NCBI RefSeq assembly: GCF_002007565.1
Contig: NZ_CP015625.1
Span: 62,001 to 126,000, forward strand
Direction: 5' to 3'
Source of the DNA: Ditibartonella choladocola
GTDB lineage: Bacteria; Pseudomonadota; Alphaproteobacteria; Rhizobiales; Rhizobiaceae
DNA length: 64,000 nt
Below the pieces are notes generated by a model, which was given only the letters and a program-made list of their open reading frames with translations, was not told the DNA's origin and made no database searches. The first letter of the stretch is position 1; every line of letters starts with the position of its first letter. Positions 1-64,000 of this stretch are shown here, in pieces. A program made the position numbers and the translations under genes.

Positions 1-151
1 CCGTATCAAAAAGGGTAACGCCAAGTTCAACCGCACGATGCAATGTTTTGATCGCCGATTGTTCATCATCGCCGCCATAAGCATGTGTAAAGCCCATGCA
101 ACCAAGTCCGATTTCCGAGACAGTCAATGCACCGATTTTGCGTTTCTTCAT
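1..151 (-). CDS. Aldo/keto reductase, N-terminal part (cut by window edge)
   Basis: About 50 codons read leftwards from an ATG at 151 to the window edge, so the C-terminal part is missing. The visible start (MKKRKIGALTVSEIGLGCMG, then GVTLFDT) is the typical first beta strand of the aldo/keto reductase TIM barrel, with the catalytic-Asp segment FDT at the cut. Such enzymes reduce carbonyl compounds with NADPH in the cytoplasm; the substrate cannot be told. It is divergent from a LysR regulator (gap 152-283), the usual arrangement for a regulator acting on its neighbour; that link is inference. Confidence 0.85.
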   Translation of the reverse strand, partial: MKKRKIGALTVSEIGLGCMGFTHAYGGDDEQSAIKTLHRAVELGVTLFDT

Positions 152-283
152 ACTCAATTCCTTTTTGTTATCTTTATGTTTTTACCGCTGTAACGAATCT
201 AGAAGAATTATTACTGTTTGTTTATCCTGTTTAATTTGCTAAATGTGATCGAATAATTAGAACAATAGAAAAAAGTAAAAACC

Positions 284-1174
284 ATGGATCGTCAACAGCT
301 TTCCCATTTATTGATTTTTGAAACAGTCGTTGAAGAAGGTAGTTTTCGCGCCGCCGCAAAAAGGCTGAATATTGCACCTTCTGCCGTATCTTACGCGATT
401 GGAAAATTGGAAGAAAGTTTGGATGTACAGCTTTTTAACCGTACGACTCGCAGTCTGGGATTAAGCCCTGCCGGAAAAGTGCTCATTCGCCAAACGGCTT
501 CCGCTTTGGGAATGATAGAAGACGGTTTTAACGCGGCAAAAGCAACGCATGACAATGTTTCCGGTCTTTTGCGGATCAATACCGGCTATTCGGCGGCAAA
601 ATTTCTTATTTCTCCTTATCTCGGAGCATTCGCAGAAGCCTATCCCGATATTATCCTTGATCTCGTGATTGATAACCGGTTTGTCGACATTGTAAAATCC
701 GGTTATGACGCAGGCATACGCATTCACGAGCATGTCGAAAAAGATATGATTGCCGCAAAAATTGGTGGCGATTTGAAAAGCGTTCTTGTCGCGACGCCAA
801 AATATTTTGAAAACCATCCGGTTCCCTGCCACCCTGTCGATTTGAAAAACCATAGAGCAATTTTATATCGTTTCAACGAACAACGCACTTATGTGTGGGA
901 ATTCGAGAAAGGCCGGAAAAAATTGACGGTTACTCCTCCCGAACAGCTCGTCGTCAATAGCCATCAATTGGTTATCGACGCAGTGCTTCAGCATACCGGA
1001 TTGGCTTATATATTTGAAAATTATGTGAAAGACGAGATCAGTCAGGGCAAGCTCGTAAAAGTAATGGAAGATTGGACACCGCCATTTTCGGGGTTTTACA
1101 TTTATTATCCGCAACAAAAAATGCGCGCAGCTCTTCGTGCTTTTATTGATTTCTTTATTGCCAAAAACCGCTAA
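284..1174 (+). CDS. LysR-family transcriptional regulator
   Basis: 296 aa, normal for the family. The N-terminus (about residues 4-62) is a winged helix-turn-helix: SFRAAAKRLNIAPSAVSYAI followed by LEESLDVQLFNRTTRSLGLS. Residues of about 90-290 form the periplasmic-binding-protein-like effector domain. The sequence resembles regulators that sit beside oxidoreductase genes. It is transcribed divergently from the aldo/keto reductase at 1-151 and probably controls it and itself from the shared 132-bp spacer. The effector is unknown. The ribosome binding site before ATG 284 is weak (AT-rich). Confidence 0.9.
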   Translation: MDRQQLSHLLIFETVVEEGSFRAAAKRLNIAPSAVSYAIGKLEESLDVQLFNRTTRSLGLSPAGKVLIRQTASALGMIEDGFNAAKATHDNVSGLLRINTGYSAAKFLISPYLGAFAEAYPDIILDLVIDNRFVDIVKSGYDAGIRIHEHVEKDMIAAKIGGDLKSVLVATPKYFENHPVPCHPVDLKNHRAILYRFNEQRTYVWEFEKGRKKLTVTPPEQLVVNSHQLVIDAVLQHTGLAYIFENYVKDEISQGKLVKVMEDWTPPFSGFYIYYPQQKMRAALRAFIDFFIAKNR

Positions 1175-1570
1175 GAGAAACCGTTAAGTAAAAACGTTAA
1201 GTGAAACGGAAAAATCGGATAGCATTTATAGCCTTCAAGACCAAAATGGTTGACGTTTGAAATCTGTCACAGCCGCAACGTTAGCCTTATTACTCTATTT
1301 TTTCGCGGGTGCACCGCCCTTTGTTTATTCGGTTACAGAATTTTCGTTTTTCCCGCTCGACCAATTTTTAAAGCATGACAAGCAAATTTATCTATTCAGA
1401 ACCGGCGGGGTAAAAAATTCTGTCCAGTGTTAAATTGTATTGATAGAAAAATACCTCGCATTGCGATAACGTGATGGTAATTACATGTATTAACGGTTTG
1501 AGACGGAAAAATTTCTTGATATGAAAATGTCGATTCAAATCTTTCCGTAACTCCGAGGAGGGCGATTTTA
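1175..1570. other. Spacer between LysR gene and argB
   Basis: No recognised gene. Just after the LysR stop is a short direct repeat (two GTTAAGT units). A 58-codon open frame with a TTG start runs 1257-1433 and would encode a hydrophobic N-terminus (ATLALLLYFFAGAPPF) like a signal peptide, but it has no clear ribosome binding site. The last stretch, up to the GAGGAGG at about 1556-1562, should contain the argB promoter, but no good consensus was found. Confidence 0.4.
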
Positions 1571-2476
1571 ATGGATGATTTAACGACCGACGCTGCCGAT
1601 GTTGCTGAAAGACAGGCTGCGCTGCTTTCTGCAGCTTTGCCTTATATGCAGAAATACGAGAACAAGACAGTTGTGGTCAAATATGGCGGTCATGCTATGG
1701 GAGACCCTGAACTGGGTCGTGCTTTTGCCCGCGATATTGCGCTTCTCAAGCAATCCGGTATCAACCCGATTGTCGTTCATGGCGGCGGCCCGCAAATTGC
1801 AAAACTCCTTGGAAAAATGGGAATTGAATCGAAGTTTGAAGGTGGACTTCGTGTAACCGACGCCAAAACTGTCGAAGTTGTCGAAATGGTTCTGGCCGGT
1901 TCGATCAACAAAGAAATTGTTGCAATGATTAATGCCGAAGGCGAATGGGCTATCGGCCTTTGCGGCAAAGATGGCAATATGGTTTTTGCCGAAAAAGCCC
2001 AGAAAAAAGTGATCGATCCCGATTCCAATATTGAGCGTATTCTTGATTTGGGTTTTGTCGGCGAACCGGTGGAAGTTGATCGCACACTTCTTGATCTGCT
2101 TGCCCGCTCCGAGATGATACCGGTCATTGCGCCGGTTGCACCGGGTAGGGATGGCAACACTTACAACATCAATGCCGATGTTTTTGCCGGTGCAATTGCG
2201 GGTGCACTAAAAGCCAAGCGTCTGTTGTTCCTGACGGATGTTCCCGGTGTTCTCGACAAAAACGGTGTTCTTTATAAAGAATTGACAGTCAAACAATGTG
2301 AAACGCTTATTCATGACGGCACTATATCGGGCGGCATGATACCGAAAGTTGAAACCTGCATACAGGCGATTGATCGCGGTGTTGAAGGCGTTGTTATTCT
2401 GAATGGCAAAACGGCCCATTCTGTTTTGCTTGAACTTTTCACCGAACGCGGCGCGGGTACGTTGATTGTGCCATGA
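1571..2476 (+). CDS. argB: Acetylglutamate kinase
   Basis: 301 aa, the usual length. ArgB phosphorylates N-acetyl-L-glutamate with ATP, the second step of arginine synthesis, in the cytoplasm. Visible signatures of the amino-acid kinase fold are KYGGHAM near residue 38, VHGGGPQI near residue 70, the nucleotide-binding stretch around [10 protein letters not shown], and GGMIPKVE near residue 255. A strong Shine-Dalgarno (GAGGAGG) ends 8 bases before ATG 1571. The stop overlaps the start of the next gene (ATGATGA), so the two are translationally coupled. Confidence 0.97.
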
Positions 2477-3159
2477 TGAACGAACAAGCGGTTTCACGGC
2501 TAAAAGCCATCAATGTCTGGGTGTTTGATCTGGATGATACGCTTTACCCGCGTAATAGCGGGCTTTGGGCACAGATCGACAAACGTATCAGTGCCTATGT
2601 CAAAAAACAGTTGGAACTTGACGATGATGAAGAGGTCAAAAAATTTCGCCAATATTTCAGGCAAACTTATGGCGGCGCTCTACGTGGAATGATCGAAGAA
2701 TATTTTGTCGATGTAAAAGACTATTTGAGAGATGTTCATAATATCGACTATTCGCCGTTAAAAAAAGATCCGCAGCTTGCCGAAGATATTAAAAGTTTGC
2801 CCGGACGCAAATTCATTTTCACAAACGGTGACCGTGCTCACGCTGGCCGTGTTCTGGCACATCGTGGATTGGAAAACTGTTTTGACGGCATTTATGATGT
2901 GACATTTACCGATTTTCTGCCCAAGCCTTACCGGCAAGCCTATCACAGATTTTTAGGACATTTTTCAATCGATCCGGAAAAAACGGCAATGTTTGAAGAC
3001 AATCTTGCCAATCTTTCAACCTGTAAAGAACTCGGCATGACGACAATTCTGGTTGGTCATAACGAGGATAAAGAAATTCCGGCTTTTGTCGATTTTGAAG
3101 CTGTTGAACTGGAAACTTTTCTCCATGATCTGGTAGGTCGCCTCAATGGGTCCTGCTGA
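2473..3159 (+). CDS. Pyrimidine 5'-nucleotidase, HAD superfamily
   Basis: 228 aa. The catalytic HAD motif I is FDLDDTLYP near residue 18 (nucleophile and acid/base Asp), motif II is FTNGD near residue 117, and motifs III/IV are LPKPYRQAY and FEDNLANL. This subgroup (SDT1-like) dephosphorylates UMP/CMP or related small phosphates. It overlaps argB by 4 bases and touches the next gene, so the three form an operon. argB followed by a nucleotidase of this kind is a common order in Rhizobiales. A second ATG three bases on (2476) is an equally possible start. Confidence 0.88.
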
Positions 3160-4071
3160 ATGACCGGAGACAGAACAAAGTCGATTTTTCTTCTGACGAG
3201 GCAAGAACTTGCCCTGATCGGCATTACCTTCCTTTGGGGAACGACTTTTCTGATCGTCCAGCTCGCCATGCGCTCAAGCGGGCCGCTGTTTTTCGTCGGA
3301 TTCCGTTTCATTCTTGCCGGCCTATTTGCCAGTGCCATTTTTTGGCGCAGCCTCAAAAACTTGACAATTCACGAGTTTTTCGCCGGTATCGTTATCGGTT
3401 TGCCGATATGTCTCGGCTATGGCTTACAAACAGCCGGATTAAAGACAATTGCAAGCAGTCAGTCGGCGTTTATTACCGCTGTTTATGTGCCTTTGGTCCC
3501 TTTGTTACAATGGGCAATTTTGCGCAAAAAACCGGGGCTCACGAGTTTTATCGGCATTGCTTTTGCTTTTATCGGTCTGCTTCTCGTATCCGGTCAGGGA
3601 TTTCAAGGCTTGGCCTTTTCAAAAGGCGAATTTTTTACTCTTTTATCGGCATTTGCAATTGCTTCGGAAATTGTTCTTATCAGTCTTTTTGCGGGGCGGG
3701 TCGATAGTCGGCGTGTTACTGTTGTGCAGCTTTTTATTGCCGGTATTTTTTCTTTTGCTGCAATGCCGTTCAATGGCGAAACTGTTCCTTCATTTTCATG
3801 GGGTTGGGTTTTGGCCGGTTCAGGTCTGGCTGCAATGAGTGCGCTGATACAGCTTACGATGAACTGGGCACAAAAATCGGTCTCGCCGACACGCGCCACC
3901 ATCATCTACACTGGCGAGCCGATATGGGCCGGCCTGATGGGGCGAATCGCAGGCGAGCGTTTACCCCAATCGGCACTATTTGGTGCGCTGTTGATTATTA
4001 TCGGCATTCTGGTTTCCGAGTTGAAACCGAAAAAGCCGGAAAATGCCGCAGCCATAGATAAAGCAGGCTGA
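3160..4071 (+). CDS. EamA/DMT-superfamily permease
   Basis: 303 aa, about ten hydrophobic segments, in two EamA repeats: WGTTFLIVQLAMRS in the first (near residue 27) and the matching TRATIIYTGEPIWAGLMGRI in the second (near residue 247). Drug/metabolite transporters of this size move small metabolites or amino acids across the inner membrane, mostly outward. The ATG directly follows the stop of the nucleotidase gene, so it is the third gene of the argB operon. Substrate unknown. Confidence 0.9.
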   Translation: MTGDRTKSIFLLTRQELALIGITFLWGTTFLIVQLAMRSSGPLFFVGFRFILAGLFASAIFWRSLKNLTIHEFFAGIVIGLPICLGYGLQTAGLKTIASSQSAFITAVYVPLVPLLQWAILRKKPGLTSFIGIAFAFIGLLLVSGQGFQGLAFSKGEFFTLLSAFAIASEIVLISLFAGRVDSRRVTVVQLFIAGIFSFAAMPFNGETVPSFSWGWVLAGSGLAAMSALIQLTMNWAQKSVSPTRATIIYTGEPIWAGLMGRIAGERLPQSALFGALLIIIGILVSELKPKKPENAAAIDKAG

Positions 4072-4462
4072 AAGCATAAAGGCCGGTTTTTCAAAAACTA
4101 CCTATATAGCGATAAGACTACCCGTATAGTGAGAATGATCTGCTTATAATTGACTGTGTTATTTGCTCGTAACGGATTATTTGAAATGTGTGTAGCGTCG
4201 GGATTTCAAAATTGAACCGACTCTTTTGTTGGCATTGTTTTATGAGCATTGTCGCAGCAAAATGCCCCATAATGACGGGAAGTCACAAAGTCATATTGTG
4301 TTTTATCGTTTTCCCGAAATGAAAAACAGCGACAATATTCGAGGTAAAATTCGGGCGACGATTGGAACCACTTCTGTGGAAAGAAAAAGATTTCCATGAA
4401 CAAGCTTTTTAACGTTCATTTCGGCTTTGCGTTTCTTTGCGTTCCTTGCTAAATCGCATTTC
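4072..4462. other. Spacer before lepA
   Basis: 391 bases without a credible gene. I see no clear terminator after the permease gene and no good ribosome binding site before the lepA ATG. Short ORFs here lack family features. Confidence 0.4.
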
Positions 4463-6268
4463 ATGACAATAGATCGCGACCATATACGGAATTTTTCCAT
4501 CGTGGCTCATATCGACCACGGAAAATCAACTTTGGCTGACCGGCTCATCCAGATGACAGGCGGTCTTGCCCAACGTGAAATGAAAGAACAGGTGCTCGAT
4601 TCCATGGATATCGAGCGCGAACGCGGCATCACCATCAAAGCGCAAACGGTGCGGCTCCATTACAAAGCAAAAAATGGTGAAACCTACATTCTGAATCTGA
4701 TCGACACACCGGGTCATGTCGACTTTGCTTATGAAGTTTCACGCTCTCTAGCGGCCTGTGAAGGGTCGCTTCTGGTTGTCGATGCGTCTCAAGGTGTGGA
4801 AGCACAAACGCTTGCCAATGTCTATCAGGCAATCGACAATAATCATGAACTGGTCGTTGTCCTCAACAAGGTTGATTTGCCCGCCGCCGAACCGGAACGC
4901 GTCAAAGAACAGATAGAAGAAGTTATCGGCATAGATGCCAGTGATGCGATTGAAATTTCTGCCAAGACCGGTATGGGAGTCGATCAGGTTCTGGAAGCGA
5001 TTGTTCATAAATTGCCTGCACCGCGGGAGGGCGATCGCAATAAACCGCTGAAAGCAATGCTGGTCGATAGCTGGTATGATGCCTATCTCGGTGTCATTGT
5101 TCTTGTGCGTGTTATCGACGGCGTTTTGAAAAAAGGCCAGACAATCCGCATGATGGGAACCGATGCAAAATATCCGGTCGAGCGTGTTGGTGTCTTTACC
5201 CCTAAAATGGCTACGATTGAAGATTTGGGGCCGGGCGAATTGGGTTTTATCACCGCCTCTATCAAGGAAGTGGCCGATACCCGCGTTGGCGATACCATTA
5301 CCGAAGATCATCGCCCGTGTGACCATGCTTTGCCGGGCTTCAAACCTGCCCAGCCGGTGGTTTTCTGTGGCCTGTTTCCGGTTGATGCCGACGACTTTGC
5401 CGATCTTCGAGCGGCGATGGGGAAACTGCGCTTGAATGACGCAAGTTTTTCTTTTGAAATGGAAACGTCCGCAGCTTTGGGTTTCGGTTTCCGGTGCGGT
5501 TTTTTAGGGCTTTTGCATCTTGAAATCATTGAAGAAAGGCTCGAACGCGAGTTCAATCTCGACCTTATTGCTACGGCTCCTTCTGTTGTCTACCGCATCA
5601 ATATGACCGATGGATCAGTCAAAGAGCTGCATAATCCGGCCGACATGCCCGACATTGTGAAGATTGCTTCTATTGAAGAGCCGTGGATACGCGCCACGAT
5701 TATGTCGCCGGATGAATATCTCGGCGCAATTTTAAAACTTTGTCAGGATCGTCGCGGGGTGCAGGTTGACCTTTCCTATGTCGGCACTCGTGCGATGGTT
5801 ACCTATGATTTACCGCTAAACGAGGTGGTTTTCGATTTTTATGACCGTCTGAAGTCGATCTCGAAAGGCTATGCATCCTTCGATTATCATGTAACGGACT
5901 ATCGAGAAGGTGATCTCGTCAAAATGTCCATTCTTGTGAATGGAGAGCCGGTGGATGCACTTTCTGTTCTCGTGCACCGTTCTGCCGCTGAAAAACGTGG
6001 CCGGTCAATGTGTGAAAAATTGAAGGAACTCATTCCTCAACACATGTTCCAGATCCCGATACAGGCCGCCATTGGTGGCAAGATTATCGCTCGCGAGAAT
6101 ATCCGCGCTTTGCGTAAAGATGTGACAGCCAAATGTTATGGTGGCGATGTCAGCCGCAAGCGTAAGCTTCTCGAAAAGCAGAAAGAAGGCAAAAAGCGTA
6201 TGCGCCAATTCGGTAAGGTTGAAATACCGCAAGAGGCGTTTATTCAAGCTTTGAAAATGAACGATTAA
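4463..6268 (+). CDS. lepA: Elongation factor 4 (back-translocase LepA)
   Basis: 601 aa from ATG 4463, matching the family length. A TTG 12 codons upstream (4427) would add a phenylalanine-rich tail not found in LepA; the family begins just before [17 protein letters not shown]. GTPase motifs follow in order: G1 [10 protein letters not shown]2 [11 protein letters not shown]3 DTPGHVDF, G4 NKVDLP, G5 SAKTG. The LepA-specific C-terminal domain ends in [17 protein letters not shown]. The protein binds ribosomes in place of EF-G and acts on stalled or mis-translocated complexes. Stand-alone transcription unit. Confidence 0.97.
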
Positions 6269-6897
6269 TTGCCGTTTTATGGAATATGACCGTAATAGCC
6301 GTTTGTGAGCATTGAACGTTAAACTGCAATGCATGGGGCTGGTTACGTTGAATATCAATTTAAGATCATTAAAAATGATCTGCGTGATTTCAGGTTGAAA
6401 AATATTCCGTCTTTTTTGAACACATCGGGTTGAACACATCGGGTTGAACACACCGGAAATTTCGTCAAAGCTGAACTTGATTTGAAAATCTGGCAAAAAA
6501 ACTGCCGGAAAACTTCCGGAAAGAAAACATGTCGGAAAGAAAACATGCCTGAAAAATGCCCGAAAATGCCGGAAAAATCATTGCAATGGAAAACAATTGA
6601 CAGACTAATCAACTGCCGCAGTGGAAGGACGTTTTGAATTTGCTAGTGCCAGACTATCCGCTACCAACAGACCTTGAAAAGGAACGTTTGAAAAACGGTT
6701 CTTATAAAAAACCACAAAAAGCAACTGATTCGCATTCGAGAGCAAATTAATCGATTTAATTATCAATTTTCCCCGTTTTTGGATCTTCAAACCGGTTGAA
6801 TCCAAAATAATGCAATCTACACTGCACGTGGAATAAAGGCTTCAATCATAAGATGCTGCGACGAGGGTTATTTCTCGCATTTTATCGCGTTTGGGTG
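6269..6897. other. Repeat-rich spacer after lepA
   Basis: No credible gene. It contains a palindrome at 6362-6380 (AGATCATT, loop, AATGATCT), three tandem 14-base repeats at 6416-6456, and a second area near 6480-6580 with degenerate repeats of GCCGGAAAA type, including GGAAAGAAAACATG twice. No T-tract terminator for lepA was found. Confidence 0.5.
6416..6456. repeat. Three tandem copies of a 14-base unit
   Basis: TTGAACACATCGGG occurs at 6416-6429 and 6430-6443, followed by a third copy with one change (CACACCGG) at 6444-6456. It lies in a gene-free spacer. Probably slippage-generated; no function is visible. Confidence 0.85.
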
Positions 6898-6926
6898 TTG
6901 ACGCAAAATAATAAGCCGGTTAATAA
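6898..6926 (+). promoter_or_regulatory. Sigma-70-type promoter of the candidate small RNA
   Basis: TTGACG at 6898-6903 and TAATAA at 6921-6926 with exactly 17 bases between. A start about 7 bases downstream (near 6933) would give an RNA of roughly 200 bases ending at the terminator at 7091-7135. The -10 match is only partial. Confidence 0.45.
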
Positions 6927-6932
6927 TTTGCC

Positions 6933-7135
6933 CCATAAATTTCAAAAAAGGTTTTGATATTCGGACCTTAGGGGGCTGATAACCAGTTGGGTTATGTCAT
7001 TCTTATGACCATGACCCGGCGCAGCAGAGTTACACCCCCGCATACTCTGCTGCACTTATTTGCCTGTAAAAAAACAGGTGCTTGAAATGGAAAACAGGTG
7101 AAGAGGCATTATGCTTTTTCACCTGTTTTTTGTTT
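6933..7135 (+). ncRNA. Candidate trans-acting small RNA with three hairpins and a terminator
   Basis: No ORF fits this stretch, but it folds strongly. Hairpin 1: GGGTTATGTCAT (6989-7000) pairs with ATGAC plus ATGACCC (7005-7017) over a TCTT loop with one bulged C. Hairpin 2: GCAGCAGAGT (7021-7030) pairs perfectly with ACTCTGCTGC (7044-7053); its 13-base loop carries CCCCC, which is complementary to GGGGG at 6971-6975 and to purine-rich ribosome binding sites. Hairpin 3 is a rho-independent terminator: AAAACAGGTGAA (7091-7102) with TTCACCTGTTTT (7118-7129), then a T-rich run. The next gene on the right (dapD) is convergent, so this is not an mRNA leader. I do not recognise the family. Confidence 0.55.
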
Positions 7136-7203
7136 TGTTTGATTGCGTAGATCGGTATGATTAAATCAACAAAATTTGAACGACTTCGATCAACAATTTA
7201 ACA

Positions 7204-7228
7204 GAAACCGGTTTTGACCGGTTTCACT
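7204..7228 (-). terminator. Probable dapD terminator
   Basis: GAAACCGGT (7204-7212) and ACCGGTTTC (7217-7225) form a 9-bp stem with a 4-base loop just past the dapD stop on the minus strand. The following T-tract is short, so rho-independent function is likely but not certain. Confidence 0.5.
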
Positions 7229-7265
7229 GATGGTTCAGAAAAACAGATTCCGGAGAACCGGTTTT

Positions 7266-8114
7266 TTAATCGCGCAACAATTCGTTGACAGATGTTTTTG
7301 AGCGGGTTTTTTCGTCGACCCGTTTGACAATGACGGCGCAATAAAGATTGGGGCCAGCCTCGCCATTTGGAAGTGGTTTTCCCGGCATGGTTCCTGCAAC
7401 AACAACGGAATAGGGCGGTACTTCGCCATAGAAAATTTCACCGGTTGCGCGGTCGACAATTTTTGTCGATTTGCCGATGAAAACGCCCATACCGAGCACG
7501 GCTCCCTCACGGACAATACAACCTTCTACAACTTCCGAACGCGCACCGATAAAGCAATTGTCCTCGATGATTGTGGGACCTGCCTGCAACGGCTCCAGAA
7601 CGCCGCCAATTCCGGCTCCGCCAGAAAGGTGGACGTGTTTACCCACTTGCGCGCAAGAGCCGACAGTAGCCCATGTATCGACCATTGTGCCTTCACCGAC
7701 ATAAGCCCCGATATTGACGAATGACGGCATCAAAACGACGCTTGGAGCAATATAGGCAGACCGTCGCACAATAGCGTTCGGAACCGCGCGGAAACCGGCA
7801 TTTTCAAAATTGTCGGCGTTCCAGCCGTCGAATTTCGATGGAACTTTATCCCACCACGAAGATTGATCGGGACCACCGGAAATCAGTCCCATGGCATTGA
7901 GCCGGAAAGATAACAGAACCGCTTTTTTGAGCCATTGGTGAACTTTCCAGTTGCCGTTATTTTCACGTTCGGCGACGCGCAGTTTTCCCTTGTCGAGAAG
8001 GTCGAGCACATGGTCGACCGCCTCGCGTATTTCTCCCTTTGTCAGGATGTTGACTTTTTCGCGTTCATCAAACGCCTTTTCAATGATGGATTCCAGTTGG
8101 GACAGATTGGTCAT
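7266..8114 (-). CDS. dapD: 2,3,4,5-tetrahydropyridine-2,6-dicarboxylate N-succinyltransferase
   Basis: 282 aa, full length. DapD transfers succinyl from succinyl-CoA to tetrahydrodipicolinate in the succinylase branch of lysine/diaminopimelate synthesis, feeding peptidoglycan. The middle (about residues 110-230) is a left-handed beta-helix of hexapeptide repeats ([39 protein letters not shown]), and the C-terminus contains [10 protein letters not shown]. The later enzyme of the same branch, dapE, is at 14.1-15.3 kb. Divergent from the LOG gene with a 98-bp shared spacer. Confidence 0.97.
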
Positions 8115-8212
8115 GGCATTAGGTCTCCGTTAAGTAAGTCGAAAGCATCAGCATTTATTCTCTTCGGCCTAATGCAAGAAACAATTGTGGTCAATGAAAA
8201 GGAAGATCCTGA

Positions 8213-9055
8213 ATGGCTAATGGCGAAAAAAACGGTTGGACACCTTTTCGGCACTCGAAAGAGGATGCCCGTAAAGTTCATGAAGTTCCCGATACGGCCC
8301 AAACGCGTTCACCAGCTTATCGCCTTGCCTATGTCGATGAAGATTTCATGATGCGGCGCGAATTGCGTGCTGTAAGAATCGGTCTGGAACTGATGAAACC
8401 GGAAGTCGGCTTTGTCGAACATGGTATCAAATCGACCGTTGTTCTGTTTGGCGGAGCCCGTATTCCCGAACCCGGTAAAGAAGCCAGATCGGCAAAAAAT
8501 CCCGAACAAAAGCAAAATCTTGAAAAAGCCTCCCGTTATTATGACGAGGCGCGCAGATTCGCACAACTTTGCTCGCTTTATTCGGCCTCTACCGGCCATC
8601 ATGAATTTGTCATTATTACCGGCGGTGGTCCCGGTGTGATGGAAGCCGGTAACCGTGGCGCGGACGATGTCGGCGCTCCCAGTATCGGGCTTAATATTGT
8701 TTTACCCCATGAACAGGCACCGAATGCTTATGTAACACCTGCCCTCTGTTTTGATTTCCATTATTTTGCGATGCGCAAGATGCATTTTTTGATGCGCGCA
8801 AAGGTGATTGCTATTTTTCCGGGTGGATTCGGCACTCTTGACGAATTGTTTGAAGCGTTAACGCTTATTCAGACGGGTCGAATGAAACGTGTTCCCATAT
8901 TGATGTTCGGGCGTGAATTCTGGAAAAATGTGCTGAATGTGAAATATCTTGCCGAACAGGGAACAATTTCGCCCGATGACGCGAAATTGATAACTTACGT
9001 CGAAAGTGCCGACGAGGGTTGGGACATTATCCGCCAGTTTTACGATTTGAAATAG
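8213..9055 (+). CDS. LOG-family protein (nucleotide 5'-monophosphate phosphoribohydrolase type)
   Basis: 280 aa, longer than plant LOG because of an N-terminal extension of about 80 residues, as in the bacterial TIGR00730-like group. The signature GGGPGVMEAGNRGA is near residue 143 and PGGFGTLDELFEAL near residue 203. Family members hydrolyse cytokinin riboside monophosphates or AMP to base plus ribose-5-phosphate; the real substrate here is not known. A Shine-Dalgarno (AAGGA) precedes ATG 8213. Confidence 0.9.
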   Translation: MANGEKNGWTPFRHSKEDARKVHEVPDTAQTRSPAYRLAYVDEDFMMRRELRAVRIGLELMKPEVGFVEHGIKSTVVLFGGARIPEPGKEARSAKNPEQKQNLEKASRYYDEARRFAQLCSLYSASTGHHEFVIITGGGPGVMEAGNRGADDVGAPSIGLNIVLPHEQAPNAYVTPALCFDFHYFAMRKMHFLMRAKVIAIFPGGFGTLDELFEALTLIQTGRMKRVPILMFGREFWKNVLNVKYLAEQGTISPDDAKLITYVESADEGWDIIRQFYDLK

Positions 9056-9732
9056 ACCGGTTTTTCAAAACAACGATGGCAAATGAATAACAATGGCGAG
9101 CAAATCCGGTTCTATCCGGGTTTTGTTTCATCCGAAAACGTGCCATTTGTATTTTCTGTGAGTGGCACAATTGGCAGGGGCGTTTGTCATCACGCTGACT
9201 GTGACATTTGATGAGCCTGTGCAATTCTGATGAGCCTGTGCACTTCACCGGTTTCAAAAGCGGGGCAAATGGGGGGAAAAGGGGCAAAGGAGCAAAGGAG
9301 GGAGATTTTTCCGCCGGATTTTCCCGCTGATTGCCCGCAATTCAAAGCAAAGCCACAATGTCAAAGCCGGTTAAAAGCCGGAAATTTTGTCCGGTTCGGC
9401 ATTTCTGACGGTATTCGAGCCTAATGTTCGGTATTTTTGCCGGATGTCCGCGAAATGTAGGAAAAAGATCAAAGGGTGGAAAAAGAACAAGCCATATCCG
9501 CCGAACCGGCAAAATAAGAGCCGCATAACCGGCAAAAAAGTTCAGCAAATTTTATGTAGTTTATGCGCCTATCAAGCGGCGGCGATGATGGTTTTTTGTT
9601 GGCGGGCAAAGGTGCTTGAACCGTTTTTTTTGAATGCCTCGGCGCCGGTTTTAAAGTGGAAACCGAAACGGGATTTGTCAGGCCAGACGGAATTGGCCGG
9701 AATGGTTTTGTTGAACCATGTGAAGGTGGATT
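9056..9732. other. Spacer rich in CCGG and AAACCGG motifs
   Basis: About 680 bases. Open frames on both strands (for example 9387-9734 on plus) show no family features, no ribosome binding site and odd composition. The direct repeat TGATGAGCCTGTGCA / TTGATGAGCCTGTGCA style unit occurs twice near 9208-9243. It could be eroded coding sequence, but I cannot name a parent gene. Confidence 0.4.
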
Positions 9733-9767
9733 AAAAAAGGCGGGTTAAACCCGCCTCGTTTTTTTAA
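9733..9767. terminator. Bidirectional rho-independent terminator
   Basis: AGGCGGG (9738-9744) pairs with CCCGCCT (9750-9756) over a 5-base loop, with A-run on the left and CGTTTTTTT on the right, so it has T-tracts on both strands. It should terminate the minus-strand gene at 9778-10083. Confidence 0.8.
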
Positions 9768-9777
9768 AAAACTGCAA

Positions 9778-10083
9778 TTATTTTCTCGGTGTACCGTCGT
9801 CGGATTCACCTTTTTCGTCGTCCTGAATCACAGTTTTATCCAACGGCGAATCTTTCTTTTCACCGGGAACATAGCTGTCTTCGCGCGAACCATCACCATC
9901 GTGACGACCGGCTTTGCCACCGTGATCGTGATGGACATTGCCTTCCGGTGCTTTTGCCTTTTGACCTTCTACATAGCTATCTTCTACCGAACCGTCACCT
10001 GAAGCATTACGGGCTTCGGCGGCCAATACCATTGATCCTGCTGCCAATAGGCCAGCCAAAGAGACTGCGAGAATCTTTTTCAT
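9778..10083 (-). CDS. Small secreted acidic/histidine-containing protein with duplicated motif
   Basis: 101 aa from the ATG at 10083, chosen because AGGAG lies 8 bases upstream and the protein then begins with a clean Sec signal peptide (MKKILAVSLAGLLAAGSMVL, cleavage near AEA). An upstream ATG (10128) would hide it. The mature part contains two copies of a unit: GDGSVEDSYVEGQKAK and GDGSREDSYVPGEKKD, joined by a His-rich linker (VHHDHGGKAGRH). No transmembrane segment. Predicted periplasmic or secreted and largely disordered; the His/Asp pattern might bind metal. I do not recognise the family. Confidence 0.75.
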   Translation of the reverse strand: MKKILAVSLAGLLAAGSMVLAAEARNASGDGSVEDSYVEGQKAKAPEGNVHHDHGGKAGRHDGDGSREDSYVPGEKKDSPLDKTVIQDDEKGESDDGTPRK

Positions 10084-10469
10084 TTTAATTTCTCCTGTTT
10101 TTGAAGCGTTGATGCTCCATGTCATCACACACTGCTTTTGTTAAAACTCTTTATTTTAGAACCATCAATAAAGAAATGTTCCAAACAGTGCTTTATTCAA
10201 GTCACGAAATTGCACGAGGACATTTGCTTTGTGACGCGGTCATAGAAACATAATCGGATTTTATTTGCAAATACAGAACGTTGTTTTTTATCTCGATAAG
10301 CTTTGAAAGCAGGATTGGACACGATTATGAACAGCTTTACCGGCTTTTTTGAAAATTTGTGAGCGCCAAAGAAACAATAGTTTTGTCGGAAAAATGCATG
10401 ATAAATGCCGTTCAATTGCATGAAAAACCTTTAAAAAACCGCTTTATCAAATGAATCTTTTCAACATCT
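10084..10469. other. Spacer between small secreted gene and dnaK promoter
   Basis: AT-rich, no credible ORF on either strand and no clear terminator. It must hold the promoter of the minus-strand gene at 9778-10083, but no good consensus stands out. Confidence 0.4.
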
Positions 10470-10501
10470 CTTGCACGTCTACAGGGGTGCCCTTATATAC
10501 G
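10470..10501 (+). promoter_or_regulatory. RpoH (sigma-32) heat-shock promoter of dnaK
   Basis: CTTG at 10470-10473, 18 bases, then CTTATATACG at 10492-10501. This fits the alphaproteobacterial sigma-32 consensus (CTTG, 17-18 bases, CYTATNTNNG) at every fixed position. Transcription would start near 10508, giving a leader of about 120 bases before dnaK. Confidence 0.85.
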
Positions 10502-10626
10502 CCTCAACGAGGTTCGTTATGGTTGCCGATTTTTGAGTGGCCATTACGGGCTTTTCATATGATAAGGAGCTGTCTGACAGGAATGCTCGCTAGAGGTCCC
10601 GACAGCTTGCTGAATGGAGAGTAGAA

Positions 10627-12549
10627 ATGGCAAAAGTAATCGGTATTGACTTAGGTACGACAAACTCTTGCGTAGCCGTCATGGATGGCAAAAACGCGAA
10701 AGTTATCGAAAATTCGGAAGGTGCCCGTACCACACCTTCTATTGTAGCATTTGCAGAGGGTGGCGAACGTCTTGTTGGACAGCCGGCGAAGCGTCAGGCT
10801 GTAACCAATCCTGAAGGCACTATTTTTGCGGTCAAGCGTTTGATTGGCCGCCGGTTTGATGACCCGATGGTTACCAAGGACAAAGAACTTGTTCCTTATA
10901 AAATCGTCAAAGGGGAAAATGGTGATGCCTGGGTTGAAGTAGAAGGCAAGAAATATTCACCTTCTCAGGTTTCTGCAATGGTCTTGCAGAAAATGAAAGA
11001 AACGGCTGAGTCCTATTTGGGCGAAAAAGTCGAGCAGGCGGTTATTACAGTTCCTGCCTATTTTAACGATGCCCAGCGTCAGGCAACCAAGGATGCCGGT
11101 AAGATTGCCGGTCTTGATGTTTTGCGTATCATCAACGAGCCTACGGCTGCTGCCTTGGCTTATGGCCTTGACAAGAAAGACGGTAAGACAATTGCTGTTT
11201 ATGACTTGGGCGGCGGTACATTCGATATTTCGGTTCTCGAAATCGGTGATGGCGTTTTTGAAGTTAAATCGACCAATGGTGATACATTCCTTGGTGGTGA
11301 AGACTTTGATATGCGTCTGGTCACCTATCTTGCCGAAGAATTTGAAAAAGAAAACGGCATTGATCTGAGAAAAGACAAATTGGCTTTGCAGCGTTTGAAA
11401 GAAGCGTCCGAAAAAGCCAAGATCGAGCTTTCCTCTTCGCAGCAAACGGAAATCAATTTGCCGTTCATCACTGCTGACGCAACCGGTCCTAAACACCTCA
11501 CCATGAAATTGACCCGTGCAAAATTCGAGTCATTGGTTGAAGATCTGGTTCAACGCACAATCAACCCGTGTAAGGCTGCATTGAAAGATGCCGGTTTGAG
11601 CGCTGGTGATATTGACGAAGTCGTGCTCGTTGGCGGTATGACCCGTATGCCGAAGATTCAGGAAATTGTAAAAACCTTCTTTGGCAAGGATCCGCATAAA
11701 GGCGTCAACCCGGATGAAGTTGTTGCAATGGGTGCTGCTATTCAGGGTGGCGTTTTGCAGGGCGATGTCAAAGACGTTCTGTTGCTTGATGTTACACCGC
11801 TATCTTTGGGTATCGAAACATTGGGTGGCGTGTTCACACGCTTGATCGAACGCAACACAACAATTCCGACCAAGAAGTCGCAAACCTTCTCGACTGCGGA
11901 AGACAATCAGAATGCTGTAACCATTCGTGTTTTCCAGGGTGAACGTGAAATGGCGGCTGATAACAAGTTGCTTGCCCAGTTTGACCTTGTCGGTATTCCG
12001 CCCGCACCGCGTGGCGTTCCTCAAATCGAAGTTACATTCGATATTGATGCCAACGGTATTGTCAGTGTTTCGGCAAAAGATAAAGGCACAGGAAAAGAAC
12101 ACCAGATACGCATTCAGGCTTCTGGCGGTTTGAGCGATGCCGATATCGAGAAGATGGTCAAGGATGCCGAAGCTCATGCTGCCGATGACAAGAAGCGTCG
12201 TGAAGGCGTTGAGGCCAAGAATCAGGCAGAGGCTCTTGTCCATACAACCGAGAAATCGCTTGCCGATTATGGTGATAAAGTCTCGGCTGAAGACAAGTCC
12301 GCAATTGAAGCTGCAATGGCTGATGTCAAGAAAGCTATCGAATCGGATGATGTTGATAGTCTTCCTGAGAAAACCAAAAAATTGTCCGAAGTCAGCATGA
12401 AGCTGGGCGAGGCAATGTATGCTGCTTCAAAAGCACAGGCTGAAGCCGACGCTGCACACGATGCGGCAAAAGAAGAACATAAGGACGATGATGTTGTCGA
12501 TGCGGATTTTGAAGAGGTCGACGATAACGATAAGAACAACAAGAAATAA
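10627..12549 (+). CDS. dnaK: Chaperone DnaK (Hsp70)
   Basis: 640 aa, full length. ATP-dependent chaperone working with DnaJ and GrpE in the cytoplasm. The N-terminal ATPase begins [16 protein letters not shown]; phosphate-2 motif [16 protein letters not shown] near residue 195 and adenosine motif [11 protein letters not shown] near residue 335. The substrate-binding domain starts near [14 protein letters not shown] (385), and the tail ends acidic and lysine-rich ([11 protein letters not shown]), typical for alphaproteobacteria. GGAGAG precedes the ATG. Controlled by the RpoH promoter upstream; its own terminator follows. Confidence 0.98.
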
Positions 12550-12574
12550 TTGCTCTTATGTCTCTGTAAATTGA

Positions 12575-12614
12575 AAAAAAGCCCGACCTTTTAATCAAAA
12601 GGGCGGGCTTTGTT
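12575..12614 (+). terminator. Rho-independent terminator after dnaK
   Basis: AAAGCCCGACCTTTT pairs with AAAAGGGCGGGCTTT around a short AATC loop (one mismatch), ending in a modest T-run (TTTGTT). It separates dnaK from dnaJ, which therefore has its own promoter or depends on read-through. Confidence 0.8.
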
Positions 12615-12752
12615 ATGGAACAACCAATCCGTTCGCAATGGAAACCGGAACTATAATCTGTTTCAAAGAACCAATGACAACAGCCTGAGCGGAAACAAAT
12701 ATGGCAAATGTCGTCTCATCAGTGAACGGCAGAAGAACTGCAGGAATAAGTG

Positions 12753-13916
12753 ATGAAAATTGACTATTATGAAACATTGGGCGTTTCACGGGAATGCGAT
12801 GAAAAAACGCTCAAATCTGCTTTTCGTAAACTTGCCATGCGTTACCACCCCGACAGGAATCCGGGCGACAAAGAGGCGGAACAGAAATTCAAAGAAATCG
12901 GCGAAGCCTACGAGGTTTTAAAAGATCCACAAAAGCGTGCCGCATATGACCGTTTTGGTCATGCCGCTTTTGAAAATGGTGGTGGCGGTGGTGGAAATCC
13001 GTTCGGACGCGGCGGGTTTGCTGCCGGTGGTTTTTCCGATATTTTTGAAGACTTCTTTGGCGAGATGATGGGCGGTGCACGGCGCAAACGCGCTGACGGG
13101 CGCGAACGTGGTGCCGATCTCAGCTACAATATGGAAGTTACTCTGGAAGAGGCTTATCACGGTAAAACCGCACAAATCAGAGTGCCGGGCTCGATCACCT
13201 GTGATCTTTGTTCGGGAACGGGAGCCAAGAAAGGTTCAAAACCGCAACCTTGTGCAACCTGTGGCGGAACAGGAAGGGTTCGTAGCGCTCAAGGTTTCTT
13301 CTCGATTGAAAGAACCTGCCCGACATGTCAGGGGCGCGGCGAAACGATCAAGGATCCTTGCCCGAAATGTCATGGACAGGGGCGCATTGAAGAAGAGCGT
13401 ACATTGACTGTCAATATTCCGGCAGGGATTGAAGATGGAACACGCATTCGCCTTGCAGGAGAAGGAGATGCCGGAAGCCATGGCGGACCGGCTGGCGATC
13501 TTTACATTTTCCTGTCTATTAAACCGCATGAATTCTTCCAGCGTGACGGAGCCGATCTTTACTGCCGTGTGCCTATTTCCATGACAACAGCCGCACTCGG
13601 AGGCGAGTTTGAAGTTTCCACACTTGATGGCATGAAAACACGTGTCAAAGTACCGGAAGGAACGCAAAATGGCCGGCAATTCCGCTTGAAAGGCAAAGGT
13701 ATGCCGGTTTTGCGCCAACAGACAACCGGCGATCTTTATATTCAGGTGGCAATTGAAACGCCGCAAAAATTGAGTAAAAGGCAGCGCGAGTTGCTGGAAG
13801 AGTTCGACAAATTGTCAGTCGATGAAAATTCGCCGCAGTCACACGGATTTTTTGCCCGTATGAAAGAATTTTTTGAAGGCATTGGCGGCAATAACGCCGA
13901 TAACAGCAAAAACTGA
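12753..13916 (+). CDS. dnaJ: Co-chaperone DnaJ (Hsp40)
   Basis: 387 aa from ATG 12753; a GTG directly before it (12750) is in frame, but the protein family starts MKxDYYE. Domains: J domain 1-70 with YHPDRNPG, Gly/Phe linker to about 110, a zinc finger with four repeats ([32 protein letters not shown], about residues 148-205), then the C-terminal substrate-binding domains. It stimulates DnaK ATPase and delivers clients. All zinc ligands are present. Confidence 0.97.
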
Positions 13917-13975
13917 CAAGTTCTCCATAGAAACGTCATGTTATGCATGGCCTTTTATGCATGACCTTTTTGGAA

Positions 13976-14010
13976 AAAAAGAAAGGCGGAAACATAGTCC
14001 GCCTTTTCGG
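13976..14010 (+). terminator. Rho-independent terminator after dnaJ
   Basis: AAAGGCGGA (13982-13990) pairs with TCCGCCTTT (13998-14006) over a 7-base loop, preceded by an A-run and followed by TTCGG. The A-run would serve as T-tract on the minus strand, so it may also end the convergent dapE transcript. Confidence 0.75.
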
Positions 14011-14113
14011 GCTTGTGTTCTGTTATTTGATTATTTGTTCCGTCTTTTTGATTATGGGCGCGAGTTTCATTTCCAATAAAAACCGGATATTGAATATCGG
14101 GCAATGCCGTTAT

Positions 14114-15301
14114 TTATTCATTGCTGTTATCGGCAAAGAAAAATTCCAGAAATTTTTCATATATTTCTGTGAGCTGTTCAAGATCTTTAATGGAAACACA
14201 CTCATCGATCATATGCATGGTTTGCCCGACAAGCCCGAACTCTACAACAGGGCAATAATCTTTGATAAATCTTGCGTCGGATGTTCCGCCAGAGGTTGAT
14301 AATTCCGGAGTACGGCCTGTCACAGCTTCAATTGCGGCGCTCAAACGACTGACCAGCCGTTCGTTTTTTGTCAAAAATACACCACCCGGACTTACCATCC
14401 AGTCAAGCTGGTAACTTGCCGAAGATGCATTGCCATGCTGCAATTTCACTTTAGCCAAACGGTTTTCAATTTCCTGTTTTAGCGTGTCGATATTCCAATT
14501 GTCATTATACCGGATGTTGAAACGGATCGTGCTTTGTGCCGGAATAACATTGGTTGTCGGATTGCCCGTATCAATCGCGGTAATTTCAAGATTACTTGGT
14601 TGAAAATGACTTGAACCTTCATCAAGGGGTGTATTTTTCAGGGCTTCACACAGCTTGATCGTCAAATAAAGTGGATTGGCAGCACGTTCAGGATAGGCAA
14701 CATGCCCTTGCTTTCCCTGCACTGTGATAACCCCTGAAAGCGAACCGCGCCGACCCACTTTAATCATATCACCTAAATGGTTCGGGTTTGTCGGTTCGCC
14801 AACAATTGTTGCGTCCCACGTTTCGCCTTTGTCGGCTGCCCATTTCAAAAGCTTTATCGTGCCATTAATACCGGGGCCTTCTTCGTCATTTGTTATCAAT
14901 AGGCTGAGCGAGCCTTCAAGCGGAGTTTTTTCCAAATAACGGGCAACCGCTGCAATAAAACAGGCAATTCCACCTTTCATATCAACGGCACCGCGGCCGT
15001 AAAGTTTATCGTCTTTTATCGCACCTTCAAATGGCGGAAAATTCCACGCTTTTTCGTCACCAACCGGTACAACATCGGTATGACCGGCAAAAGCAAGATG
15101 CGGCCCGTTCTTGCCGATACGCGCATAAAGATTTTCAATATCGGGTGTGTTTTTATCTGTAAAAATGGGTCGTTCAACAGAAAAACCAAGGCTTTTTGCC
15201 CATGTTTGAACTTGCGTTAATACACCGTTTTCATGCGGCGTAACAGATGGACAACGGATAAGTGCCTGCGCCAAAGCTACAGGATCCTTGAGTGTCATCA
15301 T
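14114..15301 (-). CDS. dapE: Succinyl-diaminopimelate desuccinylase
   Basis: 395 aa from the ATG at 15301, chosen because AAAGGA sits 8 bases upstream and the family begins at this point ([17 protein letters not shown]). DapE removes succinate from N-succinyl-LL-diaminopimelate, in the branch opened by DapD (7266-8114). M20A dinuclear zinc hydrolase: ligands in [11 protein letters not shown] (His), GAVDMKGG (Asp) and [12 protein letters not shown] (the catalytic Glu pair). The C-terminal [11 protein letters not shown] is the conserved DapE stretch. Confidence 0.96.
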
Positions 15302-15468
15302 TGCTATTGTCCTTTGTTTCAAACAGTATCTACAATTATTATTCACCAATTTGATGATAATTAAGAAAATATATTGTTAATATTTTTATCCGGCTGCTAA
15401 AGAAATTGCGTGCCCGAATTTCGTCGATCGGGTTAAATTGGTGGGGAAATTATCAAGGGATAACTATT

Positions 15469-16773
15469 ATGGCCGGATTGGTAGATACTCCTGACAATCA
15501 TAAGGGGAATGTTGCCCTTACACCTGTCGGTAGTAAAACGAAATTGATTGTCGGAGCAGGTGTCGGCAATTTTCTCGAAATGTTCGATTTTACGGTTTAT
15601 AGTTTTTTTGCCGCTATTATCGGACACGTCTTTTTCAATTCTGAAGATAAGCTGATTTCATTGCTGATATCGGTATCGGTTTTCGGCGTAGGCTTTGTCA
15701 TGCGTCCATTAGGCAGTATTATTATCGGTGCCTATGCCGATCGCCATGGGCGTAAAGCCGCAATGTTACTGACAATTGTATTGATGGCCATTGGCAGTGC
15801 CTTGATAGGATTTGCACCACCTTATGAAGCAATCGGTATTTTTGCACCACTGTTGATTGTTTTGGGGCGTCTCTGTCAAGGATTTTCAGCTGGTGGAGAA
15901 GTTGGCGCGGCAACAACGCTTCTTATGGAATCGGCCGAACGTAACAAGCGCGGATTTTTCGTGAGCTGGCAGTTTTTCGGACAAGGCTTGAGTACTTTAT
16001 CCGGTTCACTGCTCGCCGCCTTATTAATGGGGTGTCTTTCCACGGAAGCCATGGAAAGCTGGGGTTGGCGCGTACCGTTTATCTTTTCACTCCTTATTAT
16101 TCCTGTCGGGCTTTATATCCGCGCCCATATCAAGGAAACATATAAGGCACCAACTGCTGAAGCACACACAATACATCCGTTCAAAGAGCTTATCAGCCAA
16201 CATACAAAACAGACGATACTCGGTATTCTTATGGTTTTCCCGTCAACCGTCATGATGTATATTTTGGTGTTTTTTATGCCGAATTATCTGAAAACGGTCA
16301 CGGAAATCGGAAACTCGCAATCGTTCCTTGTATCGAGTTATGCAAGTGTCATTGTTATCGTTGTAACTGTTTTTGCAGGCTTTTTTTGCGACCGGTTGGA
16401 GCGGCGTAAAGGCGCGGCTGTCACAGTTCTGGCGGTCACCTTTATCTCGTCCTATTTTGCATTCCACTTTGTGCAAAATATGCATGTTTTTCTTGCCTTT
16501 TACACCGTGTCAATGATTTGTATGGGGTTGATGCTAACTTTATCGGTTCTTTTCATTATAGAAGCATTCGAGAAAAGAATTCGCGCAACTGCAACGGCGG
16601 TTATCTATGCTTTTGGTGTTTCAATTTTTGGTGGTACAGCACAGATGATTGTAACATTTCTTCTTAAAATATCCGACCGCAATATTATGGCGCCATTCTG
16701 GTATCTTGGCGTTGCTATCGTCGTTGGTATGGCGGCATATCTGGCTTTCGATGAAAAGCGCCACGAGATTTAA
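15469..16773 (+). CDS. MHS-family (metabolite:H+ symporter) MFS permease
   Basis: 434 aa from ATG 15469 (CAAGGGA 8 bases upstream); upstream in-frame codons give no sensible N-terminus. Twelve predicted membrane segments. The MFS loop 2-3 motif is GAYADRHGRKAAML near residue 87, and NFLEMFDFTVY near residue 34 plus LGRLCQGFSAGGEVG near residue 130 place it in the proline/betaine, alpha-ketoglutarate, shikimate (MHS) branch. It precedes three M20 amidohydrolase genes on the same strand with a 37-bp gap to the first, so it probably imports their substrate. Confidence 0.92.
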   Translation: MAGLVDTPDNHKGNVALTPVGSKTKLIVGAGVGNFLEMFDFTVYSFFAAIIGHVFFNSEDKLISLLISVSVFGVGFVMRPLGSIIIGAYADRHGRKAAMLLTIVLMAIGSALIGFAPPYEAIGIFAPLLIVLGRLCQGFSAGGEVGAATTLLMESAERNKRGFFVSWQFFGQGLSTLSGSLLAALLMGCLSTEAMESWGWRVPFIFSLLIIPVGLYIRAHIKETYKAPTAEAHTIHPFKELISQHTKQTILGILMVFPSTVMMYILVFFMPNYLKTVTEIGNSQSFLVSSYASVIVIVVTVFAGFFCDRLERRKGAAVTVLAVTFISSYFAFHFVQNMHVFLAFYTVSMICMGLMLTLSVLFIIEAFEKRIRATATAVIYAFGVSIFGGTAQMIVTFLLKISDRNIMAPFWYLGVAIVVGMAAYLAFDEKRHEI

Positions 16774-16810
16774 AGAATGAGATTTAATGATAGAAAACAG
16801 GGGAATTCCG

Positions 16811-17995
16811 ATGAGTAATGAACACCTTTCGCCAGACGCGAAAAAAATTCTTCAAACCATGGCATCCTATGTGCCGGAAATGGAAGCTGTGCGCCACGAT
16901 TTGCATGCCCATCCAGAGACAGCTTATGAAGAGCATAGAACGGCAAAAGTTATTGCCGATCTTTTGAAAAAATGGGGTTATGAAGTTACAACAGGCCTTG
17001 GCAAGACCGGTGTTGTCGGGCGCTTGAAAGTTGGCGATGGCAAAAAATCCATTGGTTTGCGTGCCGATTTTGATGCTTTGCCGATTACAGAAATGACCAA
17101 TCTTGAATATTCCAGTTGTCATGAAGGCAAAATGCATGCTTGTGGTCATGACGGCCACACAACCATGTTGTTAACGGCCGCACGTTATTTTGCCGAAACG
17201 AAGAATTTCAACGGGACACTCAACCTCATTTTCCAGCCGGCAGAAGAAGGTTTTGCCGGTGCAAAAGCAATGATCGACGATGGCCTTTTTGAAAAATTCC
17301 CGTGTGATGCCGTTTTTGGTATGCACAACTGGCCGGGGTCTCCAACCGGCAAAATTTCTGTTAATACAGGGGCATTCATGCCTTCAAGCGACACTGTCAA
17401 AATCAAAGTGATTGGCAAGGGCGGCCATGGTGCTGTTCCGGATAAGGCAATTGATCCGATAGCAGCAAGTGCTGCGATCATTTCAAGCCTGCAAACGATT
17501 GTCTCGCGAAATGTGCCACCGCTTGAAACAGCCGTTGTCACTGTTGGCAGCTTTCATGCAGGGTTTGCCGCAAATGTTATTCCCGATAGTGCGGAAATGT
17601 TGCTGACCGTGCGTTGCTTTAGTCCGGACGTAAGGGATTTACTGCAATCGCGTATCGAAAGTCTCGCCAAGTTACAGGCGGAAAGTTTTGGTGCAACCGC
17701 TGAAGTTGATTATCAACGTTCATATCCTGTTCTGGTCAACCACGAAGCAGAGACGGCATTTGCTGTTGATGTTGCGGCAAAAGTTTTCGGGCGCGACCAT
17801 GTTGATGACAATATGACGAAACCATCGGGAAGTGAAGACTTTGCCTTTATGTTGGAAAAAGTGCCAGGGTCCTATGTTGTCATCGGAAATGGAGATAGTG
17901 CACCTTTGCATAGTCCCAATTACAATTTCAACGATGAATTGCTGCCTCTTGGTGGTTGTTATTGGGTTTCATTGGCTGAAACATATTTAAAATGA
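16811..17995 (+). CDS. M20D amidohydrolase, copy 1 (hippurate/N-acyl-amino-acid hydrolase type)
   Basis: 394 aa from ATG 16811, chosen for the AGGGGA 6-11 bases upstream; an ATG at 16787 is possible. Cytoplasmic metallo-amidohydrolase: KMHACGHDGHT near residue 100 supplies the Cys and His ligands, FQPAEEGFAGA the catalytic Glu, and KGGHGAVPDKAIDP the lid-domain His; the C-terminal His ligand is in APLHSPNYNFND. The family cleaves N-acyl or N-aroyl amino acids (hippurate, N-acetyl amino acids, auxin conjugates). Copy 1 is the most divergent of the three paralogues. Confidence 0.92.
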   Translation: MSNEHLSPDAKKILQTMASYVPEMEAVRHDLHAHPETAYEEHRTAKVIADLLKKWGYEVTTGLGKTGVVGRLKVGDGKKSIGLRADFDALPITEMTNLEYSSCHEGKMHACGHDGHTTMLLTAARYFAETKNFNGTLNLIFQPAEEGFAGAKAMIDDGLFEKFPCDAVFGMHNWPGSPTGKISVNTGAFMPSSDTVKIKVIGKGGHGAVPDKAIDPIAASAAIISSLQTIVSRNVPPLETAVVTVGSFHAGFAANVIPDSAEMLLTVRCFSPDVRDLLQSRIESLAKLQAESFGATAEVDYQRSYPVLVNHEAETAFAVDVAAKVFGRDHVDDNMTKPSGSEDFAFMLEKVPGSYVVIGNGDSAPLHSPNYNFNDELLPLGGCYWVSLAETYLK

Positions 17996-18044
17996 CTTTT
18001 GAAGGCTACATTCCCGAAAAATGTAGGATATAGGACTTAAATCT

Positions 18045-19208
18045 ATGAAACATATTCGCGAACACATTGAGAAAACCATTGATGAAATGGTGGCAATCCG
18101 CCACCAAATTCACGAAAACCCTGAAATGGGCTTTAATGAGCATAAAACCGGCGATAAAGTAGCGAGCCTGCTTGAAAGCTGGGGCTTTGACGTTGTGCGG
18201 GGTGTCGGTAAAACCGGCATTGTTGGCACATTGAAAGTCGGTAATGGCAAAAAGGTCATCGGTATACGTGCCGACATGGACGCACTTCCGATAGAAGAGG
18301 AAACGAATCTGCCTTATGCGAGTAAAAATGCAGGTGTCATGCATGCTTGCGGTCATGACGGGCATACAACCATTCTTCTGACTGCCGCCCGTTATCTTGC
18401 CGAAACCAGAAATTTTGATGGCACAGTTCGCGTTATCTTCCAGCCGGCTGAAGAAAGTCTTGGCGGCGGCAAGAAAATGATTGATGACGGATTGTTTGAA
18501 AAATTTCCATGCGACCGGATTTACGGCCTGCATAACTGGCCGGGCTTTCCTGCCGGAACATTGCGTTTCACCAAGGGGCCGATGATGGCCTCTGTCGATA
18601 CCGCTTATATTACAGTTCGCGGTAAAGGTGGTCACGGGGCACGGCCGGAAACAACAATTGATCCGATTGTTGCAGCTTCGTCTATCGTTATGGCCTTGCA
18701 AACCATCGTTTCCCGTAATGTCCCACCGCTTGAGGCCGCACTTATCACTGTCGGTATGTTCAAGGGTGGCAGTGTTTCCAATGTCATCCCAGAAGAAGTC
18801 AAGATGGAGCTGACGATCCGCGCATTTTCACCTGAAGTCAGAAAATTGTTACAGGAACGGATTTGTAAACTCGCCAAATCGCAGGCCGAAAGCTATGGTG
18901 CCGAAGCCATTATCAATTATGAACGTGGCTATCCTGTTACTGTGAATGATGCCGAATCGATCGATTTTGCGCTGGACGTCGCAAAACAGATTGTCGGCGA
19001 CAAAAATGTCGTCGAAAATGCCGAGCCGCTAACTCCGAGTGAAGACTTTTCCTATATGCTGGAGAAAGTTCCGGGTGCTTATATCATTATGGGTAATGGC
19101 GACAGTACAGGCCTCCATACTCCCCAATACAATTTCAACGATGATGGTATTGCTGTAGGAGCAACCCTGTGGGGTGCGCTGGTTGAAAAATATCTCGCCA
19201 AAGCTTGA
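18045..19208 (+). CDS. M20D amidohydrolase, copy 2
   Basis: 387 aa. Same architecture as the flanking copies: VMHACGHDGHTT, FQPAEESLGGG, KGGHGARPETTIDP, and TGLHTPQYNFND, so all metal and catalytic positions are kept. It follows copy 1 by 49 bases, which include a 7-bp hairpin (CTACATT / AATGTAG), and is followed by a strong terminator. Probably co-transcribed with copy 1 and the permease. Compared with copy 3 it shares long identical runs (for example MASVDxxxI, ARPETxIDPI), suggesting a later duplication. Confidence 0.92.
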   Translation: MKHIREHIEKTIDEMVAIRHQIHENPEMGFNEHKTGDKVASLLESWGFDVVRGVGKTGIVGTLKVGNGKKVIGIRADMDALPIEEETNLPYASKNAGVMHACGHDGHTTILLTAARYLAETRNFDGTVRVIFQPAEESLGGGKKMIDDGLFEKFPCDRIYGLHNWPGFPAGTLRFTKGPMMASVDTAYITVRGKGGHGARPETTIDPIVAASSIVMALQTIVSRNVPPLEAALITVGMFKGGSVSNVIPEEVKMELTIRAFSPEVRKLLQERICKLAKSQAESYGAEAIINYERGYPVTVNDAESIDFALDVAKQIVGDKNVVENAEPLTPSEDFSYMLEKVPGAYIIMGNGDSTGLHTPQYNFNDDGIAVGATLWGALVEKYLAKA

Positions 19209-19551
19209 AAATTTAAAATTTCAAGTTGCTTTTTTGCGAACCGGATATTCAACAGATATTCGTTGCATCTAGCCGGAAAACCAACTTGTCATCTACTACT
19301 TGCCCGCCTGTTTTTAAAAATCCACTCACGGGAAACAGGCGGGTTTTTATTCGGAAAGACTATTTTTACGCAATTTATATGCAATTTATATGCAATCGCA
19401 CCTCGCCAATTCTCTAGAATATCAACCTTGCGGGAAACATCGGGTAGCGAGAAAATATATCCGGACAAAAAGAAAATTTGGTTGGTCATTTCTTGATAAT
19501 CATCTTTTACACCATCCATAATAGGCAGGATTATCAACGGGGACGGGAAAG
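19209..19551. other. Spacer with terminator between amidohydrolase copies 2 and 3
   Basis: 343 bases. It holds the terminator at 19303-19350 and, further on, the direct repeat CAATTTATATG twice near 19370-19392. The part after the terminator must carry a separate promoter for copy 3; no clean consensus was seen. A GGGA-rich ribosome binding site (GGGGACGGGA) precedes ATG 19552. Confidence 0.5.
19303..19350 (+). terminator. Rho-independent terminator after amidohydrolase copy 2
   Basis: CCCGCCTGTTT (19303-19313) pairs perfectly with AAACAGGCGGG (19333-19343), followed by TTTTTAT. An 11-bp stem of this strength should end most transcription from the permease/copy 1/copy 2 unit. Confidence 0.85.
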
Positions 19552-20721
19552 ATGACTGAAAAAACAATCGAAAATTTGATCCTCTCCTATTTGCCGGAAA
19601 TGACAGCTTTTCGACATACTGTTCATGAAAATCCGGAATTGTCGGGAAAGGAAACGGCAACATCGGCTCGTGTCGGAGAACTTCTCGAACAATATGGTTA
19701 TAAAGTCACACGTCACGTCGGTGGGAACGGTATTGTCGCGTCATTGAAAAATGGCAATGGGCGAAAGTCCATCGGCATCAGAGCCGATATGGACGCTTTG
19801 CCGATAAGGGAAGAAACAAATCTCGAATATGCCAGCAAAAATGAAGGTGTGATGCATGCTTGTGGCCATGACGGGCATACAACGACACTTCTTACAGCCG
19901 CGCGCGCTTTAGCCGAAACAAGAAATTTTGACGGAACAGTGCATCTTATTTTTCAACCGGCCGAAGAAATCGGTGCCGGTGCAATGGCTATGATTAAAGA
20001 CGGATTGTTTGAAAGATTTCCTTGTGATGCGGTTTATGGGCTACATAATTGGCCGGGATTGGAGCAAGGGAAAATCCAATTTACCAAAAATGCAATGATG
20101 GCCTCTGTCGATTCCGTAACAATTGTCGTTTATGGAAAGGGTGGTCATGGAGCCCGCCCTGAAACTGCAATCGACCCGATCATTGTAGCGTCTTCAATCG
20201 TCATGGCATTGCAAACGATTGTTTCCCGAAATATTCCGCCACTCCAATCAGCCATTATATCGACCGGCTCAATACATGGTGGTGAAGCATTCAATATCAT
20301 TCCGGATAGTGTGACAATTTCACTAACGGTGCGCAGTTTCTCGGCAGATATTCAAAATCTTGTTGAAGACCGGATCAAAAAAATCGTTGAAGCGCAGGCG
20401 CAAAGTTTCGGAGCGCGCGCTTCTGTGCAATATGACCGGCTGGTTCCGGCGCTGGTTAATCATTCTGAATACAGTGATTTTGCTCTTGATGTCGCAAAAC
20501 AGAGATTGGGAGCTGATAAAATCGTCCAGAATGAAATACCAACCACTGTAAGCGAGGATTTCGCCTTTATGCTACAAGCCCGACCGGGAGCATTTTTCTT
20601 TCTCGGCAATGGCAACAGTGCAAGCCTTCATAGCCCTCATTATAATTTTGACGATCGCAATCTGGTGGATGGAGCAATTTTCTGGTGTGCACTTGTGGCA
20701 GCAGTTTTAAAACAGAATTAA
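19552..20721 (+). CDS. M20D amidohydrolase, copy 3
   Basis: 389 aa, with all ligands of the family: VMHACGHDGHTT, FQPAEEIGAGA, KGGHGARPETAIDP, ASLHSPHYNFDD. Closest by eye to copy 2. It lies behind a strong terminator and so is probably expressed separately. Retention of intact active sites in three neighbouring paralogues argues for different substrates or regulation rather than decay. Substrate unknown. Confidence 0.92.
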   Translation: MTEKTIENLILSYLPEMTAFRHTVHENPELSGKETATSARVGELLEQYGYKVTRHVGGNGIVASLKNGNGRKSIGIRADMDALPIREETNLEYASKNEGVMHACGHDGHTTTLLTAARALAETRNFDGTVHLIFQPAEEIGAGAMAMIKDGLFERFPCDAVYGLHNWPGLEQGKIQFTKNAMMASVDSVTIVVYGKGGHGARPETAIDPIIVASSIVMALQTIVSRNIPPLQSAIISTGSIHGGEAFNIIPDSVTISLTVRSFSADIQNLVEDRIKKIVEAQAQSFGARASVQYDRLVPALVNHSEYSDFALDVAKQRLGADKIVQNEIPTTVSEDFAFMLQARPGAFFFLGNGNSASLHSPHYNFDDRNLVDGAIFWCALVAAVLKQN

Positions 20722-20838
20722 CCAATCGGAAACCATCCTTATGCATTATCGCAAAAGTTGAATATTGGTTGAACGGAAATGATCGGAAATTGAATCCGTT
20801 CTGAATTGCAAATTTTTGAAGATGAGTTCAGGTATTTT

Positions 20839-21549
20839 ATGAAAAAATCATGCCCCTCTTTGACTCGCCGCACTTTCCTTGTCGGAAGCGGAACAGCTTT
20901 TATCGGGGTCTTGAGTGGCTGCACAAGCAGCGGAATTTTGGGAGATGGTTATAGTAATATGACCACCGGAGCAATCCCGCGCCCCCCGATCGGAATTGAT
21001 AAAGGTTTTACAACGCCCGACAAAATGTATGCGGCCGTTCATGAAGGTCCTTATACGCTTGCCGCCATACCTTATGATAAAGTTCCAAAACAATTTCTAC
21101 GGCAGATTGTACCCAATCCGACAGGCGAACCACCCGGTACAATTGTTGTGAGTCTGAAAGACCATTTTCTTTATTTCATCCAGCCTGACGGCGATGCTTT
21201 GCGCTATGGTGTCGGTATTGGTGCAGCCGGTTTCCAATGGTCGGGGCGTGCCAATGTCCAGTTTAAACGTGAATGGCCGCGCTGGACCCCGCCTGCTGAA
21301 ATGATTGGTCGAAAACCCGAACTTGTCGAATATCGTAATGGTATGGAACCGGGGCCGACCAACCCGCTTGGTGCGCGCGCGCTTTATATCTATCAAAACG
21401 GGCGCGATACGGGATATAGAATCCATGGTTCACCGGAATGGTGGTCCATCGGGCAATCAATGTCATCCGGTTGTATCAGGCTGATGAATCAGGATATTAT
21501 CGACCTCTACAATCGGGTTCCGGTTGGAACACCGATTGTAGTAGGTTAG
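20839..21549 (+). CDS. L,D-transpeptidase, probable Tat-exported lipoprotein
   Basis: 236 aa from ATG 20839; an in-frame upstream codon (20806) would bury the signal. The N-terminus reads SLTRRTFLVGSGTAF, a twin-arginine signal, followed by a lipobox LSGC, so it should be anchored to a membrane facing the periplasm. The YkuD catalytic domain (about residues 90-236) ends with HGSPEW and SSGCIRL, giving the catalytic His and Cys. Such enzymes make 3-3 peptidoglycan cross-links or attach proteins to peptidoglycan. Confidence 0.93.
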   Translation: MKKSCPSLTRRTFLVGSGTAFIGVLSGCTSSGILGDGYSNMTTGAIPRPPIGIDKGFTTPDKMYAAVHEGPYTLAAIPYDKVPKQFLRQIVPNPTGEPPGTIVVSLKDHFLYFIQPDGDALRYGVGIGAAGFQWSGRANVQFKREWPRWTPPAEMIGRKPELVEYRNGMEPGPTNPLGARALYIYQNGRDTGYRIHGSPEWWSIGQSMSSGCIRLMNQDIIDLYNRVPVGTPIVVG

Positions 21550-21682
21550 TCCTCATTATATGGGAGGAGGCGTATAATGAGAAGAAAGGGGTGCCCGACT
21601 AGACAAGCGGGGGCAACTCTATCGGGCACCTTGGGGGATACCAGGTTTCGTCCTGGTGCTCACTAAACGAGTGGCCGAATAT
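21550..21682 (+). ncRNA. Candidate structured RNA with four consecutive hairpins
   Basis: Four stems follow each other: CTCATTATA/TATAATGAG (21552-21560 with 21573-21581), GGTGCCCGA/TCGGGCACC (21590-21598 with 21622-21630), ACCAGG/CCTGGT (21640-21645 with 21652-21657), and CACT/AGTG (21661-21664 with 21670-21673). Loops are G-rich (GGGAGGAGG in loop 1, GGGGG in loop 2). The first loop is a perfect Shine-Dalgarno and the ATG at 21577 lies in its stem; a 29-codon frame runs 21577-21666 but is full of codons rare in the neighbours (AGA, AGG, CTA, GGG). It may be a leader of the next gene or an independent RNA. No T-tract terminator; family not recognised. Confidence 0.5.
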
Positions 21683-21725
21683 AAAGTTCCAAAAAATTTT
21701 GATTTCATTCAAAAGGGCTTGAAGA

Positions 21726-22088
21726 ATGTTGAAAAAGACTTTCCTTATGACATTTATCCTGGCTGCTCTTTATGGCTTTGCGGCCAATGCACAAGCTTCT
21801 TCAGTGCGTAATCAAACCTATATTTGTGAACGTGGTGTGGCGTTGCAGGCGATTTTTATCAAAGATAAAGATGATTCTTATGCGGTTATTTTTGTTGATG
21901 GAAAATTGGTAGCAATGCATGAAGATGTCAAAGGGCCGGAAAGGCTTTTTATTGCTGTTGACGATCAGGATAATTATCGTTTCCATATAAAGGGGAACGA
22001 CGCAAGTCTCACCTATAAAGATAGCGACCAGTCAAAGGCAGAAAAAGTCGTTTTACAGTCCTGTCAGGCCGATATAGCGGAGGATTAA
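21726..22088 (+). CDS. Secreted protein resembling MliC-type lysozyme inhibitor
   Basis: 120 aa. Sec signal peptide in the first 24 residues (MLKKTFLMTFILAALYGF, cleavage near ANAQA). The mature part follows the MliC pattern: YICERG near the start, an aliphatic strand with AVIFVDG, FHIKGNDASLTY, and a second Cys at VVLQSC, so the two cysteines can form the usual disulphide. MliC proteins block host c-type lysozyme in the periplasm. The assignment is by eye and tentative. The stop overlaps the tenA start by one base. Confidence 0.6.
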   Translation: MLKKTFLMTFILAALYGFAANAQASSVRNQTYICERGVALQAIFIKDKDDSYAVIFVDGKLVAMHEDVKGPERLFIAVDDQDNYRFHIKGNDASLTYKDSDQSKAEKVVLQSCQADIAED

Positions 22089-22765
22089 TGGAAAAACCCG
22101 ATTTTGAACGAGGTCCTTTCGGAAAGTTGCGGATGAAGGCTGGCGAGCTGTGGCAGGCTTATGTTGGCCATTCTTTTGTTAGTCAATTGGCAGCGGGAAC
22201 ACTGGCCGAGAAATGTTTCAGAAAATTTTTGACGCAGGACTATTTGTTTCTGGTTCATTTTTCCCGCGGTTATGCGCTTCTCGCGGCAAAATCGACAAAT
22301 ATTGCAGATATCAGGGAAGCACTTGACGGTCTCAAATCCATTATTGAAGAAATGCCGCTTCATGTCGCTTATGCCAAAAAATGGGGTATTTCCGAACAGG
22401 AAATGAGTAGAGCAACCGAGGCATTGGAAACAATTGCCTATACGCGCTACGTTCTCGATGTCGGATATGCCGGCGACCGGCTTGATTTGATGGCCGCTCT
22501 ATTGCCCTGCGTTGCCGGTTATGCCGAAGTCGGCTTGCGGCTTGCAGGTTCCAAAACCACTGTCTTTAATGGCAATCCCTATTCGGAATGGATTAAAAAT
22601 TACGAAAGCGAAGAATATATCAAAGGGGTGATAGCCTTTATTGATAGTTTCAACAAGCTTGCGGAAAAATATGAAGGGGAAGTGCGTTTTCAACGTTTGA
22701 GCGAAATCTTCAATACGGCTACGCGTCTCGAAACCGAATTCTGGCAAATGGGGCTTGATGCGTAA
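22088..22765 (+). CDS. tenA: TenA-family aminopyrimidine aminohydrolase / thiaminase II
   Basis: 225 aa, all-helical, the usual length. TenA salvages the pyrimidine part of degraded thiamine. Visible features: KLRMKAGELWQAY at the start, FLTQDYLFLVHFSR near residue 45 with the active-site Asp, ALLPCVAGYAEVG near residue 138 with the catalytic Cys, and TRLETEFWQMG at the end with the catalytic Glu. GGAGG lies just before ATG 22088, inside the preceding gene. Pairing with an MliC-like gene is odd. No TPP riboswitch signature is visible upstream. Confidence 0.88.
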   Translation: MEKPDFERGPFGKLRMKAGELWQAYVGHSFVSQLAAGTLAEKCFRKFLTQDYLFLVHFSRGYALLAAKSTNIADIREALDGLKSIIEEMPLHVAYAKKWGISEQEMSRATEALETIAYTRYVLDVGYAGDRLDLMAALLPCVAGYAEVGLRLAGSKTTVFNGNPYSEWIKNYESEEYIKGVIAFIDSFNKLAEKYEGEVRFQRLSEIFNTATRLETEFWQMGLDA

Positions 22766-22788
22766 TAATTGACGATCATTCAACCGAT

Positions 22789-23553
22789 CTATTTGAAGTC
22801 AATGGCGTGCAAGGCTTGTCCATTGCGTTTCAACCATGCTTTACATTCTTTCGTTCGCGGGCATAATTTTTCGCATAAAGCCCAGAATTTGGAACTATGA
22901 TTCATTTCAACAAGGTGGGAAGCCTCATGGGCAACGAGATAGTCGATAACTCCCAAAGGAGCCATGACAATTCGCCATGAAAATGACAAATGCCCGTCAG
23001 CAGAACACGACCCCCAACGGCTTCTGGTGTCCTTATAGCGGACGGAAACCGGCTTCCGGCCTACGGTAGCGCAATGCTTTTCGACAAGCGGAGCAATAAT
23101 ATGAGCGGCCTGTTTTTTAAGTGCGTCTCCAATGTGCCTTGGTAAATAACGCTCGTCACCATAAACAATTATTTTTCCACCCTTACCATTATCATCGGCA
23201 ATGATGGTGACTGTGCCCCGCCCTTCCCGATGTATGATTTCATAGGGATGGCCCAGAATAGGTATAGCAGCACCGGCTTTCAACATCGGCGTATTGCGAG
23301 GCGCTGGCAAACGGGAAATGCGGCTTTCTATCCAACCTTTATAACGTTCAATGAAGCTCGTAATCTCGTTTTCCGATGTTTTCGGAGGAACAGTGACACG
23401 AACGCCTTTTCCGCCGGCTTCTATGCGCAATGTCAGCCTTTTTGCGCGCGCAGTTTTCATAATTGTAAGCGGCAAGGAACGGTCTGACAATTGAAGTGTC
23501 AATTGCAGCTTTTCCGGTTTCAAATCAGGCGAGCGGGAGAGGCTAGAAAACAT
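22789..23553 (-). CDS. YgjP-like M48-type metallopeptidase (DUF45)
   Basis: 254 aa. The zinc motif HEASH (in YLVAHEASHLVEMNH, near residue 208) with a third ligand in NHSSKFW is diagnostic; VSVRYKDTRSRWGSC just before is the other conserved block. Members are cytoplasmic proteins of unknown physiological substrate. Convergent with tenA (23-bp gap). The ORF has an ATG at 23553; a later start near residue 31 would remove a weakly conserved N-terminus but has no better ribosome site. Confidence 0.88.
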   Translation of the reverse strand: MFSSLSRSPDLKPEKLQLTLQLSDRSLPLTIMKTARAKRLTLRIEAGGKGVRVTVPPKTSENEITSFIERYKGWIESRISRLPAPRNTPMLKAGAAIPILGHPYEIIHREGRGTVTIIADDNGKGGKIIVYGDERYLPRHIGDALKKQAAHIIAPLVEKHCATVGRKPVSVRYKDTRSRWGSCSADGHLSFSWRIVMAPLGVIDYLVAHEASHLVEMNHSSKFWALCEKLCPRTKECKAWLKRNGQALHAIDFK

Positions 23554-23674
23554 GGGCCTTATTTAGGAAATGAAAGCGTTTTTTGAAGAGATTTAATCAT
23601 ATTATAGGAAAATTATTATCACAACGGACTGAAACCATGTCACACCCACCGCAAACATATCGGCGGGTAGAGCC

Positions 23675-23708
23675 GGATTTCCTAATAAAAGGAAATCCGT
23701 TTTATTCT
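23675..23708 (+). terminator. Terminator-like hairpin in the 23554-23789 spacer
   Basis: GGATTTCCT (23675-23683) pairs with AGGAAATCC (23690-23698), followed by GTTTTATT. Just before it, ACCCACCG and CGGCGGGT (about 23644-23668) form another stem with one mismatch. There is no plus-strand gene immediately upstream, so it may end a short unannotated transcript. Confidence 0.5.
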
Positions 23709-23789
23709 CTTCCGTTTTTGCCTTTTAATCAATTCGTCTGCAAAGAAGAACCGGTTTTATTCTTTCCTTGTCATATCGATCAGGCATAT

Positions 23790-24563
23790 TCAACGCGCAC
23801 CGTTAGCTATCAGCATCTCCAAAGCGTTGAGGATGGCGGCAATATCTTGCGGACGGGAGAGATGGTGTTCGCCATCACGAATTAATGTCAGTGTAACATT
23901 ATCGAAAGGCAGATGTTCGACAAGTTCAAGCGTATGCTGATAAGGCACTTCATTGTCGGCCATTCCCTGAATGATATGAACCGGACAATGAATATCGATA
24001 AGGCCTTCCATAACCAGATTTTTATCACCGTCATCAAGAAAGATTTTGGTAAAAGGAACCGGTTCCGGCTCGTTTTCATAAGGGACTTCAAAAAAGCCGC
24101 GTTCCTCCAGTTCCTGTTTTTGTTTGCTTGTCATTTGCGGGCGAACAAGGTCACGGGTGAAATCGGGTGCAGGGGCGAGAAGCAACAAACCGGCAAGCGG
24201 AATGTGTTTCTTTGCCAATTCCTGCGCCATGCGAAGCGCTATCCATCCACCCATTGATGAACCTGCTATGATTTGCGGGCCGCGGCAAAATTTTTCAAAA
24301 AGCGTCAGGCTTTCCTCTAACCACAAGGAAATGCTTCCCTTGTAAAAATCGCCCTCCGATTCGCCAGTGCCCGAATAATCGAAGCGCAAAAACGGATAGC
24401 CGTTTTTTTCTGCAAATGCATTCAATGCAACGGCTTTTCCCCCCATCATGTGCGAGCGGTAACCCGGTAGCCACATCAAACCGGGGTGTTTTGTTCCTTC
24501 AAGGGCACGTATTGCGAGTTTTTGATGGCCGACAGTTAAAAATTCAAGATCACCATTTTGCAT
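23790..24563 (-). CDS. Alpha/beta hydrolase (ABHD10-like)
   Basis: 257 aa from ATG 24563, chosen for a textbook AAGGAG six bases upstream. Alpha/beta hydrolase fold: LMWLPGYRSHMMGGKA (oxyanion region) near residue 28, nucleophile elbow GSSMGGW near residue 100, acid region MADNEVPY, and the catalytic His in DGEHHLS near residue 240. It resembles the thioesterase/carboxylesterase group near mitochondrial ABHD10. Substrate unknown; probably an ester or thioester. Confidence 0.85.
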   Translation of the reverse strand: MQNGDLEFLTVGHQKLAIRALEGTKHPGLMWLPGYRSHMMGGKAVALNAFAEKNGYPFLRFDYSGTGESEGDFYKGSISLWLEESLTLFEKFCRGPQIIAGSSMGGWIALRMAQELAKKHIPLAGLLLLAPAPDFTRDLVRPQMTSKQKQELEERGFFEVPYENEPEPVPFTKIFLDDGDKNLVMEGLIDIHCPVHIIQGMADNEVPYQHTLELVEHLPFDNVTLTLIRDGEHHLSRPQDIAAILNALEMLIANGAR

Positions 24564-24856
24564 GAAAAACTCCTTACATCGCCGGAACGATAACAAATAT
24601 TATAGATAGACTTATTTTAGCCGGAAAATCGCGAACATAAACCCTTAATGCCGCTTTAAAGCCAATATTCAATAAAAGCCTAGCATTTCGGTTGTTTTTG
24701 AACGTTAATTTGTATATGACGAAAAACAGATGAATTTATTCGACTGAAATAAAATATCCGGTGTGAAATCTTGGGTAAACCAAGTTATCACACAGGTTTT
24801 AAAGGATAAATTATATCTGAACTGGATAATTGAAACTATTATAGGGAGAATCGACC

Positions 24857-25393
24857 ATTCGCCGACCGTTTAAAACAACGCCAACCCCAAAAGATGGGCC
24901 GCGTTCCAATCAGGATATCCGCATTCCTCGTATACAACTTATCGATCATGAGGGGCATAATCACGGGGTCGTTCCGACGCAAGATGCTTTAGCAATGGCT
25001 GAAGAGGCAGGTCTCGATCTTGTCGAGATTGTTCCAAATGCCGAACCACCGGTTTGCAAAATCATTGATCTTGGAAAGCTGAAATATCAGAACCAGAAAA
25101 AGGCATCCGAGGCGCGCAAGAAACAGAAGACCGTGGAAATCAAAGAAATCAAGATGCGGCCGAACATTGATACCCACGATTACGGGGTAAAAATGAAGGC
25201 AATCGGAAAATTTCTTGAAGGTGGCGACAAGGTCAAAATTACCCTTCGGTTCCGTGGCCGCGAAATGGCGCACCAGGAATTGGGCATGCAGCTTCTCGAA
25301 CGTGTAAAATTGGATACAGCCGGTATTTCAAAAGTTGAAGCCGAGCCAAAACTTGAGGGGCGACAGATGATGATGGTTATTGCGCCCAAATAA
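24857..25393 (+). CDS. infC: Translation initiation factor IF-3 (ATT start)
   Basis: 178 aa when started at ATT 24857; the first ATG (24995) lies 46 codons inside the conserved N-domain. The reading upstream of that ATG is clearly IF-3: [25 protein letters not shown] lies 8 bases before ATT. The linker is [18 protein letters not shown] and the C-domain [20 protein letters not shown] with [12 protein letters not shown]-3 proofreads start codons, and use of ATT is the known basis of its autoregulation. A terminator follows at once, so the gene is monocistronic here, not joined to rpmI/rplT. Confidence 0.95.
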
Positions 25394-25406
25394 TTTTGTG
25401 TATTTT

Positions 25407-25438
25407 TTAAAAGCACCGTTGATAACGGTGCTTTTTTA
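25407..25438 (+). terminator. Rho-independent terminator after infC
   Basis: AAAAGCACCGTT (25409-25420), GAT loop, AACGGTGCTTTT and further Ts: a 12-bp stem ending in a T-tract. Confidence 0.9.
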
Positions 25439-25612
25439 TTAACTTTTAGTTGCAAACCCTAACCGGCAAATGAAATAGTAAACATATCGTATTTTGTTTT
25501 TATGCTGTTCAAAGCATAGAAGTTGTGTTTCGAGTTTTATACCGCGAAGGGAAACATGTTTTTTTGAAATATAGAAAGCATGGTTATGCGGCAAGAGTAG
25601 GGATTATATGTA

Positions 25613-27064
25613 ATGTCAGGATGGCTTAGACGTAAACCGGTGATTGGGCAAACGTCACAAAGGGAACGAAAACTCATTCCGACATTAAGTTGGCCCCATC
25701 TTGTCGCGTTAGGTGTCGGTGGAATTGTCGGGACCGGTATTTATACCCTCATCGGTATTGGTGCCGACAGAGCAGGGCCATCCGTGCTGTTATCCTTTGT
25801 CATTGCCGGTGTTGTGTGTGCATGTGCCGCTTTTGCCTATGCGGAACTTGCAACTCTTATTCCGCTAGCAGGCGGAGCCTATACCTATTCCTATGCAGCA
25901 TTAGGCGAGTTGATTGCCTGGATTGTCGGGTGGAGCCTTATTCTTGAATATTCACTTGTGGTCAGCACTGTGGCCGTTGGCTGGTCGGCTTACGCAACAG
26001 GATTTTTGCACGGCATCGGCATTCATTTGCCGTTCTGGCTTTCGGCAGGTTACAACGCAGTAGATCCGGCAACCGGTGTGCACGGGTTTGTCAATCTTCC
26101 GGCTGTTTTTATTGTTTTTGTTATTGCCGGCATGTTGATGATTGGTACCAAAGCAAGTGCGACATTGAATTTGTTCCTTGTTGTTATCAAAATAGCAGCT
26201 TTGGTACTTTTTATTATTGTCACACTTCCCCATTTCAATCTTGAAAATCTTCATCCCTTCATGCCGAACGGATTTTCCAAAGTCATGTCACCGGATGGTG
26301 TGGAACGAGGTGTGATGGCTGCGGCCGCTATTATATTTTTCGCATTTTATGGTTTTGATACAATTGCAACCGCTGCCGAGGAAACCAAACAACCGCGTCG
26401 GGATCTTTCTATCGGTATCGTCGGTTCGCTGATTGCGTGTATCATCATTTATGTTCTCGTCGGCCTTGGAGCAGTAGGTGCACTTCATTACACCAGTTTT
26501 GCGCATAGTGAAGAACCGCTTGCCCATATTTTGCGTACATTGGGCTCGAACCGCATTGCCGGTCTGATCGGCATTGCGGCTGTTATAGCATTGCCGACAG
26601 TGTTACTGGCATTCTTCTATGGCCAGACACGTATATTTTTTGTTATGGGACGCGATGGAACCCTTCCCGGTTTCCTCTCGCGCGTCAACGCAAAAACCGG
26701 AACGCCGGTTGCAACGACGCTTTTTACCGCCGTCATTATTGCCGCAATTGCCGGGCTTTTTCGACTTGATGAAATAGCTGCACTTGCCAATGCCGGAACG
26801 CTGGTTGCCTTCACTTCTGTTGGCATATGCCTGATTGTTTTACGCAAAACAGCAGCCGATGTTCCCAGAAAATTCAAAACACCTTTGGTCTTTATTGTCG
26901 GCCCGCTCAGTGCAATAGGCTGCGTTTATCTGTTTTTCAGCCTTCCATCGAAAACCCAATATTATTTTCTGTTGTGGAACCTTATTGGCATCGTACTCTA
27001 TTTTTGTTACGGTTTCAGGAAAAGTAACATAGCGCATCACATTTCCGTGAATGACCGCTCTTAA
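25613..27064 (+). CDS. APC-superfamily amino acid permease
   Basis: 483 aa with about twelve membrane segments. GVGGIVGTGIYTLIG near residue 37 is the substrate-binding helix-1 motif, and GFDTIATAAEETKQPRRD near residue 250 the helix-6 region typical of the cationic amino acid transporter/YfnA group. It should import amino acids with protons, or exchange them, at the inner membrane. Stand-alone gene between infC and a secreted-protein gene. Confidence 0.92.
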   Translation: MSGWLRRKPVIGQTSQRERKLIPTLSWPHLVALGVGGIVGTGIYTLIGIGADRAGPSVLLSFVIAGVVCACAAFAYAELATLIPLAGGAYTYSYAALGELIAWIVGWSLILEYSLVVSTVAVGWSAYATGFLHGIGIHLPFWLSAGYNAVDPATGVHGFVNLPAVFIVFVIAGMLMIGTKASATLNLFLVVIKIAALVLFIIVTLPHFNLENLHPFMPNGFSKVMSPDGVERGVMAAAAIIFFAFYGFDTIATAAEETKQPRRDLSIGIVGSLIACIIIYVLVGLGAVGALHYTSFAHSEEPLAHILRTLGSNRIAGLIGIAAVIALPTVLLAFFYGQTRIFFVMGRDGTLPGFLSRVNAKTGTPVATTLFTAVIIAAIAGLFRLDEIAALANAGTLVAFTSVGICLIVLRKTAADVPRKFKTPLVFIVGPLSAIGCVYLFFSLPSKTQYYFLLWNLIGIVLYFCYGFRKSNIAHHISVNDRS

Positions 27065-27183
27065 TGGCATTTTATGATGAACGTTTTTTTCTGAAATGCG
27101 TTTATTTATTATATTATATTCACGAGTGTTGTTCGGACAGAATGTTACATTTCGATGGTTTGCCATGCTGGAGGTATGTTTAA

Positions 27184-28149
27184 GTGTATAAACCAATAAG
27201 TTTCTTTTCAGCTGTTATTGCTTTATGCCTGGCGCCGATGGCTGCGGAAGCGGCTGTATACCAGAAAGTTCCGGGAACAGCGGTCTATATTAGTGTGCCC
27301 GACAGCTTTACTCTCACAACCGATTTTAGCGGTTTTATAGACAAAAAGTCCGGTGCATCTATTATCGTTGCAACAATGCCGCCAGCCAGTGACAGTGTGA
27401 AAAAGTTATTTAACGACGAAAAAACATTCATATCCGCTATGGATAATCATCATTATTCCATTACTTCACGTTCCCGCACGAAATCGCGTGATGGTAATGC
27501 TTTGCTTGTTTATCAGGGAAAGCAAACTGCCGCCAATGGTGTTTTTGATAAATGGTCTTCAATGCTTTTTGCACAGAATGCTTCTTACGTGATTACCGTA
27601 CAGGCTCCTGAAACAGAACATTTCGCATTGGATGATGCGATGAAGATTTTCGCATCCGTTTCGCTTGCCCGTCATAATGATGAAGGCGATCAATTAAGCG
27701 CTCTTCCATTTACTTTTGGTGTTGAACCGCCGTTTGAATTTGTTGGCTCCATTATGAACAGTTCGGCAATGTTGACCATTCCGGCTTATACAAAAGATAG
27801 TGCTGAAAGTCCCGATATTGTGGTGACAAAGGGGCTTGAAACGGCTCAGGGTGCTCCTCTCGACAAGGTTGTCGATAATTATCTTAACTCGATCAAAGGG
27901 ACCGTTAACAATGTCGCAGATCGCAAGACCTCGCACACAAAGTTCGCTGGCCACCCCGGTTTGAGGTTGCAGGCGACAGCCGAGATGAAAGGCGATCCGG
28001 TAGATCTTGTTATTTATGCGGCTGTGGGCAATGACGGGCATCCGATTTTCATGCATGCAACCGGCGAGAAGGGAACATTGGCTGCCTATAGCGATGAAAT
28101 TGAAAAGACAGCCGATAGCATACAACTGAGAAACGACGAGAAGAAGTAA
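27184..28149 (+). CDS. Secreted protein with two PsbP/DcrB-like halves
   Basis: 321 aa from GTG 27184; GGAGG lies 9 bases upstream, while the nearer ATG (27177) opens a frame that stops after seven codons. Signal peptide: SAVIALCLAPMAAEAA. Two alpha/beta halves follow (about residues 24-165 and 175-315), each starting with a strand like AVYISVPDSFTL or AMLTIPAY and ending with an acidic helix. That pattern resembles PsbP/DcrB (DUF1795) proteins, tentatively. Function unknown; periplasmic. Confidence 0.7.
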   Translation: MYKPISFFSAVIALCLAPMAAEAAVYQKVPGTAVYISVPDSFTLTTDFSGFIDKKSGASIIVATMPPASDSVKKLFNDEKTFISAMDNHHYSITSRSRTKSRDGNALLVYQGKQTAANGVFDKWSSMLFAQNASYVITVQAPETEHFALDDAMKIFASVSLARHNDEGDQLSALPFTFGVEPPFEFVGSIMNSSAMLTIPAYTKDSAESPDIVVTKGLETAQGAPLDKVVDNYLNSIKGTVNNVADRKTSHTKFAGHPGLRLQATAEMKGDPVDLVIYAAVGNDGHPIFMHATGEKGTLAAYSDEIEKTADSIQLRNDEKK

Positions 28150-28198
28150 CTCTCGACAGTGCCGGAAGTCGAAGGATAACCTTCCGTATCGCTTTTTC

Positions 28199-28252
28199 AG
28201 CTCCGATGAGCGGCTTTTGAATGCCTGCCGTCGGGGCTATTTTATATTTTTT
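28199..28252 (+). terminator. Rho-independent terminator after the secreted-protein gene
   Basis: AGCTCCGA (28199-28206) pairs with TCGGGGCT (28231-28238) with one G-U pair; the inner arm GCGGC/GCC extends the fold, and TATTTTATATTTTTT follows. Confidence 0.7.
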
Positions 28253-28730
28253 GGCAAAGCCGTATAAAATCCGGACATTTCAACCATATATCGAATCGCA
28301 ATGACGGCAATTCGCGATCCGGTTCCCGTTTCAGGTCTAAGAGCTGAGTCGACATAACAACTGGGCGAACATGGGAGTTGGCCCGGCATAAGAGTTTGCA
28401 GCCTATAAGGGCAGTTTTAAAAATAATGAATCGGCGGATTTTTTTAAAAAGATGTGCACAAAATCAGGTGGCGGCTTTTTGACAGGCAGGAAAAGCCACA
28501 GTCGTCCGGCATCTGTGCACTTTTGAGATAATGTACCGATCAAAATGACATAAACGCGTAATATTGCACATAACCGTCGGTTCCATTAAACTTGAAACAT
28601 ATGGCAGAGTGGATGGAATTCTTGCATCTCGATCTTCAACAGGATAGGAACAAGCTACCAGTAGTGCTCGTTGATGATGCTTCTACTTATCTGTTACTAG
28701 AGGCAGTCATTTAAAAAGGTTCGGCTATTT
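28253..28730 (+). other. Structured leader region with a 37-codon ORF before the MsbA-like gene
   Basis: No annotated-size gene. A nested fold lies at about 28449-28527: GTGCAC (28456-28461) with GTGCAC (28517-28522) outside, and GTGG plus CTTTT pairing with AAAAG plus CCAC inside. A short ORF, 28601-28714 (MAEWMEFLHLDLQQDRNKLP and 17 more residues), ends 16 bases before the exporter's ATG. Its ribosome site is weak. Either a real small protein or a leader peptide; undecided. Confidence 0.4.
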
Positions 28731-30554
28731 ATGGCTAAAAAGAAACAGTTATCATCATTTGATAAAAGACTGATTGTTCGTTTGCTGCATGATAATTTCC
28801 GCAAACATGCATTCTGGTATATTTGCGCAATCATATCAATGCTCGTCATATCTGCTACGACCGGCGCAAGTGCCTGGATTATGCGTGATGTGGTCAATCA
28901 CATCATCGAAGCAAATGATTTCAAGGTCATTGCGATGGTTTCGACCGGAGTGGCGGTTATCTTTATTATCAAAGGATTTTCCACTTTTGCGCAGACCTAT
29001 TTTTTGAGTAAGGCAGGAAACAGTATCGTTGCAGAACAACAGCGCCGTATTTATTCGCGCCTTATGCAACAAGGTGTTGCTTTCTATCAGAATACGTCTT
29101 CATCCGATCTGCTTGTGCGTGTAACGCAAAATGCAAATGCTGCTCGCAACATTATCGATACGATTGTAACCACGTTTGTACGTGATCTTTTTTCGGTTAT
29201 CAGCCTTCTTGCAGTGATGCTCTATCAGAATTTTCTACTCAGCATTGTCGCTTTGGCGGTTGGCCCTATCGCTTTTATCGGGGTCCGTCAGGTTTTGAAG
29301 CGCGTTCGCGGGTTAATGGAAAAGGAACTCTCTTCCATTGCTGAAATCATTAAGGTTATGCAGGAAACAACAATCGGCATTCGTGTCATTAAAGCTTTCT
29401 CGCTCGAAGAGCTGATGAAACGGCGCATGAATAAGGCGATTACCGATGTCGAAGTACGTTCAAACGGCATTGCCAAGCTGGAAGCTGCAACCAGTCCGAT
29501 TATGGAAACTCTTGCCGGTATTGCAATTGCTGTTGTTATTTGTTTTTCCGGTTATATGGCGACGCAAAGAGTTGGCGTTCAAGGCGAGCTGATGTCATTT
29601 ATTGTCGCACTCCTTCTGGCCTATGAACCGGCAAAGCGGGTTGCCAATGTGCGTGTCAAAATTGAATCAGGCATGATCGGTGTGCGTATGATGTTTGAAA
29701 TTCTCGATCATCCGCTTACCCTTATGGAAAAAGAAAATCCGGTTGATCTTGACCGCTCGAAGGGCGATGTCCGGCTTGAACATGTCGGCTTTTCCTATGT
29801 GAAGGATCACATGGTTCTGCATGACATTACTCTTGATATTCCGGCAGGAAAGATGACGGCATTGGTCGGGCCTTCCGGATCGGGTAAATCGACAATGATT
29901 AACCTTATCATGCGCCTGTATGATCCGCAGGAAGGCCGCATTCTGATTGATGGTCAGGATATTCGTGATGCCAGTTTCAAATCATTGCGCGAATTGATGT
30001 CCTATGTCGGGCAAGATACGTTTCTTTTCCAAGGCACTGTCCGCTATAACATCGGGTTAGGGCGCGAAGGGGCGACCGAAGAAGAAATAGAGGAAGTTGC
30101 CAAGCTTGCCAATGCACATGATTTTATTATGGAACTGCCAGACGGTTACGATACCGATGTCGGTGATAATGGCGGCAATCTTTCGGGTGGTCAAAAACAG
30201 CGTATTGCTATCGCACGCGCTATGTTGCGCAATAGTGAAATTCTGATACTGGACGAGGCGACAAGTGCTCTCGACTCGGAATCCGAATCGTTAATCAAGG
30301 AAGCTTTGGCACGTTTGACCACCAACCGCACAACCATTGTCATAGCCCACAGGCTTTCGACAATTTCGCGTGCCGACAAAATTGTTGTTATGAAAAACGG
30401 CAGGATTGTCGAACAGGGAACCCAGCATCAATTGTTGAAGATTGAAGGCGGCCTTTATAAGCACCTCCATGATTTACAGTTCAAAGATCCCGATTTCGAC
30501 GATATTGATCATGTCGAGGATTCATCACAAGATCAGAAAAAAATTGCCAAATAA
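28731..30554 (+). CDS. msbA: ABC exporter, MsbA/lipid A type (fused membrane and ATPase domains)
   Basis: 607 aa half-transporter. Six membrane helices in residues of about 20-330, then the ATPase with Walker A GPSGSGKST near residue 384, signature NLSGGQKQR near 483, Walker B ILILDEATSALD and the H-loop VIAHRLS. Such proteins flip lipid A-core or other lipids from the inner leaflet of the inner membrane. A lipid A role fits the lptCAB genes later in the window but is inference; a multidrug or peptide exporter is the alternative. AAGG precedes the ATG. Confidence 0.88.
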   Translation: MAKKKQLSSFDKRLIVRLLHDNFRKHAFWYICAIISMLVISATTGASAWIMRDVVNHIIEANDFKVIAMVSTGVAVIFIIKGFSTFAQTYFLSKAGNSIVAEQQRRIYSRLMQQGVAFYQNTSSSDLLVRVTQNANAARNIIDTIVTTFVRDLFSVISLLAVMLYQNFLLSIVALAVGPIAFIGVRQVLKRVRGLMEKELSSIAEIIKVMQETTIGIRVIKAFSLEELMKRRMNKAITDVEVRSNGIAKLEAATSPIMETLAGIAIAVVICFSGYMATQRVGVQGELMSFIVALLLAYEPAKRVANVRVKIESGMIGVRMMFEILDHPLTLMEKENPVDLDRSKGDVRLEHVGFSYVKDHMVLHDITLDIPAGKMTALVGPSGSGKSTMINLIMRLYDPQEGRILIDGQDIRDASFKSLRELMSYVGQDTFLFQGTVRYNIGLGREGATEEEIEEVAKLANAHDFIMELPDGYDTDVGDNGGNLSGGQKQRIAIARAMLRNSEILILDEATSALDSESESLIKEALARLTTNRTTIVIAHRLSTISRADKIVVMKNGRIVEQGTQHQLLKIEGGLYKHLHDLQFKDPDFDDIDHVEDSSQDQKKIAK

Positions 30555-30752
30555 TTCGGGTTCGTTTGAAATTCCGGTTCTATTCGGCATTGTTCATCTC
30601 TATCAGATGCAAAATAATGCGATCACTGATTTGTCCGGTTGAATTGGCTTTCTTTCAAAAATACTCTAAATTGGTAGGGTGGGAGAGCAATTGGCTCCTA
30701 CCCAAGCCATTTTATAGATGTTTTAAATGTTTCTCGCCAAAGGAAAACCATT

Positions 30753-31766
30753 ATGAAAGCCGTCGGATATTTCGAGAATTTGCCGATTACTGATGATCGG
30801 TCTTTGCAGGATTTCGATTTGGAAATGCCGGAAATCGGCGATTACGACCTTCTGGTTGCGGTGAAGGCTGTTTCGGTCAATCCGATTGATGTGAAAACGC
30901 GCCAGACCGGTAAACCATTCGACGGTAGCCCACGAATTTTAGGGTTTGATGCGTCCGGCATTGTGCAAAAACTTGGTAAAAATGTTACCGGTTTTCACGA
31001 GGGAGATGAAGTTTTTTATGCCGGTGCTATCAACCGGCAAGGTTCAAACAGTGAATTTCAAGCTATTGATAGCCGCCTTGTTGCACTTAAACCGGAAAGT
31101 CTTGATTTCAAGACGGCGGCTGCTATGCCGCTCACATCGCTCACCGCTTACGAAATGTTGTTTGACCGCATTGATATTTTGAAACCGGTTCACAATGGCA
31201 AAAATGCCCTTTTGATGATTGCCGGTGCTGGTGGAGTGGGTTCGATAGCCATTCAATTGGCTCGCCAACTCTCCGATGTTGAAATTATTGCAACCGCTTC
31301 CCGCCCGCAATCACAGGAATGGGCGTTAAAAATGGGAGCGCATCACGTCATTGACCACACAAAAGATTTTGCTCCACAACTTGAAAAGATCGGCTTCCCC
31401 AATCCGTCATTCATTTTTTCGACAGCAAATTCCGACGGTTATTTACCTCAATATGTCAATATTATCGCACCCGAAGGACGACTTGGTCTTATTGATGGAC
31501 CGAAAACATTTGATATTAACCCGCTAAAGATGAAAAGCGTTTCGGTTCATTGGGAATCAATGTTTACTCGTTCCATGTTCGTGACAGACGATATTGCGCG
31601 CCAAGGACAAATTCTGCATCATGTCGCGCAATTGATCGACGAGAAAAAGCTTGTTCCCACGCTTTCAAAGGTTTTGTCGCCAATCAATGCTGCCAATTTG
31701 AGAGAAGCCCACCGTTTGATCGAAACGCACCGCTCGGTCGGCAAACTTGTCGTTGAAGGTTTTTAA
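30753..31766 (+). CDS. Zinc-type alcohol dehydrogenase-like / quinone oxidoreductase
   Basis: 337 aa MDR-family protein. N-terminal GroES-like fold (VKAVSVNPIDVKTRQTG near residue 39), then the Rossmann fold with AGAGGVGSIAIQLARQL near residue 152. The catalytic Cys/His zinc ligands of true alcohol dehydrogenases are absent, so it is probably an NADPH:quinone or enone reductase. AAAGGA lies 9 bases before ATG 30753. Stand-alone, followed by a bidirectional terminator. Confidence 0.9.
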   Translation: MKAVGYFENLPITDDRSLQDFDLEMPEIGDYDLLVAVKAVSVNPIDVKTRQTGKPFDGSPRILGFDASGIVQKLGKNVTGFHEGDEVFYAGAINRQGSNSEFQAIDSRLVALKPESLDFKTAAAMPLTSLTAYEMLFDRIDILKPVHNGKNALLMIAGAGGVGSIAIQLARQLSDVEIIATASRPQSQEWALKMGAHHVIDHTKDFAPQLEKIGFPNPSFIFSTANSDGYLPQYVNIIAPEGRLGLIDGPKTFDINPLKMKSVSVHWESMFTRSMFVTDDIARQGQILHHVAQLIDEKKLVPTLSKVLSPINAANLREAHRLIETHRSVGKLVVEGF

Positions 31767-31767
31767 T

Positions 31768-31794
31768 CGAATGGCGGGAAAAAACCGCCATTCA
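31768..31794. terminator. Bidirectional terminator between convergent genes
   Basis: AATGGCGG (31770-31777) pairs with CCGCCATT (31785-31792) over a 7-base loop GAAAAAA. It separates the oxidoreductase gene from the convergent deacylase gene; T-tracts are short on both sides. Confidence 0.65.
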
Positions 31795-31811
31795 AATTTA
31801 TATTCCGGATT

Positions 31812-32774
31812 TTATTCAACGAGCTTTCCCAGACGTACTGCCGTGTTACCTTTGCGGGCATGGCGCATTGACGGTTGAACGAGAATGCAATTGTCGTAAG
31901 GCGTTTTGATCTCTTCGTCACCATCATAGGCTATGATAGTGCCAGCTTTGCCGATCAGTTGCATGCCTTTAAAATTGTCGGAAAAACGGAAGTTATCTGT
32001 TTTGATTGTAACAGCTTCGGTAATATCAACCAGTTTCTGTTGTTGTGGAGCTGTTGGCAGGAGGTAATGTTCAACAGTTTTTCTATCAGCAATACCGGCA
32101 ACCATCAAAAATCGCGCAGCAACATCGAGAGCTGCGGGGTAGGCCTGTTTTTCAAAATGTTGACCCGATTCAAATAAAATTGCAGCCTTGCGACTTTGCG
32201 GATTGCCGAAATCGCCGTAATCACGCAGCCGTTTTCCTGCTTTATGGCCTTTGTCCATCACAATATATTCAGGAACACCGACTTGGCGGGCGAGATCTTC
32301 CCCTTTTTTAAGGTACCCCCCCATCATGATTGCCGGATCGGATTCATGCATAGAATGAAGATCCAGCAGCAGATCAACCTGATCGACAACGGGGCGTAAC
32401 GCACGCGCCCGACGCAATTCCAGACTGTCACGGGATCCATCAAGGGCTTCTTCGCTCCAGACGCGGTTCATATCTTCGTCAAGAAACCGCGTAGCATCGG
32501 GTGCATCGGGAGAAAATGCTTCATAGGCGGCAACATTGGCAAAACCCAAAGTAAGTGTACCACGTTCGGGTTTGAATTTGTCGCGCAAGAGCTTGTCGAC
32601 AACCAATGCGCCGCTGATTTCGTTGCCATGGATGAGCGACATAATCATAGCGTGTTTACCGGGATGCCCCGACTTGAACTGATAAACATAATCGACCCCG
32701 CAATTACCTTGTTTCCACGCTGACAGGTCGGGGAACGGCAATTCGATCGGATATTGTTCGAGATTGGTATTCAT
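31812..32774 (-). CDS. Succinylglutamate desuccinylase/aspartoacylase-family protein
   Basis: 320 aa. M14-like zinc hydrolase: the ligand pair His and Glu is in SLIHGNEISG near residue 49, and the third ligand in LLLDLHSMHES near residue 138. Family members remove succinyl or acetyl groups from amino acids (succinylglutamate, N-acetylaspartate). The gene follows an MHS permease by 4 bases on the same strand, so the pair probably takes up and deacylates one compound. Not in an ast operon, so succinylglutamate is only one possibility. Confidence 0.88.
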   Translation of the reverse strand: MNTNLEQYPIELPFPDLSAWKQGNCGVDYVYQFKSGHPGKHAMIMSLIHGNEISGALVVDKLLRDKFKPERGTLTLGFANVAAYEAFSPDAPDATRFLDEDMNRVWSEEALDGSRDSLELRRARALRPVVDQVDLLLDLHSMHESDPAIMMGGYLKKGEDLARQVGVPEYIVMDKGHKAGKRLRDYGDFGNPQSRKAAILFESGQHFEKQAYPAALDVAARFLMVAGIADRKTVEHYLLPTAPQQQKLVDITEAVTIKTDNFRFSDNFKGMQLIGKAGTIIAYDGDEEIKTPYDNCILVQPSMRHARKGNTAVRLGKLVE

Positions 32775-32778
32775 GATC

Positions 32779-34101
32779 TTAACTGAAATCCTTGTTTTTA
32801 TCTGTCGCTTTATGGCGACGAGCCAATAGGAGGATTGATATCAGGCTCAGAAGAACCGTGGACATGACGTAAAAGCTTGGCGACATGTTGTTATGCGTAG
32901 TCTGAATAAGCCAAGTTGCTATCAGCGGTGCAAAACCGCCGAAAATAGTGACCGACAGATTGTAACTGACTGCAAGACCGGTACTTCTCACATTGGTCGG
33001 GAAAATCTCGGCGATAAGTGCAGGTATTGCCGCAAGGCCGCACGCCAGAAGAAAACCGACAAAAGCCTGTACCGCAAAGAGTACCGCAGGTGTAGGCATT
33101 GCGTTAAGAATATAGAATAGCGGCCAGGATGTAACACCAAGAAATACGAATGAAATAGCGACGATCCGGATACGTCCGAACCGGTCGGAAATCGTGCCGA
33201 CCATCGGCGAGACGATTAACAGCATAAATCCGGTAATCACTGCACCGATGAAAGAAAAAGTTTCGGGTAAATGCAATTGTTTGATCGCATAGGTCGGCAT
33301 ATAAATTTTATGTACGTAATTGAATGCAGTTGCCGCAGCTACAACTCCAATGCAAAGCAGAATATCATGCCAATTATATTTGAAGAGATCGTGTAGAGGC
33401 GTATTTTTCGGGCGATTGGATTTGACAGTCTCGAAATCGGCTGTTTCGGCAACACCGCGGCGTATATAAAAGCCGATCGGACCGATTAACAAACCAAAGG
33501 CAAAGGCAAGACGCCAACCCCATGAATTAAGCTGTTCGGGAGAAAGAAGAGCAAATAGCAGGGCACTTAAACCGGCTGCAAAAACGGTTGCCAGCCCTTG
33601 TGTCGACATCTGGAAACTGGCAAAAAATCCACGTTTGTCAATTCCGGCATGTTCTACCATAAAAGCAACAGACGAACCGAATTCCCCGCCGGTTGAAAAT
33701 CCTTGTAACATGCGGGCTATGATGATGATAAGCGGGGCCAGAATTCCGATGGTTTCATAAGTAGGACAAAAGGTTATCATTGCAGTGCCGATAACCATCA
33801 GCGAGATGGAAAGAGACATAGACGCTTTCCGTCCGGCTTTATCGGCATAGCTTCCCAATACGATCGAGCCGAGTGGGCGGGTGATAAATGATATACCGAA
33901 TGTTCCGACAGCAATCAGCAATGATACGGCACTGTCCTTATTCGGGAAGAATAAATTCCCGATTGTAATCGCAAAATAACCATAGATCAGAATATCATAG
34001 AATTCCAATGCATTACCGGCACTTGCGGCAGCAAATTCGCGCCAGTGTTCCTTGATGCTTTGCCGGATTGACCGGTTACCTTCGCTAGCTTGATGCCCCA
34101 T
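32779..34101 (-). CDS. MHS-family (metabolite:H+ symporter) MFS permease, second locus
   Basis: 440 aa from ATG 34101, chosen for GAGGGGG just upstream; the longer frame would start at a TTG (34158). Twelve predicted membrane segments, MFS motif GSYADKAGRKASMS near residue 90, MHS stretches AASAGNALEFYDILIYG near residue 23 and ARMLQGFSTGGEFG near residue 130. Upstream on the same strand is a decayed LysR gene that may once have regulated it. Confidence 0.92.
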   Translation of the reverse strand: MGHQASEGNRSIRQSIKEHWREFAAASAGNALEFYDILIYGYFAITIGNLFFPNKDSAVSLLIAVGTFGISFITRPLGSIVLGSYADKAGRKASMSLSISLMVIGTAMITFCPTYETIGILAPLIIIIARMLQGFSTGGEFGSSVAFMVEHAGIDKRGFFASFQMSTQGLATVFAAGLSALLFALLSPEQLNSWGWRLAFAFGLLIGPIGFYIRRGVAETADFETVKSNRPKNTPLHDLFKYNWHDILLCIGVVAAATAFNYVHKIYMPTYAIKQLHLPETFSFIGAVITGFMLLIVSPMVGTISDRFGRIRIVAISFVFLGVTSWPLFYILNAMPTPAVLFAVQAFVGFLLACGLAAIPALIAEIFPTNVRSTGLAVSYNLSVTIFGGFAPLIATWLIQTTHNNMSPSFYVMSTVLLSLISILLLARRHKATDKNKDFS

Positions 34102-34273
34102 TTTCCCCCTCGCCGGTTTCAGGTTTTTCAAAAATTCGTCCAAGCCGAATACAGTCAAGACCGCCTTTATATTATTTAAACGGATATTTCACGCAATAAA
34201 ACGTGTATATGACCGGTTTTTAACAACCAGTTTTATCAATTTCCAAACCGGAATGAGGTAAATATACTTGTGC

Positions 34274-35155
34274 TTATTTTAAACGGTCGTCGACATAATA
34301 AGCCCATATTTTATCAACGATCGGATGGTTTGAAAATTTTTTACGATAAAGAGCAATGTCCCCTGCGACATAAGCCATGCAAAATTTTCAATTTCCACAA
34401 TCAGCCCGCTATCTATTGCCGGTTTACATAGTTGATAGGGGGTAGAAAGGACATACCAGTACCGGTAGCTTTTAGCCCGACCAAGGAACTGAAAGAGTGG
34501 GTTTCATGCACGCCATGCAAATTCGGCTTGTCATCCAAGCTTGCGATATGACGGGCGATAATCGTTTTCAAGGTTGGCGGTAAAAAACAAAAATGGATCA
34601 GGCTGTTCTGTCATTCCGGTCAATATCGGGCTTTCCGTTTTTATCAACAACACTGACGGGAACCAGTGTTTCATGTGCAATTGTCAATCAATTGAACTTC
34701 TTCGGATTGGCGCGCAGTCTCGTGATAACCGGAATAGGCCAATAAAAGATCTGCTTCATTATTTGCAAGCAAAAGAATTGCGCTTCCATGACTTCCGGCA
34801 ATGACACGGGTATGAAAAGTACCGGCTTTTTCATTTATTTCTTTATACCATTGCGGAAAAAACCTTATCGATAATGCTACACTTGTCGCTATTCCCGAAT
34901 CCGGTCGGGCATCATCTTTTTCGCGCGGCCACCCGTTTGTGAAACAGGCGGATTGTTCCCGATATATCGCCGCTTCCGGCATAATGACACCGTCGGGCAT
35001 CAATTCGACCGGTTTTTCCATTCAACGAGCCGAATTCCCACCCATTCTTCCGGAAGTTTTACGTCTCGCCCGAAAGCCGGACGGGTAACATGGTCGCTTC
35101 GGTGAAACCACAGGTGCGGGCGGGTTCAGGAAAATCTGTGGGCCACAACACCGGT
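34274..35155 (-). pseudogene. Decayed LysR regulator (YjiE/HypT-like)
   Basis: Minus-strand reading in alternating frames gives consecutive LysR pieces: HVTRPAFGRDVKLPEEWVG (end of the HTH and linker), PVELMPDGVIMPEAA, then an open frame (34671-35021) with SIRFFPQWYKEI and HTRVIAGSHGSAILLLANNE, then LKATGTGMSFLPP and the C-terminus HPIVDKIWAYYVDDRLK before a stop at 34274-34276. At least four frame changes and several stops break it; the N-terminal end near 35155 is approximate. The order and spacing match one full-length gene. It lies upstream of the permease/deacylase pair. Confidence 0.85.
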
Positions 35156-35171
35156 ATGATAATTTTTTTCT

Positions 35172-36026
35172 TTAATCCGGACGGCGATAACAAGTCGGTT
35201 GGGCGTGATGAAGGGCTATGCGTGCAATAGCTTGATCGAGGGGTTCTGTTTTCACATCCATTGATGCGCCATTGGCATGAATAAGCGTTCCGGAATCAAT
35301 CATAATGGCTACATGACCTTTCCAGAAGACGAGATCGCCGCGTTTGAGGCCGTCATCCGGCGAAATATTTTTTCCGATTGTTGCCTGCTGCATATCGGTA
35401 TCGCGCAAGACTGTTCGCCCCGTCATCATCATCGCAAGTTGCACAAGGCCTGAACAATCAATTCCCAAACCACTTTTGCCCCCCCAAAGATAGGGCGTGT
35501 GAATGAAAGACTCTGCTATCGTCACATAATCATCTGCCACCGTGGTGACAGGCATGATATGGTTGAAAACAACAAAACCTCCGTTATCAAGCTTCGCATA
35601 ACGGGTGCCGCGTGTTTCGGCCTCTGCAACCACGCTGATGCGGCTTCCCATGGATAAAGGGCTAATCATGGGGCTGCGCAAGTCCGCATCACGATATTGG
35701 AAAGTGCGTGGCACGTTCACCCGATGGGTGGGTTGATTACCAATAGAACCGATTTTTGACTGTTCTACGTAACCGACATAGCCATCTTGTTGGGCTTGAA
35801 CCCAGCAAAAGCCGTTTTTTTCTTCAAAGACTTTTACATTCTCGCCGAAGAGACATTCGCTTTGGCGTTCTGAGAGCGCGTCCGGAATTTTGTAAAGAGC
35901 AGCAACAGGTGCGACAATGCGCTTCAAAGAACCGGCCACAAAGCGGGATGCCTCCACTTTGCCACGCAAAGCTTCGTCGGCAAGGTCGGGGCGATAGGCA
36001 TGAAGACGCGGGTCAAGTTTATCCAT
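35172..36026 (-). CDS. NlpC/P60 cell-wall hydrolase with SH3 domains
   Basis: 284 aa from ATG 36026, which shares one base with the stop of the aminopeptidase gene. Residues of about 35-155 are SH3b-like; the C40 peptidase domain has the catalytic Cys in GIDCSGLVQLAM near residue 195 and His in GHVAIMIDSGTLIHANG near residue 243. Such enzymes cut peptidoglycan stem peptides (gamma-D-Glu to diaminopimelate). No signal peptide is visible, so it may act on recycled muropeptides in the cytoplasm. Last gene of the his-coaA chain. Confidence 0.9.
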   Translation of the reverse strand: MDKLDPRLHAYRPDLADEALRGKVEASRFVAGSLKRIVAPVAALYKIPDALSERQSECLFGENVKVFEEKNGFCWVQAQQDGYVGYVEQSKIGSIGNQPTHRVNVPRTFQYRDADLRSPMISPLSMGSRISVVAEAETRGTRYAKLDNGGFVVFNHIMPVTTVADDYVTIAESFIHTPYLWGGKSGLGIDCSGLVQLAMMMTGRTVLRDTDMQQATIGKNISPDDGLKRGDLVFWKGHVAIMIDSGTLIHANGASMDVKTEPLDQAIARIALHHAQPTCYRRPD

Positions 36027-37417
36027 CAAAGACCTTTCAGAATTGTATAAAGAGCACGAATCCCTTGGGCTTCACCACCAATCGGGAAAGCGGGCTTTTC
36101 GGCCGGTGTCCAGCCATAAATATCAAAATGTGCCCAGTTTGCCGCCTGATCGACGAATTTCTGTAAAAACAAAGCAGCCGTAATAGAGCCGGCAAATCCA
36201 TCCGTTGTTACATTGTTGAGATCGGCAATGCGGGAGGCAAGTTTTTTCTGATAAGGTTTCCAGAGTGGCAATTGCCATAACGGATCCTGAATTTCCATTG
36301 AAATGCGGGAGATTTTTTGACCAAGATTTTCATTGTTGCAATAAAAGGGCGGGACATCAGGTCCCAATGCGACACGTGCCGCACCGGTCAAGGTTGCCAT
36401 GTCGAAAAGATAATCCGGTTTTTCCTCGTCGCCAAAGGCGAGCGCATCCGCCAGAATAAGTCGCCCTTCAGCATCGGTATTGCCGATTTCGACAGTCAAC
36501 CCCTTTCTGCTTTTTAAAACATCACCGGGCCGAAAAGCATTTCCGGAAATCGAATTTTCAACAGCAGGAACGATAAGTCGCAACCGGATGGGGAGTTTTG
36601 CATCCATAATAAGGCGGGCAAGCCCCATGACATTGGCAGCTCCGCCCATATCTTTTTTCATCAATAACATGCCATTTGCGGATTTTATATCAAGGCCACC
36701 ACTATCGAATGCCACTCCTTTTCCCACCAATGTCACTTTTGGATGGTTCTCGTCTCCCCAGCGGAGGTCGATAATACGCGGGGCTACCGAGCCGGCACGC
36801 CCGACAGCGTGAACCATCGGGAAATTTTGTTTGAGAAGATCATCTCCCCAAATACTTGTAACAGTCGCGCCGTAAGTTCTTCCCAATTGGCGTATTGCTT
36901 CCTCGATTGTGTCGGGCTCCATGTCATTGGTCGGCGTATTGATGAGATCGCGAACAAGAAATGTTGTTTCAACAAGACGTTCCAGTTCATCTTTATCAAT
37001 ATTGTCAGGAAGGGTGAATTTAAGTTTTTTTTGTGCTTTTGTCTGGAGATAGCGGCGGAATTTATAACTTCCTAACCCAAGTCCCAGAAAAAGATTAAGC
37101 GGGTTTTCCGGCAAATTTTCAAAATGCCATTCACCTTCCGGCAATTGTTTGAACAAATTTCCGGTTATAAAGGCATCGCTACCGTCGCCCGCTCCGAGGT
37201 AGGCTCTGGAAGCTATCCCGTCATTATCGGGAACCACCAATATGTCACCGCTTTTGCCGGTGAAGTGATTGGCTTTTGCCCACGAGCCTGCAACAGTGTC
37301 TTCGGAAGCAAAGGAGAAATCATTTTCTGCGACCAGAATGATCGGGTGGCTGTGTTCGGATTGTTCTGTTGTAAATTCAATCGGGCAAGATGTTATCGGA
37401 GCCAATATTCGCGACAT
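36026..37417 (-). CDS. Leucyl aminopeptidase family protein (M17)
   Basis: 463 aa, shorter than classical PepA because the N-terminal DNA-binding-type domain is reduced. The two-zinc site is complete: VGKGVAFDSGG near residue 230, MKKDMGGAANV, and NTDAEGRLILADAL near residue 310. It cleaves N-terminal residues from peptides in the cytoplasm. It follows coaA by 7 bases and overlaps the NlpC/P60 gene, so peptide salvage and wall-peptide turnover are expressed together. Confidence 0.92.
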   Translation of the reverse strand: MSRILAPITSCPIEFTTEQSEHSHPIILVAENDFSFASEDTVAGSWAKANHFTGKSGDILVVPDNDGIASRAYLGAGDGSDAFITGNLFKQLPEGEWHFENLPENPLNLFLGLGLGSYKFRRYLQTKAQKKLKFTLPDNIDKDELERLVETTFLVRDLINTPTNDMEPDTIEEAIRQLGRTYGATVTSIWGDDLLKQNFPMVHAVGRAGSVAPRIIDLRWGDENHPKVTLVGKGVAFDSGGLDIKSANGMLLMKKDMGGAANVMGLARLIMDAKLPIRLRLIVPAVENSISGNAFRPGDVLKSRKGLTVEIGNTDAEGRLILADALAFGDEEKPDYLFDMATLTGAARVALGPDVPPFYCNNENLGQKISRISMEIQDPLWQLPLWKPYQKKLASRIADLNNVTTDGFAGSITAALFLQKFVDQAANWAHFDIYGWTPAEKPAFPIGGEAQGIRALYTILKGL

Positions 37418-37424
37418 AATTCAC

Positions 37425-38420
37425 CTATAATTTTCTAAGCGCAACATATTCCACCAGATGATCGCTACCCTTGTGCAAGATAAGATCGGCACGTGGCCGT
37501 GTTGGTAAAATATTTTCTTCAAGATTTTTCAGATTGATTGTGTTCCACAAATTTTCGGCAACCGCCATCGCTTCCTGTTCGGTCATTTTTGAATAACGAT
37601 GGAAAAATGATTGGGGATTCTGGAAAGCTGTGAGCCGGAAACGGCGGAACCGCTCCATATACCAGTGGCGGATAATTTCGGTTTTTGCGTCAATATAAAT
37701 AGAAAAATCGAAAAAGTCGGAAACGAATGGTACGGCTTTTCCATCACGCGGCAAATCCCTGACCTGAAGCACGTTAATACCTTCGACAATAAGAATATCC
37801 GGCCGGTCGACAACAATCTGCTCGTTTGGCAAAACATCATAGGCCGCGTGGGAGTAAAGCGGTGCTACTACGTCACCCATGCCTGCTTTGATTGCGGAAA
37901 GGAAACGTAAAAGTTTGCCGACATCATAGGAATCAGGAAAGCCTTTTCTATCCATCCTGTTTTCTGCTCGTAAAACCGCATTCGGGTAAAGAAAACCGTC
38001 TGTTGTTATCAGGTCAACTTTGGGGCTGGATGGCCAACGTTTGAGGAGTTCTTGCAAAATGCGGGCGGTGGTTGATTTACCAACCGCAACCGAACCCGCA
38101 ATACCTATGATGAACGGTGTTTTAGCTGTGTCTTGTGTGCGCAAGAAACGTTTGCGTTTTTGAAACAGCATCTGGATTGCTTCGACATGGGTCGAAAGCA
38201 GGCGGGAAAGGGAAAGATAAATGCGTTGCACTTCATGAAGATCAATCGGATCACCGATGGAACGCAATCGCTTGACCTCGTCAAAGGTCAGGGTCAGTGG
38301 CGTATCGGCACGAAAGACAGACCATTCATAGGCAGTAAAAATGCTATAGGGCGAATAACGGCCGAAAACAAAATCACCGAGGTCGCCGGATTGGTGAGTA
38401 GGCTCTGGTGTATCAACCAT
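37425..38420 (-). CDS. coaA: Pantothenate kinase, type I
   Basis: 331 aa from ATG 38420, which overlaps the hisE stop by 8 bases; a longer frame (to 38492) would run deep into hisE. P-loop [12 protein letters not shown] near residue 110, and the pantothenate-site stretch IVEGINVLQ near residue 215. CoaA phosphorylates pantothenate, the first and regulated step of coenzyme A synthesis. Location after hisE is the standard Rhizobiales order. Confidence 0.95.
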
Positions 38421-38736
38421 TCTTTCGGGACGCCTTTTCCTCAAGTCCGGATTGAGCTGTGCGCCTTGCAAGTTCTTTGATAACGTCATCAAGCTTTATT
38501 CCGCGTATATGCCACATAACCAGCAAATGATAGATCAGGTCGGCGCTCTCGCTGATGAAATGTTTGTCATCTTCATCAATCGAGGCGATAACAGTTTCAA
38601 CCGCTTCCTCACCCATTTTTTTGGCAGCACGTCCTATTCCCTTTTGTACGAGGCTTGCCGTATAGGAACTGCCATCGTCAACTTTTGCACGTTCGGCAAT
38701 CGTATGTTCAAGGGTATGCAAACTAAAATCAGTCAT
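38413..38736 (-). CDS. hisE: Phosphoribosyl-ATP pyrophosphatase
   Basis: 107 aa. Second step of histidine synthesis: releases pyrophosphate from phosphoribosyl-ATP. The all-helical MazG-like fold shows [12 protein letters not shown] near residue 38 and [13 protein letters not shown] near residue 60 with the acidic Mg-binding residues. Separate from HisI, as usual in alphaproteobacteria. Overlaps hisF by 4 bases. Confidence 0.96.
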
Positions 38737-39527
38737 TCACCTTCTCCGAATTCATCCAGACGTACCGGAATGCCGGCTTTTGCCATATAATGTTTTGCTT
38801 CACCAATGCTATAGGTTCCGAAATGGAAAATTGAAGCGGCAAGCACCGCCGTTGCATGTCCGTCACGGATACCGGCCACGAGATGGTCGAGTGTTCCAAC
38901 GCCGCCCGATGCAATAACAGGAATATCCACTGCATCGGCAAGGGTGCGGGTCAATGTAATATCATAACCTTCTTTTGTCCCGTCACGGTCCATAGAGGTG
39001 AGCAGAATTTCACCGGCACCTTTTTTTTCAACAAGACGGGCAAATTCGATAGCATCAATACCGGTCGGGTTTCTGCCGCCATGGGTAAAAATTTCCCAAC
39101 GCCGGTTTTTACCATCGCCTGCTACCTCTTTGGCATCAATGGCAACCACAATACACTGATTGCCGAATTTATCGGCGGCTTCGGCAACAAAATCGGGGTT
39201 TTTAACAGCGGCTGTGTTTATCGACACCTTGTCGGCACCGGCAAGCAGGAGTTTGCGTATGTCGTTTACAGTGCGCACACCTCCGCCAACCGTGACAGGC
39301 ATAAAGCATTGGTCGGCCGTGCGGGCAACAACATCGAACAATGTTTCGCGATTGTCGCTGCTTGCTGTAATATCGAGAAAACACAATTCATCGGCACCGG
39401 CGCTGTCATAGGCTTTTGCAACTTCAACCGGATCACCGGCATCAACGAGATCAACAAAGTTGACCCCTTTGACGACACGTCCGTCTTTAACATCAAGACA
39501 AGGAATAATACGCGCTTTGAGTGTCAT
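38733..39527 (-). CDS. hisF: Imidazole glycerol phosphate synthase cyclase subunit
   Basis: 264 aa TIM barrel. Forms imidazole glycerol phosphate with HisH. Both catalytic Asp regions are present: [14 protein letters not shown] at the start and [14 protein letters not shown] near residue 172. It overlaps hisA and hisE by 4 bases each, so translation is coupled. Confidence 0.97.
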
Positions 39528-40282
39528 AATTGCCCACTCTTTCCGGCTTTTTTATTTGCCTCGTCAATCAATGCCAATGCTTCTTTCGCATCAATATGCC
39601 CGTCATAAAGAGCGCGTCCCGAAATTGCGCCGTTCAATATGGCAGCTTCGGGTGAACAAAGCCGTTTTATATCCTCCATCGAGGCAAGACCGCCGGAAGC
39701 AATAACCGGTATTGAAACAGAACGGGCAAGCTCAAGGGTTGAATTCCAGTTGATACCGGTGAGGATTCCATCGCGATCAATATCGGTATAGATAATGGCG
39801 GCAACCCCTGCGCCTTCAAAACGTTTTGCCAGTTCAAGGGCAGAAAGTTCGGACTCTTCAGCCCACCCTTCAACGGCAACTTTGCCGCCGCGGGCATCAA
39901 TACCAACGGCTATTTTTCCCGGAAAAAGTTTGCAAGCCTCGCGAACCAGTTGCGGATTTCTGACAGCAACAGTGCCCAGAATTACGCGGGCCAAACCCTT
40001 TTTCAGCCAGTTTTCGATATGGGCAAGGGTTCTGATACCGCCACCAAGCTGGACAGGATTGGTTGTTGCCTCTAATATTGCATCAACGGCCGAACCGTTC
40101 ACTGTAACACCTTCAAATGCACCGTTGAGATCAACAACGTGAAGCCATTTGAAACCTTCCGACTGGAAGTGGTGGGCTTGCGCGGCAGGATCGGCACTAT
40201 AAACCGTTGCCTTATTCATATCGCCGAGTTTCAGGCGGACACAAAAGCCGTCTTTAAGATCGATTGCAGGGTAAAGAATCAT
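39524..40282 (-). CDS. hisA: ProFAR isomerase (HisA)
   Basis: 252 aa from ATG 40282, the family start ([12 protein letters not shown]); an ATG three codons earlier (40291) is possible. TIM-barrel isomerase of step 4 in histidine synthesis, related to HisF by the same beta-alpha half-barrel duplication; second phosphate/Asp region is [14 protein letters not shown] near residue 170. Confidence 0.96.
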
Positions 40283-40929
40283 GGTTTCCATTCCAGAAAA
40301 TTGGCAATGAGTTGAAGGCCGAGACGCTGGCTTTTTTCCGGATGGAACTGCGTCCCGAACATATTGTCGCGGATAACTGCTGCTGTGACCGGCCCGCCAT
40401 AATCGGTTACTGCCAATAATTCATCAGGATTTTGACAATCAAGTTGATAGGAATGGACAAAATAGGCATGAAGCCCCTGTTCACCGGTACGGATGCCGGA
40501 AAATAGCGGGTGGTTCTGTTTCAATTCGAGGGTGTTCCAGCCGATCTGGGGCACTTTCAAAGCATCGTCTTGAGGCTTTATCAAAGTGACATCACCTTTA
40601 ATCCAGTTAAGACCGTTGGTGATTGTTTTTTCCATTCCGCGGGAAGCCATGAGCTGCATACCAACGCAAATCCCCATGAAGGGATAGCCGCCCTTCAGCA
40701 CCCTTTCGTTCAAAGCTTCAACCATTCCCTGAACGGCATCAAGTCCGGTACGACAATCGGCATAGGCACCGACGCCCGGCAAAACCACGCGGTCGGCTTT
40801 CATAACATCTTCTGCCCGATTGGTGAGGATAATATTTGCGTTTATGCCATGGTCATGGCTTGCGCGCTCGAAAGCTTTTGTGGCCGAGCGTAAATTGCCG
40901 GAGCCGTAGTCGATAATTGCGACTTGCAT
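40279..40929 (-). CDS. hisH: Imidazole glycerol phosphate synthase glutamine amidotransferase subunit
   Basis: 216 aa. Class I glutaminase that supplies ammonia to HisF. Nucleophile Cys in MGICVGMQL near residue 88, His and Glu in GTQFHPEKS near residue 197. Overlaps hisA by 4 bases and follows hisB by 4. Confidence 0.97.
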
Positions 40930-40933
40930 TTTA

Positions 40934-41530
40934 TCAGCCTTTCAAAGTGCCCTTGGTCGAGGGTACAGCGTTTTTCTGGCGCGGGTCTTCCTCGATTGCA
41001 GCACGTAAAACACGGGCTACCGATTTAAATGCGGTCTCGGCTATATGGTGGCTATTCAAGCCGTAATGATTGACAATATGAAGCGTAATTCCGGCGTGCT
41101 GGGAAAAAGCCTGAAAAAACTCTCTGACCAATTCGGTATCGAACGAGCCGATTTTTTGTGTCGGAAATTCGACCTTGAAAATAAGAAACGGGCGCCCTGA
41201 TACATCAATGGCCGCTCTCGTACAGGTTTCATCCATAGCGAGATCAAGCGAAGCATAACGGCGAATGCCGCGCCGCTCCCCCAAAGCCTGTTTGATAGCT
41301 TCACCCAATGCGATTCCGCAATCTTCCACTGTGTGATGATCGTCTATATAGGTGTCACCGACAGCCTTGATTTTCATATCGATCAATGAATGGCGGGAAA
41401 GTTGTTCCAACATATGATTGAAAAACCCTACGCCGGTATCAATTTCAAATATTCCCGTACCGTCAAGATTGACCGAAACCGAAATATCGGTTTCATTGGT
41501 TTTGCGTTTTATAGTTGCTGTGCGCGTCAT
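40934..41530 (-). CDS. hisB: Imidazoleglycerol-phosphate dehydratase
   Basis: 198 aa, monofunctional form. Duplicated metal-binding motifs: [13 protein letters not shown] near residue 36 with [10 protein letters not shown] near 63, and [14 protein letters not shown] near 137 with NSHHIAEAAF-like [10 protein letters not shown] near 160. First gene of the minus-strand chain hisB-hisH-hisA-hisF-hisE-coaA-M17-NlpC/P60; the promoter should lie in 41531-41730. Confidence 0.97.
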
Positions 41531-41730
41531 GTTGTTCCCGTTCCAAGAAGCTTCAAAGGTGCTTCACCCGTTATTATTTTCAAAACCTGACGATGAGCAC
41601 AAGGCTTAATGAAGCGGTATTATTTATAAGCTTTATCAGCGTCACTTTTGAAGTAAAATATGTTAAATCATTCGTGTAAAATATCCAATTGCTTTCACGT
41701 TTTTTTCATTGGCGAACCGGTTTTGTGACT

Positions 41731-42744
41731 TCAAACGGTTTTTACTGTCTCACCGATTTGCCAGTGACCCCATTCTTTTTCAATTTTCTCTTTATCATGA
41801 CCGGCTGAAAGAAGAGCCCATAATAACAGCCTCGCTTTTAAGGGGGAAAGCCAACCGCCCATCAGCACGCCGCCTTTCATCAGATCAATTTCCGAACCTT
41901 TATAGCCATAGGTTCTTTCACTCGTTGGCCCGCTATAGGCCCGTGTTGCTACAATAACCGGCAGAGTACCCGCATAATTTTTAATAATGTCGGCTTCCTC
42001 GAAACTGACATGGCCTGATCCGAAACCGGCAACCACAACGCCCTGATAAATGCCGCTTGAAAATACGAGTTCAAGATGATCTCCGCCTGAAGAAAGACAC
42101 GCTTCGACAAGGGCAACTTTTTTATCAAGCGTTTTCGGCAGGCTTAGCGGTTTTGGTCGTCTATCGATAGAGTGGAAGAATACCGGTTTTGCCTCGACAA
42201 TCACGCCAAGCGGGCCGACTAAACCTGATTTGAATGTTTCAACTTTAAGAGAATGACTTTTTCTTACAAAATAGGCAGAATGGATTTCGTCATTCATCAC
42301 CACCATAGCGCTGCGGCCCACGCTTTGTTCATCTATTGCCACGAGTAACGAGGATAAAAGATTGGCCGGCCCGTCGGCACCGGCTGCCATCGGTGCCCGC
42401 ATAGCACCGGTTATAATGAGCGGCTGGGGTTTTTGCCAATAAAGTGAAAGGAGAAATGCTGATTCTTCAAGTGTATCGGTTCCCTGTGTCAGGATGACAG
42501 CTTTTGCACCTTTATCAATCTGGTTATTTGCCCAATCAAGAGCATCAAACAACACTTTGAAGGAGAGTGAACCGCTTGGTAATTTCGCCAATGTTTCGGC
42601 ATGTATTGTAGCCAATCCCGAAATTCCGGGAACCGATCGGGTGAGTTGTTCTGCCGAAAGTTCCGGCTCCACACCACCGGACTTCCCGGAGACCATGGCA
42701 ATTGTGCCACCCAATGCACCTATAGCAACCCTCGGCAATGGCAT
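41731..42744 (-). CDS. L-asparaginase
   Basis: 337 aa. N-terminal GALGGTIAM supplies the nucleophilic Thr and TQGTDTLEE near residue 85 the second Thr-Lys-Asp triad region. No signal peptide, so cytoplasmic. It hydrolyses asparagine to aspartate and ammonia. Alone between the his promoter region and the divergent hslV. Confidence 0.93.
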   Translation of the reverse strand: MPLPRVAIGALGGTIAMVSGKSGGVEPELSAEQLTRSVPGISGLATIHAETLAKLPSGSLSFKVLFDALDWANNQIDKGAKAVILTQGTDTLEESAFLLSLYWQKPQPLIITGAMRAPMAAGADGPANLLSSLLVAIDEQSVGRSAMVVMNDEIHSAYFVRKSHSLKVETFKSGLVGPLGVIVEAKPVFFHSIDRRPKPLSLPKTLDKKVALVEACLSSGGDHLELVFSSGIYQGVVVAGFGSGHVSFEEADIIKNYAGTLPVIVATRAYSGPTSERTYGYKGSEIDLMKGGVLMGGWLSPLKARLLLWALLSAGHDKEKIEKEWGHWQIGETVKTV

Positions 42745-43004
42745 TTTCTGTTTTCCTTTGAATGTTCATACCGGCCAACCCTTAGCAGGATTTCTTCACA
42801 CCAACAATGAGCATTCATTGCAAGTCATCATTGAATGGGGGTTCCGGAATGACCGAAGCGTTTTTTAAAAAGTAAGAAGGTTTTTAAAATGTCTTCGTCA
42901 ATATGGTTGAGTTTTAATGTGCGAGTTCCTAAATATGCACTCTATATAGCCGCTTTTCATTGCTTTTAACGAGGATGGAGCGTGTGGATAAAAGGAGTTT
43001 ACTT

Positions 43005-43562
43005 GTGACAGAACATAAGCCCGATACAATGTATGGCACGACCATCATTACAGTGCGCAAAGGCAATAAGGTTGTCATTGCCGGCGATGGACAGGTGACA
43101 TTAGGGCAGACAATCATGAAGGGTAATGCAAGAAAGGTACGCCGTATTGGCAAGAATGGATCGGTTATTGCCGGTTTTGCCGGTGCAACAGCCGATGCAT
43201 TTACCTTGCTTGAACGGCTTGAAACCAAGCTTGAACAATATCCCGACCAATTGATGCGCGCCTGTGTTGAACTTGCCAAGGATTGGCGCACCGATCGTTA
43301 TTTGCGTAAACTGGAAGCAATGATGCTGGTGGCCGATAAAAATGTGACGCTGGCTTTGACAGGTCTTGGCGATGTGCTTGAACCTGAAGATGGCATTATG
43401 GCAATCGGTTCGGGCGGCAACTTTGCTCTTTCGGCAGCGCGTGCACTGATCGACACCGATATGGATGCCGAAACAATTGCCCGCAAAGCCATGAAGATCG
43501 CTTCCGATATTTGCGTTTACACCAATAGCAATTTTATTGTTGAAACGCTTGATGCCGAATAA
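43005..43562 (+). CDS. hslV: ATP-dependent protease subunit HslV
   Basis: 185 aa from GTG 43005, chosen because AAGGAG lies 7 bases upstream and the short N-terminus before the catalytic Thr (in [12 protein letters not shown]) then has the family length; the longer frame from 42960 does not fit. After processing, Thr is the N-terminal nucleophile of the HslV dodecamer. GDGQVTLG and [14 protein letters not shown] are conserved. Works with HslU, encoded 80 bases downstream. Confidence 0.95.
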
Positions 43563-43641
43563 TGATTGAATGTTTCCATGTCACTTCTTGTCAGTCATGC
43601 GTAAAACCTGACAAGACGTGTGAAAGAGAGAGCACTTTTAG

Positions 43642-44952
43642 ATGAGTTCTGTATTTTCCCCCCGCGAAATAGTTTCCGAACTTGATCGCTTTATTATCGG
43701 ACAAAAAGATGCCAAGCGTGCTGTTGCTATTGCATTGCGCAACCGTTGGCGGCGGCAACAACTTCAAGGCGAGATGCGCGAAGAAGTAATGCCGAAAAAT
43801 ATTCTGATGATCGGGCCGACCGGTGTCGGCAAGACCGAAATTGCCCGCCGCCTTGCAAAACTCGCCGGTTCACCTTTTGTCAAGGTTGAAGCCACCAAAT
43901 TTACAGAGGTCGGCTATGTCGGCCGTGATGTCGAGCAGATTATTCGTGATCTTGTTGAAGTGGCCATCAATCTTGTCCGTGAGAAAAAACGTGAAGAGGT
44001 GAAAGCCAAAGCTCATATCAACGCAGAAGAACGTGTTCTGGATGCGCTGGTCGGCAAAACTGCAAGTCCCGCTACCCGCGATAGTTTTCGTAAAAAATTG
44101 CGTGAGGGCGAGCTTGATGACAATGAAGTTGAAATAGAGATTGCCGATAACAGTCCGAATAATGCCCCCACCTTCGATATTCCGGGTATGCCGGGCGCAC
44201 AGATGGGTATTATGAATTTGTCCGATATTTTCGGTAAAATGGGCGGACGCACGAAGACGCGGAAAACAACGGTCAAAAATGCATTCAAACCATTGATCGA
44301 AGACGAGTCCGACAAACTTCTCGATCAGGACCAGATCGTTCAGGAAGCGCTTCGTTCCACTGAAAATGACGGTATTGTCTTTATCGACGAAATCGACAAG
44401 ATTGCGGCCCGTGAAGGCGGCCTCGGTGCCGGTGTTTCGCGTGAAGGTGTGCAGCGCGATCTGTTACCTTTGATTGAAGGAACAACGGTTGCTACCAAAT
44501 ATGGTCAGGTTAAAACCGATCATATTCTGTTTATCGCGTCCGGTGCGTTTCACGTATCGAAACCTTCAGACCTCTTGCCGGAACTTCAGGGACGTTTGCC
44601 GATCAGGGTCGAGCTGAATGCGCTCACGCGGGAAGATTTCCGCCGCATTCTGACCGAAACGGAAGTCAGTCTTATCAAGCAATATATTGCTTTGATGGCG
44701 ACCGAAAATGTGACACTCGAAATTACCGATGATGCCATTGATGCTCTCGCCGATATAGCAGTGGATTTGAACTCTACTGTGGAAAATATCGGTGCCCGCC
44801 GTCTGCAAACAGTGATGGAACGCGTTCTTGACGAAATTTCCTTCACAGCACCGGATAAATCGGGAACAACCTTCAAGGTTGATGCCGCTTATGTCAAAAA
44901 AGCAGTGGGTGACCTTGCCGCCAATGCCGATTTGTCGCGGTTTATTCTGTAG
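43642..44952 (+). CDS. hslU: ATP-dependent protease ATPase subunit HslU
   Basis: 436 aa AAA+ unfoldase. Walker [15 protein letters not shown] near residue 55, Walker [10 protein letters not shown] near residue 245, pore region and the I domain between (about 110-240), sensor-2 [14 protein letters not shown] near residue 385. It feeds unfolded proteins into HslV. AGAGAG precedes the ATG. Followed by a terminator. Confidence 0.97.
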
Positions 44953-44985
44953 TTTCAAAACAAACAGAGTTTATATAGTCTATCA

Positions 44986-45016
44986 AAAACAGCCCTTCGG
45001 GGCTGTTTTGTTTTGG
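44986..45016 (+). terminator. Rho-independent terminator after hslU
   Basis: AAAACAGCCC, TTCG loop, GGGCTGTTTT and further Ts: a stable tetraloop hairpin with T-tract ending hslVU. Confidence 0.9.
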
Positions 45017-45047
45017 ATATAGCAGCCTTTTACGCACTACCGGCCAT

Positions 45048-46064
45048 TTATGACAAATGAAGGAGCGAGATCATTGTCAGGCTTGCGGTCGCCAGAATGA
45101 TGATGGATATGAAAGCTGTCAGGACAACCCGCGGTCCGGATTTTTTCAAAGCCTTTATATCAACGCCCAGTCCTAAAGCAGCCATTGAAATAACAGTCAG
45201 GATTTTTGCCACAAAAGCCATGGTATCGAGTGCCAATTGGGGAATAATATTGCAGGAATTGGCAAGCAAAAGAATGACGAAGCCGATAATGAACCACGGC
45301 ACCATTTTGCCGAATTTGAGTTTGGTGTTGGCACCAAGGCCATAAATGAGGCCGATCACAAATATAACCGGCCCAAGCATCAAAACACGGACAAGTTTGA
45401 CAAGTGTCGCTGTCTGGACACTGATAAGTGAAACAGGTGCTGCCGCAGCCAAAACTTGCGGCACAGCATAAACAGTCATACCGGCAAGAACGCCGTATTG
45501 TGTAAAGCTTAAGCCCGCTAGCGGGACAGCAAGTGGCAAGACCAGAATAACAACAATACCGAGTGCTGCTGTAAAAGCAATTGATGAAGCCACATCAGAG
45601 CCTTCTGCTTTGATGACAGGTGCAACAGCGGCAATCGCCGAATTTCCGCAAATCGAATTGCCACAGGCTACAAGCAATGCGAGACGGGGGCCAAGGCCCA
45701 AAAGTCTGCCAATTGCGTAAGTTACGGCAATCACACAGGCCACAATGACGATAATGCCGATAAGCAATCCGAAACCGGCAGCGACGACCGCGCTCACACT
45801 GATACTTGCGCCCAATAATAGAACCGCGCATTCAAGAAGGATTTTTGCCGAAAATCCCACCCCTTCAGCATATTGGGATGGAATACCTTTGATTGTCCGG
45901 ATGATTGCGCCAATCAGGATGGCAAGAACCAGACTTTCAAGCCAGGCCTCGCCGAAGATAAGTTTTTCAAGCTTTTCCAGAACAATGGCAACAGCCGAAA
46001 TAACTGCGCATAATATGATGCCCGGTGCAAAACGAAAAAAAATGGCCTGAACTCGGCTTGTCAT
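45048..46064 (-). CDS. YeiH-family putative sulfate/anion exporter (UPF0324)
   Basis: 338 aa with about ten hydrophobic segments. Conserved blocks ILIGAIIRTI, ARLALLVACGNSICGNSAIAA (here LALLVACGNSICGNSAI, near residue 130) and the C-terminal VLTAFI. YeiH proteins are linked to sulphite/sulphate export, not well proven. Divergent from a LysR gene (46167-47048), the same pairing as yeiH/yeiE in Escherichia coli, with a palindromic operator between. Confidence 0.88.
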   Translation of the reverse strand: MTSRVQAIFFRFAPGIILCAVISAVAIVLEKLEKLIFGEAWLESLVLAILIGAIIRTIKGIPSQYAEGVGFSAKILLECAVLLLGASISVSAVVAAGFGLLIGIIVIVACVIAVTYAIGRLLGLGPRLALLVACGNSICGNSAIAAVAPVIKAEGSDVASSIAFTAALGIVVILVLPLAVPLAGLSFTQYGVLAGMTVYAVPQVLAAAAPVSLISVQTATLVKLVRVLMLGPVIFVIGLIYGLGANTKLKFGKMVPWFIIGFVILLLANSCNIIPQLALDTMAFVAKILTVISMAALGLGVDIKALKKSGPRVVLTAFISIIILATASLTMISLLHLS

Positions 46065-46137
46065 AGTGAAATATCCTTTTTTAAAATTTGCTAGCGCGGT
46101 TTAATCATGTAATCAATTTTCAAATATGTTATGAATT

Positions 46138-46154
46138 GTTCGATTTGATCGAAC
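46138..46154. promoter_or_regulatory. Palindromic LysR-type operator
   Basis: GTTCGAT TTG ATCGAAC is a perfect 7-bp inverted repeat containing the T-N11-A LysR box. It lies 12 bases before the LysR ATG and in the intergenic spacer of the yeiH-like gene, so it is the likely binding site for that regulator. Confidence 0.7.
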
Positions 46155-46166
46155 ATTGGCACGGCA

Positions 46167-47048
46167 ATGATTACATTTGAACAGATGCGGATATTTCTTG
46201 CTGTCGCCGAACGCGAGCATTTGACCGAAGCGGCCAAAGCTCTTTTGTTGACACCTTCTGCTGTTTCCAGTGCCATCCACATGATAGAAGAACATTATCA
46301 GGTGCGCCTTTTTAATCGCATTGGACGGCGTATCCAGTTGAGTGATGCGGGTTCTGTCTTCGTTGAGGATTGCCGCCACACATTGGCGCAAGTCAAACTT
46401 GCCGAAACAACTTTGCGTGAATTTAGCGGGCTTAAACGTGGAGCACTCGGTCTCTATGCGAGCCAGACAATCGCCAATTATTTTTTGCCACCGGTCATTG
46501 CAAAGTTTCGCAATTTATATCCGGCGATAACGGTCAAAATGTCGATCGGTAACACCGAACAGGTTGAAAATGCTGTTCTATCAGGCGTGACAGACATCGG
46601 TTTTGCTGAAGGAACTATCAAAAATGAAAGCCTTCATCGTCAAAAAGTGGCTGATGACGAATTGTTCATTATTGCGGCAAAAAACCATCCTCTTACAACT
46701 AAACCGTCGGTGAAGTTTCAAGATATTTCGGCGTTTCCGTGGATTTTGCGTGAAAATGGCTCAGGAACACGGGCAATTTTCGAGCAGGCACTTGCAAACC
46801 ATGGCTATGACTTCACCGATCTTGAGGTGATGCAGACTTTCCCGTCGAATGAAGCGGTGCTTTCGGCAGTAGCTGCGTCAAATGCTCTGACTGCCATTTC
46901 AAAACGTGCGGTTTCGGCTTTGCTTGCCGCAGGGCTTGTTGAAAGGTTGAATTTTTTATCCGTAAAACGTGATTTTTTACTGTTACTCAATCCGCAACGC
47001 TTCAAAACCAAAGCAGTTGGTGCTTTTATTGGTTTGCTTGAAAGTTGA
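46167..47048 (+). CDS. LysR-family regulator (YeiE/CysB-like)
   Basis: 293 aa. HTH in residues 4-62: LTEAAKALLLTPSAVSSAI and HYQVRLFNRIGRRIQLS. The effector domain follows (about 90-290), with ALGLYASQTIANYFLPP and FPWILRENGSGTR, close to the CysL/YeiE subgroup. It probably activates the divergent yeiH-like gene in response to a sulphur anion (inference). Confidence 0.9.
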   Translation: MITFEQMRIFLAVAEREHLTEAAKALLLTPSAVSSAIHMIEEHYQVRLFNRIGRRIQLSDAGSVFVEDCRHTLAQVKLAETTLREFSGLKRGALGLYASQTIANYFLPPVIAKFRNLYPAITVKMSIGNTEQVENAVLSGVTDIGFAEGTIKNESLHRQKVADDELFIIAAKNHPLTTKPSVKFQDISAFPWILRENGSGTRAIFEQALANHGYDFTDLEVMQTFPSNEAVLSAVAASNALTAISKRAVSALLAAGLVERLNFLSVKRDFLLLLNPQRFKTKAVGAFIGLLES

Positions 47049-47130
47049 GTGGCCAAATTTAGAAGAGCTATAATTCAAATCTACGGGGATAAAACAAAAA
47101 CACATATTAAATTGCCGGATGGGAATGATG

Positions 47131-47952
47131 ATGAAGAAAACTCTGATGATGCTTTTTTGGGGGTGTTCGTTTTTAACGCTGACAGACGCCGATGCGTCGA
47201 AACTCGATGATGTCCTCGACATTAAAACATTACGCGTTTGCACCACCGGCGACTATAAACCGTATAGTTTTTTGAAAACGGATGGTACTTACGAAGGCAT
47301 CGACATTTCCATGGCGCATTCTTTGGCCAAATCTCTTGGAGCGGTGGTTGAATTTGTGCCGACAAGCTGGAAAACGCTGATGGCCGATTTTCTTGACGAT
47401 AAATGTGATATTGCAATGGGTGGGATTTCCATTTCTCTTGCCCGCCAACAAAAGGTTTATATGTCTGAACCACTTGGAGTGGACGGTAAAATTCCGTTTG
47501 TCCGCTGTGAAGACGCAAAAAAATATAATACGTTAAATGCACTTAACCAAAAGAGTGTTCGCGCGATCGAGCCGGCAGGCGGAACCAATGAGGCATTTGT
47601 CAGAAAATATATGCCGAATGCCAAACTCGAACTTTTTCATGACAATACAACAATTTTTAAAAATCTTGTCGACAAAAAAGCCGATGTCATGATTACCGAT
47701 GCATCCGAAGCACTTTATCAAAAACGGTATTACCCGACTTTATGCGCCGTCAATCCCGATAAGCCTTTGGAGTTTTTCGAGAAGGGCTACATGCTCCCGA
47801 AAGGCGACATCAGTTGGAAACTTTATGTCGACCAATGGCTGCATTTGATGCAAAAAAACGGCGAATATAATGCAATCTCCGCCCATTGGCTGAAAGCAGG
47901 TGATGTTGGACATCATGATAAAAAACATTCTGGAGCCAAACATGCCCACTAA
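47131..47952 (+). CDS. pheC: Cyclohexadienyl dehydratase (periplasmic PheC)
   Basis: 273 aa from ATG 47131, chosen for GGATGGGA six bases upstream; ATGs at 47119, 47125 and 47128 are also in frame. Signal peptide, then a periplasmic binding-protein fold: LRVCTTGDYKPYSF, FEGIDISMA-like YEGIDISMAHSLAKSLG, KCDIAMGGIS, ITDASEALYQKR and the acidic CEDAKKY stretch. It is the secreted prephenate/arogenate dehydratase that makes phenylpyruvate or phenylalanine outside the cytoplasm. A plain amino-acid-binding protein is less likely given the conserved catalytic Glu region DAGGTNEAFVR-like PAGGTNEAFVR. Confidence 0.85.
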   Translation: MKKTLMMLFWGCSFLTLTDADASKLDDVLDIKTLRVCTTGDYKPYSFLKTDGTYEGIDISMAHSLAKSLGAVVEFVPTSWKTLMADFLDDKCDIAMGGISISLARQQKVYMSEPLGVDGKIPFVRCEDAKKYNTLNALNQKSVRAIEPAGGTNEAFVRKYMPNAKLELFHDNTTIFKNLVDKKADVMITDASEALYQKRYYPTLCAVNPDKPLEFFEKGYMLPKGDISWKLYVDQWLHLMQKNGEYNAISAHWLKAGDVGHHDKKHSGAKHAH

Positions 47953-48126
47953 ATTAAGCTTATCTGGCTTAAACAGGGGTAAACTGCAAAAATAAGATAC
48001 CCTGTTCATTCACCAAAACGGTCTCATGTCGTCTGGCGGGTTTTTAAAAAATCGGCCAATAAATCAAGTGCGTTAGCCGTTTTTGGATGCGGCGGATGAG
48101 CGAATTTCAAATAACTCTGGAAACAA

Positions 48127-48158
48127 AAAACGGAAGCATTTTACGGCTTCCGTTCTTG
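48127..48158. terminator. Terminator between pheC and the acyltransferase-like gene
   Basis: AACGGAAGC (48129-48137) pairs with GCTTCCGTT (48146-48154), with an A-run before and CTTG after. The A-run gives a T-tract for the minus-strand gene at 48208-48951; the plus side is weaker. Confidence 0.65.
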
Positions 48159-48207
48159 AACTTTGGTTTGGTGGCAAAAAACACTTCTGCTTTTCATGCG
48201 TATTGTT

Positions 48208-48951
48208 TCAGCCGATAATTTTTTTGGCAGGAAATAACAAAAATACGCGGGTTTCATTGCTTGCGCGGTCAACAACCACATTGTCGGCAACTTTGGCTCC
48301 AACACGCAAGCAATAGCGTAGCATGGGCGGAAGCGAAGAAAATACCTCATCGGGCTTGATTGCTTCTTCCGGCATAATATCCATTGTCACACCATGGGCG
48401 GCGCGCAAATGAACTTCTGATTGCGAACGGCAAAAATGGTAGAGATAGGAAAGTTCCAATGCATGTGCGGCAGGGTAGCGGCTGTTGAATGCCAGACTTC
48501 CAATCACGTAATCGACATTCTGGAGAAGGCAGAAGCGGGAAATTGCCTGCCACAAAAGCCCTTGGGCACGATGGGCTTTCGCTTTGTCGAAACATTTAAA
48601 CGGTGAAATTGTTAAAAAAACCGATGCATTCCGGCCGCTTTCAACCTCGAAACTGTCGCCAAGGCTTGTCGCTTCAAGATTTTGATTGGCACCTAACACG
48701 TTTGTCAATGTCATGCAGCAGCTTGCAAGAAGATTTTGCGGGTCTTCAATATCATTGACAATCATCAACCATTGGTCGCCATCATCGGATATATGGCCTT
48801 TTGTTGACGCCGGAACTTTTGGCATAGGGTCATGCGATAATCTCCGCAAACGGGCTTCCAAAGAACCGAATGTTGCAAGTACAAGTGTATCGCTCGTATC
48901 GCAATTTTGATGATCCGGTTGTTCGAGAACTGTCCTTGCATAAGCTACCAT
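48208..48951 (-). CDS. GNAT-type acyltransferase, divergent OlsB-like (ornithine lipid) homologue
   Basis: 247 aa from ATG 48951, chosen for AGGAG 8 bases upstream; the ORF to 49071 has no ribosome site. Conserved with OlsB/hemolysin-type acyltransferases: FGSLEARL near residue 25, and the C-terminus LPPMLRYCLRVGAKVADNVV followed by VDRASNETRVFLLFPAKKI. The usual acceptor motif with RYRVF near residue 50 is absent and replaced by a poorly conserved stretch. It may be a changed-function or decaying member. N-acylation of ornithine with acyl-ACP is the parent reaction. Confidence 0.65.
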   Translation of the reverse strand: MVAYARTVLEQPDHQNCDTSDTLVLATFGSLEARLRRLSHDPMPKVPASTKGHISDDGDQWLMIVNDIEDPQNLLASCCMTLTNVLGANQNLEATSLGDSFEVESGRNASVFLTISPFKCFDKAKAHRAQGLLWQAISRFCLLQNVDYVIGSLAFNSRYPAAHALELSYLYHFCRSQSEVHLRAAHGVTMDIMPEEAIKPDEVFSSLPPMLRYCLRVGAKVADNVVVDRASNETRVFLLFPAKKIIG

Positions 48952-49467
48952 TTCAATGCTCCTATTGAAGCGCTGTCGATCAAAAGCAATCAACAACATG
49001 TCATGTTGTCGATTTAGAACTCTCTTGTTGCATGACAATGACGGGAAAGTGATTTTTTCAAGGCAATGCACATTCCGCCCGAAATATAGTAAATAACAAG
49101 TAAATGATTATTCTTTTTTATTGTTATCAATCGCTTGCTTATAGTTTTCCGACGAAAAGCAACGGTTTTCATTCTGTCAAAAAAATGGCATCGGCCTTTA
49201 TCGGGCTGGCAATGTGTCAAAAACGGATATGTCTTTCCGGTCTTTTTTGTCTTTTTGCGTTGCAACCGGATCAATGGAAATTCGAGATTGTCGCGGTTCT
49301 GCGGCTTTATAAAATGACCGGTTAAAAACAAAATTTTAGCTATTTTATAAAAATTTGAAAAGCGGTCAAAACTAGCCAGTCGACTTGTTGCAAGACGACT
49401 TTTTGACAATCGTATATTTTATGAAAATGGAAAAGCTCGTTCATCTGCGCGATGATTATTGAAAAAC
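48952..49467. other. Spacer between acyltransferase-like gene and lspA
   Basis: About 515 bases. Small frames occur on both strands, none with family features or good ribosome sites. No terminator or repeat stands out. Confidence 0.4.
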
Positions 49468-49956
49468 CTATTTAGTTTTTTGTTTTTCACGTTTCCAATG
49501 GAGTAATTCATCGAGCACGATCAGGACGGCGCCGACTGTTATGAAGCTGTCAGCAAGGTTGAAAATTGCAAAGGAGAAAACATCGTTGATATGGAAAGAA
49601 ATGTAATCAATGACATAATGAAAACGTATGCGGTCTATCAGATTTCCGATGGCACCACCAATGACCAGCAGGAAGCCAAATCGCGATAGTGATTTTTCCG
49701 GACCGGCGTTTTTCCATAACCAGATAACGAAGCAGATAATGCAAAATGTCAATGCGATAAGCCCCCAATCGGAGACTGATGACAACATGGAAAAAGCAAT
49801 TCCGGGGTTGCGGGCATGATAAAGTGAAAGAAACGGCAAAAGGTCGATTTCTTCCCCGACTGCCAATGTATTGACCACCCAATATTTGATTAATTGGTCA
49901 AGCCCGACAGTGATGATAAGCCCCGCTATAAGTGTGATGAGGGATTTTGCCTTCAT
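49468..49956 (-). CDS. lspA: Signal peptidase II (lipoprotein signal peptidase)
   Basis: 162 aa, four membrane segments. Aspartyl protease of the inner membrane cutting prolipoproteins before the lipid-modified Cys. Catalytic Asp residues are in GNLIDRIRFHYVIDYI near residue 105 and FNLADSFITVG near residue 130; NPGIAFSML near residue 50 is also conserved. It overlaps the preceding methyltransferase gene by 4 bases. Confidence 0.96.
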   Translation of the reverse strand: MKAKSLITLIAGLIITVGLDQLIKYWVVNTLAVGEEIDLLPFLSLYHARNPGIAFSMLSSVSDWGLIALTFCIICFVIWLWKNAGPEKSLSRFGFLLVIGGAIGNLIDRIRFHYVIDYISFHINDVFSFAIFNLADSFITVGAVLIVLDELLHWKREKQKTK

Positions 49957-50804
49957 GAACGGGCCTCGCGTGGATCAAGTGTCAGGTTATGACGGCGGAT
50001 TTCATAAAGCATGACACCGGTTGCCACAGCAAGATTGAGTGAATCAGCACGTCCTGCCTGCGGAATACGCGCAAGCTGATCGCAGCTATCGGCAAGATTA
50101 TCCGGCAGGCCCTGTTGCTCGTTGCCCATAAAAAGAATGATAGGCCCCTTTTTATAGTCGATTGTGCGGTAATCGACGGAACCTTTTAAATGTGTACCGA
50201 TGATTTGACCATGAAATCCGGTGCGCCATTTTAAGAACTCGTCGGCGCTCATTTTAAAAAGCGGAAGGGCAAAAATCGAACCCATGGTTGCGCGTACAGT
50301 CTCAAGCGAATAGGGGTCGGTTGTATCGCCGACAAGGATAAGCCCCTTTGCACCTACTGCATCGGCTGTGCGGATAATGGTTCCAAGATTGCCGGGATCG
50401 CGGATGCGGTCAAGTGCAACATAGACATCTTCTCCCTTTGCGTTGAAGGTAGACATGTCACGCCAGCGTTGTTCAAAAACACCAACCACCATTTGCGGAT
50501 TGTCGCGCCTTGTTACCGATTCCATAACCTTCTGGTTTGCTTCGATGATGAGACCACCGGAAGCTTTTGTGCGGGCTGCCGTTTTTTCAATTAACGGGTT
50601 GCCAAGGCCTGCTTTGGAAAACAGAAGTGTGCGTATTGTCCAGCCGAGATCAAGGGCATCAATAATAAGCTTCAACCCTTCGGCCATGAAAACGCCTTCA
50701 CGATCGCGATTTTTTTTAAGCGACAAGGATTTCATATCCTTGATGATCGGATTGGCAAGCGAGGTAATTTCTTTAACCTGACCGTGTTGTTTTTGTGTTG
50801 TCAT
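49953..50804 (-). CDS. TrmH/SpoU-family RNA 2'-O-methyltransferase
   Basis: 283 aa from ATG 50804, directly after the upstream gene's stop; the longer frame to 50918 would lie within that gene. N-terminal RNA-binding domain (KEITSLANPIIKDMKSL), then the SPOUT knot with motif 1 NLGTIIRTADAVGA near residue 150, motif 2 LFMGNEQQGL near 225 and motif 3 SLNLAVATGVMLYE near 258. It methylates ribose in rRNA or tRNA; target unknown. Confidence 0.92.
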   Translation of the reverse strand: MTTQKQHGQVKEITSLANPIIKDMKSLSLKKNRDREGVFMAEGLKLIIDALDLGWTIRTLLFSKAGLGNPLIEKTAARTKASGGLIIEANQKVMESVTRRDNPQMVVGVFEQRWRDMSTFNAKGEDVYVALDRIRDPGNLGTIIRTADAVGAKGLILVGDTTDPYSLETVRATMGSIFALPLFKMSADEFLKWRTGFHGQIIGTHLKGSVDYRTIDYKKGPIILFMGNEQQGLPDNLADSCDQLARIPQAGRADSLNLAVATGVMLYEIRRHNLTLDPREARS

Positions 50805-50805
50805 A

Positions 50806-51984
50806 TTAAAAAATCCAGCGACTGAAAAGAGAGGTCGAAAGTGCCCTTTGTGCTTTTTCTTCACGCAAAATAAGTTCACCCGATTCGATGCGCCCGCCAA
50901 GGCCGGTAAATTCATCACGCATCAATTCGTGGATTGCGAAAAATGAGGCACGAATAGAATAGGCTGTCAATATTACGGCAATCGGGTTGTCGGATAAAAT
51001 AGCGCGACATCCTTTGACCATTTCGGGCAAATGATCGAAAAGTTGCCACACCTCGCCATGGGGGCCGCGCCCGTAAGCCGGCGGATCAAGTAAAATAATG
51101 TCATAATGTTTGCCGCGACGCCCTTCGCGTTCGACAAATTTCATCGCATCATCACAGATCCAGCGAATGGGGCGATCTGTCAAATGTGCAACTTCCTGAT
51201 TTTCTTTGGCCCATAAGATCGCTTTTTTGGACGCGTCGACATGGGTGACTTCGGCTCCCGCTCTTGCCGCAATAAGCGAGGCAAGGCCGGTATAGCCAAA
51301 AAGGTTCAATACCTTGACGGGACGGTTTGCTTTTTTAATCAGCTCTTCCATAAAACGCCAATGGGCATCCTGTTCGGGAAAGACACCGACATGGCGAAAT
51401 GACGTAAAGCGGCCGAGAAACGGCATTCCATCCCATGACAATGGCCATGTTTCGCCAAGGGGTTGTTTGGGAAAATTCCAGCGCCCCATGCCTTCTTCAT
51501 CGGTATTTCCGGTGAAAATCGCATCGACATCCTGCCATTCTTTTTCGCTTGATGCCGGTTGCCACAAAGCTTGTCCTTCGGGGCGAATAATGCGCAAATT
51601 GCCGTAACGTTCGAGTTTGAGGCCATTACCACTGTCGATCAATGCATAATTCTCGTTCGCACTTGTTTCCAGAATAACCGGTAATCTTTCTTCTGGTCTT
51701 TTTCCTGACGGGCGAGGTAGGAAGCGGCTTTTGATTTTTGGTGCTTCTCCGCCCCTATTTTCCGGCTGCAATTTTTGATTCTCGCGTCTCGTGTTATCCT
51801 GTTCGACGATTTTGCGATAATTGCCTGAATTATTGGCGTGCACAGCTTTCCGTCTTTCAGGCTTGTTTCCTGTCTCAAGGGCCTTTTTCGGAGCATAGGG
51901 GGCAGTACCGTTGCGCGGTGTTTTCATTCCCCTTTTTTTCTTGTCTTTCGGGTGTTGTGCTTTCACAAGTCTTGCATTTTCCAT
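50806..51984 (-). CDS. Class I SAM-dependent rRNA methyltransferase (RlmI/RlmK-like) with basic extension
   Basis: 392 aa, with an N-terminal extension of about 100 residues full of Lys, Arg, Asn and Pro (KKKRGMKTPRNG, NKPERRKAVH) before the catalytic core. SAM motif VLNLFGYTGLASLIAARAGA near residue 215, and the target-base motif ILLDPPAYGRG near residue 290 (DPPAY). Such enzymes methylate cytosine or guanine in 23S rRNA. The extension probably aids RNA binding. Operon with the SpoU gene and lspA. No clear ribosome site before ATG 51984, so a later start is possible. Confidence 0.88.
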   Translation of the reverse strand: MENARLVKAQHPKDKKKRGMKTPRNGTAPYAPKKALETGNKPERRKAVHANNSGNYRKIVEQDNTRRENQKLQPENRGGEAPKIKSRFLPRPSGKRPEERLPVILETSANENYALIDSGNGLKLERYGNLRIIRPEGQALWQPASSEKEWQDVDAIFTGNTDEEGMGRWNFPKQPLGETWPLSWDGMPFLGRFTSFRHVGVFPEQDAHWRFMEELIKKANRPVKVLNLFGYTGLASLIAARAGAEVTHVDASKKAILWAKENQEVAHLTDRPIRWICDDAMKFVEREGRRGKHYDIILLDPPAYGRGPHGEVWQLFDHLPEMVKGCRAILSDNPIAVILTAYSIRASFFAIHELMRDEFTGLGGRIESGELILREEKAQRALSTSLFSRWIF

Positions 51985-52517
51985 AATTAACAGAACGTTC
52001 TTTGCTTATAAAACATCTTTTCCAAAAAGGTATATTTTTCTTGCAACATCGCAATCCTGAATGATCCGGTCAATAAACCGTTCAATCATCAAAATGGTCT
52101 TTGAATTTTTAAATGGATGACATGAGTTCACTATAATTGACATGGGTTCGCTATAATTGACATGGGTTCACTATAATTTTGTGTTTTGAGCATAATTTTA
52201 GGTTTGGATTTTGGTTATAACGCCTTGATATGTCGATTTATGTAAAAGTTGGTCAAAACTTTGAACCAGAGAGGCGGTTGTAAAATAAAAATCTGCGCGA
52301 ATGTAATCGCCTATGTTGGACGAAAAAATTAAAAAATAATAATTTTCACATTGATTTATATCCGCGCCGAACCTCTATAGGCGCGTCGGCTTCTTTTAAT
52401 GCGGAGATTCTATTTCGAGAGCGAATAATTTATGTGAAATAGTGTTCTTCAATGGTGAAGCGGAATCGAAACACGACGCTTTCCATTGTTTTGTAGTTTC
52501 AAGAATGCTTGGCAGAT
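51985..52517. other. Spacer with tandem repeat and a hairpin
   Basis: About 530 bases without a gene. It holds the 20-bp tandem repeat at 52119-52178 and a GC-rich hairpin at about 52361-52395 (CGCGCC with GGCGCG) followed by TTCTTTT, which looks like a plus-strand terminator with no gene before it. No ORF with family features. Confidence 0.5.
52119..52178. repeat. Three tandem copies of a 20-bp promoter-like unit
   Basis: GACATGAGTTCACTATAATT, GACATGGGTTCGCTATAATT and GACATGGGTTCACTATAATT at 52119, 52139 and 52159, exact 20-bp period with two varying bases. Each junction reads TATAATTGACA, so -10-like and -35-like hexamers overlap. Spacing within a unit (9) or to the next (29) does not fit a normal promoter. 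About two helical turns per unit, suited to a phased binding site. Confidence 0.85.
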
Positions 52518-52853
52518 TCAAGAATGGTCGGCGATTGTCAATTCGGTCGTTGTCAAATTCGACTTTTTCGACATATCCATTTTAAGCCCTTGCAATTCGG
52601 TTTGCGTGTCTTTCAGGGCTTTGCGGAAGCGATGTTGGCTAAACCAGACTGTTATACCACCTATGATAATGCCGATTGCCAGAGCCAGAAACAGCCACAC
52701 AAACAGCGGAGCATGATAGACAAGATTGCTATCTGTTGTATCAAACGGGTTAAGGCTTAACGCGACGCTTGTCCGATTGGCAATAATAAAAGCAATCAGG
52801 ATGATGCCAACCGGTATCAGTATTATCAGACTAACAATCTGTTTCAGATTCAT
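52518..52853 (-). CDS. LapA-domain membrane protein
   Basis: 111 aa. Two membrane segments (VSLIILIPVGIILIAFIIAN and VWLFLALAIGIIIGGITVWF) and a basic cytoplasmic tail with coiled-coil character (RKALKDTQTELQGLKMDM). This is the DUF1049/LapA pattern, linked in enterobacteria to lipopolysaccharide assembly. It follows ihfB by 4 bases, the usual order in Rhizobiales. Confidence 0.88.
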   Translation of the reverse strand: MNLKQIVSLIILIPVGIILIAFIIANRTSVALSLNPFDTTDSNLVYHAPLFVWLFLALAIGIIIGGITVWFSQHRFRKALKDTQTELQGLKMDMSKKSNLTTTELTIADHS

Positions 52854-52857
52854 GATT

Positions 52858-53139
52858 TTACTCGTTGTTCAAGCGGTCACGCAATTCCTTGCCGGTTTTA
52901 AAAAACGGTACCCATTTTTCTTCAACCGAGACCGATTCACCCGTACGCGGATTTCGGCCGGAGCGTGCAGGCCGGTTTTTAACCGAAAAAGCCCCGAATC
53001 CGCGCAACTCCACCCGTTTTCCCTCGGCCAAAGCGGTAGATATTTCATCAAATACAGAACTCACAATATTTTCAATATCCCGCTGGAAAAGATGAGGGTT
53101 ACGGTTAGCAATAATCTGCACAAGTTCCGACTTAATCAA
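52858..53139 (-). CDS. ihfB: Integration host factor beta subunit (TTG start)
   Basis: 93 aa from TTG 53139; GGAGG lies 5 bases upstream and the protein then starts [16 protein letters not shown] as in the family. An ATG at 53190 would add 17 unrelated residues. DNA-bending arm [14 protein letters not shown] and GRNPRTGE near residue 60-75 are present. IhfB pairs with IhfA to bend DNA sharply. Starts the ihfB-lapA unit. Confidence 0.93.
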
Positions 53140-53553
53140 AACAGCCTCCAATTTTGATCCGCATAGTGACAATGATCCGCTAAAAAACAACGATTATAAC
53201 GATCCGTCGATTTTCAGATCCCATGACTGGCAGGCATTTTGAATTTCCGTTCAAAAATTTTGCCAGAAGTCCTTTATCATTCACTACAAAATCCAGTTAA
53301 CGCAATAGTTTATTGTCTGTCTATCGCATTTCGTCAACGTTATTTGATTAAAAAATATTTGTGTTCGGTAAAAAATTTTGAAAAAGGCAGTTTGCCACAT
53401 TTAACGTTACCTTGTGGGCTTTTGACATTTGATAAAAACAGGCGGTCCAATGAAAAGTTGAATGGAAAGCAGAATTGCTCTAAATATTGAACTGGTATAT
53501 GGGAACTTCGTCTAGGCGTTTGTTTTTGTAAAACTCAGGAAAAATTCAGAGGT
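53140..53553. other. Divergent spacer between ihfB and lptC
   Basis: About 410 bases, AT-rich. It must carry promoters for ihfB (minus) and lptC (plus). No palindrome, terminator or ORF of note. Confidence 0.4.
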
Positions 53554-54204
53554 ATGATGGACGACGGTTCAGAAATATTTTCACCGAGCTTCAAGTCTGA
53601 TGCTGTTTTTGATGCTGCACGTCGTCATTCAGTGCGTGTCCACATATTGAAATTTCTACTGCCGGTCGTGGCTATTATTATTGCTCTGGTTTTTTCCTGG
53701 TTTACATTTTTTGCAACGCCGAGCACGAGCGATCTCGTTGTTTTGAACGGAGATCAGGGCAGTGGTGGACAATTGACGATGACCGACCCCAAGCTTGAAG
53801 GCTATACTTCGGCCAACAAACCCTATTCGCTCAAAGCCGACAAGGCCATTCAGGATCCGCATCATCCCGGTATGATCGAACTGCAACGGATTATTGCGAC
53901 ACTCCCCTTGGGCGAGCGTGGCGACGCCGCTGTCAATGCCGTGGGCGCGTTCTATGACAATGTCAATGGTCGCCTGCAATTCGATAAACCTTTTGAAGTA
54001 AAAACAAATGATGGAATGGTCGCAAAGCTTGATGCTGCCGATGTCAACCTGGCGACAAGTCAATTAAGCACAGACAAGCCGGTTGATATTCGTCGTGGCG
54101 GGCAACATTTGAAAGCGAACGGTTTACAAATTCGTGATAATGGGCAAGTGTTGTTTTTTAATCGTGGTGTCAGTCTTGTCATTGACAACGCAAATGCGCA
54201 ATAA
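53554..54204 (+). CDS. lptC: LPS export protein LptC
   Basis: 216 aa. One N-terminal membrane helix (FLLPVVAIIIALVFSWFTFF, about residues 33-52) followed by a periplasmic beta-jellyroll. LptC hands lipopolysaccharide from LptB2FG to LptA. The next two genes are lptA and lptB. CAGAGG precedes the ATG; a second ATG follows at once. Confidence 0.88.
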   Translation: MMDDGSEIFSPSFKSDAVFDAARRHSVRVHILKFLLPVVAIIIALVFSWFTFFATPSTSDLVVLNGDQGSGGQLTMTDPKLEGYTSANKPYSLKADKAIQDPHHPGMIELQRIIATLPLGERGDAAVNAVGAFYDNVNGRLQFDKPFEVKTNDGMVAKLDAADVNLATSQLSTDKPVDIRRGGQHLKANGLQIRDNGQVLFFNRGVSLVIDNANAQ

Positions 54205-54264
54205 AATGAGGGGCACTTGCCATTTTAAAAATGTGCGGTGTTTCGTTTATTCGAGGATTGTAAA

Positions 54265-54921
54265 ATGAAGCCTTTAAAGCAGTATTTTTCTAAGCTTGGT
54301 GCAGTGACGGCAACAGGATTGGCTTTCATGAGCCTCGGACAAATGCCTTTATGGGCTCAACAGACAAATTTCGGGGTTAATCTTTCGGGCGGGAAAGAGC
54401 CGGTTGAACTCAACGCCGATAATCTGGAAATGCGTGACAAAGACGGCGTCGCAATTTTTACCGGCAATGTTTCTGTTGTGCAGGGCGACCGGATTTTGCG
54501 GACCTCCAAATTGATTGTGCATTACGCCAAAGCACCTGACGATGCCAATAAAGACAAGTCCGCAACAGCAAGCGACACTTCCGATCAGGGCAAAGGGGAT
54601 GCAGCCACCAAAACAGCCGCCGCCGGTGCCGGTGGCCTTGGCTCGACGGGTGTTGAAAAAATGGAAGCATCCGGCAAAGTCTATATCAAAACAGCCACAC
54701 AGGTCGCGACTGGCGATGAAGGTATTTTCGATGGCAAATCGAAATTGATGGTTTTGACAGGAAAACGCGTCATTTTGGCAGATGGTGATAATGTAGCAAC
54801 CGGTTGTAAATTGACGGCCCATATGGATACAGGCAAAGCTTTTCTCGAAAGCTGTAAATCGGCGGGGCAAAATGGTCGTGTATCGATCATTATGAATCGC
54901 AACGAACAAAACGGAAAATGA
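54265..54921 (+). CDS. lptA: LPS-bridge protein LptA (OstA-like)
   Basis: 218 aa from ATG 54265 (GAGGA 8 bases upstream); the longer frame from 54238 hides the signal. Signal peptide ends near LWAQQ. The jellyroll begins PVELNADNLEMRDKDGVAIF and GNVSVVQGD, the LptA/OstA pattern. A low-complexity Ala/Asp/Lys insert (about residues 95-130) interrupts it. LptA forms the periplasmic bridge for lipopolysaccharide. Confidence 0.9.
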   Translation: MKPLKQYFSKLGAVTATGLAFMSLGQMPLWAQQTNFGVNLSGGKEPVELNADNLEMRDKDGVAIFTGNVSVVQGDRILRTSKLIVHYAKAPDDANKDKSATASDTSDQGKGDAATKTAAAGAGGLGSTGVEKMEASGKVYIKTATQVATGDEGIFDGKSKLMVLTGKRVILADGDNVATGCKLTAHMDTGKAFLESCKSAGQNGRVSIIMNRNEQNGK

Positions 54922-54928
54922 GCGTTTT

Positions 54929-55732
54929 ATGTCACAAAGTGATTCGCAAATGGCTTTTGAAGAAATAGCCTATGAAGATGGTTCGGGTAAAAGCCTCAAA
55001 GAACGCCTCAAAGGAACGTTGGTTGCTCGCGATTTGACGAAAACCTACCGCGGGCGGCAGGTTGTAAAAGGTGTATCCTTCGGTGTGCGCGCCGGAGAAA
55101 TTGTCGGCATTCTGGGCCCCAACGGAGCCGGCAAAACGACTTGTTTCTACATGGTGACAGGACTTGTCGAAGTGGATGGCGGAAGCATTGAAATCGACGG
55201 TTTTGATGTCACCGATATGCCGATGTACAGGCGTTCCCGTTTGGGTATCGGTTATTTGCCGCAGGAAGCTTCTATTTTCCGTGGTCTTTCAGTGGAAGAC
55301 AATATCAAAGCGGTTTTGGAAGTGGTCGAAAAGGACCGCAAAAAACGCGCGGAAGAACTTGATGCCCTGCTTGATGAATTCAAGATTGCGCATTTGCGCA
55401 AAAGCCCGTCATTGGCTCTTTCCGGCGGCGAAAGAAGGCGTTTGGAAATTGCCCGTGCGCTTGCTTCGCGTCCGAACTTCATGTTGCTCGATGAGCCTTT
55501 TGCAGGTATCGACCCGATTGCGATAGCCGACATTCAACAATTGGTACGGCACTTGAAAAGCCGCGGCATCGGCGTTCTGGTGACCGACCATAATGTTCGT
55601 GAAACACTGGGGCTTGTCGATCGTGCCTATATTATCCATGATGGTCAGGTTCTCACCCATGGCCAGCCGGATGATATTGTCACCAATGCGGATGTGCGCA
55701 GGCTTTATCTCGGCGATCAATTTTCTCTCTGA
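54929..55732 (+). CDS. lptB: LPS transport ATPase LptB
   Basis: 267 aa. ABC ATPase with Walker A GPNGAGKTT near residue 67, signature LSGGERRRLE near 168, Walker B FMLLDEPFAG near 188, and the LptB-type H-loop VLVTDHNVRET. Seven bases after lptA. Powers lipopolysaccharide extraction from the inner membrane with LptFG, which are not in this window. An N-terminal extension of about 30 residues precedes the core. Confidence 0.96.
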   Translation: MSQSDSQMAFEEIAYEDGSGKSLKERLKGTLVARDLTKTYRGRQVVKGVSFGVRAGEIVGILGPNGAGKTTCFYMVTGLVEVDGGSIEIDGFDVTDMPMYRRSRLGIGYLPQEASIFRGLSVEDNIKAVLEVVEKDRKKRAEELDALLDEFKIAHLRKSPSLALSGGERRRLEIARALASRPNFMLLDEPFAGIDPIAIADIQQLVRHLKSRGIGVLVTDHNVRETLGLVDRAYIIHDGQVLTHGQPDDIVTNADVRRLYLGDQFSL

Positions 55733-56699
55733 GTTCTTCGCGTTTGCCTGAATTATGTTTGATGACAAGAATGGCTGAAAGCGTTTGTCATTAAAAAAAT
55801 TATGGCGTGCAGCAAGGCTTGTCGTTCCTGATGGCGATAGATTTTCCAACAGGCGGAGTTTGGATAAGATACGCCAAAGCCTTCCTGAGGCTGTCGCCGA
55901 CACTATTTATTTTTTTCGGCAATTAATAACGCAAGGTGAAAATGCACGGAACTTATGAAAATATGTTCCAATGTGCTTTGTAATGGGCGCGCGGGGATGT
56001 TTTTGCATTATCACCTATAACCGGCTGGCGCTAAAAACACGCTAACACTGTAAAACACATAGATCGTGGTAAAGCGGCTGTCCTTTGCACATGATAAACG
56101 GCCGAACAAAAAAACGGTTGGTGGCGATGAACCGCTCTTTCATAATCAAATTCCGACATGTGCCTATGCTTGCACACGCATTCCGGATGCGGGCTAAAGC
56201 AGGCTTGTTGTTTTTCATGCTGAAAAATCCGCATGGCGATGTTTTATTTCCGGTTACGGGGCAGTGTTTCAATCGAGAAAAGAAAACGGGAAATAGCAAG
56301 CAGGAAATAGAAAACGCGAAATGGAGGAGTGAAATATCAAAAAACTGCGGGTGATTATTGATAAATCAATCCGGTTTGACCGGATCGTCAACATAAAATC
56401 CGTTTGTTGGTTTTCTCTTGTCGGAAACAACGACACAACGAATTGAATGTTCATTCATTGATTTCATTTGACGAACACATCGCACACCGGTGAAAAAATA
56501 TAAAAATTGTTGAAATGCACAAGCCGAAACGCAGCTTTTGATTTTTTATCATTTTTTAGTTGACAAGCAAGGATCATACCATTTTCGTTGAAGGATAGAT
56601 TTTTACGAAAATTATCCGACCGAAGTTAAACATGTCGGTTCGTTTGCGTGATGTTCATTTACCGTTTCGCGCGGGGTCCATTGGGGAGGATTAAGGTTT
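55733..56699. other. 967-bp gene-free gap between lptB and rpoN
   Basis: Both strands were checked: only short frames without family features. No terminator is visible after lptB. The rpoN ribosome site (GGGGAGGA at 56683-56690) is clear. In related genomes lptB and rpoN are close, so the gap probably reflects an old deletion or decayed insertion. Confidence 0.5.
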
Positions 56700-58247
56700 A
56701 TGGCGCTGTCACCATCGTTCGAGTTACGCCAATCGCAGTCGCTGGTGATGACACCCCAGTTGATGCAATCCATCAAACTTTTGCAGATGACTGCCGGTGA
56801 ATTGGAACAATTCATCGAGGAAGCGTTGGAAAAAAATCCGTTGCTTGAACGCTTGGCAGTTGATGACAATAATGGCGGCAATTTAGATGATGCGGGAGCC
56901 AAAGAAGGCGAATTTCAAGATTTTTCCGGTGTCACGCAAATGCCGGAAGAAAAAATTGTCGAAGACAGGCAGCCATACGAAACATTTGATCCTGAAACAC
57001 TCTCCAACATGTTTGATGGCGCCGACGAGGTCGGTATTTCACAAAGCCCGACATTTGACGGGAACCAAAAAGACGGTTATTCGTCTGAATGGACGGGTGC
57101 TTCCGCGAAAGCTTTACCAATCGAAGATTTCAATTTTATCGAGTCGATTGCCGAAAAGCCGAATTTACAGGATTTTGTTGCCGAGCAGATTGCTTTTGCC
57201 TTCAAAGATAAAAATGAACACGACATTGCCTGTTATCTCGCTTGCGATCTGGATGACGCGGGATATTTTACCGGTTCAATTCAAAAAATAGCCGAAGAAT
57301 TTTCGGTATCCGAAACATTGGTTTCAAATATTTTGAAACGCCTTCAGCAATTCGACCCGCCGGGAATATTTGCAACCTCGCTTAGTGAATGTCTTTCATT
57401 GCAGCTTGAACGACAAAATCGCATGGATCCGGCAATCGGAATTGTGCTTCAAAATCTTCCGCTTCTGGCAAGGCGGGACTTTGCAATGCTTTCCAGGCTT
57501 TCCGGTCTCGATGAAAGCGAAGTTTCAGATATTTTAAAAGAGATTCGCGGTCTCGATCCGAAACCCGGCACCGCCTATAATACATCGACAGCAGTGCCTG
57601 TCATACCGGATGTGATTATTTCAAAACGGCCGAATGGAGAATTTTTCGTCGAACTGAACCCTGCGGTTTTACCAAAGCTTGTTATTCATCGGGATTATGC
57701 TGTCAAAATAGGTAAAGACAGTGTTGACCGCAGTTTCATCAATAGCTGTGTTCAGAATGCCAATTGGTTGATAAAGGCGCTCGATCAGCGGGAAAGAACA
57801 TTGATTACTGTGAGTGCCGAGATTGTTCGCCATCAGCAGGAATTTTTGCGGCGCGGCATTTCTTTTTTAAAACCCCTCACACTTGCGACAATCGCCGAAG
57901 CGGTTCACATGCACGAATCGACAATAAGTCGTGTAACAGCAAATAAATATGTGGCAACGCCGCGCGGCATTTTCGAGATGCGCAGTTTCTTTTCGGCTGC
58001 TTTGCAATCGACCGAAGGAGGCGAGCAATATGCAGCCGATGCTGTTCGCCATCGTATTCGCGAGCTGATAGACAATGAAAACGTCGATCATGTTCTTTCC
58101 GATGATACACTTGTTCAATTGCTCAAAAAAGAAAATATAGTTCTCGCCCGACGAACTGTCGCTAAATATAGAGAAGTAATGAATATATCTTCCTCGGTGT
58201 TACGCAGAAGAGAAAAAAAGGCAAAACTTGGAACAATTCCAGAATGA
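56700..58247 (+). CDS. rpoN: RNA polymerase sigma-54 factor
   Basis: 515 aa. Region I (about 1-50): MALSPSFELRQSQSLVMTPQ and LMQSIKLLQMTAGELEQFI with glutamine-rich activator contact. The core-binding domain follows an acidic linker, then the DNA-binding HTH with HESTISRVTANKY near residue 400 and the RpoN box ARRTVAKYRE near 483. Full length. It directs nitrogen- and stress-related promoters with enhancer-binding proteins. Confidence 0.97.
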   Translation: MALSPSFELRQSQSLVMTPQLMQSIKLLQMTAGELEQFIEEALEKNPLLERLAVDDNNGGNLDDAGAKEGEFQDFSGVTQMPEEKIVEDRQPYETFDPETLSNMFDGADEVGISQSPTFDGNQKDGYSSEWTGASAKALPIEDFNFIESIAEKPNLQDFVAEQIAFAFKDKNEHDIACYLACDLDDAGYFTGSIQKIAEEFSVSETLVSNILKRLQQFDPPGIFATSLSECLSLQLERQNRMDPAIGIVLQNLPLLARRDFAMLSRLSGLDESEVSDILKEIRGLDPKPGTAYNTSTAVPVIPDVIISKRPNGEFFVELNPAVLPKLVIHRDYAVKIGKDSVDRSFINSCVQNANWLIKALDQRERTLITVSAEIVRHQQEFLRRGISFLKPLTLATIAEAVHMHESTISRVTANKYVATPRGIFEMRSFFSAALQSTEGGEQYAADAVRHRIRELIDNENVDHVLSDDTLVQLLKKENIVLARRTVAKYREVMNISSSVLRRREKKAKLGTIPE

Positions 58248-58283
58248 GTTTGTCGATTGACTTGTTGTTGATAAATGACTAGA

Positions 58284-58334
58284 AGCCCGCCCAGAAAATG
58301 CGGTTTTCCTGTCTTTTCAGGAAAAGGGCGTGCT
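58284..58334 (+). other. Long hairpin between rpoN and hpf
   Basis: GCCCGCCC pairs (one mismatch) with GGGCGTGC, and inside it TTTTCCTG pairs with CAGGAAAA over a TCTTTT loop (58304-58325). No T-tract follows, so it is more likely an RNA processing or stability element in the rpoN-hpf transcript than a terminator. Confidence 0.45.
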
Positions 58335-58400
58335 TTGAGTTGCTTCCTCTCGAAGATGTCGTTAAACTGCAAAAATCACGAATTATGAACGAGGTTTATA

Positions 58401-58985
58401 ATGAGCTTGCGCATTTCAGGAAAGCACATGGATATTGGTGAAGCTTTCCGTACGCGGATTGAAGACCGTATCAATGATGCGATTTCAAAATATTTCGCCG
58501 GCGGCGTTACCGGACATGTTACCGTTGTCAAATCGGGTTCACGTTTTTCGGCGGAATGCGTATTGCATTTAAGCTCCGGAGCAGTGTTGCAAACAACCGG
58601 TCAGGCACAAGACCCGCAAGCCGCTTTCGATGCGGCAGCAGAACGGTTGGAGACACGTCTTCGTCGTTATAAAAGGCGTTTGAAATCCCGCAGCAACAAG
58701 CAGAATGATAATGCCGCTTTTGCCGAATTTGCATACCACATTATGGAACCGGTGCCCGATGAAGACGAGGGCTTGCCGGAAGATTATGCGCCGACAATCG
58801 TTGCCGAGACATCCATGACATTGCGCGATATGTCTGTTGCCAATGCTGTTGTCGAACTTGATTTGATGGATAACCCTGTTCTGGTGTTCCGCAATGCAGC
58901 CGATGGAAAAATCAATATTGTTTATCGGCGTGCAGACGGCAATATCGGTTGGATCGACCCGTCATCCATCACCAATAAAGCTTGA
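58401..58985 (+). CDS. hpf: Ribosome hibernation promoting factor, long form
   Basis: 194 aa. N-terminal HPF/YfiA fold (about 1-105: RISGKHMDIGEAFRTRIED, VVKSGSRFSAECVLHL), linker, then the dimerising tail (about 130-190: SMTLRDMSVANAVVELDLM, FRNAADGKINIVYRRADG). The long form dimerises 70S ribosomes in resting cells. The order rpoN-hpf-ptsN is standard. Confidence 0.95.
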   Translation: MSLRISGKHMDIGEAFRTRIEDRINDAISKYFAGGVTGHVTVVKSGSRFSAECVLHLSSGAVLQTTGQAQDPQAAFDAAAERLETRLRRYKRRLKSRSNKQNDNAAFAEFAYHIMEPVPDEDEGLPEDYAPTIVAETSMTLRDMSVANAVVELDLMDNPVLVFRNAADGKINIVYRRADGNIGWIDPSSITNKA

Positions 58986-59111
58986 ATCGGGGAAAAACCT
59001 TTTCCTTAACGGTTTTACAAATACGATAAAAAGGGAATCATCCACACCCTTTCATTCTCCGGGCATGATTGTCAGCTTGAGAGAGGATTCGGGATGGAAA
59101 AAGGAAACCAC

Positions 59112-59579
59112 ATGGATCTCAGTGATTTGATAGCACCTGAAGCGGTTATTCCTGCACTTAAGGCAAATTCCAAAAAACAGGTTTTGCAAATTATGGCAGA
59201 AAAAGTCGCTTCTTTGACGGGGCTCGATGCACACACGGTGCTTGAAACGATTCTCCAGCGGGAGAAGCTTGGTTCCACCGGCGTTGGCAATGGCATTGCT
59301 ATTCCACATGGCAAACTTAATAATGTCGACCGTATTATCGGGGTTTTTGCCCGTCTTGAAACACCGGTCGACTTCGAGGCACTTGATGACGAGCCGGTTG
59401 ATCTTGTTTTTCTGCTTCTGGCACCTGAAAGTGCCGGTGCCGATCATTTAAAAGCACTTTCGCGCATTGCCCGCGTTTTGCGTGATAGTGATATGGTGCA
59501 AAAATTGCGCAATACACATGATGCGGCAGCCATTCATACGTTTCTCACCCAGCATCCGGCTGCGTCGAATGCTGCTTGA
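59112..59579 (+). CDS. ptsN: PTS nitrogen regulatory protein IIA-Ntr
   Basis: 155 aa from ATG 59112, matching the family start (DLSDLIAPEAVIPALKA) with AAGGA 8 bases upstream; the ATG at 59094 is also possible. The phosphorylated His is in GIAIPHGK near residue 66. It accepts phosphate through the nitrogen PTS and regulates metabolism and potassium transport. Confidence 0.93.
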   Translation: MDLSDLIAPEAVIPALKANSKKQVLQIMAEKVASLTGLDAHTVLETILQREKLGSTGVGNGIAIPHGKLNNVDRIIGVFARLETPVDFEALDDEPVDLVFLLLAPESAGADHLKALSRIARVLRDSDMVQKLRNTHDAAAIHTFLTQHPAASNAA

Positions 59580-59758
59580 GATCGCGTTGATTGCTTGAGA
59601 TATTCTATATGCCCGGAATCAATGCCGATTGCGGGCATTTATTTTTATGGTGAGGTGGCTCAACTATCAAGAGTTGACCGGCAACGAGACCACTGATAGG
59701 CTTTTATGACCGGATTTAAGTTTATGTGTCCGGTAAATTTCAATGGCAGGACAAAATA

Positions 59759-60259
59759 ATGACCTCTTTGGCCCATCAGAATGATGACCGCTTTCGCGAG
59801 CCGGGTATAGCCGCGCCGCTTACTTTTCTCATCATGTTTATTATCTTTATTTATGGTGCCTTGTTGGTCGGTCTGCTTGGTCTGTCGAACTGGATTATCC
59901 ACGCTTGGAACCTGACATTTTTCATCAATCTGGGAAAATTCGGGGTATTTCTTCTGGCTATTATCATACCGGCTTTATGGGCGGTTCTCGTAGCTATTTG
60001 CGCCAGCATTCCTTATTACATTTTGCGCTCGCGCGGGTCTTATCTTATGGCATCGAAGGTCGCAACAATCATTGTTTTTGCGATGTTTCATATTTTTGCC
60101 TTGCCATGGATTTTGTGGCCGATGGTGCGTCGTGCTTCGCCGAAATTGCGCCGTAAACACATTGAAAAATTGCGCCAAATGGTGAGAGACGGCAAAATGA
60201 AAGACCGGCTTGCAGAACGCCACCGGCGTTTGTTGGTTCGAGGATACCATTTTTCCTGA
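59759..60259 (+). CDS. Conserved membrane protein of unknown function
   Basis: 166 aa from ATG 59759 (AGGAC upstream). Three or four hydrophobic segments (LTFLIMFIIFIYGALLVGLL, FGVFLLAIIIPALWAVLVAI, KVATIIVFAMFHIFALPWIL) and a basic C-terminal tail (RRASPKLRRKHIEKLRQM). I do not recognise a family. It follows ptsN on the same strand by 179 bases. Confidence 0.7.
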   Translation: MTSLAHQNDDRFREPGIAAPLTFLIMFIIFIYGALLVGLLGLSNWIIHAWNLTFFINLGKFGVFLLAIIIPALWAVLVAICASIPYYILRSRGSYLMASKVATIIVFAMFHIFALPWILWPMVRRASPKLRRKHIEKLRQMVRDGKMKDRLAERHRRLLVRGYHFS

Positions 60260-60571
60260 GCCGACTTTTTAGGTTGTTTAGCATCCCGGCTCTACAGAGC
60301 ATGAAAAGCAAAATAATGCCTTCTATAGAAAATCAAAACTACAATTGACCCGATATAAACTATCGTCTTGGGAAGCCTTGGGAAGCGGGTGAAGGGAACA
60401 TGCTTTGCGTCAGGAACGCAAGGCTTGAATAAAGCCCATTAAAATAATGGATCATAATTGAAAACGGCGATAGGAAATTTTCCGGACTTGGGAAATTGAA
60501 AAACCGGGCTTGCAAAATTTGCTGCCCGGTTAACAAGACTGATGCGGTAAAATTATTTTAGCGTGGTCGAA
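60260..60571. other. Convergent spacer
   Basis: 312 bases between convergent genes. Contains the direct repeat TTGGGAAGC twice near 60370-60389 and the terminator at 60500-60533. No ORF of note. Confidence 0.5.
60500..60533 (-). terminator. Rho-independent terminator of the minus-strand membrane protein gene
   Basis: AACCGGGC (60502-60509) pairs with GCCCGGTT (60524-60531). Read on the minus strand the stem is followed by TTTTCAATTT, so it ends transcription from 61003 leftwards. Confidence 0.75.
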
Positions 60572-61003
60572 TTATTGATGTCTCAGAGCTGCCAAAGTGC
60601 GACGGTTATACCGACGCGGTGTGATGCACCAGTAAACCCCGCCGGAAACGAGCGATGCAACGAGATTGATGACAGTCTCTCCGAAAGATAGCGCCATTCC
60701 ACTCAACCAGAGCGAGATGAAATAAAGAATAGCGGCGATGACGGCTGACAATAAATAATAGTGCATTTTGTAGAAATGGCGGTGTTCGCCATAAATAATC
60801 GCTGCAATAAAGACAATACCCACAATCATGAAATGCGGCGGAATATCATAAAGCGGATTATTCGGTGACAATAAATCATGTAATGTTATGTCATGTTCGA
60901 GTAACAAAACAGTCAAGCCGATTTGTACAATCATAAATGCCGCTTCGGCAAAAATACAACCGACTAAAATCCATGTAATGTGGAATGCTGTAATACTTTT
61001 CAT
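60572..61003 (-). CDS. Membrane protein of unknown function
   Basis: 143 aa from ATG 61003 (AGGAAG upstream); the ORF to 61027 would start at GTG overlapping rlmN's end region. Four hydrophobic segments (HITWILVGCIFAEAAFMIVQ, FMIVGIVFIAAIIYG, YLLSAVIAAILYFISLWLSG, INLVASLVSGGVYWCI). No recognised family. It lies 26 bases after rlmN and may share its transcript. Confidence 0.65.
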   Translation of the reverse strand: MKSITAFHITWILVGCIFAEAAFMIVQIGLTVLLLEHDITLHDLLSPNNPLYDIPPHFMIVGIVFIAAIIYGEHRHFYKMHYYLLSAVIAAILYFISLWLSGMALSFGETVINLVASLVSGGVYWCITPRRYNRRTLAALRHQ

Positions 61004-61029
61004 GTCACTTCCTATTCGAGCCACCATTT

Positions 61030-62259
61030 TCAGTCGCCGTGTCCGGCAATCATCATGGCTTCAAGTTTTAACCGTTCCGACTTTCTTAAACGTTCCGATT
61101 GTGATTTGAGTTGCCCGCATGCAGCAAGAATATCACGTCCGCGCGGTGTTCTAATCGGTGAAGCATAGCCAGCCTGATTGATTAAATCGGCAAACCGTTC
61201 GATTTGTTCCCAATCCGAACACTGGTAATTGCTTCCCGGCCAGGGATTGAAAGGAATAAGGTTGATTTTAGCCGGTATACCTTTCAGAAGTTTGATTAAC
61301 CGTTTGGCATCGTCGAGGCTGTCATTGACATCTTTGAGCATGACATATTCAAACGTTATCCGTTTTGCATTTGATAGCCCCGGATAAGCGCGGCAGGCAT
61401 CAAGCAATTCCGCCAAAGGATATTTTTTATTGATGGGAACCAATATATCGCGCAACTCGTCACGAACTGCGTGAAGCGATATGGCAAGCATAACGCCGAT
61501 TTCTTCGCCGGTTTTGAAAATTCCCGGAACCACGCCGGATGTTGACAATGTGATACGGCGTTTTGAAAGTGACAGCCCTTCACCATCCGAAGCAATCAAC
61601 AATGCCTGTTTGACCGCTTCAAAGTTATAAAGCGGTTCGCCCATTCCCATCATGACGATGTTGGTGATTTTGCGCCCCTCTGCCGGTACAATAGCGCCAT
61701 CTGGTGTGTCTTTATCAGGAAAATCGCCGAGCCGGTCGCGGGCGATCAGCAATTGTCCAAGAATTTCTTCCGCCGTGAGATTGCGAACCAGCTTTTGGGT
61801 TCCGGTGTGACAGAACGAACATGTGAGCGTACATCCCACTTGCGAGGACATGCACAAAGTACCGCGCCCCTCTTCGGGGATATAGACCATTTCAACCTCG
61901 ACGGGTTTTCCGGCTCCACGGGAAGGAAAGCGCAACAACCATTTGCGAGTTCCGTCGTTGGATATTTGTTCTTCGACAATTTCCGGACGGGCGATGGAAA
62001 AATGCTTTTTCATTTTTTCCCGCATATCCTTGGAAATATTGAACATATCGTCGAAATTGGAAACACCGCGCACATAAAGCCAATGCCAAAGCTGGCTCAC
62101 ACGCATACGTGTCTGACGTTCCGGAACGCCTATCTCCTGTAAAGCACTAGCCATTTCAGCGCGCGACAGACCGATCAGGGATGCTTTTGTTTCATCCATT
62201 TTTGCCGGACGCAAAAGTGATGCCGCGCCAATAGGTTTAAGATCGTAGGATACGCTCAT
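61030..62259 (-). CDS. rlmN: Dual-specificity 23S rRNA/tRNA adenine-C2 methyltransferase RlmN
   Basis: 409 aa from ATG 62259, the family start; a longer frame adds 19 residues with no homology. Radical-SAM motif CTLTCSFC in [13 protein letters not shown] near residue 135. [10 protein letters not shown] near residue 185 and [15 protein letters not shown] near 280 are typical. C-terminal Cys in [18 protein letters not shown]. It methylates A2503 of 23S rRNA and A37 of several tRNAs. Confidence 0.97.
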
Positions 62260-62339
62260 ACTTTCAAATGCTCTGAATAAAGTTCTGCCATGCGCATTTA
62301 GCACAAAAGCAAACAAACGTCACCACACTTATGCTCCAT

Positions 62340-62378
62340 AAAAAACACTGCAACATGGTATTATTATGTTGCAGTGCC
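62340..62378 (-). terminator. Rho-independent terminator of the IalB-family gene
   Basis: CACTGCAACAT (62346-62356) pairs perfectly with ATGTTGCAGTG (62366-62376). On the minus strand it is followed by TTTTTTATGG. It lies about 30 bases past the stop of the gene at 62408-62905. Confidence 0.85.
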
Positions 62379-62407
62379 TGAAATTGATGAAAAACAAAAA
62401 GTTTTAT

Positions 62408-62905
62408 TTATTTACATTTCTGTGCAGCATTCAGGGCTGCCGTAATTCCTTTCAGGGAATAGGTGTAGCTCGTATTTGTTCCACGTTGGGAAACAGCTTT
62501 GACAGAAAGATTGGAGCCATTTTTCATAGCTGCAACAAGCTGGCTTTCGGTTGCCGGCGAAGCTGCCCATGCCGATGAATCCTTGGTAAAGAATTCAAAA
62601 TTCTTGCCGTCGACAGAAACGGTAACTTTATCCTTCAAGGCATAACCCGCCATGAATTGGGGTTCATATGTAACCGGATTTCCGGCACGTTTGCTGACGA
62701 GGAAATAATTGTCGCCATGGTTGACCGATTTTGGTTCCGCAGTGATCGGGGCGGAAAGCACATAACATACTGTGTTGTTTCCGGATTTATAGGAATAGGC
62801 ACCCCATGCATCGAATTGGTTGATGCGTGTTGGTGTTTGTGCCGAAGCAGTTCCGGCAATAGCCATAATCATGACAGACGCAGCAACAAAAGTTTTTCCA
62901 AACAT
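62408..62905 (-). CDS. IalB-family (invasion-associated locus B) secreted protein
   Basis: 165 aa. Sec signal (MFGKTFVAASVMIMAIAGTA, cleavage near ASAQT). Mature part fits the family: RINQFDAWGAYSY, a Cys in NTVCYVLSA, GYALKDKVTVSVDGKNFEFF, and a final Cys in AQKCK, giving one probable disulphide. IalB of Bartonella bacilliformis is needed for red-cell invasion, but the family is widespread in Rhizobiales, so virulence cannot be inferred. Monocistronic with its own terminator. Confidence 0.88.
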   Translation of the reverse strand: MFGKTFVAASVMIMAIAGTASAQTPTRINQFDAWGAYSYKSGNNTVCYVLSAPITAEPKSVNHGDNYFLVSKRAGNPVTYEPQFMAGYALKDKVTVSVDGKNFEFFTKDSSAWAASPATESQLVAAMKNGSNLSVKAVSQRGTNTSYTYSLKGITAALNAAQKCK

Positions 62906-63085
62906 CGTATACTCAGCTCACTTTTAATTTTCTATTGGCAAAGCCATGTGGCTTCAAACCGGCGATTTTCAAAAACCGGCATATCATTCTTGCAACATGC
63001 CGACAGTTGTTACATGCAATTTTGACTAGTTTATGGTTACCAAAAGGTGAAGTTTCGCGTAAAAATATCAATTTCTGCGGAAAAA

Positions 63086-63475
63086 CTATTTTTTTGGCGT
63101 TTCAATCGGGTTTTTTTCCAATATTTTTCGGGCTGCCTGATAATGCGCATCGGTAATGTGGGCGCGAACTGCGGAAATCGCAATTGTAAGGACTGCAATA
63201 TCATCCGTGAAGCCGATAACGGCCAACATATCGGGGATAAGATCGAAAGGCATCACAAAATAGGCGAGTGCTGCAAGAAGAATGCCGCGTACTCGTGTCG
63301 GTGTTTGAGGGTCGAATGCACAATAATAACTGGCAACAACATCTTCCATAAAAGGAATGTGGCCAGCCGCTTTGCGAACTGTTTTCCAGAAAGTCGCCCG
63401 TACTTTTGCAGCGCGGCTTTTTTGCGTTTCTTCTGATTCGGGCTTCAGAATTTTATCAATTGTTTTTTTATCCAT
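63086..63475 (-). CDS. YkvA-family (DUF1232) protein
   Basis: 129 aa. The diagnostic stretch is RGILLAALAYFVMPFDLIPD followed by GFTDDIAVLTIAISAV, about residues 62-110: a short hydrophobic hairpin with the PxDLIPD signature. Probably membrane-associated; function unknown. The spacer 63476-63722 separates it from the divergent imuA. Confidence 0.88.
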   Translation of the reverse strand: MDKKTIDKILKPESEETQKSRAAKVRATFWKTVRKAAGHIPFMEDVVASYYCAFDPQTPTRVRGILLAALAYFVMPFDLIPDMLAVIGFTDDIAVLTIAISAVRAHITDAHYQAARKILEKNPIETPKK

Positions 63476-63691
63476 CTTAAAATCCCATAAGGAAAAATGT
63501 TCTCAAAGCACGCCCCGTTAACAATGATAGAAGTAGGAAGGACGCATAATTTTACAAGTTTCCCGTTTCAGGAATCCTTTTTAAGGGGATATTCCGGAAT
63601 TGACTTGTCAAAAGATATTTCAAAATTGAAGAGAGGAATTTCTTTTGTAAAATTCGGCGCTTGACTCTCATTTATATTCGATTCAATAATA

Positions 63692-63706
63692 GAACAAAAC
63701 AAGAAC
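63692..63706 (+). promoter_or_regulatory. LexA (SOS) box upstream of imuA
   Basis: GAAC AAAACAA GAAC matches the alphaproteobacterial LexA box (GAAC-N7-GAAC) exactly, 16 bases before the imuA ATG. In related bacteria imuA-imuB-dnaE2 is under LexA, so the cassette here should be induced by DNA damage. Confidence 0.9.
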
Positions 63707-63722
63707 ATTGTGTGAGTCTTTT

Positions 63723-64000
63723 ATGCCGGATATAGCCCAATTACGCCGCCTCATTGCCCGCATTGAAGGAAAACCTGTCGCTTTTTCTACAGATGGCAAG
63801 AGGAAGGGCAAAGAAAAGCCTGTTCTTCCTGAAGGCTATTTTAATCTCGGTCACGAAACAGCCGATTTTATGGCCGGCCCATTTCCCTCTTATGCCTTGC
63901 ATGAAGTTATTTCAGGGCCAGCCGCCATGAATAGTGCAACCGGTTTTTCTCTCGGTCTTCTCAAACGTAATGAAAAGGCGAATTGCCCTTTCATCTGGCT
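63723..64000 (+). CDS. imuA: ImuA (SOS mutagenesis cassette), N-terminal part
   Basis: Open from ATG 63723 to the window edge, about 92 codons. The sequence IAQLRRLIARIEGK, then LPEGYFNLG and FPSYALHEVIS followed by ATGFSLGLL, is the start of the ImuA/SulA-like fold. ImuA assists the error-prone polymerase ImuB/DnaE2 in translesion synthesis; imuB and dnaE2 should follow outside the window. The exact LexA box upstream supports the call. Confidence 0.85.
   Translation, partial: MPDIAQLRRLIARIEGKPVAFSTDGKRKGKEKPVLPEGYFNLGHETADFMAGPFPSYALHEVISGPAAMNSATGFSLGLLKRNEKANCPFIW

Follow-up and report, generated by a model that had tools for sequence, protein, structure and literature searches.

In bee-gut Bartonella and related bacteria, hairpins between an L,D-transpeptidase gene and an MliC-like gene most likely form a minus-strand small regulatory RNA

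Under stress, PhyR releases the sigma factor EcfG from NepR. In Caulobacter crescentus, the EcfG-linked small RNA (sRNA) GsrN is described as pairing with mRNAs through a C-rich loop, and the same account gives sigma-EcfG-linked sRNAs as predicted in Rhizobiaceae and Brucella and proposes that they are prevalent in Alphaproteobacteria (PMC5869019). A different group, the alpha-r14 family (NfeR1, SmelA075), is described with three hairpins that each carry CCUCCUCCC (PMC10746234, PMC3927594). In the literature collection that was searched, we found no report of an EcfG-linked sRNA in bee-gut Bartonella or B. tamiae. Here we analysed, by comparative sequence evidence throughout, a group of hairpins within a 64-kb stretch of DNA (the window, meaning the whole stretch), and we conclude that in bee-gut Bartonella and their relatives they most likely represent a small regulatory RNA of the minus strand. 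The locus would most likely be an sRNA of a known kind, lying on the strand opposite to that chosen in an earlier sequence-only reading, with an anti-Shine-Dalgarno (anti-SD) hairpin added in one clade. We consider it quite probable that this is a trans-acting sRNA located between ldt and the MliC-like gene, that it is started by EcfG, and that its C-rich loop (C-loop) pairs with G-rich mRNAs; what carries this interpretation in the sequence is the minus-strand polarity of the structure, the conserved promoter boxes and the invariant C-loop (Table 1).

Table 1. Coordinates in the window of the proposed sRNA parts and of the neighbouring genes
Feature	Coordinates	Strand	Basis or remark
EcfG-type promoter	21666..21690	-	-35 GGAAC 21690-21686, spacer 16, -10 CGTT 21669-21666
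Probable transcription start region	21658..21662 (about 21660)	-	placed by distance to the -10 box
5' hairpin ACCAGG...CCUGGU	21640..21657	-	fold; helix 1
C-loop hairpin	21590..21630	-	fold; helix 2
Loop UGCCCCCGCUUG, presumed pairing region	21604..21615	-	identical in 14/14 genomes found (partly by construction, see text)
U-rich tail CCUUUCUUCUC, weak candidate end of short form	21579..21589	-	U-run in three relatives
Third hairpin, anti-SD loop CCUCCUCCC (21570-21562)	21550..21582	-	9/14 genomes; first hairpin of the sequence-only reading, on the opposite strand
15-bp hairpin antisense to ldt end, possible long-form 3' end	21507..21541	-	fold of 156-nt form
L,D-transpeptidase gene (ldt), context	20839..21549	+	Pfam YkuD E 2.5e-25 on 20842-21549
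MliC-like secreted protein gene, context	21726..22088	+	Pfam MliC 21.6 bits, just below cut-off 22
tenA, context	22088..22765	+	TIGR04306 142.5 bits, above cut-off 130

The sequence-only reading had described a folded RNA element of four perfect stems, and its coordinates proved correct (GGGAGGAGG at 21562-21570 within a stem at 21550-21582, an ATG at 21577 that opens a frame of 29 codons, 21577-21666). That a folded element exists is borne out by the plus strand of 21540-21700, whose fold has an energy of -62 kcal/mol as against -42.95 (sd 3.6) in 200 dinucleotide shuffles, none of which is as good (z -5.29). Minus-strand pieces of 75, 114 and 149 nt have z values of -5.04, -4.81 and -4.22, respectively; because the two strands are similarly stable, fold stability cannot tell which of them is transcribed. 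The hairpins are real, with the caveats that the second contains an internal loop and that the fourth stem (CACT/AGTG) comprises only 4 bp. The minimum-energy fold does not show this fourth stem as a local hairpin, and its position overlaps the -10 box of the promoter on the minus strand. As judged by eye, it is fully Watson-Crick in one of the 14 genomes that carry the element, that of the window, while G-U pairs preserve it in three others. The plus-strand loops GGGAGGAGG and CAAGCGGGGGCA are the complements of two C-rich loops on the minus strand. No Rfam family matched at the gathering threshold in the window (four sub-threshold matches, E 1.6-8.3, lie around the element), and no known RNA family was found at threshold in the relatives' loci, apart from a tRNA in one of them (L023).

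Using a pattern with at most 3 mismatches, the element was detected in 14 of 71 genus genomes, one of which (G012) has one more 3-mismatch match elsewhere, and a covariance model built from the 14 sequences recovered the same 14. In 397 genomes of the order, this model returned under strict filters the window's own genome and two weak matches (E 0.008 and 0.017). A scan of named genomes yielded 19 stretches, 8 from other bacteria and 11 from Bartonella (B. apis PEB0122, B. apihabitans BBC0178, B. sp. M0177, B. tamiae Th239 and seven uncultured). The most divergent copy (L039; L101 in B. tamiae) is separated from ldt by about 360 bases, past an AT-rich insert; its 5' part is longer and its -10 box reads CATT. 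The 14 element genomes are the sole ones among the 71 with a close ldt ortholog (91-100% identity), the best match in the other 57 reaching 60%; L,D-transpeptidase matches number 6-9 per genome in the 14 and one in each of the other 57. A dispersed repeat was considered and rejected, as the window's own genome has a single full copy, its other matches being 14-23 bases long with E 0.11 or worse, and plasmid relatives gave no match to the element. Many of the weak matches among relatives were also discarded, since they consist of one 17-base word (query 66-82), which is tRNA gene-like in the two that were read (L002, L014).

Comparison across the related genomes showed that the stems are conserved with compensatory changes. 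With the 14 rows collapsed to 13 distinct sequences (for the covariation and wobble counts alike), 96.8% of 221 cells in the two helices are paired (96.9% in helix 1 and 96.8% in helix 2), and 18 cells show double changes, a number that none of 500 shuffles reaches; these changes fall at 2 of 5 pairs in helix 1 and 4 of 12 in helix 2. The covariation score of 0.352 is likewise higher than in all 500 shuffles (0.206, sd 0.018) and slid partners give at most 0.126, while two further measures are unremarkable, namely the 6 double-change pairs (reached by 37/500 shuffles) and the 13 further pair types (442/500). With regard to the strand, the variable pairs contain 17 G-U cells at seven pairs versus 1 A-C cell when read on the minus strand, and the numbers swap on the plus strand (this outcome is favoured by the structure prediction having been made on the alignment of the minus strand, where G-U is preferred to A-C, and neither the cells nor the related sequences are independent). 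In 6 of the 14 genomes, it is the plus-strand version of the C-loop stem that has the greater stability, and so energy alone does not decide the strand. In three of the 14 (G006, G008 and G089), the counterpart of the U-rich tail is CCUUUUUU(A/C)UUUUC, which puts a long U-run behind the minus-strand C-loop stem. The window itself shows no terminator-like site between 21450 and 21780. Together, the promoter, the G-U polarity and this U-run favour the minus strand as the one predicted to be transcribed. The C-loop, UGCCCCCGCUUG, contains five Cs, sits in the second hairpin and folds with a 2-bp inner stem; its invariance is in part a product of the search, whose pattern was centred there and tolerated no more than 3 mismatches.

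An EcfG-type promoter precedes the hairpins on the minus strand. The motif GGAAC-N16-CGTT is exact in 13 of the 14 genomes and reads GGAAC-N16-CATT in G003, CATT being a used -10 variant in the published description of the EcfG promoter consensus (PMC7083833). Among ten aligned genomes, 9/9 bases of the promoter boxes are invariant versus 5/16 of the spacer (invariance of promoter and hairpins was counted in 10, 9 or 3 genomes, with G003, G006, G008 and G089 left out and G012 also left out of the nine). The motif on its own is weak, with 35 exact genome matches versus 95 for the reversed control. When it was combined with a C-run and searched in the 71 genomes, the matches were this locus in 13 of the 14 genomes plus one place each in G030 and G019, and the reversed control gave 8 matches in 8 genomes. 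Both additional places were rejected as unlike the element, the first being antisense to a long frame and the second a T-/C-rich stretch with a weak fold. This second place, L160 (G019:C7:73510-73582), belongs to a genome without the element, and the EcfG-like promoter there stands before several long C-runs in T-rich surroundings. In the named-genome scan, the promoter precedes the loop by 48-78 bases in 11/11 Bartonella stretches (CGTT in ten, CATT in B. tamiae) and in 0/8 unrelated ones, which identifies the genus as Bartonella. The weight of the promoter evidence lies in its fixed place and its conservation, and these suggest that the RNA is probably switched on by the general stress sigma factor (EcfG-type).

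The corresponding regulators were found in the genus. NepR is present in 69 of the 71 genomes, with no match in G033 and G018, the latter carrying the element in an assembly that is 85% complete. For the window's genome, NepR itself passes a family model; its neighbouring frame, which has ECF-type domains, scores above the cut-off of NF009169, an equivalog model for an RNA polymerase sigma factor (363 bits, cut-off 321), and the frame across from that one passes the PhyR model NF006623 (392 bits, cut-off 240). It is from this position beside NepR and PhyR that we take the sigma factor to be EcfG. The element itself, at 83.6 kb of the 2,907-kb contig, is far from the phyR-nepR-ecfG locus (NepR at 2,619.7 kb). 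Close to the latter, an exact GGAAC-N16-CGTT (L081 4045-4069; G000:C1:2622044) is followed after about 90 bases by the ATG of a short frame that looks secreted, making it a candidate EcfG target.

The evidence above can be set against other explanations of the locus. The sequence-only reading had placed the function on the plus strand, where the region would act as a leader or 3' UTR whose first hairpin hides the ribosome binding site of a short peptide and tunes the MliC-like gene and tenA. The strong SD-like loop 6 nt before the ATG speaks for it, as do the good fold of the plus strand, the conservation of this hairpin (32/33 bases invariant in nine genomes versus 31/85 ldt third codon positions) and the downstream position of tenA in the same direction, which is also seen in G006, G008 and G089 (frames named by likeness). 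However, GGGAGGAGG-ATG occurs in 9 of the 14 genomes and is lacking in the other five, and the length of the frame that starts at the ATG varies, with 29 codons in the window as against 18 (five genomes), 46 (two) and, after a frame shift, 28 (one), so that no conserved small peptide was found among the 14; the suspicion that the element is RNA rather than peptide is supported. The MliC-like protein (NCBIfam lysozyme inhibitor 46.2 bits, below the cut-off of 127) is matched in 11 of the 71 genomes, all within the 14 with the element, and no match was found in G006, G008 and G089, implying that the RNA is more than a mere leader for the MliC-like gene. With the promoter and the G-U polarity also pointing the opposite way, and the U-run of three relatives favouring the minus strand, we regard the plus-strand switch as very improbable. 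Regulation in cis, by an antisense RNA acting mainly on ldt or the MliC-like gene, appears unlikely too, if somewhat less so: the RNA sits between both genes, is antisense to any read-through from ldt and is accompanied by the ldt ortholog in all 14 genomes, but the C-loop persists both in the three genomes that gave no MliC match and in G003, where ldt is about 360 bases away, and an invariant loop within changing stems suits pairing in trans better.

It is harder to choose where the trans-acting sRNA on the minus strand ends. The third hairpin is diverged in G012 and absent from G003, G006, G008 and G089, and the sRNA could consist of the first two hairpins (about 80 nt), the third being a separate structure such as an ldt mRNA end or a second promoter region, a possibility that we take seriously while leaning slightly against it. 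Besides the restriction of the third hairpin to 9 of the 14 genomes, the U-run directly after the C-loop stem in three genomes and a single minus-strand sigma-70-like match within the third hairpin (mean of 0.4 in shuffles) would fit the shorter RNA. On the other hand, the minus-strand loop of the third hairpin is exactly CCUCCUCCC of known anti-SD sRNAs, and the U-rich tail is weak where this hairpin is present and strong in the three genomes without it, an argument qualified by G012 and G003, which have weak tails and lack the third hairpin as well. The link to the anti-SD motif that was noticed earlier is real, whereas the sponge role drawn from it is not favoured, because the evidence for the minus strand would place the anti-SD loop on the RNA itself. 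TATAAT was also observed on both strands inside the third hairpin (21555-21583). Beyond it, the last codons of ldt (21507-21541) form a 15-bp hairpin in which changes on both sides in G014 keep a pair (by eye), and the coding end of ldt may be under RNA-structure constraint; this hairpin lies within coding sequence, with no U-run behind it, and may serve as the 3' end of a long form.

A possible mode of action can be proposed. In response to stress, EcfG, freed via PhyR, would start the RNA at GGAAC-N16-CGTT, and the strong stem would display UGCCCCCGCUUG for pairing with G-rich stretches of mRNAs, by analogy with GsrN. In the window's clade, transcription may read on past a weak termination point behind the C-loop stem and into the third hairpin, whose CCUCCUCCC loop could pair with Shine-Dalgarno sequences and lower translation, which is the least certain step. 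It is conceivable, though we advance it tentatively and with more doubt than expectation, that this is a two-loop stress sRNA driven by EcfG, in which the C-loop remained unchanged from bee-gut Bartonella to B. tamiae while one clade gained the CCUCCUCCC hairpin and its terminator stayed or became weak, and that the efficiency of termination decides whether the product is a short RNA with specific targets or a longer one that reduces translation widely during stress. As for targets, the 10-mer AAGCGGGGGC, taken as the exact target site of the C-loop, has 14 matches across four genomes (8 for the reversed control). The element itself accounts for four of them, and inspection by eye revealed no common gene start among the other ten. 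The candidate katG was rejected, as no TIGR00198 match was found in 4/4 genomes (the control found TIGR00198 in 5 of 14 known genomes). If real, the RNA would provide bee-gut symbionts with a post-transcriptional arm of the stress response, in a host that is tractable. It would also illustrate how an sRNA can hold its pairing loop constant as its stems, its terminator and the genes around it vary.

Compared with the described systems, the element comes close to the alpha-r14 family in carrying the CCUCCUCCC loop motif in one hairpin. Membership was nevertheless rejected, since three such hairpins are required in the family as described, and here there is one in 9 of the 14 genomes and none in five, the other loop being different. 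Judging from its description (PMC7717549), BbsR14 of Bartonella bacilliformis is also a Bartonella sRNA with anti-SD motifs in stem-loops, but it has two loops with TTCCTCCTAA. GsrN and the EcfG-linked sRNAs, in the account available (PMC5869019), differ from the element in several respects: the C-rich loop of GsrN is the 5' loop and has six Cs, whereas here it has five and lies in the second hairpin; such sRNAs are typically located near phyR-nepR-ecfG, with C. crescentus as the exception, whereas the element is far away; the GsrN target katG was not found in the four genomes tested; and the element has the extra anti-SD hairpin. What they share with it, at the level of features, is an EcfG-type promoter, a C-rich loop in the 5' half, a predicted length in the class of about 100 nt and, for some members here, a putative intrinsic terminator (U-run, 3/14). 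By this analogy, the best reading is that the RNA works like GsrN, with a clade-specific anti-SD hairpin in 9 of the 14 genomes.
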